Shown: positions 1 through 35,502 of the stretch, one piece after another
How the letters are laid out: every line of letters begins with the position of its first letter
Numbering within the stretch: the first letter of the stretch is position 1
From: Candidatus Yonathbacteria bacterium RIFCSPLOWO2_01_FULL_47_33b
Lineage (GTDB): Bacteria > Patescibacteriota > Minisyncoccia > Phycocordibacterales > UBA1550
Direction: 5' to 3'
NCBI GenBank assembly: GCA_001823575.1
Contig: MHUW01000018.1
Location: 1-35,502 of the forward strand
Length of the DNA: 35,502 bases
Made by a program: the position numbers and the translations under genes
Notes under the pieces: generated by a model
What the model saw: the letters and a program-made list of their open reading frames with translations, nothing else
The model's database searches: none
What the model was told of the DNA's origin: nothing

Positions 1-113
1 AAGCAAAATTGCTTACAAGGTCAATATATCGGGGTGTGGATAAGCAAAGTTGCTTAATCTTTGCTAATTTGCTATAGTTAAGCAATCAAGGTCGTAGTTA
101 ACCGATTAAGCAA
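1..113. promoter_or_regulatory. Operator array and promoter upstream of the XRE/S24-like repressor
   Basis: AAGCAA/TTGCTT half-sites: palindromes AAGCAAAATTGCTT (1-14) and TAAGCAAAGTTGCTTA (41-56), plus AAGCAA at 80-85 and 108-113. Candidate promoter TTGCTT(50-55)-N17-TATAGT(73-78) overlaps the 41-56 palindrome. Confidence 0.65.
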
Positions 114-124
114 AATCAACGAAT

Positions 125-844
125 ATGTCATTTGGTTCATATCTAAAAAAACAAAGAGAATCTAATAATTGGAGTATTAAAGAGCTGGCAGAGAGGCTTG
201 GTTTTTCTTCAAGCTATGTGAGCCAGTTGGAGACAGGGGCTCGCATCCCATCCCATAAGCAAATGGAAATTTTGGCAAAGGCGTATCAGCTTCCACTGGA
301 GGAAGTAAAGAAACATTGGACGGAGGGAAAAATTCAACAGGTCAGCAAGGATGGAAATTACAAATTTGATATCAAAGATGTTGGAGAGAAGCGTGTGCAG
401 GAGGCAACCAGCAAGCTTGAGCAAGGACTTGAGGAATTGAAAAAAAGTTTTTCGAGCGATGGTGGCCATTTTAAATTACCAGTGCTCGTGGCAATTCCAA
501 TTGATGATCTCGATGGTCATTTGAGCCGATCGAGCGATTTTGTTTTGCTTCCAAAAGATGATGTCGTGCCGGGTCATCGTGTGTTCGGACTCCGTGTATC
601 TGATCTCATACTTCCCGACGCCGGCATTGTTACCGGAGACTTCGTCATCCTCGATGCCGACGCTTCTCCAAAGAATGGGAATATTGTTATCGTTAGAACA
701 CCGGATGGTCTGGCGATGATTTATTACCACGAGCGTGGTGATCATCTTGAACTCAGGCCAGAGAAGGACGGGTTCAAAAAAACCTACCATCTCAAAGAAA
801 TCAAGATGATAGGTCGACTGGTCTATCACATAAAAAAATATTAA
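125..844 (+). CDS. XRE-family HTH repressor with LexA/S24-like C-terminal domain (predicted non-cleaving)
   Basis: N-terminal HTH (SIKELAERLGFSSSYVSQLETGARIPS); C-terminal LRVSDLILPDAGIVTGDFVILDAD...GNIVIVRTPDGLAMIYY matches the S24/LexA fold pattern. Confidence 0.85.
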   Translation: MSFGSYLKKQRESNNWSIKELAERLGFSSSYVSQLETGARIPSHKQMEILAKAYQLPLEEVKKHWTEGKIQQVSKDGNYKFDIKDVGEKRVQEATSKLEQGLEELKKSFSSDGGHFKLPVLVAIPIDDLDGHLSRSSDFVLLPKDDVVPGHRVFGLRVSDLILPDAGIVTGDFVILDADASPKNGNIVIVRTPDGLAMIYYHERGDHLELRPEKDGFKKTYHLKEIKMIGRLVYHIKKY

Positions 845-850
845 TCGCCA

Positions 851-872
851 GGGCTCTCCAAACGGAGAGCCC
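851..872. repeat. Hairpin GGGCTCTCC-aaac-GGAGAGCCC between repressor and recombinase (attenuator or weak terminator; no T-tract)
   Basis: Perfect 9 bp inverted repeat. Confidence 0.5.
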
Positions 873-896
873 TCAAGCTATCTAACAAAATAAATT

Positions 897-2630
897 ATGA
901 ATTACTTAATCTACGGCCGAGTCTCTACTTCTCGTCAGGCCGAACGAGAATTGAGTATTCCAGCGCAGGTCAAAGCATGCCAAAAGTACGGCATGGATCA
1001 CGGTTGGAATCTTGCACCTGATGGCATCTATGAAGAAAAGGGCGAATCGGCTCGTACCGTTGAACGTCCACAGCTCCAGAAAATGCTTCACCGGGCAAAG
1101 ACTGATAACAAGATCGATGCGATTCTGATGCACAAACTTGATCGTATGTGTCGCAACGTCGCAGACTATGCGGCGATCAAAATGATGCTCAAAAAGCATG
1201 ATGTTCGATTGATCTCGGTGGTCGAGCAATTCGATGAGTCTTTCTCCGGAGAGCTGGTTGAGAACATCATGTCATCGATCGCTCAATGGACGTCCCAGAA
1301 CATCAGCTGGGAGGTCAGAAAGGGTCTCAAAGAGGCCGTAGAGCGTGGCAGGTTCCCTGGATACGCTCCTATTGGTTATATGAACGATAGGAAGACCAAG
1401 TCTCTGATCGTTGACAATGTCCGAGCTCCGTATGTGAAGCTTGGATTTGAACTCTATGCAACCGGCAAATTTTCTTACTACACACTCGGTGATGAATTGG
1501 CAAAGCGTGGTCTCAAGAGCAAGGCCAGCAAGCGTGTCTCAAAGAAAGGCGTTGAGAGGATGCTTCAAAACACGATCTACTATGGTCTTATAAAAACGAG
1601 ATCGGCCACTAATCAGGCAAACTTCCCGTCGCTCATCACTAAGAAGTTGTTCGATGACGTGCAGGAGATTATCGCCCAACACAATCATTATGCGGATCGA
1701 TCTCGCAAACACACGTTTCCACTTACCGGCTTTATGCGATGTGGTTATTGCGGTTCTATGTTGAGTGGTCAGGTGAAAAAGGGTCACCTGTACTATAACT
1801 GCTCCCACCGGCGTGATGCCAAGTGTCCGGAAAGAAAGTACACACGATCCGAGCTCATTGAGGAACAGGTGGTGGCATATCTCTCACGAGTCGAATTACC
1901 ACCTAAGTTCAAGACGGTCTTGGATGCGTACTTCCAACACTTTGCAAAAGAGCGTATGGATCAGGAGGAAAACGAACGTAAGAGTATTAAACACGACCTG
2001 ATCAGAGTGCAACAGCAAATCCGCAACATCGTTGTAGATCGTTCAAAACGCATCATAGACGCAGAGGTCTTTATAAAGATTCAGGACGAGCTTCTTAAGG
2101 AAAAAGAGATGTATCAGGATCGCTTATCTGAGCTTGAAGGTAAGTCAGACAAATTTGTACAGAAGTTCAATGAGCTTCTTGACTTCACGGATCATGCCGA
2201 CGAGGTGTACCAAAAGAGTGGTACGAGTCAGAAGCGAACGGTGCTAAAACTTTGCATTGATGGATTTACTGTTAGAAATCAAAAACTGACGCCGATATGG
2301 ACGCCAGTCTTTGATGTTCTTATGGATTTACAATTGTCCAAATTCGATCCCCCAAAAGTCGGCGGCAAGGGTTCTAAAACCGCCTCAAAAACCCTTGCCG
2401 TACCTAAGGTTCTAACTTGGACATCTGGCGGAGAAGGAGGGATTCGAACCCTCGATGCCGTCTCCGGCATGCCTGATTTCGAGTCAGGTCGATTCAACCA
2501 CTCTCGCACTTCTCCTAGAAAATCACCTCAAAAAGAGGCCCCCATCAAAGTAGCATTTTTTTGCATTTTTGGCAAAAATTGGTATACTGCACAAGTATTT
2601 TTGATTCTGGCCCCATCGTCTAACGGTTAG
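897..2630 (+). CDS. Large serine recombinase (resolvase + recombinase + zinc ribbon domains); the C-terminal end beyond ~2340 is probably not native
   Basis: YGRVSTSRQ catalytic-serine motif, ILMHKLDRMCRN, zinc ribbon CGYCGSMLSG...YYNCSHRRDAKC, coiled-coil C-terminus. ORF runs through an antisense tRNA-Ser. Confidence 0.9.
   Translation: MNYLIYGRVSTSRQAERELSIPAQVKACQKYGMDHGWNLAPDGIYEEKGESARTVERPQLQKMLHRAKTDNKIDAILMHKLDRMCRNVADYAAIKMMLKKHDVRLISVVEQFDESFSGELVENIMSSIAQWTSQNISWEVRKGLKEAVERGRFPGYAPIGYMNDRKTKSLIVDNVRAPYVKLGFELYATGKFSYYTLGDELAKRGLKSKASKRVSKKGVERMLQNTIYYGLIKTRSATNQANFPSLITKKLFDDVQEIIAQHNHYADRSRKHTFPLTGFMRCGYCGSMLSGQVKKGHLYYNCSHRRDAKCPERKYTRSELIEEQVVAYLSRVELPPKFKTVLDAYFQHFAKERMDQEENERKSIKHDLIRVQQQIRNIVVDRSKRIIDAEVFIKIQDELLKEKEMYQDRLSELEGKSDKFVQKFNELLDFTDHADEVYQKSGTSQKRTVLKLCIDGFTVRNQKLTPIWTPVFDVLMDLQLSKFDPPKVGGKGSKTASKTLAVPKVLTWTSGGEGGIRTLDAVSGMPDFESGRFNHSRTSPRKSPQKEAPIKVAFFCIFGKNWYTAQVFLILAPSSNG
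2426..2515 (-). tRNA. tRNA-Ser(CGA), CCA encoded
   Basis: Reverse complement GGAGAAGTGCGAGAGTGGTTGAATCGACCTGACTCGAAATCAGG...GGTTCGAATCCCTCCTTCTCCGCCA; anticodon stem CCTGA/TCAGG with loop CTCGAAA; long variable arm. Confidence 0.95.
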
Positions 2631-2680
2631 GACAGCGCCCTTTCACGGCGTAAATCGGGGTTCGATTCCCCGTGGGGTCA
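2609..2680 (+). tRNA. tRNA-Glu(TTC)
   Basis: GGCCCCATCGTCTAACGGTTAGGACAGCGCCCTTTCACGGCGTAAATCGGGGTTCGATTCCCCGTGGGGTCA; anticodon loop CTTTCAC. Confidence 0.95.
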
Positions 2681-2859
2681 CAAAGCGCAGGGTCCAAAAT
2701 GTGATAACATTTTGCGCTTTGTGAAGCCGGAGCTATGCCGAGGCTTTGCGAGGCAGCGAGGTAGGGTCGTGAGCACTTAGGCTTTTGTGAGCAAAGCGAA
2801 CAAAAGACTTAGTGACTCCTGACACAAGCAGGATGAGGGTGCGAAGCACTCAATCATTT

Positions 2860-3612
2860 ATGGTTTTTGATTTAGATAAAAATATAGAGCGCCTAAAAAG
2901 CGAAAAGTATGACGGACAGGAAAGTGCGGAGTTTTTTGCTGATGTTGAACGATTGAAAGCGGGGGAGCCATATGCGTATATTCTTGGATGGATTGATTTC
3001 CTGGGGGTGCACATTGACCTCTCGGGGAAGCCTATTATTCCGCGACCTGAGACCGCGCATTGGGCGAAACGTGCCATAGAGGAGTTGAAAGCAAAGGGCA
3101 CACCCGTGCGCACCTTTGATGCATACGCGGGGTCGGGTAATGTTGGTCTTGCTGTTGCCAAACACGTCCCTAGTGCGCTCGTAGAAATCAGCGAGCTCGA
3201 CACATCGCTTTCAGAGGGAATTATTTTGAGTGCACGAGCGAGCGGTATCCCTGACGAGCAGATAAAGGTGCTTCCTGGAGACTCTCTTGAGACAGCCACC
3301 GGTCTCTATGATGCTATTTTTGCGAACCCGCCGTACATTCCTCCAAGTGATCTTGAAAACTTGGACCCCGATATGGTTGCGTATGAGCCACACCTCGCAT
3401 TTTTTGCAGACGAAGGCGGAAACGAGTTTCATAAAGTTCTCATTAATCAGGCATGGGACTTTTTGAAGCCTGGCGGTGCGGTGTATATCGAGGCTGATGA
3501 GTATCAAAAGCCCGCAATTGAGAAGATGCTCGAGGGTACCAAGTGGACCTATGAATTTTGGGAGGACCAATATGGGCAGGTGCGGTTCCCGGTGCTCCGA
3601 AAAATAGTATAA
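2860..3612 (+). CDS. prmC: PrmC/HemK-type release factor N5-glutamine methyltransferase
   Basis: GEPYAYILGWIDFLGVHIDLSGKPIIPRPETAHW, FDAYAGSGNVGLA, FANPPYIPPSDL (NPPY), within ORF 2812..3612; in-frame ATG at 2860. Confidence 0.85.
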   Translation: MVFDLDKNIERLKSEKYDGQESAEFFADVERLKAGEPYAYILGWIDFLGVHIDLSGKPIIPRPETAHWAKRAIEELKAKGTPVRTFDAYAGSGNVGLAVAKHVPSALVEISELDTSLSEGIILSARASGIPDEQIKVLPGDSLETATGLYDAIFANPPYIPPSDLENLDPDMVAYEPHLAFFADEGGNEFHKVLINQAWDFLKPGGAVYIEADEYQKPAIEKMLEGTKWTYEFWEDQYGQVRFPVLRKIV

Positions 3613-3636
3613 AAAATCCCCTCAAGGGGTTTTTTA
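3611..3636. terminator. Bidirectional Rho-independent terminator between prmC and trxB
   Basis: AAAAAATCCCCTCAAGGGGTTTTTTAT hairpin flanked by A and T runs. Confidence 0.75.
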
Positions 3637-3656
3637 TATTGAGTTACTTTATTGAA

Positions 3657-4583
3657 TTACTTTGCCTTGAGGGTCACGTAAATGTCCTCGAGGGCGCGGA
3701 CGGCGTCGCCGGCGGCGATGTTGTTTTGATGGTAGAGCACATCGGTGCAATCACCAGCTGACCAAATACCAGGAGTCGAAGTCTTTTGAGTGCGAGGGTC
3801 AATTTTAATCTGGCCGCGCTCGGTGAGTTCTACGACGCCTTTAACAAATTCAGTATTAGGAAGTTGACCGATTTCGATAAAGATACCAGTGACCGGGAGG
3901 GTTCCTTGTTCGCTGGTGTCTTTGTTACGATACGTCATCCCGGTAACGAATGCATCACCGGTAACCTCAAGAATATCAACATTTTTGAGGGCGCGCATAT
4001 TAGGATGCGAAAGTACTTTGTCCACGGTGATAGGGTCAGCGCGGTGGAAGTCACTACTGCGGTGAACAAGGGTGACGCTCTTTGCGTACGCAAGGAGCTG
4101 TGCTGCGGTCTCGAACGCTGCATTGCCTCCACCCACGACGGCGAGGTCTTGGCCTTCAAACATAGGACCGTCGCATGATGCGCAATACGTGAGACCCTTG
4201 TGTTCAAATTTGTCAGCGTTGATAGCCTCAAGTCTGCGACGGTGACTGCCTGTCGAAACAAGAATGGTCTTTCCTGTATAAGAACTTTTGTGGGTCGTGA
4301 CGAGGAAGTTGCCGTCTTTTTGTTCAACTTTTTGTGCGAGCTCCTCCTTCATGGTAAGGACATCGCCTGCATATGCCTCTACGTGCTTGCGCATATTAAG
4401 AGCGAGCTCTTCGCCCGAGATTGCAACGGAACCAATCCAGTTTTGAATCTCTGTAGAAACAACGGACTGCCCGCCAAACGTCTCTGCAAGAAGAAGCGTC
4501 TTCAAGCGTTTGCGTGCAGCGTAAACACCCGCTGCTGTTCCTGCAGGACCACCCCCGATAATAATAAGGTCGTAAAGTTCCAT
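3657..4583 (-). CDS. trxB: Thioredoxin-disulfide reductase
   Basis: IIIGGGPAGTAAGVYAAR, CASCDGPMFEGQ active site, GIWSAGDCTDV; start set at MELYDLIIIGGG. Confidence 0.92.
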   Translation of the reverse strand: MELYDLIIIGGGPAGTAAGVYAARKRLKTLLLAETFGGQSVVSTEIQNWIGSVAISGEELALNMRKHVEAYAGDVLTMKEELAQKVEQKDGNFLVTTHKSSYTGKTILVSTGSHRRRLEAINADKFEHKGLTYCASCDGPMFEGQDLAVVGGGNAAFETAAQLLAYAKSVTLVHRSSDFHRADPITVDKVLSHPNMRALKNVDILEVTGDAFVTGMTYRNKDTSEQGTLPVTGIFIEIGQLPNTEFVKGVVELTERGQIKIDPRTQKTSTPGIWSAGDCTDVLYHQNNIAAGDAVRALEDIYVTLKAK

Positions 4584-4644
4584 AGTTATGTTTAAGTTTA
4601 TAAATTCCAGATGATATTTGCAACGGGGCCCACACTTAGAGCGA

Positions 4645-4739
4645 GCCTTTCTCTTTTTTAGTGCCTTGCGCAAGGGCGACGGCCCGAGCAGAGCAATTTT
4701 TCAGCAGAAAAATATGCGTGCACTAGAAAAGAGAATGGC
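4645..4739. repeat. Structured intergenic repeat, R-family copy A
   Basis: GCCTTTCTCTTTTTTAGTGC...GCACTAGAAAAGAGAATGGC outer stem with internal CTTGCGCAAG and ATTTTTC-AGCA-GAAAAAT hairpins; 90/95 positions shared with 10121..10215 by eye. Confidence 0.85.
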
Positions 4740-4748
4740 GAGTGACCT

Positions 4749-5966
4749 TTATTTTTTGCGGCGAAGGAATGCTGGCACAGCGCTCCAGTCTTCATCAACC
4801 TCGTTTTCAAGATCAATGATAGCGACCGGCTCTTTGTCGGTGAGATCTATCTTTGTAGGGGTCTGCGCCTCGGCGACATCGCGCGTAACTTCAACTTTTT
4901 TAGGCTCGCGCTCAATCATTGTGTTGTGAATCTCGCGCTTTTCGCGAATCTCTTCACGGCTCGGTGTTGCGGGTTTTGCTGCTCCAGAAAAAAGATTTTT
5001 CTTTTCAATGCCCTCAGGGAATCCTGAGGCGATAACGGTGATTTTAATCTCGTTTTTCTTGAGTTTGTCATCATGAATGGCACCGAAAATGACGCGTGCT
5101 TCAGGGTCGATTGAGTCAGTAATAATCTTTGCTGCCTCTTGAATCTCATGCATGCGGAGGTCGTCGCCACCAGCGATAGCAAAGAGAACACCTTTTGCCC
5201 CTGATACCGAGAGGTCGAGAAGGGGAGAGTTGATAGCTGCGAGGGCTGCTTCTTGAGCACGGTTTTCGCCACTCGATGAGCCGATACCAAGGAGTGCCGA
5301 GCCTGAGTCCGAGAGAATCGCACGAATATCGGCAAAGTCGACATTGATGATACCTGGCGTGGTAATAAGATCAGAGATACCCTCAACCGCCTGGCGGAGA
5401 ATCTCGTCGCTCATCGTGAATGCTTCCTTGAAGGTAGTGTCTTTGCTTGCAGCAGAGAGAATACGGTCGTTAGGAACGACAATGAGTGCATCTACTTGTT
5501 TGCGAAGTTCATCAAGACCTTGTTCTGCGAGTCTGCCACGGTGAGAACCTTCAAAAGAGAATGGACGAGTGACAACACCAATAGTGAGCGCGCCTTGTTC
5601 CTTTGCAATAGCCGCGACGACAGGAGCCGCACCAGTGCCCGTACCGCCACCCATACCGCCGGCAATAAAGACCATATCAGCACCCTTGATGACACCCTGG
5701 ATTTCCTCTTTGGTTTCCTCGGCTGCCTTGCGACCAATCTCAGGATTCATTCCCGTACCGAGTCCACGAGTGAGGTTTTTCCCAATGTGAATTTTTTTCT
5801 GGGCGAGTGAGTGATGAAGATCTTGTGCGTCAGTATTCATAACAATGAACTCAACGCCTTTGATCTTTGAGCTCACCATGTGATTCACGGCATTCTTACC
5901 GGAACCGCCAACACCAATAACCTTAATGCGCGCGAATGCTTCTACTTCGGGTTCTACTTTTGCCAT
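4749..5966 (-). CDS. ftsZ: Cell division protein FtsZ
   Basis: [31 protein letters not shown] tubulin signature, [13 protein letters not shown]. Confidence 0.97.
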
Positions 5967-6028
5967 ACGGGATAGTCTGTAATTTAAATAATTAATCTTT
6001 TTAAGATACTAGTAAGAATACCAAGAAA

Positions 6029-6113
6029 AAGTCACAAAGTCTATAAAGTCTATAAAGTCAAAAGTCCGCAGGTTTTTGTGTATTTGTTACCACTTTCAAC
6101 GTGAGAAACTTTA
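6029..6113. repeat. AGTC-type near-heptameric intergenic repeat (H1)
   Basis: AGTCACAAAGTCTATAAAGTCTATAAAGTCAAAAGTCC followed by ...CCACTTTCAACGTGAGAAACTTTACTG. Confidence 0.5.
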
Positions 6114-6132
6114 CTGATTTTTGGCTTCCTTC

Positions 6133-7296
6133 TTATGGTAAAAACGGTTTTATCCATTTTTTGAGCATCGTCAAAACATCGTCGATATTCGAAGTAGTTG
6201 GCGCCTCGGGTTTTTGGAGTCCGTATAACGCGAGGCCGTAAGCAACGAGCCACGACGAATCCTTGATGGGGTTTTTACTTGCGGTAGCTCCTGCTGGGTG
6301 TGCGATAGAAGAAGGAAGTTTAAGGACTGCTTTTGCAAGGTCCTCTATGGTGGCGATGCCAGCACCGCCACCCGTGAGGACGATACCCGCAGGCAAAAGG
6401 CCGTTCCTGTTTATTTTTTTCAAATGCGCTTCGATGAGTTCAAAAATATCTTCAAGGCGCGCTTCGATAATCTCATCAAGTTTCTTTTTTGAGTAGGTGC
6501 CTGAGGGTCCGCTTATTTTTACTTTCTCAGCTTCATCAAGAGGAATCTTGAGTCCAAGCGCGATGTCGTTGGTAATATCGGTCGAGCCAATAGGGAACAC
6601 CTGAAGCGAAATGGGAATGTCGTTTTCGAATACCGCAATCGAAACCGTTTCGGCGCCAATGTTTACGAGAGCGCACCCCACACTGCGCTGTTTTTTATTT
6701 AAAGCGACTTGCCCTGCGGCGATGGGTGACGGTATGATATCGTCTACTTCAACACCGAGTTCTTCGATGACTCTGACGATATCGTTTAGGTGTTGCTCAA
6801 GGCACGTAATGACAAGCATTTTTACTTCGAGCTTGGAGCCAATCATTCCCTTTGGGTCGCCAAGAACTTCTTTGCCATCGAGCTTGTAGCGCAAAGGAAT
6901 ACGATGAATAATGCGCTTGTTGGTGAGGTGTGCGAGGCTCTCCTCAGCTTCTGATGCTGCTTTCTTGATGTCTTGGTCGCCAACTTCTCCTGACGCGCGC
7001 GAGATCGTAGCACTTCCATGCGACACGACTGACTCGAGACTAATACCGCCCACCGAAAGCAGAGCATTGGTGATTTTAATGCCCGCCATTTTTTCTGCAT
7101 GAGCGATTGCTTGGCTGACACTTTTGAGTGCATCCATTTTATTGACGATGTAGCCGTGACGGAGGCCGCGTGTCTCGGCAACACCAGTACCAATGATGCG
7201 CGGTGCTTCTCCTCGTGTGTGCTCAATGATAACGATGCGCGTTGTGTGAGTGCCAACGTCGATGCCCGTGGAGATACGTTTGATAGGTGCGCGCAT
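6133..7296 (-). CDS. ftsA: Cell division protein FtsA
   Basis: STGIDVGTHTTRIVIIE, GIVLTGGGAGIATIEDLA actin-like motifs; adjacent to ftsZ. Confidence 0.93.
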   Translation of the reverse strand: MRAPIKRISTGIDVGTHTTRIVIIEHTRGEAPRIIGTGVAETRGLRHGYIVNKMDALKSVSQAIAHAEKMAGIKITNALLSVGGISLESVVSHGSATISRASGEVGDQDIKKAASEAEESLAHLTNKRIIHRIPLRYKLDGKEVLGDPKGMIGSKLEVKMLVITCLEQHLNDIVRVIEELGVEVDDIIPSPIAAGQVALNKKQRSVGCALVNIGAETVSIAVFENDIPISLQVFPIGSTDITNDIALGLKIPLDEAEKVKISGPSGTYSKKKLDEIIEARLEDIFELIEAHLKKINRNGLLPAGIVLTGGGAGIATIEDLAKAVLKLPSSIAHPAGATASKNPIKDSSWLVAYGLALYGLQKPEAPTTSNIDDVLTMLKKWIKPFLP

Positions 7297-7323
7297 AAGT
7301 ACCCCTATAGTAACAGAAAATAC

Positions 7324-7701
7324 TTAAATCTTAAACAGGGTACGGATTTTTTTCTCCTGCGCCTCCATTTTGGGGCTGTGGTCGAGACCTTTCAAGTGAA
7401 AGAGGGCGTGAATAAAAAGAAAAGCAATAAAGTTGGTGTAGGTGCGCTCAAAAAGTGGCGCCTCCTCGCGTGCTTTTTTAAGATCAAGAAAAATGTCTCC
7501 CTCGAGCTCGTCGATGGGGAAGGAGAGGATGTTGGTCGAGTTGTCCTTGCCGCGATAGGTGCGGTTGAGTTCGCGTGATTTACGCGGACTCACGATGACG
7601 AGCGAGCACTCGTATTCATCGCCGAGTACAGCGGTGGCCATTTTAGCAAAAGGCAAGCGGGGAAGCTTGCCTTTTGTAGTGTTCTTAATAGTAAGAGACA
7701 T
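7324..7701 (-). CDS. ybeY: Endoribonuclease YbeY (rRNA maturation factor)
   Basis: HALFHLKGLDHSPKM metal-binding motif; STNILSFP; start set at MSLTIKNTTKG within ORF 7324..7932. Confidence 0.88.
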   Translation of the reverse strand: MSLTIKNTTKGKLPRLPFAKMATAVLGDEYECSLVIVSPRKSRELNRTYRGKDNSTNILSFPIDELEGDIFLDLKKAREEAPLFERTYTNFIAFLFIHALFHLKGLDHSPKMEAQEKKIRTLFKI

Positions 7702-7703
7702 AG

Positions 7704-7806
7704 GAGTTAAAAGTTTATAAAGTCGAAAGTCAAAAGTAGATACAGACGCGTGAATTTTTGATCCTTGGACCCACTTTCGACTTTGTACTTTTAACTTTTT
7801 ACTTAT
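7704..7806. repeat. AGTC-type heptameric inverted repeat cruciform (H2)
   Basis: Left AGTTAAAAGTTTATAAAGTCGAAAGTCAAAAGT; right ACTTTCG ACTTTGT ACTTTTA ACTTTTT ACTTATC (five 7-mers in phase). Confidence 0.75.
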
Positions 7807-8051
7807 CTGCCCCTCTTTTTCTTCTCGACGAGTTTGCCGAGTTTCTCCAAGAGTTCGTATTCCTTGCGTTTTCCAAGGACAACGAGCGCGCTCTTCTTCA
7901 TTTTGAAGTGAGAAGGCTTGCGCTGGCTCCAACGGATGGAACGTACGCGAGGGATAACTCCCGAACCCTGAACGCGCTTGGTAAAGCGGCGAATAAGGCT
8001 AATCGCGTTTTCGTTGTTGTTTTTCTTGACTTCTGCGTTGACTGTTGACAT
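7803..8051 (-). CDS. rpsU: 30S ribosomal protein bS21
   Basis: EVKKNNNENAISLIRRFTKRVQGSGVIPRVRSIRWSQRKPSHFKMKKSALVVLGKRKEYELLEKLGK; start at MSTVNAEV. Confidence 0.85.
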   Translation of the reverse strand: MSTVNAEVKKNNNENAISLIRRFTKRVQGSGVIPRVRSIRWSQRKPSHFKMKKSALVVLGKRKEYELLEKLGKLVEKKKRGR

Positions 8052-8091
8052 ATAAACAAGTATAGCATAAATGCATTTTGGGCGCAATAGC

Positions 8092-8712
8092 CTACTCCCT
8101 AAGGATGGATTTCACTTGGGTGTCCTCGACTTGGGGGAAATCCTTGTAGAATTGGCCGACGGCGAAAAAGAGGGCGGGTGTTTCGAGGGTGCGCACCTCG
8201 GCTTCTTTTTTAAGCTCCTGTATGGAGTCTGTCGAGGCGACCGGAACGGCAACAACAATTTTTTGTGCACCGAGTTTTTTAGCGTACCGTACGGCGGCTT
8301 TCATTGTCATGCCCGTGGCGATGCCGTCATCGACGATGATGGCGGTTTTGTTCGCTAGGTCGAGCGGCCCACGCGTACCGCGATACTCTTTCCATCTTCG
8401 CTCCGCCTCTTTCTTTTCTTTTGCAATTTCATTCTCAAGCCACTTCTTGTCGACGTTCGCTGTTTCGCTCTCGTTAAAGACTCCGTTACCCTCGATGTCG
8501 ATTGCGCCGATAGCGTACTCGGAGTTTCCTGGTGCGCCGATTTTTCTCGTGACAATGATGTCGAGAGGGAGATTGAGGGTGTGGGCGACCTCTGCGCCCA
8601 CAGCAACACCACCACGTGGAAGGGCGAGGACGACAGCGTTAGTATTTTTAAATTCGCCTAAAACCTCCGCAAGTTTTTTCCCCGCTTCGGTGCGGTCTTT
8701 AAAGATTGTCAT
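8092..8712 (-). CDS. Phosphoribosyltransferase domain protein
   Basis: IIVDDGIATGMTM PRPP-binding loop; VLALPRGGVAVGAEVA. Confidence 0.82.
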   Translation of the reverse strand: MTIFKDRTEAGKKLAEVLGEFKNTNAVVLALPRGGVAVGAEVAHTLNLPLDIIVTRKIGAPGNSEYAIGAIDIEGNGVFNESETANVDKKWLENEIAKEKKEAERRWKEYRGTRGPLDLANKTAIIVDDGIATGMTMKAAVRYAKKLGAQKIVVAVPVASTDSIQELKKEAEVRTLETPALFFAVGQFYKDFPQVEDTQVKSILRE

Positions 8713-8729
8713 GATATACTAAGTGTATC

Positions 8730-9290
8730 ATGCATAAACCACTAAGCACACTTCGCGACCGAAAGGCGCCGACAAAAGATTTTCGCAAAGCTGCACATGA
8801 GATTGCAGCAATTCTCTCCAAGGAAGCTTTGCGTCGTGTGAGGAAAGAAAAAGTCCACGCTTCGCGCACCGTCGTCCTCGTCCCAATCCTGCGCGCAGGG
8901 CTCGCGCTCTTGCCAGCATTTCTCGAAAAGTTTCCCGAAGCATCGGTTGGCTTCATTGGCCTCAAGCGCAATGAGAAAACCCTCAAGCCAAAAGCGTACT
9001 ACCAAAACATCCCCAAGATTTCAAAAAGTGACAAGGTTATCGTGCTTGACCCCATGCTTGCAACGGGTGGCAGCGCCGTGGCAGGCATCCGCGCGCTCGT
9101 AGAAGCAGGCGCACAGGAAAAGAACATTACCTTTGTTGGTGTCATTTCGGCACCCGAAGGTCTTGAAAAACTGCAAACAAATTTCCCACTCGTCGATATG
9201 CTCATTGCGGTCCATGACGAGAAGCTTGATAAGAATGGATACATCGTCCCCGGCCTCGGAGACTTTGGCGATCGATATTTTGGCACGTAA
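8730..9290 (+). CDS. upp: Uracil phosphoribosyltransferase
   Basis: VVLVPILRAGLALLPAFLEKFP, VIVLDPMLATGGSA, VPGLGDFGDRYFGT C-terminus. Confidence 0.93.
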   Translation: MHKPLSTLRDRKAPTKDFRKAAHEIAAILSKEALRRVRKEKVHASRTVVLVPILRAGLALLPAFLEKFPEASVGFIGLKRNEKTLKPKAYYQNIPKISKSDKVIVLDPMLATGGSAVAGIRALVEAGAQEKNITFVGVISAPEGLEKLQTNFPLVDMLIAVHDEKLDKNGYIVPGLGDFGDRYFGT

Positions 9291-9299
9291 GTACAGATC

Positions 9300-10073
9300 C
9301 TATTTCTTTTTCTCAAAAACCCAAGCTACTTGTTCGACGAAATCTTTATCCGCAAGGATTTCATTCACTCTAGCTGCGTCCTCAGGAGAAAGCTCGTACT
9401 TTGCGATAAAAAGCTCAGAAATGTCTGGAACAACTCTATCCTGTATGGTTTGGTAATTGATTCCTTTTTCATCCATCCATGTTTCAATTTCTGTTGGCGA
9501 AGAGAAATATGCAGTTTCGCGTTGCAGTTTTGGGGCATGCCCCAAAAAGAGTTTATGAAATTCACTTTGCCATTCAGATGAATTTTCTCGCGGAGCTCCA
9601 GAATGTTGGACAATTGCATATTTATTTGATACACGATTGACTTCACTTAAAATCTCTTTCTGGTCTTCTTTTTTATTCCACGGCAAAACATACCTCATAA
9701 CAGTTATATCGAAAGCATTATCCTGAAAAGGAAGTTGCGCAACATTGCCAACTACTTTCATCTTTGCCGCAAGGTTATCTTTTAAGGCAGTTTCATTTGC
9801 ATCAATTGCGGTAACATCAAATTTGTAGTCATCCCCAAATTCAGTGAGTAAATCTTTCAAGAATTCTCCCCTATGGGAACCGACATCTAGGACAGACATC
9901 GTGTATGCTTCCAGCCTTGGAGGGAGCAGTCTCTTTATCTCTCCAGCAAAAAATTCTGCTGATTCTCCATAAATCTTCTCGATAACAGGAAGACCCATTT
10001 CCCCCTCAAAAACCCGTGAGGCTCCTGCACCTTGTTCAAGTGGATTTATTTTTGATGATTCAAAATTTTCCAT
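9300..10073 (-). CDS. Class I SAM-dependent methyltransferase
   Basis: VLDVGSHRGEFLKDLL, VGNVAQLPFQDNAFDITVMRYVL. Confidence 0.75.
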   Translation of the reverse strand: MENFESSKINPLEQGAGASRVFEGEMGLPVIEKIYGESAEFFAGEIKRLLPPRLEAYTMSVLDVGSHRGEFLKDLLTEFGDDYKFDVTAIDANETALKDNLAAKMKVVGNVAQLPFQDNAFDITVMRYVLPWNKKEDQKEILSEVNRVSNKYAIVQHSGAPRENSSEWQSEFHKLFLGHAPKLQRETAYFSSPTEIETWMDEKGINYQTIQDRVVPDISELFIAKYELSPEDAARVNEILADKDFVEQVAWVFEKKK

Positions 10074-10120
10074 ATTTTTTATTTTATCACATTACCATCA
10101 GATTCACCATCTTGGAGTGA

Positions 10121-10215
10121 GCCGTTCTCTTTTTTGGTGCCTTGCGCAAGGGCGACGGCCCGAGCAGAGCAATTTTTCAGCAGAAAAATATGCGTGCACC
10201 AGAAAATAGAATGCC
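10121..10215. repeat. Structured intergenic repeat, R-family copy B
   Basis: GCCGTTCTCTTTTTTGGTGCCTTGCGCAAGGGCGACGGCCCGAGCAGAGCAATTTTTCAGCAGAAAAATATGCGTGCACCAGAAAATAGAATGCC; near-identical to copy A. Confidence 0.85.
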
Positions 10216-10224
10216 GAGCAGACT

Positions 10225-11556
10225 CTATTTCAATTCTTCTTTGAGATGCTTTACAAAATCGGGGAGGTTGGCGAGAGTGACGGTTTCTTGTGAACGGGTC
10301 TCCATATTGCGGACGATGACGGTGTTGTCGAGCGCTTCTTTTTGACCAAAGATGATGGTGTAAGGGACACCCATACGTTCTGCAATGGCGAGCTGTTGAC
10401 CAAGGCCATCTTTTGAAAGTGATTGTGCGAGAGGGATGCGCGCCTTGCGAAGAGTCTCGATAATCGTGAGACTCTTCAATCGTGCGTCAGAGCCGAGTTG
10501 GATGAAGTACACCTTTGGCTTTTTGATGATGCGCGGATCAAGCTGTTTGTGGGAAGGCGACATAAGGACGCGATCGACACCAATACCACCACCGACACCA
10601 GGAACTTCTTTTTTAGAACCCAGTGCGTGAGCGAGGAGGTCATAACGACCACCCGATGCAATAGTGACGGGCTCAGAAGTCTCTGTGCCAGGGTTGCCGA
10701 GGTCAAGGATTTCGAATACGGTGCGCGTGTAATAGTCGAGACCACGAACAAGATTGTTGTTGATGTGGTAGGGGATGCTCATCGCCTCGAGGTACTCGAT
10801 AACCTCCTTGAAATGGTGACGGCAGTCATTGCAGAGTGAGTCGATAGGAGTAGGAGCCTCAGCTTTTGGTCCCTGACAGCGCTCGTCCTTGCAGTCGAGA
10901 AGGCGAAGAGGATTGGTCTTGATACGCTCTTTGCAGTGCGGACAAAGTTCGTTCACATGTTTTTTGTAATAGTTGGTGAGCTCACGGATGTAGCCCGAGC
11001 GACATTCTTTGTCACCAATGCTGTTGATTTCAACTGAAAGATTTTTGAAACCTGCTTCCTCAAGGACGAGGGTCATACTACGAATGACGAGGGCGTCCAT
11101 AATACTTTTACTTGAACCAAGTATTTCAAAACCGAACTGACGAAACTCGCGCAAGCGTCCGCGTTGAGGATTCTCGTGGCGGAAGTATGGCCCATAGTAA
11201 TAGAGCATCACTGGTTGAGGAAGTGCTTGCATACCGTTCTCGATATACGCACGCATAACCGCCGCGGTGCCTTCGGGGCGCATCGCAAGATGGTCGCCAC
11301 CCTTGGTCTTGAGGACGTACATTTCCTTGTCGCGAATGTCGGTGCCGACACCGAGGCTCGAGGTAAACACCGCTTCGCGTTCGAGGATAGGGGTTTCAAT
11401 AGGACGGAAGCCGTAGTAGATGGCGACGTCGGATGCTTTTTCAAAAAAACCTTGGTAGGCGTAGTACTCCTTTTCCATGAGGTCGCGCATTCCTTTTGGG
11501 CTCGCGATGTCCTCGGATTTCAACTTCTTTGCCTTCTCTGGTTTTTCGGTGGTCAT
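10225..11556 (-). CDS. hisS: Histidyl-tRNA synthetase
   Basis: PKGMRDLMEKEY, RPEGTAAVMRAYIENGM, GRLREFRQFGFEILGS, LVRGLDYYTRTVFEI. Confidence 0.96.
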   Translation of the reverse strand: MTTEKPEKAKKLKSEDIASPKGMRDLMEKEYYAYQGFFEKASDVAIYYGFRPIETPILEREAVFTSSLGVGTDIRDKEMYVLKTKGGDHLAMRPEGTAAVMRAYIENGMQALPQPVMLYYYGPYFRHENPQRGRLREFRQFGFEILGSSKSIMDALVIRSMTLVLEEAGFKNLSVEINSIGDKECRSGYIRELTNYYKKHVNELCPHCKERIKTNPLRLLDCKDERCQGPKAEAPTPIDSLCNDCRHHFKEVIEYLEAMSIPYHINNNLVRGLDYYTRTVFEILDLGNPGTETSEPVTIASGGRYDLLAHALGSKKEVPGVGGGIGVDRVLMSPSHKQLDPRIIKKPKVYFIQLGSDARLKSLTIIETLRKARIPLAQSLSKDGLGQQLAIAERMGVPYTIIFGQKEALDNTVIVRNMETRSQETVTLANLPDFVKHLKEELK

Positions 11557-11567
11557 ATATGAATTAA

Positions 11568-12161
11568 TTATTGTCTAAATTGCCCCGGGAGGAGATCAAT
11601 GGTCGTGACTGGGAAGAGACGAACAAGCGCTTTTCCCACAAGGAGGTCTCGGTTTACCGCCCCCCACATACGTGAGTCGTAGCTTCCTGCACGGTTGTCA
11701 CCCATCATAAAGTACTCGTCCTCCTTGAGGGTTATTCCCACCGCATCGCTTTTGGTAAACTCAACATAGGGCTCGCTTAGTGTGGTGAGGGACTCTTCTC
11801 CGGCACCTTTCACAAAAACTTTTCCTTCTTCATTGATGATGAGCGTTTCGCCGGGGAGGCCGATGATACGCTTAATGAAATATTTTTTAGGGTCCTTTGG
11901 GTATTTGAAAATGACTACATCGCCACGAGCAGGCTCAGTGAAGCGGTATGATACCTCGTCAACAATGAGGTATTGACCGTTTGCAAAAGTAGGGTCCATG
12001 GATGCCCCTGAGACAATAAAAGGCTGTGCAATGTAGACACGGATAGGGATAACCACCGCGAGGGCAATGAGAATAAAACGAATAGTCTCCCATGCTTCGG
12101 CGCGAAATGAACGCTTGGGAGCGCCTGTTTGAGGGATGTTCTTTGAAAAATCAGTGTTCAT
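11568..12161 (-). CDS. lepB: Signal peptidase I
   Basis: FIVSGASMDPTFANGQYLIVDE catalytic Ser, KYFIKRIIGLPGE catalytic Lys, MMGDNRAGSYDSRMWG. Confidence 0.95.
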   Translation of the reverse strand: MNTDFSKNIPQTGAPKRSFRAEAWETIRFILIALAVVIPIRVYIAQPFIVSGASMDPTFANGQYLIVDEVSYRFTEPARGDVVIFKYPKDPKKYFIKRIIGLPGETLIINEEGKVFVKGAGEESLTTLSEPYVEFTKSDAVGITLKEDEYFMMGDNRAGSYDSRMWGAVNRDLLVGKALVRLFPVTTIDLLPGQFRQ

Positions 12162-12233
12162 TTAGTTAGTGAACTCATCATATAACAGGAAATGGCTTGC
12201 GACAAGGCCGAAATGTGTGGTATGGTAAAAATT

Positions 12234-12941
12234 ATGGAATTTACCCCGCGCCCACAGGAAGCCCCACAACCGTTGCCTTCAATGTCAAAAGATAACTTTG
12301 GGCTGCATGATTTTTTTACCTACATAGAGGAAGATAAAGATCGCGAGGCTTCTGAGACGAAAAAAACTGCGCACGCAGTACTCGAGGCGCTCCACCATGC
12401 GGGAGGTGTGGTGTACCAGGATGTTGCAGAGATGTATCCACTCGTGCATGAAAAGATTCTCGTGCGTCGCGAGGATGTCGGCAAGGTAATGGAGAGCGCC
12501 CTTGAAGGAGCACCGATAGAGATTACTGCGCGCGGACTGCGCCCAAATGTCGCGTGGTGGGAGCTTTCGCATGGTAGCGACGGTCTCAAAAATGCATTTC
12601 TCGAGGGGCACACTCATATGAACGGCGTCGTTTCGGTGGTGGGCTTTGAACCAGGGGAGTCACTCGTGGTTACGGATCAAAAAGACATCCCCGATGAACC
12701 CGATGCATTTGTTGGTGCAAACGGCAGCGTACTTGATCGTCATTTTGTTGCATCCGCGCATGGTACGACCCCTCATGAAAATATTCGTTTCGTAGTCTTT
12801 CGTTTTCCTTACGAACATTTCCCCGAAGAGGAGCTGACCGATGATGAAGTGGAGGGTGGCGAAAAAAATCTGCACGGAGATGCGCGATATGTTTTCCGCG
12901 GTGTGTATTTCCCGAAAAAAGAGACGGAGACTATTCACTAA
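12234..12941 (+). CDS. Hypothetical protein
   Basis: Long ORF with strand-appropriate context; in-frame ATG at 12234; no family recognised. Confidence 0.6.
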   Translation: MEFTPRPQEAPQPLPSMSKDNFGLHDFFTYIEEDKDREASETKKTAHAVLEALHHAGGVVYQDVAEMYPLVHEKILVRREDVGKVMESALEGAPIEITARGLRPNVAWWELSHGSDGLKNAFLEGHTHMNGVVSVVGFEPGESLVVTDQKDIPDEPDAFVGANGSVLDRHFVASAHGTTPHENIRFVVFRFPYEHFPEEELTDDEVEGGEKNLHGDARYVFRGVYFPKKETETIH

Positions 12942-12950
12942 AAAAGAAAA

Positions 12951-12983
12951 AGCGCCGAACGTTTTTTAAAAACGTTCGGCGCT
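12951..12983. terminator. Strong terminator hairpin
   Basis: AGCGCCGAACGTTTTT/AAAAACGTTCGGCGCT inverted repeat downstream of 12941. Confidence 0.7.
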
Positions 12984-12986
12984 GGA

Positions 12987-13304
12987 TTAAACATGCGTGC
13001 CTGCGGGAACAAGAAGCACTTTCTGCACTCTTTTGAATGCATTGACGAACTCTGCAAACCCTCCAATCGCGCGCTCTTTGAAGAGCGCGATTTTTTGAGG
13101 ACGAGGAAGCAAACAGAACTCCGCGCATTGTTCGAGCGGGCACCCTGATTGCTCGAGGATACCAACGGCCATACCTGCCCAAAAAGGGTAGAGGAACTCA
13201 CGAAGATTCTCGTTGTCTTCCTCAAAGAGAAGACCTCCCCGTCGGACGGCATCAACGATTGCTTTTTGTCGAAGCCGGAAAAATAATTCAAGACTGAAAG
13301 CCAT
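12987..13304 (-). CDS. Hypothetical small protein downstream of dksA-type gene
   Basis: MAFSLELFFRLRQKAIVDAVRRGG...; start preceded by GGAGG-like region; overlaps slightly-upstream ORF context. Confidence 0.5.
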   Translation of the reverse strand: MAFSLELFFRLRQKAIVDAVRRGGLLFEEDNENLREFLYPFWAGMAVGILEQSGCPLEQCAEFCLLPRPQKIALFKERAIGGFAEFVNAFKRVQKVLLVPAGTHV

Positions 13305-13308
13305 GAGG

Positions 13309-13605
13309 TTACCTCCTTTCGTTTTTTTCTTTGATGGTTTGGCAAGGTACGCACCGCTCCACATGAGGGTGACGCAAGAGACGTTTTTTGGGAATCTCTT
13401 CTTCGCAATCGATGCAGTACCCGTAGGTGCCGTTGTCGATTCGTGCTATTGCCGCAATGATTTGCGGGATATGCTCGGTCTCTTTGTAGTGCCGTGCCGC
13501 AGGCAAGAGGGGAAGCCCCTCACGTCCTGTTGCTTCACGCGTAACTTCAAGTTTTGCGACCAAATGCCCCCTGCGTTCCCCCAGGAATTCTTGGCTCTTA
13601 GCCAT
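13309..13605 (-). CDS. DksA/TraR-type C4 zinc-finger protein
   Basis: YGYCIDCEEEIPKKRLLRHPHVERCVPCQ; strong SD aaaaaggag before ATG. Confidence 0.85.
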   Translation of the reverse strand: MAKSQEFLGERRGHLVAKLEVTREATGREGLPLLPAARHYKETEHIPQIIAAIARIDNGTYGYCIDCEEEIPKKRLLRHPHVERCVPCQTIKEKNERR

Positions 13606-13641
13606 TTTTTTCTCCTTTTTTATAAATAACAGACTATATCC

Positions 13642-13670
13642 AATATAGCATATTTTGACCTAAAAGTCAA
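13642..13670 (-). promoter_or_regulatory. Sigma70-like promoter for the dksA-type gene
   Basis: Minus strand TTGACT-N17-TATATT with extended -10 TGC. Confidence 0.6.
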
Positions 13671-13709
13671 GGGGTAGGGAACCCTTATTTTTGTTATACT
13701 TTTGAGCAT

Positions 13710-14300
13710 ATGCAGTACGTAATCGTTGGACTCGGAAACCCGGGGGGGGAATATGCAGAGACGCGCCACAACGTCGGGCGTATGGTGCTTGAACAATTTC
13801 GTAAGAAGAATGACTTTCCCGAATGGTCGCTCGACAAGAGTGTGAAAGCACTCGTGTCCAAGGGTGCGTTTGGTAAAGATAAAATCATTCTCCTTGAGCC
13901 GGATAATTTTATGAATGTCTCAGGCAAGAGCGTTGCGCCGTTTGTGGCGAATGCAAAAGAAGCGGAGCGTACGATTGTCGTATACGATGATGTTGATTTA
14001 CCGCTCGGCACGATGAAGATTTCTTTTAACCGAAGCTCAGGCGGACACAAGGGTGTCGAGTCAATCATCAAAGCGCTCAAGACACGTGAGTTCGCGCGTT
14101 TACGTATGGGCATCTGTCCGATGACGCCCGGCGGTAAACCGCGCAAACCAAAAGGCGAGGAAGCCATCCTCGAATTCATTGTCGGCCCATTCAAAAAAGC
14201 CGAACAAGAGGTGATGAGCAAAGCAACCAAGCAAGGCGCCGATGCCCTTGCTCTTATTCTTACCGAGGGTCGCGAGAAGGCGACAGGGGAAGTGAATTAG
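13710..14300 (+). CDS. pth: Peptidyl-tRNA hydrolase
   Basis: VIVGLGNPGGEYAETRHNVGRMV, EPDNFMNVSGKSV, YDDVDLPLG, GGHKGVESI. Confidence 0.96.
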   Translation: MQYVIVGLGNPGGEYAETRHNVGRMVLEQFRKKNDFPEWSLDKSVKALVSKGAFGKDKIILLEPDNFMNVSGKSVAPFVANAKEAERTIVVYDDVDLPLGTMKISFNRSSGGHKGVESIIKALKTREFARLRMGICPMTPGGKPRKPKGEEAILEFIVGPFKKAEQEVMSKATKQGADALALILTEGREKATGEVN

Positions 14301-14404
14301 CTAGTAGGTAGTAGCTGCTAGGTTTTAGGGAATACAAAAGAGGGTGGGCGCCGTAGGCGCCCACCCTCTTTTCCTAAAACCTACCAGCTAAAAGCTAACA
14401 CCTA
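14299..14404. repeat. TAG-type heptameric inverted repeat cruciform enclosing a 17 bp perfect hairpin terminator (H5)
   Basis: Left TAGCTAG TAGGTAG TAGCTGC TAGGTTT TAGGG; AAAAGAGGGTGGGCGCC-gta-GGCGCCCACCCTCTTTT; right CCTAAAA CCTACCA GCTAAAA GCTAACA CCTA. Confidence 0.8.
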
Positions 14405-15496
14405 TTTCACCAAGTGCGTAAGGGTCATTTTCTGATCCTTGGCATCAAAGAGTGAAATGGTGAACGAGTAGGTGCGGCCGAGCTCGAGTGCTGCCTTGAG
14501 CTTGTCCTCCGTACCGAACTCCGATACATGAACGAGACCTGCAATGCCTTCCTCGAGTGATACGAGTGCGCCGTAGTGGTTGAACTTGATGACCACGCCG
14601 GTTACTGTGTCGCCCTTCTTGTAACGCTTCTCAGCATCCTTCCAAGGGTTCTCCTTGAGCGCCTTGATCGAGAGAGAAATCTTGTCATCCTTGATTTCGA
14701 TTACCTTCACGCGGACTTTTTCGCCGAGTTTAAAGATCTTGCGTGGATCCTCTACAAGACCCCAACCAATCTCTGAAATGTGTACGAGACCTTCGATACC
14801 ATCCTCAAGCTTCACAAAGACACCAAAGTCAACGAGACCGGAAATAGAACCCTCGAGCTCGTCGCCCTGTGAGTACTTGCCCGAGATTTCGCGCTTCTCT
14901 TTAACACCCTGCTCCTTCTCCGAGAAGATAAGCTTGCCTTCTTTTGGTGATGCTGAAATGATGGTCATCGCAATACGTTTGCCGATGAGTTTTTTGAGCT
15001 CAACAAGAATCTTGTCCTTGTCGCCGTCGTCGATGCGAGGATAGTGTTCGCTCTTCAACTGTGACGCAGGAAGGAATCCCTGGATACCCTGCCACTCCAC
15101 AATGAGACCACCCTTATTGGCGTCCTTAACGGGAAGTTCGAGAGCCTTCTTGGACTTGATAGCCTCCTCAGCCTCACTCCAGATGATAGCCTGGCGTGCC
15201 TCCTTGAGCGAGAGCTCAATGTAGCCGTCTACGTTCTCGGTGTCGACAACCTTTGCGGTAATCGTGTCGCCGATGTTCAATTTCTTGATGACATCGCGTG
15301 CATTGATAAACTCGCGACCGTAAATGATACCGGTACCGAATGTTCCGAGGTTGATATAAACCGATGACTTTTCAACGCCGAGGACAGGGCCCTCTACGAG
15401 TGCGTCAACTTCAGGGAGGTCTTTTACGCCCTCCATAAGGGTCGCCATAAACGACGCCGGTGCTTCTACTACAATTTCTTCTTCTGTTGCTTTCAT
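14402..15496 (-). CDS. rpsA: 30S ribosomal protein S1
   Basis: Four S1-type repeats (VDFGVFVKLEDGIEGLVHISEIGW; NHYGALVSLEEGIAGLVHVSEFG); start set at MKATEEEIVVEAP. Confidence 0.92.
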   Translation of the reverse strand: MKATEEEIVVEAPASFMATLMEGVKDLPEVDALVEGPVLGVEKSSVYINLGTFGTGIIYGREFINARDVIKKLNIGDTITAKVVDTENVDGYIELSLKEARQAIIWSEAEEAIKSKKALELPVKDANKGGLIVEWQGIQGFLPASQLKSEHYPRIDDGDKDKILVELKKLIGKRIAMTIISASPKEGKLIFSEKEQGVKEKREISGKYSQGDELEGSISGLVDFGVFVKLEDGIEGLVHISEIGWGLVEDPRKIFKLGEKVRVKVIEIKDDKISLSIKALKENPWKDAEKRYKKGDTVTGVVIKFNHYGALVSLEEGIAGLVHVSEFGTEDKLKAALELGRTYSFTISLFDAKDQKMTLTHLVK

Positions 15497-15518
15497 AAAA
15501 TTAAAAATCCCAGGACAA

Positions 15519-15593
15519 GCCCCCACACCTTTTGTGTCATCGTACGGCCTTGCCGTACCGCGCGAAGCGCAATGACACGAAAGGTGTGGGGGC
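15519..15593. repeat. Three-way-junction inverted repeat in the rpsA leader
   Basis: GCCCCCACACCTTTTGTGTCAT / ATGACACGAAAGGTGTGGGGGC outer stem, with inner GTACGG-ccttg-CCGTAC and GCGC-gaa-GCGC. Confidence 0.75.
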
Positions 15594-15775
15594 AAGCGGG
15601 GAAAATGAACCTCGGGTTTCTCGGGAACGGTCGTGTCAGGATCCGAGAAGGTTATCCTTGGTTCGTGCTTGCTATTAACCCCTGCAATATACAAGAAAGC
15701 GAGCAAAAACGCAAGTTTTACGAAGGGCGGTCCTTTGTAAAACCGTCCTTTGTAAATCCATAGCGGGCTAAATAA

Positions 15776-15808
15776 AAAAGGGGAGATTCCGTAGAATCTC
15801 CCCTTTGG
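15776..15808. terminator. Rho-independent terminator downstream of the 27-aa ORF
   Basis: AAAAGGGGAGATTC-cgta-GAATCTCCCCTTTT-type hairpin with A/T flanks. Confidence 0.75.
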
Positions 15809-15828
15809 CTTGGCAGCTAGCGGTGATG

Positions 15829-15912
15829 CTAGATGCTGGGCCGGGCGCCGGCAGTGGTGTGGTTATCAATATACACGGTGTGACGTGCGGGACCTGCAGT
15901 TGCGTACTTCAT
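15829..15912 (-). CDS. Putative 27-aa small protein (MKYATAGPARHTVYIDNHTTAGARPSI)
   Basis: AAGGAGG SD 5-7 nt before ATG; TTGACA-N16-TATACT promoter upstream; terminator downstream. Below the ORF-track length cutoff. Confidence 0.5.
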   Translation of the reverse strand: MKYATAGPARHTVYIDNHTTAGARPSI

Positions 15913-15954
15913 AGTAGCCTCCTTGGGCTGGTTGAAAAAACTTTGACTATAAAA

Positions 15955-15982
15955 AGTATAGCAGATACACAGCATTTGTCAA
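15955..15982 (-). promoter_or_regulatory. Strong sigma70-like promoter for the 27-aa ORF
   Basis: Minus strand TTGACA-AATGCTGTGTATCTGC-TATACT (16 nt spacer, extended -10 TGC). Confidence 0.7.
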
Positions 15983-16012
15983 GTACCCGTGCAGTCTGAT
16001 ACACTACCATCT

Positions 16013-16645
16013 ATGATTGTCACATATTACGGAAAACAATTTTTTAAGATTCAGCTTGGGGATACGGTTATTGCCTACAACCCTATTGGCAAGGATTCAA
16101 AATGCAAAACTTCACGCTTTGGTGCGGACATTGTACTCTCGTCGCTCCGCCACGCAGACTTCAATGGTGCGGAGCAGTGTGCTTACGGAGAAAAAGTTCC
16201 TACGCTTATTGCCGGTCCTGGTGAATACGAAGTAGATGGTATTTTTATCAAAGGCTTTGGCACGGAGACAACTTACGAAGGTGAGAAAAAATGGAACACC
16301 GTGTACTCGGTCGTCTTCGAAGGTATCAATCTCTGCTTCCTGGGCTCACTCGCAAAGTCCGACGCGCTCTCGCGTGAGGTCAAAGAAGGTCTTGGTGAGA
16401 TAGATGTACTCTTTGCACCGATTGGTGGAGAGGAGATGTTGACCGCTGCGGATGCATACAAACTCACGCTTGCACTCGATGCAAAGGTCGTCATCCCGAT
16501 GGACTACGACGATATAAAAAATACCCTTGAGACATTTGTAAAAGAAGGCGGTGCCAATGCCGAGACGATGGAGAAGTTTACCTTCAAGAAAAAAGACCTC
16601 GAAGGCAAAGAGGGAAGTGTGGTAGTCGTAACGGCTCCTAATTAA
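16013..16645 (+). CDS. Metallo-beta-lactamase-fold protein (UlaG-like), metal ligands apparently lost
   Basis: GPGEYEVDGIFIKGF and FAPIGGEEMLTAADAYKLTLALDAKVVIPMDY are family-like; HxHxDH replaced by SSLRHADFN. Confidence 0.7.
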   Translation: MIVTYYGKQFFKIQLGDTVIAYNPIGKDSKCKTSRFGADIVLSSLRHADFNGAEQCAYGEKVPTLIAGPGEYEVDGIFIKGFGTETTYEGEKKWNTVYSVVFEGINLCFLGSLAKSDALSREVKEGLGEIDVLFAPIGGEEMLTAADAYKLTLALDAKVVIPMDYDDIKNTLETFVKEGGANAETMEKFTFKKKDLEGKEGSVVVVTAPN

Positions 16646-16650
16646 AAACT

Positions 16651-17007
16651 ATGCTCGAAAAACTCCGAGCGAAGCCAAATCATATTAAAAAAAGTATCGC
16701 TCTTTTTCTTGCAGCGGTGATTTCTGTAATAATTTTTTTTGTGTGGGTGTCATCATGGGATGCACGCACGAATGGCGATGCAATACGCGGAAAAACAGTG
16801 AGCCCGCTCTCGGGATTCAGCACAATGCTTGATGGTTTTATGTCTGATGTTCGCGAGGGCGTTTCGGGTGTCCCTACGTACGTTGAGAACACTCCATCTC
16901 CTACAATCGACACCGCTACGACCTCACCCTCATTTGATTTTTCAAGTGTGATCGTGATTGATTCATCAGCAAGTACGACGACAAGCACTTCAACATCAGC
17001 ACGATAA
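16651..17007 (+). CDS. Hypothetical single-pass membrane protein
   Basis: HIKKSIALFLAAVISVIIFFVWVSSW TM segment, Ser/Thr-rich tail. Confidence 0.55.
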   Translation: MLEKLRAKPNHIKKSIALFLAAVISVIIFFVWVSSWDARTNGDAIRGKTVSPLSGFSTMLDGFMSDVREGVSGVPTYVENTPSPTIDTATTSPSFDFSSVIVIDSSASTTTSTSTSAR

Positions 17008-17064
17008 TATTTATGTGGAAGTTATCTCCCTACACCTATATTTCTATAGTCGTAAATCATATAA

Positions 17065-18330
17065 TGTGAATCGTGTACTACCTGTATATCCAACACCGCT
17101 TCCGCAAGCTCCGCCTCAGCATTTGGTCGCTCAAACATCGCAAGTGGCTCTCAGTCTTCCGCGTTCGGCTACCTCAACCTCGCTTCGGGTAATTATTCAT
17201 CCGCTCTCTTCTCCTCATCATTCGGCTACAACAATATCGCCTCCGTACAAGGTGCCATCGCCATCGGCTCCAATATCACCAACAGCACTGCTTCCTCCAC
17301 GATGATCGGCCCCTCTGATGCGGCAAAACTCACCATCTTCTCGAGTGGTAATGTCGGCATCGGTACCACAAGCCCTCTCTCCACTTTCACTACCGTCGGC
17401 TCCGCCTGCATCAATAAAGGCACTGGTGCCACCGCCCTCTGCTCTACCACCGCCGGTACCATTACCGCAAGCGTCTTCAACACCGCTGCCGCCGACCTCG
17501 CAGAACGCTACAAGACCGACGACCCTACCCTCGAAGCAGGAGAGATCACGATGCTTGACCCAGAGAAATCCCTCTCTGTTATGCGCGCATCAAAAGAGAA
17601 AGATGCAGTAATCTTCGGTGTCATCTCTACCGAACCAGGCTTCCTCCTTGGCTCATACAACACCCTAAATAAAGCTTCCACCACCGTCCCTATAGCGCTC
17701 TCTGGTCGTGTACCCGTAAAGGTAACCAATGAAGGTGGCGACATCAAGATTGGTGACAAGATTACGCTCTCATCAACACCAGGTATTGGTATGAAGGCAA
17801 CATCCACCAAAGCAGTCATCGGTACTGCCCTCGAGAACTTCTCTGGCACCACCGGCACCATTCTTGCTTTTGTAAACGTCACGGGCACCAAGCTTGATAC
17901 CTCAATCAGCCAGGGTACCATTGTCGACGGTGTCGGTGAGTCATTATTCTGGAGCGTCGAAGACGTTACTGGCAGAATCAAGTTCATTTCTGCTGGTGTC
18001 GGCCTAAATGACCAAGAAATTGTTAATGTGAAAGCAATCCGTGGCTCCGCAGCAAAGTGGAGTATTGATGAGTGGGGCAGGATGGTGGTGGAGGAGCTCA
18101 AGACCAACAAGCTTTGTGTGGGAGAGACGTGCGTAGACGAGAGTCTGCTCAAAAAGATTCCTGAAAAAGTAGGAATCGTAGCACCGTCAAACGACCCTGT
18201 TCCAGCACCAGCTCCAGAGCCTGTTGTCGTGTCTGTTACGGAGCCAGAGCCAACCCCTACAGTGGAAACTCCTGTAGAAGTTCCCCCCCCACCGAACCAG
18301 CGCCCGAGTTTGCGCCGACTCCTGCCGTAG
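17065..18330 (+). pseudogene. Adhesin/tail-fibre-like surface protein fragment lacking an N-terminal start (first ATG 17302)
   Basis: Same frame upstream of the ATG encodes NTASASSASAFGRSNIASGSQSSAFGYLNLASGNYSSALFSSSFGYNNIASVQGAIAIGSNITNSTASST, then NVGIGTTSP...AERYKTDDPTLEAGEI; no ATG/GTG/TTG in frame between stop 17062-17064 and 17302. Confidence 0.55.
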
Positions 18331-18539
18331 TCCCTGAGCCTGAACCATCAGTCATTGAGACGGCAGTGCCTGATACTACCCCCGCTTCAGAGCCAACCCC
18401 AGAACCACCAGTCCCCGTCGCAGAGCCTTAATTCCAGGAAGGGATGACTTTTCCGAAGTATTAAGGGTTGCGCCACACCGCCTTACCTTATATACTTTAG
18501 TAACTTATTATTAGAAGGATAATCATCACGCATCATTAT

Positions 18540-20918
18540 ATGGAACAAGGACACGAACAAGGAAGCACGCCGAAAAAAACAAAAAAGATTAGGGGAGCCG
18601 ACTGGACTTCTTACAAGACGCTCTTTTGGGGCACGGTCCTTCTTCCTATCTTCTTTTTACCGATATTCAATCTCCCTGTTGATATCACCAAGGGCGCATT
18701 CTTTTTTACACTCACCATTGCGGCATTTCTTTTGTGGCTTGTTGCGCGGATGAAGAGCGGGAGGTTCGTGTTTCCTAAAAGTGTTTTGCTTGGGTCGGTA
18801 ATGGCTCTTCCTGTTGCCTTTCTTGTTTCAGCTCTTTTTTCTGAAGTACCAATGGTATCTCTCTTGGGTGTTGAGTACGAGACAGGGACCTTCTTTTCGA
18901 TTCTCGTGCTTTCGCTTGCAGTGTTCCTTTCGTCGATATTTTTTCAGACAAAGGAACGAGTCTTTTCCTTGTATGGATGGCTTGTCGGGGTGTCGTTTGT
19001 GGTGCTCGCGTTCCTTATTTGCGGATTTTTGATTGCAGGGGGCATTCTCCCGTCATTCTTTTCTGCGTACATTCCTCTTAATGTCGTAGGGAAGTGGAAC
19101 GACCTCGCGGTCTTCTTGGGTTTTACGAGTATCATTTCCCTAATTACTCTTGAGTTGATGACGCTTACCAAGAAGCTAAAAATTACCGCCGTTACCTCGC
19201 TGGTTCTTTCTTTGATTATTCTCACCCTCATAAACTTCTCTCTTTTGTGGATTATTGTTGGGGCGTTTGCACTCCTCGTGTTTGTCTATGCGATATCCTT
19301 TGTACAAAAGGATGCGGGTGAAGAGATTACTGAGAGAAAGATTCCCCTGTTTTCATTTAGCGTGCTCTTGCTTTCGGTATTTTTTGTGTTGGCAGGTGGC
19401 CCTGTTAACGACCTTGTGCGCAACACGCTTCGCCTTAATATCCCCCAGGAGGTGGTGCGCCCAAGCTGGTATGCAACAGGGGGCGTGGTCAAAGAAACCC
19501 TCCTCAAGGATCCTATCTTTGGTGTTGGGCCCAATAGATTCCTGAATGCATGGACGAGCTACAAGCCTGCAGGAATCAACACCACCAACGCGTGGGACGT
19601 TGACTTCAACAATGGCATTGGTGTTGTTCCCACATTTGCTTCTACCTTAGGTTTGGTGGGTATCATCGCATGGCTCGCTTTCCTAGGACTGTTCCTTTAT
19701 GCAGGGTTCAAGGCGGTGTTCAAAGTTGGTCTTGATAAAACATCGCACTATATCGTAGCCTCTTCGTTTTTGGGAGCTCTGTATCTCTGGGTTATTGCAG
19801 TCTTTTATGTCCCTAATATCGCTATCTTTGGTCTCGCGTTTATAATGACTGGGGTGTTTATCGCGGCGCTCGTGGAGGGCGGTATTGCTAAAAACTACGA
19901 TTTCTCATTCCTTGAGGATCCGCGCGTGGGGTTTGTGTCTGTCCTCGTACTTATATTATTTATCATTTCATCAATTGTTGGAGGATATTTTGTTGTTGAG
20001 AAATTTCTTTCGCTTGCTTCATATCAAAAGGGTATGATGCTCAGTTCTCGTGGAGATGTCTTGGGTGCACGTGCGGCAATCGAAAATGCAAAAAAACTCC
20101 GTGAAAGCGACCTTTATTACCGCGCGCTCTCAGAAATGGACATCAATAGCCTTGGGGTTATTTTGAACCAAAAAGGCGTCTCACAGGAGACGGTCAAGGC
20201 ACAATTCCAGCTAACCTCGCGTGAGGCAATTGACAATGCTATCAAAGCAACACAGTTTGATAAGACTAATTATATAAACTGGGTCTATTTAGCGCGTGCG
20301 TATGAGTCGCTGATTCCGTTTGGAGCTGCTGCAGATTTTTATGAGAGCTCAAAAAAGAATTTTGAGGAAGCAATTGCGTGGAATCATAATAATCCGTCGC
20401 TCTACCTTGAGCTGGCACGCCTTGAGCTCTTGAATAAAAATGTAGCTCAGGCAAAGGAATATATTGCAAAAGCTCTTACCATGAAGAATGATTACGTAGA
20501 TGCGATATTCCTCCTCGCACAGATACAGGCTGATGAAGGCGATCTAAAAAATGCGATTATCTCGACCGAGGCTGCATCTCTCGTGTCACCTAACAACATC
20601 GGTGTATTCTTCCAGCTTGGATTCCTGCGTTACAAGAACGGCGACTATGCAGGAGCTGTCTCTGCTCTCGAGCGTGCAGTGGAGCTTAATCCAAGCTACT
20701 CCAATGCAAAATATTTCCTTGGCCTTTCGTACAGCAAGCTCGGAAGAGTGGCTGATGCGATACGTCAGTTTGAAGACGTTAAGTCGATGAACCCAGATAA
20801 TACGGAAGTGCAATCAATCTTGAACAACCTACGAGCGAGCGGTAGTGCGTTCTCTGGAGGAGTACCAGCGGCTCCTGAAAAGAGCGCTACGCCACCAATA
20901 AAGGAAAAGAAAAAATAA
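18540..20918 (+). CDS. O-antigen ligase-like polytopic membrane protein with C-terminal TPR repeats
   Basis: ~10+ TM segments, PIFGVGPNRFLNAWTSYKP, then TPR-like repeats (YVDAIFLLAQIQADEGDLKNAI; VFFQLGFLRYKNGDYAGAVSALERAVELNPSYSNAKYFLGLSYSKLG). Confidence 0.75.
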   Translation: MEQGHEQGSTPKKTKKIRGADWTSYKTLFWGTVLLPIFFLPIFNLPVDITKGAFFFTLTIAAFLLWLVARMKSGRFVFPKSVLLGSVMALPVAFLVSALFSEVPMVSLLGVEYETGTFFSILVLSLAVFLSSIFFQTKERVFSLYGWLVGVSFVVLAFLICGFLIAGGILPSFFSAYIPLNVVGKWNDLAVFLGFTSIISLITLELMTLTKKLKITAVTSLVLSLIILTLINFSLLWIIVGAFALLVFVYAISFVQKDAGEEITERKIPLFSFSVLLLSVFFVLAGGPVNDLVRNTLRLNIPQEVVRPSWYATGGVVKETLLKDPIFGVGPNRFLNAWTSYKPAGINTTNAWDVDFNNGIGVVPTFASTLGLVGIIAWLAFLGLFLYAGFKAVFKVGLDKTSHYIVASSFLGALYLWVIAVFYVPNIAIFGLAFIMTGVFIAALVEGGIAKNYDFSFLEDPRVGFVSVLVLILFIISSIVGGYFVVEKFLSLASYQKGMMLSSRGDVLGARAAIENAKKLRESDLYYRALSEMDINSLGVILNQKGVSQETVKAQFQLTSREAIDNAIKATQFDKTNYINWVYLARAYESLIPFGAAADFYESSKKNFEEAIAWNHNNPSLYLELARLELLNKNVAQAKEYIAKALTMKNDYVDAIFLLAQIQADEGDLKNAIISTEAASLVSPNNIGVFFQLGFLRYKNGDYAGAVSALERAVELNPSYSNAKYFLGLSYSKLGRVADAIRQFEDVKSMNPDNTEVQSILNNLRASGSAFSGGVPAAPEKSATPPIKEKKK

Positions 20919-20943
20919 TTACCACTCATTAATTTATACTGAC

Positions 20944-21225
20944 ATGTCATTTGAAGGATTTACTCCAAAACAAGAGAAAGGGGCTGATGAAATACTTACA
21001 GGGTCACCCCTTGAAGGAGTTGGCTTTGACGATGCCGGTTTTACCAATGAGCGCAAGATAGTTATGGAATCAGTCGGCGGAGAATACAATCCTTACGCAA
21101 AAAAAGAAGCTACTGGTCTCTATCCAGAGGGTGAAAGGGGAGAGCGTATAATCAGTAGCGAAGAATCAGAGGAGGCCGCAAAACGACTCAAAGGAAGTGA
21201 GGCCGAGAAGTGGGAATTAATCTAG
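20944..21225 (+). CDS. Hypothetical small protein
   Basis: 93-aa ORF with an adjacent TATACT; no family recognised. Confidence 0.45.
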   Translation: MSFEGFTPKQEKGADEILTGSPLEGVGFDDAGFTNERKIVMESVGGEYNPYAKKEATGLYPEGERGERIISSEESEEAAKRLKGSEAEKWELI

Positions 21226-21314
21226 GAATAGGCCTAGAATAAACCTGCAACCATTGTTTTAATAGGGTTTTATACCTTTTTGTTTTGTGCTGTTTGTGCT
21301 ATAATAGATAGACT

Positions 21315-23789
21315 ATGGCGCGAAAAGTTGAAGAATCAAAGGTCCCCGCGGACGCCCCCGAGGTACCAGCACACATTGGTATTATCCCTATCGACATTTC
21401 TGTCGAGATGAGAGAGTGCTACCTCGACTACGCGATGTCGGTCATTACCTCACGCGCACTCCCTGACGCACGCGATGGCTTGAAACCGGTGCACCGCCGC
21501 ATTCTCTTTTCAATGAGCGAGATGGGGCTCACCTCGTCAGCAAAGTTCCGTAAATCCGCAGCGGTAGTCGGCGATGTACTCGGTAAGTACCACCCACACG
21601 GTGACTCATCGGTGTATGACGCTATGGTAAAAATGGCGCAGGACTTTTCGTTCCGCTACCCACTCGTTATGGGCCAGGGGAATTTCGGCTCTGTTGACGG
21701 TGACTCTCCAGCGGCAATGCGTTATACCGAGGCAAAAATGTCTCGCGTCTCCGCAGAGCTTTTGCGTGACCTCGAAAAAGACACTGTGGACTTTCGTCCC
21801 AACTATGACGGTACTCGTAAAGAGCCAATCGTTTTCCCTGCGTCGGTACCTAACCTCCTTTTGAATGGTACCCTTGGTATTGCTGTTGGTATGGCAACCA
21901 ATATCCCTCCCCATAACTTGAGTGAGGTTATCGACGCGACGGTGCATTTGATTGATGAACCAGAGGCAACCTCAGAAGACCTTCTTCAGTTTGTAAAAGG
22001 ACCAGATTTCCCTACAGGAGGTATTGTGTTTGGCGAGGCTGATATGAAGCATGCGTACACCTCAGGGCGCGGTGGTGTGGTGGTGCGCGGTGAAGCAGAG
22101 ATTGTCGAGGAAAAAAATACGAGTCAGATTATCATCACTTCACTCCCATATCGTGTCAATAAAGCAGAGCTCATTATCAAGATTGCTGACCTCGTGCGCG
22201 AAAAGAAGCTTGAGGGTATCCGCGGACTGCGCGATGAATCAACGAAAGATATTCGTGTCGTTATTGATTTGAAGACGGGGGCACATCCTCAGGCTGTTCT
22301 CAACTACCTCTACAAGCATACCGACCTTGAGACGTCGTTCCATTACAACATGGTGGCGCTTGTTGACGGGGTTCCGCAAACGCTTTCGCTCAAGGGGCTC
22401 CTCTCAAACTTCATTGGGCACCGCCAGGTGGTGGTACGTCGCCGTACCGAGTATGACCTTCGCAAGGCAGAGGAGCGCGAGCACATTTTACTCGGTCTCA
22501 AAAAGGCCCTTGATCATATCGATCGTGTAATCACCATTATTCGTGGTTCAAAAGATACCGCTGCCGCAAAAATAAACTTGATCAAGGAGTTCAAATTCTC
22601 CGATATTCAAGCAAACGCCATTCTTGAAATGAAGCTCCAGAAGCTTGCCGGTCTTGAGCGCAAAAATGTTGAGCTTGAGCTTAAAGAAAAGCAGGCGTTC
22701 ATCAAGGAATGCAAAGACCTTCTTGCAAGTGCAAAAAAGATTCTTGCCGTAGTCAAGAGCGAGCTCGGCGATATCAAAGAGAAGTATGGTGACGCACGCA
22801 AGAGTCGCGTGGTTAAGCACGGCGCAGAATCAATTTCGGTTGAGGATATGATTCCCGACGAAGAGTCAATGCTCGTCTACACCAAGGGAGGCTACGTAAA
22901 ACGCACCAACCCGAGCGAATACCGCCAGCAGAATCGTGGGGGAGTTGGGGTGGTTGATTTGAATACTAAAGAAGAGGACTTTATCACGCTGTTCCTTTCG
23001 GCAACAACCCACAGCGACCTTTTGTTCTTCTCGGACAAGGGCAAGGCATACCAGATCAAGATGTACGACGTCCCTGAAGGCAAACGTGCAACGCGTGGCA
23101 AGTCCATCATGAACTTCATTGCACTCGGTGGTGAAGAGAAGGTGACCTCAGTACTCGCAATGCCTAAGGCGCTCAAGGAGTCTAAGCTCTCACTCTTTAT
23201 GGTGACCAAGCAAGGTACGGTTAAAAAAGTATCAGCAGAAAGTTTTAAGGATGTACGCCGAAACGGTATTATTTCGATAAAACTTGAGACAGGCGACGAG
23301 CTTCTCGCCGCACTCTTTACCGAAAAGGGCGACGATATTATTTTGACGACCTCAAAAGGACAAGCAATTCGTTTCAAGGAGGCTGACGCGCGTGAGATGG
23401 GTCGCGCTGCTGGAGGCGTACGCGGTATGAAGCTTGGCAAAGGTGACTTTATTGTTGGTGCGGACGTAGTCAAGAAAGATGCTGAAAAGCCAGAGCTTAT
23501 GGTGATGAGTGAGAATGGTTATGGTAAAAAGACTGCCATGAAGGAGTACAAGGTTCAGAAGCGTGGTGGCTCGGGAATCAAGACCGCTAAGGTTACCGCA
23601 AAGATTGGCGCACTTATTGTAGCCAAGGTGGTTACTCCCGCATACGAGGAGCTCGTGGCTATCTCAAAAAAGAGCCAGGTCATTCGTATTACGATGAAGG
23701 ACGTGCCAACGCTTGGTCGTGACACACAGGGTGTACGTATTATGAAGCTCCGCGAGGGAGACAGTATCGCATCGCTGACCTGTCTATAG
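21315..23789 (+). CDS. gyrA: DNA gyrase subunit A
   Basis: [37 protein letters not shown] active-site Tyr, C-terminal beta-pinwheel repeats. Confidence 0.95.
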
Positions 23790-23799
23790 GGCGGAACAT

Positions 23800-23974
23800 A
23801 GAATTTTGAATTTAGAATATGGAAGTAAATGCGGGGCTCACGATATTATTGTGAGTCCCGCATTTTTTGTTGCATCGTTTTGCTCCGCGCGGTACAATGA
23901 AGAAGAATAGTGAATGAAATGCAAGAGTCTGCATCATTCTAAATTCCATATTCCATATTCTATATTCTACCCCT
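23800..23974. repeat. GAA-type heptameric inverted repeat enclosing the gyrA terminator (H6)
   Basis: Left GAATTTT GAATTTA GAATATG GAAGTAA; right TTCTAAA TTCCATA TTCCATA TTCTATA TTCTACC, all in 7-nt phase. Confidence 0.8.
23828..23868 (+). terminator. gyrA terminator
   Basis: AATGCGGGGCTCACGATATTATTGTGAGTCCCGCATTTTTT hairpin plus T run. Confidence 0.8.
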
Positions 23975-24514
23975 ATGGACCTCCCAAATTTTACGAACCC
24001 GGTAGCGAACATCAGCGAGCTTGGCGTGTATGATGGCATGACCGTTGCTGATCTCGGTGCAGGAACAGGAGCATATACCATCCCTCTCGCAGAACGCGTG
24101 GGGGAAACTGGTCGTGTATATGCCGTTGAAGTACAAAAAGATTTTTTGACGAATATTAAAGATGCCGCTCTTGCGCATGGGCTTAAAAATATTGAGGTGA
24201 TATGGGGCGATATTGAGCGACTTGGGGGCACCAAGATAAAAGACGCAAGCATTGATGCTGTTATTGTTTCAAACGTACTCTTTCAGGCTGAAGACAAAGC
24301 AGGGCTCCTTCTGGAAGCAAAGCGTATCCTCAAGACTGGTGGCAAGCTCCTGCTCGTTGATTGGAAGGATTCATTTGGCAACCTCGGCCCCATAAAGGAG
24401 TCGGTTATATCAGCTGATGCCTCCCGCGCCCTCTGCGAGCGTGAGGGGTTTGTACTCAAAAAAGAAATACCCGCCGGTGAGCATCATTATGGTTTTATTA
24501 TGCTTAAGGTATAA
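23975..24514 (+). CDS. SAM-dependent methyltransferase
   Basis: VADLGAGTGAYTIPLAERVG, IDAVIVSNVLFQ, LKTGGKLLLVDWK. Confidence 0.85.
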   Translation: MDLPNFTNPVANISELGVYDGMTVADLGAGTGAYTIPLAERVGETGRVYAVEVQKDFLTNIKDAALAHGLKNIEVIWGDIERLGGTKIKDASIDAVIVSNVLFQAEDKAGLLLEAKRILKTGGKLLLVDWKDSFGNLGPIKESVISADASRALCEREGFVLKKEIPAGEHHYGFIMLKV

Positions 24515-24535
24515 TAGAGAAACAAAACTAATAAC

Positions 24536-25852
24536 ATGAAAAACCTTAATATCTTTCAAATCATTGTTCTTGGTGTGTTTGCAACCTTGATTATTGTAGG
24601 TATGCTTGCTTTTTCAGGCAAGCTTCCTTTTTTACCAAAAAGCGCAAAAGATGTGAATTATGGTACGGTAACAGTGTGGGGGACGTTCCCTGCAAATATG
24701 ATGCAGGCGCTCATTTCTGATAAATTTCGAAACGAGAAGAGCGTGACGATAAACTATGTAGAAAAGAGTAAGGCGACATTTTCAACCGACCTTGTTGAGG
24801 CGCTTGCTGCGGACCGAGGGCCGGACCTTTTCCTGATTGCACAGGATGAAATCTTGCGCAATTTGAACAAAATAGCGTTTATTCCATACGAGGCATTTAC
24901 CGAGCGAGATTTCAAAAATACTTTTATTGAAGAGGGTGAAATGTTTTTCCGTCCCGAGGGGCTTGTTGCTCTGCCATTTACTATTGACCCTATGGTGATG
25001 TACTGGAATCGTGACATATTTACGAATGCCGGTATCGTTGCACCACCCACTAAGTGGAGTGATTTTTATCCCATGGTACCCAAAATCGTCGTTCGGGATC
25101 AAGGGGGGAATATTAGCCGTGGGTTTGCATCTCTTGGGGAGTATCGAAATGTCTCACATGCAAAAGAGATACTTTCTGTTCTCATGATGCAAGCGGGAAG
25201 CCCTATTGTGGGTATTCAAAATGGAGTCTTGATGTCAAACCTTACATCAGCTACTGATCCAAACGCCCAAAACCCTGCGGCTCAGGCGCTCAATTTCTTT
25301 AGTCAGTTTTCGCGCTCAGACAAAGACTCGTACTCGTGGAATCGCTCGCTGCCAAATTCACGCAGCATGTTTGAGGCGGGAGACCTCGCGCTTTACTTTG
25401 GTTATGCGAGCGAATATCAGACAATCAAGCAAAAAAATCCCCATCTTAATTTCGATATCACGGTCATGCCGCAAGCAGACCAGGCGAGCGTAAAGATGAC
25501 ATTCGGGCGCATTCAAGGATTCGCAATCGTAAAAACATCAAGCAATCTTGCGGGAGCAATGCGCGCGTCACTCTTGCTCTCGGGGAGTGATATGGCTAAA
25601 GGTATTGCTGAGGCTACAAAGCTGCCTCCCGTACGTCGAGACCTCCTCGCGGTGCGCCCTACGGACCCTATACAGTCAGTCTTTTATGACTCAGCGCTTA
25701 TAGCACGCGCATGGCATGACCCGTCTCCGACCGAGACCGACCAGCTTTTTCAGGGTATGATTGATGACATCGGGTCTGATAGGCTCAAGGTAAGCCAGGC
25801 CCTATCTGTCACACAAAGTAGTATTAATAAGCTGCTCCAGCGATATAAATAA
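24536..25852 (+). CDS. Extracellular solute-binding protein (ABC sugar-binding-like), N-terminal membrane anchor
   Basis: N-terminal TM, VTVWGTFPANMMQALISDKFRNEKSVTINY, PDLFLIAQDEI, MYWNRDIFTNAGI. Confidence 0.78.
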   Translation: MKNLNIFQIIVLGVFATLIIVGMLAFSGKLPFLPKSAKDVNYGTVTVWGTFPANMMQALISDKFRNEKSVTINYVEKSKATFSTDLVEALAADRGPDLFLIAQDEILRNLNKIAFIPYEAFTERDFKNTFIEEGEMFFRPEGLVALPFTIDPMVMYWNRDIFTNAGIVAPPTKWSDFYPMVPKIVVRDQGGNISRGFASLGEYRNVSHAKEILSVLMMQAGSPIVGIQNGVLMSNLTSATDPNAQNPAAQALNFFSQFSRSDKDSYSWNRSLPNSRSMFEAGDLALYFGYASEYQTIKQKNPHLNFDITVMPQADQASVKMTFGRIQGFAIVKTSSNLAGAMRASLLLSGSDMAKGIAEATKLPPVRRDLLAVRPTDPIQSVFYDSALIARAWHDPSPTETDQLFQGMIDDIGSDRLKVSQALSVTQSSINKLLQRYK

Positions 25853-25854
25853 CC

Positions 25855-26238
25855 ATGAACATATCTTTTAAAAAGACGAGTGCGATGATACTTGCGGGAG
25901 TTGCGCTCTCTCTGCCTTTTCTGGCGGTTGCGCAGATTGGTATCCCGTGCAATGGCCCAGACTGTGATTTTGATGATTTGATTACACTTGCTAATAATAT
26001 TATTAAATTCCTCGTGTTCACGGTCTCGGTTCCTCTTGCTGCTTTGGGCTTTATGGTCGCAGGAGCAAAATTGGTTCTTAATCAAAACAAAGAGGGGGCA
26101 TGGAGCGAAGCAAAGCAAAGTTTTGGAACTATTGGGATGGGGTTCGGTATTATCCTTGCTGCTTTCCTCCTCGTTAAGATGGTACTTTTTGCGTTCTTGG
26201 ATACCGATGCTGGATTTACCGCGTGGATACTTCAATAA
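25855..26238 (+). CDS. Small two-TM protein, TrbC/VirB2 pilin-like (array member 1)
   Basis: Signal-like N-terminus plus two TM segments separated by a short charged loop. Confidence 0.55.
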   Translation: MNISFKKTSAMILAGVALSLPFLAVAQIGIPCNGPDCDFDDLITLANNIIKFLVFTVSVPLAALGFMVAGAKLVLNQNKEGAWSEAKQSFGTIGMGFGIILAAFLLVKMVLFAFLDTDAGFTAWILQ

Positions 26239-26285
26239 GTATTGCAGAGAGAAGCAATGAAGGTGTATAATGTAATTATATATTT

Positions 26286-26792
26286 ATGGATATGATGAAA
26301 AAAATTCTTGGGGCGTTGATTGTTCTTGCAGCGTTGCTTGTCGGCGGTATTGCGTTTGCGGCAGTTTCTCAAGGGGGGACATTTGATTCGCCTGTTGGGG
26401 GGACATGTGGAGCGACACCAGATTGTGCAGCAGGGCTTAGTTGTGGCTCTGGCGGTGTCTGCGTTTCCAGTGCTAGTGGCGGCGCTACTGCACAAAGTGG
26501 CGGCTCTACAGCACCTCTTGCCCGCGGGCAGCTACAAAACCCTATTAAGTATGATAATTTTTATGACTTTGTTGCTGCGGTACTTGAGACTGCTGTAGAA
26601 ATATTAATGCCGTTTGTGGTCCTCGCATTTATTTGGTCAGGATTTCTCTTTGTGCGAGCGCAGGGAGCCCCTGCAGAGCTTGAAAAGGCAAAGTCAGCAA
26701 TCTACTGGAGTATCATTGGTGCATTCATTTTGATGGGCGCCTGGGGGTTCGCGCAAATTATTAGCACTACCATATCAACCTTAACTCAGTAA
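26286..26792 (+). CDS. Small two-TM protein, TrbC/VirB2 pilin-like (array member 2)
   Basis: Signal-like N-terminus, Cys-containing region, FLFVRAQGAPAELEKAKSAIYWSIIGAFILMGAWG core. Confidence 0.6.
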   Translation: MDMMKKILGALIVLAALLVGGIAFAAVSQGGTFDSPVGGTCGATPDCAAGLSCGSGGVCVSSASGGATAQSGGSTAPLARGQLQNPIKYDNFYDFVAAVLETAVEILMPFVVLAFIWSGFLFVRAQGAPAELEKAKSAIYWSIIGAFILMGAWGFAQIISTTISTLTQ

Positions 26793-26799
26793 AAATATT

Positions 26800-27123
26800 A
26801 TGGACTTTAAAGACTTTGTCGCATTCATTATCCTTGATCTCATCAAACCAGTGACATGGCTCATTATGTCACTGGCAGTCGTGTACTTCCTTTGGAGTAT
26901 TACGCAGATTATTATCAAGAGCGACGAGGTAGATATGCGTGAGGAGCTCAAGAAAAGGGCTACATGGGGGATTGTCGCACTTTTTGTCATGACCTCGATG
27001 TGGGGGCTCGTAAATATTCTTATCAATACTTTTCAGCCGGACGCAGAGCTCAACGCACTTCCACAGCTACCTACAAGTTTTAATGCGAGCGAGACGGTTT
27101 TAGCGCTACATACCACTAAGTAG
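26800..27123 (+). CDS. Small two-TM protein (array member 3)
   Basis: MSLAVVYFLWSITQIIIKSDEVDMREELKKRATWGIVALFVMTSMWGLVNIL. Confidence 0.6.
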   Translation: MDFKDFVAFIILDLIKPVTWLIMSLAVVYFLWSITQIIIKSDEVDMREELKKRATWGIVALFVMTSMWGLVNILINTFQPDAELNALPQLPTSFNASETVLALHTTK

Positions 27124-27347
27124 TAGGGCGAGCGCAAGTGGGGGGGTGATCCACACCTTTCTTAGAGAGGATTTTCAATGGGCGCCTACGAGGCTTAGTT
27201 GGGGGTTTTTGATGGGTAGGGCCTTTCCACAGAAACCTCGATTTTTAGATATTTATCCCTTGTAGTTTATGAAATGGTTTCGTATAATTAAAGATGTAGG
27301 ACTGAGTCGTGAAGTCATACAGTATTAATTATACAAGTATCATCATT

Positions 27348-27701
27348 ATGAAAAAAGTTATTGCACTTAGTATCGCTCTCATGCCATTTTTGGCATCAGC
27401 ACAGTCTGGTTTTACGAATTTAGCTGGTTTCTTTACGTTTTCCGGAGCTTTCCTGAAGTCTGCTACTGCGCTTATGTTTGCTGCAGCGTTCTTCTTCTTC
27501 CTTTGGGGAGTCTTTCAGTTTGTACGTGCAGCAGGTGACGAGGAGGCACGCAAGACAGGTCGCGACCACATCATCTACGGTGTTATTGGTCTCGCGGTGA
27601 TGGCGTCTGTTTACGGTCTCGTAAACTTTTTGACCACGAGCGCAGGCCTCTCTACCACAACAGTTACACCTCCTGCGATTATTGAGATCACTAATCTGTA
27701 G
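27348..27701 (+). CDS. Small two-TM protein (array member 4)
   Basis: Signal peptide MKKVIALSIALMPFLASAQ; FFFFLWGVFQFVRAAGDEEARKTGRDHIIYGVIGLAVMASVYGLVNFL. Confidence 0.6.
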   Translation: MKKVIALSIALMPFLASAQSGFTNLAGFFTFSGAFLKSATALMFAAAFFFFLWGVFQFVRAAGDEEARKTGRDHIIYGVIGLAVMASVYGLVNFLTTSAGLSTTTVTPPAIIEITNL

Positions 27702-27723
27702 TCACAAGTAATCATTTTATTCT

Positions 27724-27966
27724 GTGAATATCATTGAAAAGTTAAACGATCTGATCCTCAACCCTTTGATTGTCCTCCTCTTTGCGGTAGCTGCTGGGTA
27801 CTTTCTTTTTGGACTTCTTCGGTTCATCCAAAACCAGGACAACGAAACAGCACAAGAAGAAGGGAAGCGGCATATGGTCTGGGGTGTCATCGGGATTTTT
27901 TTGATGGTTGCAGTCTATGGCATTTTAAATCTTATCGGTACAACCGTAGGAAATATTACGCAGTAG
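27724..27966 (+). CDS. Small two-TM protein (array member 5), GTG start
   Basis: AAGYFLFGLLRFIQNQDNETAQEEGKRHMVWGVIGIFLMVAVYGILNLI. Confidence 0.6.
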   Translation: MNIIEKLNDLILNPLIVLLFAVAAGYFLFGLLRFIQNQDNETAQEEGKRHMVWGVIGIFLMVAVYGILNLIGTTVGNITQ

Positions 27967-27985
27967 TAGGTTTGGAAAAATTAAC

Positions 27986-28019
27986 AAAAACACTCCGTAC
28001 AAAAGTACGGAGTGTTTTT
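27986..28019 (+). terminator. Terminator of the five-gene membrane protein array
   Basis: AAAAACACTCCGTAC-aaaa-GTACGGAGTGTTTTT perfect 15 bp hairpin. Confidence 0.85.
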
Positions 28020-28037
28020 GTTTTACACCAAAAGAAA

Positions 28038-28063
28038 AAGCCCTCGAATTACTTCGAGGGCTT
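28038..28063 (-). terminator. Terminator for the minus-strand operon
   Basis: AAGCCCTCGAA-ttac-TTCGAGGGCTT hairpin, T-rich on the minus strand. Confidence 0.75.
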
Positions 28064-28081
28064 CATGTTGAATTGCAAATT

Positions 28082-29182
28082 TCAAACAGGAGTTAGCGTT
28101 ACCGTAACTTTGACCGGTGTTTCCGTTTTTGACGAAAAACCAAGACGTAGCCGGCGGATATTTCCGCCCAAATCGACATGCTCGCTGCAGTCATGAGTAA
28201 CGCCTTGAGGGGCACCATCATACTCGATAGCAACGAGGCATCCTTCTGGTGCGTCCCACCTGAAATCAGTTGACGCAGGAATCTTTACCTCCGTAAAAGC
28301 TACTTGTGTGGCGAGTACTACGACAGTACGTGCTTGAGGTTGCTTTGGTGTGGTGCGTTGTGTCGATGTGTTTCGGTGAGTATTTATTGACCATGTCTTG
28401 CCACCTAATTTATATTCATCCAACGTCTTGTGTAACGCTGGAGGCTTAAACGCAAGAACCATAATAGCAAATAAAATAAATATAAGCACCGTGTAGCTAC
28501 CCCTGCTTTCCTTTTTTGCATTACTACGCTCATCAAAGAGTGTAAGTATTACTGCCAAAAGTAATGCAAGAACAAAGATGCCCCCTTCTTTCCCTTTGAT
28601 CGAGAGAGCCCACTCACTAAGGAAAGATTTGTCGCTACCCCAAAAACCTTGCGGAATGAGGGAAACAACGGCAAATCCGATGATGGTACAGGCTCCATAA
28701 AACACAAGCTTTTTCCCGATTTCACCGCCGTATTTCCACTGGTCGGCCATAAGGCTGACTGCAATAGATCCTGCGATGATAACGAAGAATGCGCCAGGGT
28801 TTTCGGTAAAAGGAACGAAGCCAAGGTAGAAGAGTACAATAGTGCCCACAAGCAAGACAGTTTTGAAAACACTGAAATAGTGTCTCAATATCCATTTTGC
28901 TCCCTCGGAGAGTGAACCATCGCCAATGATTGCCCCCGCGACAGCAACTTCCGCAACTTGCCGCGGACGCCACCACAAAATAGCGGTGACAACGGCGAAC
29001 AAGGACGAGAGAATTATGTTGACTTCAGGGTGACCAAAAACGTTACATACAAGCCCGATGAGCATGATACCAATGAGTACCCAGAGTGCTCCGACAAGCT
29101 TTAAGTATGCTTTTCGAATAGGGTCAACACCGAGGCCGATGGTTTCGCTGCCGACATTGAGAACAGCTAGAATAAGATCCAT
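28082..29182 (-). CDS. Hypothetical polytopic membrane protein
   Basis: Multiple hydrophobic segments; soluble Thr/Val-rich C-terminal domain; no family recognised. Confidence 0.6.
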   Translation of the reverse strand: MDLILAVLNVGSETIGLGVDPIRKAYLKLVGALWVLIGIMLIGLVCNVFGHPEVNIILSSLFAVVTAILWWRPRQVAEVAVAGAIIGDGSLSEGAKWILRHYFSVFKTVLLVGTIVLFYLGFVPFTENPGAFFVIIAGSIAVSLMADQWKYGGEIGKKLVFYGACTIIGFAVVSLIPQGFWGSDKSFLSEWALSIKGKEGGIFVLALLLAVILTLFDERSNAKKESRGSYTVLIFILFAIMVLAFKPPALHKTLDEYKLGGKTWSINTHRNTSTQRTTPKQPQARTVVVLATQVAFTEVKIPASTDFRWDAPEGCLVAIEYDGAPQGVTHDCSEHVDLGGNIRRLRLGFSSKTETPVKVTVTLTPV

Positions 29183-29199
29183 TTGAGGCTCCTTTGATT

Positions 29200-29874
29200 T
29201 TAGATTTGGAAGACCCAGCCAACAAAGCGATAGAAGGGATTAACCTTGTAATGCTTTTTACGGTAGGCTGTGATGTGAGGCACCAGAACATCATTGATAG
29301 CCTTTGCAACCTTGTTGGGGTCGGAAAGGTCATTAACAGAATCAAGGCAAAGAGATTTAACAATAATCTGCTTCACTTCCTTGTGGATTTCTGAAAGTTT
29401 GCTTTCGTCAACCAAGTGGTTTATGCGAAGAGTTTCTACCGCATGACGTATGTCATCATCCTCCTGGCACATATTTGCATCTGCAACGAGATCCTTGAGG
29501 AACTTAACGCGTCGATCGTTTTCTGAAAACTCAACGACGTTAATTTTTTCTCCTTTTTCGTTCGTAGTTGTTTCGTTTGGCATTGAGCCAATGTTGAGAA
29601 GAAGAGAAGTTGATTCGTCGAGAGTGAGCTTTTGCATAATCTTATCAAGCGCACTTCGCTCATCTTTTTTGAGGCCTGTACGAACAGAACCCCAAATCCC
29701 TTCATCAGCACGACCAAGGCCAAACAGATGGGGGAGGTGTTGTTTCACTGCTTCTTTACGTTCTTCTCCTGGTTTGGCATCTGAAACTTCTTTGATACCA
29801 ACTGCCAGCATAATAAACTGGACAATCTCTACGATTACCCCAAAAGCATCCTTAACATCGAATTTTTCAGACAT
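29200..29874 (-). CDS. Hypothetical protein, operon partner of 28082..29182
   Basis: 224-aa ORF, SD GGGAG before ATG, upstream promoter TTGACT-N16-TATAAT (29933-29960). Confidence 0.6.
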   Translation of the reverse strand: MSEKFDVKDAFGVIVEIVQFIMLAVGIKEVSDAKPGEERKEAVKQHLPHLFGLGRADEGIWGSVRTGLKKDERSALDKIMQKLTLDESTSLLLNIGSMPNETTTNEKGEKINVVEFSENDRRVKFLKDLVADANMCQEDDDIRHAVETLRINHLVDESKLSEIHKEVKQIIVKSLCLDSVNDLSDPNKVAKAINDVLVPHITAYRKKHYKVNPFYRFVGWVFQI

Positions 29875-29932
29875 GACTGTCTCCCTTAAGTTGAATTTGC
29901 AATTATCAAAGATCTGACAATTTTCTTGTTTA

Positions 29933-29960
29933 ATTATAGCAGATTCTCAAAAAAAGTCAA
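29933..29960 (-). promoter_or_regulatory. Promoter of the 29874-28082 operon
   Basis: Minus strand TTGACT-N16-TATAAT, extended -10 TGC. Confidence 0.7.
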
Positions 29961-29965
29961 GGTGC

Positions 29966-30014
29966 CACAACCAGCAAAATACCGAGGAAAAACCTCGGTA
30001 TTTTGCTGGTTGTG
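29966..30014. repeat. 22 bp perfect inverted repeat
   Basis: CACAACCAGCAAAATACCGAGG-aaaaa-CCTCGGTATTTTGCTGGTTGTG. Confidence 0.9.
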
Positions 30015-30039
30015 AGCGTGGACGAATTAGCAAATTCGC

Positions 30040-30118
30040 GTCCTGGACGTTAGACTTGAACCCTCAAGGATCACTCCATACGCTTCTCAATTACCAAATT
30101 GACCTACTGGGTGAATCA
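30040..30118 (-). pseudogene. tRNA-Leu-like remnant (anticodon-position GAG), D-arm/anticodon 5' half deleted
   Basis: Reverse complement ...TTGAGAAGCGTATGGAGTGATCCTTGAGGGTTCAAGTC aligns with tRNA-Leu(CAG) CTCAGAAGCGTATCCCGTAAGGGTTGGGAGTTCGAGTC. Confidence 0.45.
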
Positions 30119-30165
30119 GCTGATTCGCATCTTGGATGTAAACGACGTACGCATTCTGAACTGGG

Positions 30166-30247
30166 TGCGCGTGGGGAGACTCGAACTCCCAACCCTTACG
30201 GGATACGCTTCTGAGACGTACGCGTATACCAATTCCGCCACACGCGC
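30166..30247 (-). tRNA. tRNA-Leu(CAG)
   Basis: GCGCGTGTGGCGGAATTGGTATACGCGTACGTCTCAGAAGCGTATCCCGTAAGGGTTGGGAGTTCGAGTCTCCCCACGCGCA. Confidence 0.93.
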
Positions 30248-30317
30248 ACTCAGTTCAGAATAATAAAAAAGCCCAGTTCCGCCACACGCTCGCGGTCATG
30301 CCATTCTAGCATATTTA

Positions 30318-30402
30318 TGGTGCCGAGGAGAGGACTTGAACCTCCATGGGTTACCCCGCTTGCTCCTAAGGCAAGTGCGTCTACCAATTTCGCCACCTCG
30401 GC
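30318..30402 (-). tRNA. tRNA-Leu(TAG), CCA encoded
   Basis: GCCGAGGTGGCGAAATTGGTAGACGCACTTGCCTTAGGAGCAAGCGGGG...GGTTCAAGTCCTCTCCTCGGCACCA. Confidence 0.95.
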
Positions 30403-30441
30403 ATATAGATACAAGGTACACTAAACATACCTCCGCGTAAA

Positions 30442-30554
30442 GCACCCCAGTAGGATTCGCCTCTTCCTTCGGTCGAGACTATCCATTTTGTAGCGATTCG
30501 AGAATACTCTCATCGCCAAAATGGTGAGCCTACGGTTCGAATCCTATTGGGGGC
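30442..30554. repeat. tRNA-3'-end-mimicking hairpin element P1 (next to tRNA-Lys)
   Basis: GCACCCCAGTAGGATTCG...CGAATCCTATTGGGGGC arms match tRNA-Lys T-arm/acceptor; core TCGCCTCTTCCTTCGGTCGAGACTATCCATTTT shared with P2. Confidence 0.8.
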
Positions 30555-30567
30555 GTTACTGATAATA

Positions 30568-30601
30568 AAAAAAGCAGGGAAGATACCCTGCTTTTTTATT
30601 A
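30568..30601. terminator. Terminator between tRNA-Lys and P1
   Basis: AATAAAAAAAGCAGGG-aagata-CCCTGCTTTTTTATT hairpin. Confidence 0.75.
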
Positions 30602-30677
30602 TGGTGCCCCCAGTAGGATTCGAACCTACGACCGTCTCGTTAAGAGCGAGCTGCTCTACCAACTGAGCTATAGAGGC
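30602..30677 (-). tRNA. tRNA-Lys(CTT), CCA encoded
   Basis: GCCTCTATAGCTCAGTTGGTAGAGCAGCTCGCTCTTAACGAGACGGTCGTAGGTTCGAATCCTACTGGGGGCACCA. Confidence 0.93.
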
Positions 30678-30813
30678 ATATATTTACTAATCTAACTCTA
30701 TCACTTTTCTGTGCCTACCAAAGTTTATGGCCGAGCCACGAATCAGCTGATTCGGCGATAGAGGCATTTGGTACTTGAATTATTATACACAAAAAACGAA
30801 GAAAGGGAAGTAG

Positions 30814-30919
30814 TGCCCGGGGTGGGACTCGCCTCTTCCTTCGGTCGAGACCATCCATTTTAATAGTCGCTATGCTCCTTTAAAATGTGGGGCCTCTGGT
30901 TCGAGTCCCACCCCAGGCA
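30814..30919. repeat. tRNA-3'-end-mimicking hairpin element P2 (next to tRNA-Leu(TAA))
   Basis: TGCCCGGGGTGGGACTCG...CGAGTCCCACCCCAGGCA arms match tRNA-Leu(TAA) 3' end; core TCGCCTCTTCCTTCGGTCGAGACCATCCATTTT shared with P1. Confidence 0.8.
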
Positions 30920-30937
30920 TCTCGCTCTGCTTATTTG

Positions 30938-31018
30938 TGCCCGGGGTGGGACTCGAACCCACATATCTTTCGATGGGAAATTTTAAGTTTCCTGTGTATA
31001 CCATTCCACCACCCGGGC
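30938..31018 (-). tRNA. tRNA-Leu(TAA)
   Basis: GCCCGGGTGGTGGAATGGTATACACAGGAAACTTAAAATTTCCCATCGAAAGATATGTGGGTTCGAGTCCCACCCCGGGCA. Confidence 0.93.
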
Positions 31019-31037
31019 AGGTGAAGATACTCTCTTG

Positions 31038-31109
31038 AGGCGTGGGCGAGAATCGAACTCGCGTATAGAGGTTTTGCAAACGACCGCCTTACCACTTGGC
31101 TACCACGCC
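31038..31109 (-). tRNA. tRNA-Cys(GCA)
   Basis: GGCGTGGTAGCCAAGTGGTAAGGCGGTCGTTTGCAAAACCTCTATACGCGAGTTCGATTCTCGCCCACGCCT; U73 discriminator. Confidence 0.85.
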
Positions 31110-31114
31110 GACAT

Positions 31115-31207
31115 CAGTCAAAAAGTCAAAAGTCTTAAAGTTGAAAGCAGATACATCTTCGCACTCTGATTTTCTTTTGACTTTAAGACTTTGAACTTTA
31201 AGACTTC
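31115..31207. repeat. AGTC-type heptameric inverted repeat cruciform (H3)
   Basis: Left AGTCAAAAAGTCAAAAGTCTTAAAGTTGAAAGCAGATACA; right CTTTTGACTTTAAGACTTTGAACTTTAAGACTT. Confidence 0.75.
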
Positions 31208-31213
31208 CTCATC

Positions 31214-31540
31214 TTATCCTTCTTGGAGAAGGTCGTCAATTCTTTGGCGGCTGCGCTCGCCCATGTCGAGCTTTACTTCAAAGACGGGCAAGGTGCGAAG
31301 CTTTGCATGCTCGGCAATGTATTCACGAAGCTCGGTGCGCTTTCTTTTCGCAAAATCTAATGCGCGCTCCTCCTCGCTCGTAGGAATCGTCGTGATATAG
31401 ATCGTCGCGCGTTTGAAGTCAGGAGAGATGGTCGCATCCGTTACGGTGATAAGCGAACGCGTACCTGCCTCACGCTGAAAAAAGCGCGCAGCAATTTCGC
31501 GAAGGAACTCCCGCATTTTTTCTTGTCGAGGTGTTGCCAT
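31214..31540 (-). CDS. rbfA: Ribosome-binding factor A
   Basis: REIAARFFQREAGTRSLITVTDATISPDFKRATIYITTIP...LRTLPVFEVKLDMGERSRQRIDDLL; adjacent to infB. Confidence 0.88.
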   Translation of the reverse strand: MATPRQEKMREFLREIAARFFQREAGTRSLITVTDATISPDFKRATIYITTIPTSEEERALDFAKRKRTELREYIAEHAKLRTLPVFEVKLDMGERSRQRIDDLLQEG

Positions 31541-31544
31541 ATTT

Positions 31545-33065
31545 CTACTTCTCGTTCATAACGAATGCCTCAAGAATATCGCCAGCGGCAATTTCAATCT
31601 TGGACTCGACCATAAGTCCGCATTCGTTACCTTCTTCAACTTTTTTAGTTGCGAGTTTTTGTGCCTGAAGCTCAATAACTTTACCACGGCCAATTTCTGT
31701 CTCTCGGCGCATTATCTTTACCTGTGCATTGAGCTCAAGAGTACCAGAAACAACCTTGCCGCCGATAACTTGCTTGTGCTTCATGGCGCTAAATGTCTTG
31801 AGGACCTTGAGCGAGCCAACGATTTCCTCGCCGAGCACCTTGGGGGTGCGGAGGTCGAGCTCTTTGTTCATCCAGTCAGTAAGTTCATAGATGATATCAA
31901 ACGTTTTGATAGTGACACCAAAACGTTCAGCAATGTCCACCGCGTTACGGTCAACTTTGGTATGGAAACCAAGGATGATAGCACTCTCAGATCCTGAAGC
32001 GAGCTTTGCGTCGTTTTCACCGATGGTGCCAACGCCCTTGGCGATGACTTTGATAGCAATGCGCTCACGTTCGATTTTACCGAGCTCCTTTTCGATAGCC
32101 TCAAGGGTGCCCGCAACATCAGTCTTAATGATGACAGGGATAATGAGCGCATCGTCAGCAAGGGGAACCGTGCGGACAATATCTTGCACCCCCTTCTTTG
32201 CGCGCGATTCCCTCAGGGTTGCCTGAGCAGCCTCAGCTTCTTTCTTTGTTGCATAGGCACGGAAGGATGCGCCGACAGGAGGGAGAGAGTCAAATCCGGT
32301 AATCTGAATAGGTGACGAGAATGTTGCTTCGGGGACTTGTTTGCCGAGGAAGTTTTCAATCACGCGTACGGGCGTGAGGCTTTCTTCAGCGACGATGAAG
32401 GTTCCTTTTTTGAGGGTGCCGTTGGTAATGATGAGCGTTGCTGAGATTCCGCGAGAGGGGACGACATGAGATTCGACGACGACACCACGCGCAAGTACGG
32501 TCGTGTCACCCGTGAGGTTCTCCATTTCCGCAACGAGGAGAAGCATGTCGAGGAGGTCAGAAACGCCGGTTCCAACTTTTGCAGAAATAGGCACAAAGGG
32601 TACATCGCCACCAAAACCCTCGAGGTAGATTTCGTTTTCAGCGAGGTTTTGTTTGGTGCGCTCAATGTTCGCGTTGGGCTTATCGATCTTGTTGATAGCA
32701 ACAATGTAGGGGATACCCGCTTCTTTGATAGCCTTGAGTGCCTCTTTGGTCTGCTCCTTTACGCCGTCCTCTGCGGAAACAACCAAGATGGCAATGTCAG
32801 CAACGCCTGCACCGCGTGAGCGCATTTTTGAAAATGCTTGGTGGCCTGGTGTGTCGAGAAAGGTGATGCGGTTGGCCACCCCTTCTTTAACAGGGTGGTT
32901 GACCTCGTATGCGGAGAGATGCTGGGTGATACCGCCCGCCTCGCCGGCAACCACGTTTGATTTACGGATATAATCAAGAAGGCTTGATTTGCCATGATCA
33001 ATATGCCCCATGATCACGACGATGGGTGGACGAGGAAGAAAGTTTTGTGGGGATAGTTTAGCCAT
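31545..33065 (-). CDS. infB: Translation initiation factor IF-2 (short form)
   Basis: [38 protein letters not shown]; starts almost directly at the G domain. Confidence 0.95.
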
Positions 33066-33072
33066 GGGATTT

Positions 33073-33105
33073 CAGTCAGAAAGTCTAAAAGTCAAAAGTC
33101 GAAAG
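33073..33105. repeat. AGTC-type heptameric single arm (H4)
   Basis: CAGTCAGAAAGTCTAAAAGTCAAAAGTCGAAAGC. Confidence 0.5.
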
Positions 33106-33107
33106 CG

Positions 33108-33581
33108 CTACGACCTTTTTGCGCGGGTAACAGCGTCACGCTCCTCTGCGGTCATTTCAAACTCCGAAGAAAAGTTTTTGATGGGCTTTGCAAAGACACT
33201 CATACGGTCGCGTGCATAAAGGCTCGAGACTACCGTACCGTCTCCATTTTCAGAAAGGAGTGCGATGGCAAAGCTCTGGTTGCCACCCTCGCCGGTTCCC
33301 TTGAATGCATTGAAACGAATTGTCTCAACACCCTGGATGCTGCGGCGGAGGCGTGCCTCGGCAGTTTTAAGGTAAGCACTGGTGTCATCGCGGAACCCTT
33401 CGAGGGCACGAATATCTGCGCCAAGTGCGCTGATGAGCCCTTCGAGACTCTGCGCGTTCTTTCCCGCAAGAAGTTTTTTCAAGCGACGCTCAACAATAAA
33501 GAGCCAAATACTCAAGGCCAGAACAACAGCCGAGAGTAGTGCAATAATGATCATGGGTGAGAGCGATGCCATAATGTTCAA
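33108..33581 (-). CDS. Hypothetical membrane-anchored protein (DUF4446-like architecture)
   Basis: N-terminal TM, then ...RFNAFKGTGEGGNQSFAIALLSENGDGTVVSSLYARDRMSVFAKPI. Confidence 0.65.
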   Translation of the reverse strand: MNIMASLSPMIIIALLSAVVLALSIWLFIVERRLKKLLAGKNAQSLEGLISALGADIRALEGFRDDTSAYLKTAEARLRRSIQGVETIRFNAFKGTGEGGNQSFAIALLSENGDGTVVSSLYARDRMSVFAKPIKNFSSEFEMTAEERDAVTRAKRS

Positions 33582-33623
33582 AACTATACCTTATTTTTCG
33601 ATATTTTGCAAAAGAGGCCGCTC

Positions 33624-33767
33624 GGCATTCTATTTTCTGGTGCACGCATATTTTCTTGCTAGAAAATTGACTCCAAGAGCGAATCAGCTGATTCGTCTGC
33701 TCGCCTCTCATTCAGCAGAATGACTAACTGGGTCCAGGCTGCGCAAGGCACCAGAAAATAGAATGCC
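33624..33767. repeat. Structured intergenic repeat, R-family copy C (inverted orientation, longer)
   Basis: GGCATTCTATTTTCTGGTGC...GCACCAGAAAATAGAATGCC perfect 20 bp stem, ATTTTCT-TGCT-AGAAAAT hairpin. Confidence 0.85.
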
Positions 33768-33861
33768 TCGCTCCAAGGAGGAATACAGTGGTAATTTGTT
33801 GTTTGTGGCAAAAAGAAAACCGCCTCGTCAGAAAGACCGAAGTGGTTTTCTGTGAAGCGGT

Positions 33862-34110
33862 TTATTTCCAGCGCGGGCTACTTTGGCGCAATTTTGATGC
33901 CTCCTCTGGGTCAATCTTAAGTGCTCGGTATGCCTCTGATGCCTCGCTGTCGCTAATCTGTTTCTTGCTCCAAAGCGCATCAATAGCACCGAGTACATAA
34001 ATTTTTGCTATGTCTACCTTATTTTCTAAAAGGAGGTCAGCTACAGCTTCTTGGCCTTTTTCGTTTAGGCATTGTCCTGCAAGTTGTGTAATAACATCGT
34101 GCTCTGACAT
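33862..34110 (-). CDS. Hypothetical 82-aa protein
   Basis: SD GGAGG upstream of ATG, promoter at 34143-34171, hairpin downstream. Confidence 0.6.
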   Translation of the reverse strand: MSEHDVITQLAGQCLNEKGQEAVADLLLENKVDIAKIYVLGAIDALWSKKQISDSEASEAYRALKIDPEEASKLRQSSPRWK

Positions 34111-34142
34111 TTGGTGATCCTCCGTAATTTAACCTGCTTTAA

Positions 34143-34171
34143 ATGATAGCATATTTTATATTAAAAGTCAA
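34143..34171 (-). promoter_or_regulatory. Promoter of the 82-aa ORF
   Basis: Minus strand TTGACT-N17-TATCAT, extended -10 TGC. Confidence 0.55.
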
Positions 34172-34209
34172 GTCTTTTGAATTGGGCTCCAAAAGGCTAT
34201 GATGTCGGG

Positions 34210-35400
34210 ATGAAGAGAATCTATTTGGACAATGCGGCGGCGACACCGGTGGATACGGGGGTGATGAAGGTGATGAATGCTACGGTAAAGAAATTCCCTG
34301 GCAATCCGAGCGCACTTCATAAGGAGGGGGTGATGGCGCGACAGGCATTTGAAGGCACGCGTGGGCAGATTGCGGGTGTTTTGTCGGCACATGCGGACGA
34401 GATTGTATTTACGAGTGGAGCGACGGAGGCGAATAATATGGCGCTCCAGGGTGTGGTGCGTCATGCTCGCACGCAAGGAATCATACACCCGCATATTATT
34501 GTTTCGGCGATTGAGCATCCTTCTGTGCTTGAGGTTGCTCGCATGCTTAAACGTGAGGGGGTGTTTGTTGACTACCTCTCTGTAGGCCAGAGCGGTGTTG
34601 TTGATCTCAAAGAACTCCGCAAACTCATTAATTCAGAAACGGTGCTCGTGTCGGTGATGTATGCAAACAACGAGATCGGTACTATCGAGCCTCTCCGCGA
34701 TATCGCGAAGGAGGTTCGTCATGCGCGCAAGATGAATAATTCATCGTACCCATATTTTCACACGGACGCGGCACAGGCGGCGAGCTATCTCGACCTCAGC
34801 ACGCCGTCTCTCGGCGTTGACCTCATGACGCTTTCGTCGGGCAAGGCGTACGGTCCACGTGGCATTGGTGCGCTTTTTGTAAAACGCGGTGTGAATATCT
34901 CGCCACTTATGTACGGGGGCGAACATGAAATGAGTCGCCGCCCTGGCACAGAACCCGTCGCGTTGGTGGCAGGATTTGCGGAGGCACTCACCCTTGCGCA
35001 AAAGATGAAAGCGAAAGAGTTTGCACGGGTGCAAAAACTCCGCGATGCGTTTGCAAAAGCGATATTGAAAAAAATTCCCAACAGTACCATAAACGGCCTG
35101 CCTGCGCAGGCAGGTGACCTTGAGCACGCGCTCCCCAATATCCTCAACATCTCAATCCCCGATATTGAAAGCGAAGCATTGGTAATTTATCTCGATGCAG
35201 CGGGTGTCGCGGTCTCGGGAAAGAGCGCCTGCAAAAGTGCCGACGACGAACCGTCGCATGTGCTTACTGCACTGTATGGCGAGCAAAAAGGGGAGAAGGC
35301 CTCAGTACGGTTTTCGCTTGGACGAGACACTAAAAAACAAGACCTCGACTATGTAGTCAAAGTACTTCCCGAGATTCTCAAAAAAATATCAATAAAGTAA
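34210..35400 (+). CDS. Cysteine desulfurase (NifS/IscS-like)
   Basis: YLDNAAATPVD, FTSGATEANNMAL, LSSGKAYGPRGIGALFV PLP-lysine region, VSGKSACKSADDEPSHVL catalytic Cys. Confidence 0.92.
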   Translation: MKRIYLDNAAATPVDTGVMKVMNATVKKFPGNPSALHKEGVMARQAFEGTRGQIAGVLSAHADEIVFTSGATEANNMALQGVVRHARTQGIIHPHIIVSAIEHPSVLEVARMLKREGVFVDYLSVGQSGVVDLKELRKLINSETVLVSVMYANNEIGTIEPLRDIAKEVRHARKMNNSSYPYFHTDAAQAASYLDLSTPSLGVDLMTLSSGKAYGPRGIGALFVKRGVNISPLMYGGEHEMSRRPGTEPVALVAGFAEALTLAQKMKAKEFARVQKLRDAFAKAILKKIPNSTINGLPAQAGDLEHALPNILNISIPDIESEALVIYLDAAGVAVSGKSACKSADDEPSHVLTALYGEQKGEKASVRFSLGRDTKKQDLDYVVKVLPEILKKISIK

Positions 35401-35502
35401 TTTTATAGTTTACGTACACAGGCGCTCCGTGGTAGAATATTGGTAAGTTTTATTAATTTTTTACTTGCCGCCCCGTATGAATCACGTACCGTTACAAAAA
35501 AA

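Follow-up and report, generated by a model that had tools for sequence, protein, structure and literature searches.

Features of the Locus

The window, that is, the whole 35,502-nucleotide stretch of contig MHUW01000018.1 analyzed here, contains two hairpins, P1 and P2, each located beside a tRNA gene and each composed of a core flanked by two arms, A and B. P1 is a hairpin of roughly 115 bp and is one of about 50 copies found. The features of this region are as follows.

30442..30459, + strand: P1 arm A, a direct-repeat copy of the 3′ end of the tRNA-Lys(CTT) gene, which reads as antisense tRNA on +
30460..30537, − strand: P1 core, 78 bp, with conserved CC-GNA-GG tips, the AGGCY/RGTCT helix, and a CCATTTT/AAAATGG hairpin; RNA-like on −, the tRNA strand
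30538..30554, + strand: P1 arm B, an inverted copy of the tRNA-Lys 3′ end
30561..30601, no strand: symmetrical (bidirectional-type) terminator hairpin in the gap between P1 and tRNA-Lys, read from the sequence; it differs among copies
30602..30677, − strand: tRNA-Lys(CTT), the host of P1 (ARAGORN, Rfam)
30604..30622, − strand: segment C of tRNA-Lys(CTT), from the T-loop to the 3′ end, the template of both P1 arms
30813..30920: P2 as a whole
30813..30831, + strand: P2 arm A, a direct-repeat copy of the tRNA-Leu(TAA) 3′ end (19/19)
30832..30901, − strand: P2 core, 70 bp, of another loop subtype than P1
30902..30920, + strand: P2 arm B, an inverted copy of the tRNA-Leu(TAA) 3′ end (17/19)
30921..30936, no strand: short linker between P2 and the tRNA, without a terminator (sequence reading)
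30937..31018, − strand: tRNA-Leu(TAA), the host of P2, with the copied segment at 30937–30955 (ARAGORN, Rfam)

In the orientation of the tRNA, the order at these loci is the tRNA (ending in C), the hairpin or terminator, B′ (inverted C), a core of about 70–80 bp, and A′ (direct C), which begins at nt 56 in the T-loop and extends slightly beyond the end of the tRNA. The initial annotation had described P1 as an element at 30442–30554 that is unable to fold as a tRNA and whose arms copy the T-arm/acceptor part of the adjacent tRNA-Lys. The sequence and coordinates were confirmed as described, and neither ARAGORN nor Rfam calls P1 a tRNA. The 5′ arm matches the antisense of the tRNA-Lys 3′ end at 15 of 19 ungapped positions and is exact over the 15 positions adjoining the T-loop; the 3′ arm matches the 3′ end at 16 of 19. 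The core that P1 was said to share with other sequences is found as a motif at exactly two sites in the window, 30457–30489 (P1) and 30829–30861 (P2), with none expected from 100 shuffles. Relative to shuffled sequences, the folding z-score of P1 is −7.25 on + and −6.8 on −. A third copy, P3, adjoins tRNA-Lys(TTT) on a different contig of the same genome.

Distribution of the Family

A covariance model built from five copies identified 23 distinct copies in 10 of the 16 genomes of the genus, two reverse-strand echoes being excluded. A second, trimmed model matched 37 of the 398 order genomes, which fall in 19 of 179 genera; in the class and phylum samples it matched 17 of 388 and 3 of 384 genomes, respectively. 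These samples overlap and contain the window's own genus, and the weakest matches are uncertain. The distribution is patchy and multicopy, with at most seven matches per genome. The relatives with names are MAGs of Candidatus Yonathbacteria and Nomurabacteria, so the host belongs to the Patescibacteria.

An exact pattern search of a genome contig collection returned nothing, and a degenerate pattern returned six named stretches from the same collection. Matches in viral contigs to a 17-mer of the core (L004–L006) lie in unrelated contexts, look like chance, and were set aside. A further covariance model, R2, was discarded for its almost complete lack of consensus structure, which arose because the arms were out of register. 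A search of Rfam 15 gave nothing at the gathering score except tRNAs, and a lax search gave only subthreshold matches. No description of such an element was found in the literature searched.

Match of the Arms to the Neighboring tRNA

Among the 51 strong copies analyzed, 40 have a tRNA gene on the opposite strand no more than 200 bp away, and most of these distances are 42–60 bp. The neighboring isotypes in this set are Lys, Leu, Asn, Arg, Met, Tyr, Ile, His, and Gln, and a Val tRNA is the neighbor of one weaker match. The arms were compared with the tRNAs for 41 copies, namely these 40 and the outer member of one tandem, at 209 bp. Arm A scores 15.6 of 19 identical positions against its own tRNA and 10.9 of 19 against other isotypes; the observed sum was not reached in any of 20,000 shuffles. 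Nor did any of 20,000 shuffles do so for arm B alone, and the result is the same for the acceptor half and the T-stem half taken separately. The check suggested in the initial annotation thus succeeded: most relatives of P1 adjoin a tRNA and match it. The proposal of an undescribed tRNA-associated element with a shared core and host-matched ends is supported by 41 tRNA-linked copies, and no Rfam family matches.

A few strong copies, found in G136 (C16), G236 (C5), G049 (C7), G005 (C14), and G220, have no recognized adjoining tRNA, which speaks against an element specific for tRNA genes. Five tRNA-less copies face a short reading frame (L072, L079, L082, L086, and L085, just past the terminator), and four of the five frames share ..FRT(F/L)(D/N)W...

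Structure of the Core and Decay of the Arms

The core without its arms has a mean folding z-score of −2.48 on the tRNA strand, with 33 of 41 copies below −2, and a mean of −1.82 on the other strand. The stems of the core hairpins covary, since their sequences differ between copies with complementarity kept; hairpin 1 also varies in length, and the tips are often CC-GNA-GG. The helix AGGCY/RGTCT contains four Watson–Crick pair types at one position together with a conserved G–U pair on the tRNA strand, counts that are biased in that the search pattern partly forces the 3′ strand. The folding energy of the whole element is equal or better on the tRNA strand in 41 of 51 copies. The G–U counts of the whole element are alike on the two strands (148 vs 145), and thus the assignment of the strand rests on the z-scores of the core and one conserved G–U pair. 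The RNA-likeness of the core is found on the tRNA strand, opposite to the one on which the core was initially described. The recognized or active form would then be a folded strand of tRNA sense, either RNA or single-stranded DNA. Some copies (L027, L028, L032) carry an extra domain, GTCACGATAAATCTAGGACACTGCGATTTT..AAAAATCGGGAGCC, between the core and arm B.

Arm A differs from the tRNA at 79 positions, where arm B equals the tRNA 45 times and arm A 9 times. Arm B differs from the tRNA at 216 positions, where arm A equals arm B only 9 times. Neither arm thus compensates for changes in its partner, and the arms are therefore independent, decaying copies of the tRNA end and not a maintained RNA helix. 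The decay of arm B is greater in the acceptor half than in the T-stem half, and the better-preserved arm is sometimes A and sometimes B. An apparent covariation of the arm helix, with 7 of 11 pairs changed on both sides, was rejected as proof of an RNA helix because the changes within a locus are uncompensated; it appears because the copies adjoin different tRNA species. Paired arms of this kind mimic RNA covariation without a conserved helix, which is a warning for similar analyses. The hairpin arms originally described for P1 thus pair in a way that looks like a helix, but this pairing shows no compensatory change. They are better explained as target duplications made when the element was inserted.

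A functional small RNA has also been considered, such as a regulator or decoy associated with the tRNA, its arms maintained as complements or copies of the neighboring tRNA end. One such form would be a trailer switch, with B′ free to pair with either A′ or the tRNA end. The independent decay of the arms without compensatory change makes this reading rather improbable, and so do the orthologous tRNAs of sister species, which lack the element or have a different core, and the 361 of 398 order genomes without a match to the trimmed covariance model. The structured, covarying core with its conserved G–U pair on the tRNA strand, and the constant position of the copies relative to tRNAs, are the observations that such an RNA would account for. 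The regulatory RNA suggested in the initial annotation is not supported for the arms, whose mismatches are uncompensated; the RNA-like core may have such a role.

Probable Insertion Footprint and Apparent Copying Between tRNA Genes

The direct repeat formed by arm A and the tRNA is exact over 18–24 nt, from C56 in the T-loop to slightly beyond the end of the tRNA, where it stops, as seen in about 17 well-preserved copies. The interval between tRNA-Lys(CTT) and tRNA-Leu(TAG) is empty and 31 nt long in G003, G008, and G013; the occupied interval in G009 is 188 nt long, a difference of 157 nt that includes the repeat. Compared with the empty genomes, G009 contains a 19-nt direct repeat of the tRNA end at the insertion, and its A′ (CGAATCCTACTGGGCGCAC) and the following 10 bases lead to tRNA-Leu, collinear with the tRNA end and 10 bases of the empty sites. 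The BLAST alignment of G009 with G003 and G013 at this site gives 89% over 152 nt. The far flank of P3 corresponds to the sequence directly after tRNA-Lys(TTT) in G012 (85% over 143 nt, BLAST), a less clean case because this flank is a family-II element that is itself repeated. From the comparison of occupied and empty sites, A′ is at the original position, and the extra DNA consists of the hairpin, B′, the core, and one copy of the tRNA end; as a result, the tRNA gene stays intact. Under the insertion model, arm A of P1 would be the displaced original end of tRNA-Lys(CTT). Direct repeats permit precise deletion, and the empty sites could therefore be losses.

P1 and P3 have near-identical cores and different arms at different tRNAs. 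Near-identical cores are also found at tRNAs for His, Arg, and Arg in G136, for Lys, Gln, and Ile in G362, and at several tRNAs in G073. The ends are thus acquired on site and not carried along, and the element appears, from these sequence comparisons, to spread among tRNA genes by copying itself. In G005, two tandem units with identical cores and different terminators follow tRNA-Arg(CCG), and B′ of the inner unit, the fresh copy L019, matches the tRNA over 17 consecutive nucleotides.

The match in L019 would also be expected from quasi-palindrome template switching, in which a short hairpin element arrives near tRNAs with generic, T-loop-like ends that strand switching during replication then rewrites to the local tRNA sequence. 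The TTCGAA of the T-loop is palindromic, and C, the terminator, and B′ form a long quasi-palindrome, as this process would use. It predicts neither the collinear empty site with its 157-bp difference nor the sharp stop of the A′/C repeat at the tRNA end, however, and we consider it unlikely as an account of the whole element. Template switching may be the origin of B′.

Candidate Movers and Known Systems

The gene for Cas1 (PF01867) was found in none of the 16 genus genomes, and the element is too small to contain genes. Only 4 of the 16 have a reverse transcriptase, and most have one Xer-like tyrosine recombinase; neither tracks the element. Y1 transposases are present in 14 of the 16, and both G003 and G015 have elements and no Y1 match. 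The flanks of 12 scanned Y1-transposase loci do not contain the element motif. All four candidates were rejected as the mover since none tracked the element, and no transposase, integrase, Cas1, or reverse transcriptase was found in association with the copies. The searches, which covered Cas1, reverse transcriptase, integrase, and Y1, found no autonomous parent transposon.

Integration by a tyrosine recombinase usually restores the tRNA gene and leaves a direct repeat that spans the T-loop through the 3′ end. Such a repeat is seen here with the displaced end on the far side, and the copies might be residues of an integrative element, either attL/attR left by deleted islands or a mini-island whose attachment site in tRNA genes is of the T-loop type. 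This is very unlikely, because one core uses many tRNAs and has ends that match each isotype, whereas attP holds one fixed tRNA end. Elements of this kind have one fixed attP and tRNA per lineage, unlike the similar cores seen at several isotypes in one genome; their sites have no inverted copy B′, and the single Xer-like recombinase of most genus genomes also speaks against them. Prophages, ICEs, and satellites that integrate at T-loop attachment sites through tyrosine recombinases likewise leave the tRNA gene whole, with the insert flanked by a direct repeat of the 3′ end. The present element differs from these in its very small size (157 bp including the repeat), its lack of an integrase gene, its tRNA-matched ends that change from copy to copy, and its inverted copy.

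The closest known process is casposon integration, in which the site is determined by the palindrome of the T-psi-C loop and the 3′ end of the tRNA becomes duplicated, this duplication also separating copies that lie in tandem (PMC9939771). A target duplication at the tRNA gene 3′ end bordered by the T-loop, and tandem copies separated by the duplicated target, are found here as well. Unlike casposons, the element has an insert of about 140 bp without genes, a duplication of about 19–22 bp (about 15 bp in casposons), many tRNA isotypes used per genome, and an inverted copy of the target without terminal inverted repeats of its own; the inverted arms differ between copies, as local copies of tRNA ends do. 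It is not a casposon, because Cas1 was tested and not found in the genus and the inverted ends are derived from the target.

MITEs and the REPIN/RAYT system are similarly short, multicopy, noncoding, hairpin-forming, and presumably moved in trans, and MITEs are also flanked by a target-site duplication, as is the element. The arms here are copies of the target and not of the element, unlike in both systems, and no such hairpin flanks the 12 scanned Y1 loci, unlike in REPIN/RAYT. The families of Rfam 15 share with the element a structured, RNA-like core, and none beyond tRNAs reaches the gathering score.

Other Cores and tRNA Fragments

A second core family (GAGCCGGGGTCG..), of the form GGCGGAGC-hairpin-GAGCCGGGGTCGNGAG..ACTTAGTAACTCGTGACC, is located directly downstream of tRNAs in the same orientation (L173–L202; L133–L145; L001, 1330–1480), often with the same C/B′/A′ architecture. 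Its signature motif, with one mismatch allowed, is found in all 16 genus genomes, with up to 24 matches each. Five examples, one of which is a third core type from G012, fold better on the tRNA strand. The third type (L138) reads GAGGCGGTGCC..GACAAA..TTTAGTCGAAGGAGA and has similar tRNA-matching ends.

Copies of the 5′ end of tRNA-Lys(CTT) (GCCTCTATCGC.. or GCACCCATAGCT..GGTAGGCCC) are located upstream of the gene at 30700–30775 of the window and in L135, L136, and L143, and possibly reflect the same process of duplication at 5′ ends. Near tRNA-Leu(CAG), the window contains a partial copy of its 5′ end (GCGTGTGGCGGAACTGG) and a decayed tRNA-Leu-like sequence (30249–30310 and 30000–30130). Weak relatives with CCCTTCG..CTCAGGA and TTTTTATAGTCRCTTCGTTCCTTAAAAA are present in G310, G289, and G196 (L089, L092, L099, L106); some adjoin tRNA-His, they have no tRNA-matching arms, and they perhaps represent a wider hairpin repeat family.

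Proposed Mechanism and Significance

P1 and P2 are probably copies of a small, nonautonomous insertion element that targets tRNA genes specifically at their 3′ ends, a reading drawn from sequence comparison. In the proposed mechanism, the palindromic T-loop (TTCGAA) would direct strand exchange, a staggered cut of about 19–22 bp would give rise to the direct duplication, and the insertion event would also copy B′ from that tRNA end. The conserved part, the core, would presumably be what is recognized, probably in the form of a folded tRNA-sense strand, and the enzyme would act in trans. A plain staggered-cut model leaves the inverted copy B′ and the differing terminators unexplained.

A broader proposal, which we advance tentatively and regard as possible rather than probable, is that the family is a new, minimal class of patescibacterial mobile element that may be RNA-mediated. 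A protein-less structured core of about 75 nt would enter the T-loop of many tRNA genes, and both ends would be rebuilt from the target at each insertion as one direct and one inverted copy of the tRNA end, with at least one further unrelated core family following the same logic. The genomes of Patescibacteria are very small, and few mobile elements have been described in them. Insertion at tRNA 3′ ends by an element that spares the tRNA and derives its own ends from it would amount to a new strategy, with casposon-like targeting in the absence of Cas1. The family poses a concrete search problem, namely, what moves the element, and it accounts for many of the odd inverted tRNA fragments between the tRNA genes of these genomes.

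What the first reader, a model, noticed from the sequence alone, without database searches (positions are those of the whole stretch)
30814..30919. P2: second element with the same core but arms matching tRNA-Leu(TAA)
TGCCCGGGGTGGGACTCG...CGAGTCCCACCCCAGGCA (18 bp, one mismatch) copies the 3' end of tRNA-Leu(TAA), 18 bp away. The core TCGCCTCTTCCTTCGGTCGAGACCATCCATTTT differs from P1 at one position, and the inner stem CATTTTAA/TTAAAATG differs while keeping position. Arms track the tRNA while the core is constant, so arms were acquired locally (target-primed copying or template switching) or maintained to act on that tRNA. On the minus strand P2 lies directly downstream of tRNA-Leu and could base-pair with it.
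Basis: partly seen in the sequence, partly recalled or inferred. Interest (0 to 1): 0.85.

Follow-up and report, generated by a model that had tools for sequence, protein, structure and literature searches.

The report
tRNA-linked repeat behind tRNA-Leu
Just behind a leucine tRNA gene of a tiny Parcubacteria-type bacterium sits a ~105-base hairpin element that ends in an exact copy of that tRNA's own tail; the same layout follows many other tRNA genes across this bacterial phylum and matches the unexplained 'tRNA-linked repeats' known in E. coli since 1978.

Summary
P2 (30813-30919) has an 18-bp inverted repeat around a core shared with P1. Layout on that strand: tRNA, spacer, antisense copy of the tRNA 3' end (X'), core, second sense copy (X). 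X starts at the T-loop C56|R57 junction. A third copy lies elsewhere in the genome. The P core ('A') occurs in 22 of 299 genomes of the order, patchily. A second core ('B', also at 2703-2844) occurs in 234 of 299 genomes and in other Patescibacteria classes. Arms match the local tRNA. Cores covary and keep G.U pairs on the tRNA-sense strand; in B, where it was counted, the arms show no strand preference and look like plain copies. This is the layout of E. coli tRNA-linked repeats (TLR), checked here in K-12, with unrelated cores. Verdict: a new, phylum-wide variant of a known but unexplained kind. Most likely a small element that settles at tRNA 3' ends, its arms rewritten from the target, its core kept for its single-strand fold. 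Mobilising machinery and any sRNA role are unproven.

The parts
30937..31018 (-). tRNA-Leu(TAA), the target gene; its first 19 plus-strand bases (30937-30955) are the near copy of the direct repeat
   Evidence: ARAGORN and Rfam RF00005; direct repeat D4
30920..30936 (-). 17-nt spacer between tRNA-Leu and P2 (many other copies carry a terminator-like palindrome here)
   Evidence: sequence; other copies
30898..30919 (-). X': antisense copy of the tRNA-Leu 3' end, 22 nt, 95% complementary
   Evidence: the repeat finder I10, I18
30832..30897 (-). P2 core (type A): GGC/GTC stem, ATTTT/AAAAT stem, variable tip, then CTCGACCGAAGGAAGAGGC
   Evidence: alignment A2, pair counts, model R1
30813..30831 (-). 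X: far sense copy of the tRNA-Leu 3' end (T-loop to acceptor end), 19 nt, 100% identical to 30937-30955
   Evidence: the repeat finder D4
30602..30677 (-). tRNA-Lys(CTT), target of sister element P1
30555..30601 (.). P1 spacer with a two-way terminator-like palindrome (AAAAAAGCAGGG-AAGATA-CCCTGCTTTTTT)
   Evidence: read directly; not picked up by the consensus scan
30534..30554 (-). P1 X': antisense copy of the tRNA-Lys 3' end, 21 nt, 95% complementary
   Evidence: the repeat finder I11
30460..30533 (-). P1 core (type A)
   Evidence: the repeat finder D2; alignment A2
30445..30459 (-). P1 X: far sense copy of the tRNA-Lys 3' end (15 nt)
   Evidence: sequence; (14 nt exact from R57)
2703..2844 (+). 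type B element downstream of tRNA-Glu(TTC) 2609-2681; arms here are short and do not copy the T-arm
   Evidence: model R2, 92.2 bits, E about 1e-26

Best explanation
P2 is a tRNA-linked repeat (TLR-like element): an insertion unit placed at the 3' end of tRNA-Leu(TAA). Shown: on the tRNA strand the order is tRNA - spacer - X' (antisense tRNA 3' end) - folded core - X (second, exact tRNA 3' end); X starts at the T-loop C56|R57 junction; the tRNA stays intact; the same cores sit behind many different tRNAs with arms matching each. Inferred: the core spreads between tRNA genes as a small non-autonomous element. Each new copy is made by DNA copying that switches templates at two self-complementary points, the trailer/terminator hairpin and the universal T-loop TTCGAA, so the arms are rewritten from the new target. 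The core is kept because it must fold as a single strand of tRNA-sense polarity, as a read-through RNA or as single-stranded DNA. Some copies may also be processed into small RNAs, as reported for the E. coli RrA/B/F TLRs.
For: 19-nt exact direct repeat plus 18-22 nt inverted copy. Third genomic copy with arms of tRNA-Lys(TTT). 63 element-tRNA pairs: identity of the far copy extends 5' of R57 by exactly one base (C56) in 55 and by at most one in 62, and runs 3' to position 73 or beyond. X' matches own tRNA 8.1/10 vs 5.4/10 for others. At the orthologous tRNA-Leu(TAA) site congeners carry A, B, or a degenerate/near-empty tail; some named Parcubacteria sites look empty. Tandem duplications of the unit (L215, L223). 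A is patchy, 22/299 genomes and 14/165 genera; B is in 234/299 and in other classes. Core covariation: A 0.313 vs 0.182 shuffled, B 0.416 vs 0.166, 0/500 shuffles reach either. Core strand polarity in B: G.U 148 vs A.C 13, arms 34 vs 33. E. coli K-12 TLRs re-examined here have the same layout with a T-loop junction; TLR definition in PMC8144298.
Against: No mobilising enzyme identified. No strain-level before/after pair with conserved flanks on both sides was found; the empty sites come from different species. Occupancy at some tRNAs is high (most congeners at tRNA-Leu(TAA)), which also fits a host function. The template-switch step is inferred from anatomy alone. Strand polarity of the arms was counted for B only, not for A.
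Confidence: 0.55

Rival explanations
1. Host-functional RNA: the unit is transcribed by read-through of the tRNA and processed into a stable small RNA, or it serves tRNA 3' maturation/termination. The second tRNA 3' end provides the 3' processing signal.
For: Conserved covarying core on the tRNA-sense strand; high occupancy at tRNA-Leu(TAA) in the genus; E. coli RrA/B/F TLRs are read-through sRNAs that bind Hfq and CsrA, with the 3' end mapped 3 nt past the repeat (PMC8144298); second terminators beyond the far copy in some loci.
Against: Unrelated cores (A, B, C and others) replace each other at the same orthologous tRNA and some sites look empty; in G000 only roughly a third of tRNAs carry one (judged by eye); arms without polarity in B.
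Confidence: 0.27
2. REP-like elements mobilised by a Y1 (RAYT-type) transposase that acts on single-stranded hairpins.
For: Y1_Tnp genes in 14 of 16 same-genus genomes and co-occurrence with B across the order, odds ratio 2.9, p=3e-4; imperfect strand-specific hairpins with a bulged A and a U.U mismatch.
Against: 77 B-bearing genomes lack Y1; only 2 of the 44 Y1 loci examined have B nearby, whereas REPs typically flank their RAYT gene (general knowledge); genome size and phylogeny confound the association; HUH transposition is not expected to make direct repeats (general knowledge).
Confidence: 0.1
3. attL/attR scars of integrative elements that use the T-loop of tRNA genes (tyrosine recombinase).
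For: Direct repeats beginning in the T-loop; the tRNA is kept intact.
Against: Units are 100-200 bp without an integrase; most genus genomes have a single tyrosine recombinase and no A or B element lies near those genes; does not explain X' or the conserved core.
Confidence: 0.04
4. Antisense regulator that base-pairs with and controls its own tRNA.
For: X' is complementary to 22 nt of the tRNA.
Against: X' pairs with its own far X copy in the predicted fold; no strand polarity in B arms; a terminator-like palindrome often lies between tRNA and X'.
Confidence: 0.04

Closest known systems
tRNA-linked repeats (TLR) of E. coli, incl. rtT/RtT of tyrT (Rfam RF00391) and rrA/rrB/rrF
   Same: Directly downstream of a tRNA; 3' end is an 18-19 nt exact copy of the upstream tRNA 3' end; copy starts in the T-loop (position 57 here, 58/59 in K-12); antisense T-arm copy before the core seen here in tyrV and lysQ; tandem repeats; cores shared between different tRNAs
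   Different: Core sequences not detectably related (R2 no hit; R1 one 16-bit hit on the opposite strand over valZ); far copy in K-12 includes the encoded CCA; here the elements span much of a phylum, often eight or more per genome, in several core families
REP / REPIN elements with RAYT transposases
   Same: Short multicopy intergenic imperfect hairpins, strand-specific fold
   Different: Tied to tRNA 3' ends with target-copied arms and direct repeats; not clustered at Y1 genes
tRNA-integrated genomic islands (T-loop att sites, tyrosine integrases)
   Same: Target tRNA intact, displaced 3' fragment as direct repeat
   Different: No cargo or integrase, 100-200 bp, inverted copy and conserved core

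Membership tests
tRNA-linked repeat (TLR) | Located immediately downstream of a tRNA/rRNA gene, same strand | tested here: met
   27 of 30 best B loci
tRNA-linked repeat (TLR) | 18-19 bp of its 3' end identical to the 3' end of the upstream tRNA | tested here: met
   19 nt, 100% (D4); definition from PMC8144298
tRNA-linked repeat (TLR) | Sequence homology of the core to E. coli TLRs (not part of the published definition) | tested here: not met
   R2 none, R1 a single 16-bit hit on the opposite strand over valZ; RtT (RF00391) does not hit the window
tRNA-linked repeat (TLR) | Transcribed by read-through and processed (shown for RrA/B/F) | not testable with these tools
   No RNA data
REP/RAYT | Repeats flank or co-occur with a Y1 transposase gene | tested here: inconclusive
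   Co-occurrence odds ratio 2.9, but only 2 of 44 Y1 loci have B within about 1.5 kb
Tyrosine-integrase genomic island | Direct repeats at the tRNA 3' end with intact tRNA | tested here: met
Tyrosine-integrase genomic island | Integrase gene inside the element | tested here: not met
   Unit of 124 bp without room for a gene; integrase loci elsewhere
Retroelement copied from mature tRNA | Far copy carries CCA where the gene does not encode it | tested here: not met
   4 of 47 only; no positive co-occurrence with RT genes
Known Rfam RNA family | Match above gathering score | tested here: not met
   Only tRNAs; permissive scan of A and B loci gave only sub-threshold hits besides tRNA

The most novel reading that the evidence does not exclude
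A phylum-wide class of minimal mobile nucleic acids in Patescibacteria whose arms are rewritten from each new target tRNA while only a folded core is inherited, spreading through the universal T-loop sequence; the E. coli TLRs are an independent or very distant branch of the same process.
Probability: 0.33. Interest if true: 0.85.

Novelty: new variant of a known kind. Interest (0 to 1): 0.62.

Why it matters
TLRs have been known in E. coli since 1978, and a 2021 paper (PMC8144298) still says that, apart from the three rRNA-linked sRNAs it describes, they have no known function. Finding the same layout in 78% of sampled genomes of a distant, streamlined bacterial order, with covarying cores and arms that follow the target tRNA, turns a curiosity of one species into a general phenomenon. 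It gives hundreds of natural replicates with which to test origin (template switching or transposition) and function (sRNA, tRNA processing or selfish spread), and it matters for annotation, since no Rfam family covers these cores.

Tried and rejected
Exact-pattern scan of public genome contigs found nothing. Rfam, gathering and permissive: no family beyond tRNA except sub-threshold matches. Integron attC idea: the GTTRRRY core site is not matched by GTTCGA; dropped on sequence grounds. One tyrosine recombinase in most genus genomes and no nearby elements: integrase idea downgraded. Y1/RAYT: weak co-occurrence, no adjacency. Reverse transcription from mature tRNA: CCA test negative, RT genes not associated. 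A strict prefix-anchored repeat count in G000 was too stringent to be informative (5/5/2 against control means 0.2/0.5/0.1). The terminator scan did not report the P1 palindrome, probably because its T-run is counted into the stem. Literature on Patescibacteria and tRNA repeats gave nothing relevant.

Full report
What was checked. The arms are at the stated places: 30814-30831 and 30902-30919, 18 nt, 94% complementary. The core is the same as in P1 but for one base, and tRNA-Leu(TAA) lies at 30937-31018 on the minus strand, 17 nt away. The fold is far better than shuffled sequence on both strands (z -7.5 on the minus strand).

The missed feature. P2 also holds a 19-nt perfect direct repeat of the tRNA: 30813-30831 equals 30937-30955 (D4). 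Read on the tRNA strand, the order is tRNA ... X (T-loop to acceptor end), spacer, X' (reverse complement of X), core, X again, downstream flank. P1 has the same order next to tRNA-Lys(CTT). A third copy, found in the same genome by pattern search, has arms of tRNA-Lys(TTT).

Setting. The genome is 718 kb in 22 contigs. Its InfB is closest to Parcubacteria/Paceibacterota genomes, and a tRNA-Cys and tRNA-Leu(TAA) also lie beside infB there.

Relatives. A pattern search found P cores in same-genus and two other genomes, nearly always behind tRNAs (Lys, Leu, Asn, Arg) with arms matching each. A covariance model of 15 A elements (R1) found A in 22 of 299 genomes, 14 of 165 genera of the order, at tRNA-Tyr, Ile and Arg as well. 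Orthologous tRNA-Leu(TAA) loci of congeners showed that other genomes carry a different core at the same place (type B in eight) and one a nearly empty tail. A model of B (R2) matched 234 of 299 genomes of the order, all 16 genus genomes with 8-33 copies each, and 27 genomes outside the class. Of the 30 best B loci, 27 lie 123-193 nt behind a tRNA or tmRNA on the same strand. Further core types were seen by eye at tRNA-Asn, Trp and Gln and in named genomes.

Geometry. In 63 element-tRNA pairs the identity of the far copy extends 5' of R57 by exactly one base (C56) in 55, by none in 7 and by two in 1, so the junction is sharp. At the 3' side the repeat ends at position 73 or runs on for up to a dozen or more bases; 26- and 33-nt repeats can be read in L220 and L232, and in L215 and L223 the unit is tandemly duplicated. 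X' matches its own tRNA at 8.1 of 10 positions against 5.4 for other tRNAs. An unbiased set of 170 tRNAs in infB loci gave 19 direct, 23 inverted and 9 with both, against 1, 0, 0 for reversed-sequence controls.

Which strand folds. The cores covary: A 89.1% of cells paired vs 81.6% in shuffles, B 88.6% vs 75.6%, with 0 of 500 shuffles reaching either. Both cores hold an almost invariant G.U pair on the tRNA-sense strand (14 of 15 each). Over 106 distinct B elements the core helices hold 148 G.U but 13 A.C mismatches (98 of the G.U come from the one invariant pair; 50 vs 13 without it), while the arms hold 34 and 33. So the core is selected as a folded single strand of tRNA-sense polarity, RNA or ssDNA, and the arms behave as plain copies of the tRNA. 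This count was made on B only; A was not counted in this way. The B alignment was fitted to the model's structure, which leans towards pairing but should not favour G.U over A.C by this much.

Comparison with known things. The paper PMC8144298 describes E. coli tRNA-linked repeats: 22 genes at ten loci whose last 18-19 bp equal the 3' end of the upstream tRNA or rRNA, with no known function apart from three rRNA-linked sRNAs. I re-examined K-12: far copies of 19 nt (tyrV) and 18 nt (argQ, lysV, lysQ) begin at T-loop position 58 or 59, and an antisense T-arm stretch precedes the core in tyrV and lysQ. Thus the layout is the same while the cores are not: R2 finds nothing in these K-12 loci, and R1 gives one 16-bit hit (E 0.01) on L270 1572-1645, opposite strand, which lies over the valZ tRNA rather than a TLR. 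RtT (RF00391) hits the tyrT region but not the window. P2 therefore meets the published TLR definition; homology with the E. coli set is not shown.

Mechanism. Shown: anatomy, target matching, T-loop junction, fold and its polarity, patchy presence, tandem units. Inferred: arms are rewritten at insertion, most simply by template switching at two self-complementary points (trailer/terminator hairpin and T-loop TTCGAA). Copying from mature tRNA is disfavoured, as only 4 of 47 far copies behind genes lacking CCA carry it. RT genes do not positively co-occur with B (odds ratio 0.64, p 0.12). Y1 transposase genes co-occur weakly (2.9, p 3e-4) but 77 B genomes lack them and only 2 of 44 Y1 loci have a B nearby. 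A host sRNA role, as in E. coli RrA/B/F, remains open.

Limits. No RNA data and no strain-level polymorphism. Element counts depend on covariance models trained on the genus with shortened calibration, and the order and phylum searches score only a capped number of candidates per genome, so copy numbers there are lower bounds. Occupancy in G000 was judged by eye.

Noticed in passing
window 897-2630 and 2426-2515: A serine-recombinase-like ORF (MNYLIYGRVSTSRQAERELSIPAQ...) whose 3' part overlaps tRNA-Ser(CGA) on the opposite strand: possible integrated element at tRNA-Ser.
   Followed up: no
window 30690-30770: A degenerate copy of the tRNA-Lys 5' part (GCCTCTATCGCCGAATCAGC...TGGTAGGCAC, minus strand) upstream of tRNA-Lys(CTT); similar GCGCCCATAGCTGTTTTGGTAG stretches precede tRNA-Lys in several congeners (L075, L080, L083).
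   Followed up: no
window 30113-30128, 30738-30753, 33681-33696: Short palindrome GAATCAGCTGATTC recurs in the window near tRNAs and at one other place.
   Followed up: no
window 4635-4754, 10111-10230, 33606-33777: A 120-nt repeat (90% identical pair) with inverted relatives and the motif GCACCAGAAAATAGAATGCC.
   Followed up: no
L025 and L022 (type A elements): Two A elements carry an extra inserted hairpin domain of about 60 nt in the core.
   Followed up: partly
L215 and L223, downstream of tRNA-Arg and tRNA-Met: Units duplicated head to tail behind one tRNA.
   Followed up: partly
G000 contig C1 55701-56202 (L202): Three tandem B elements without a recognised tRNA beside them.
   Followed up: no
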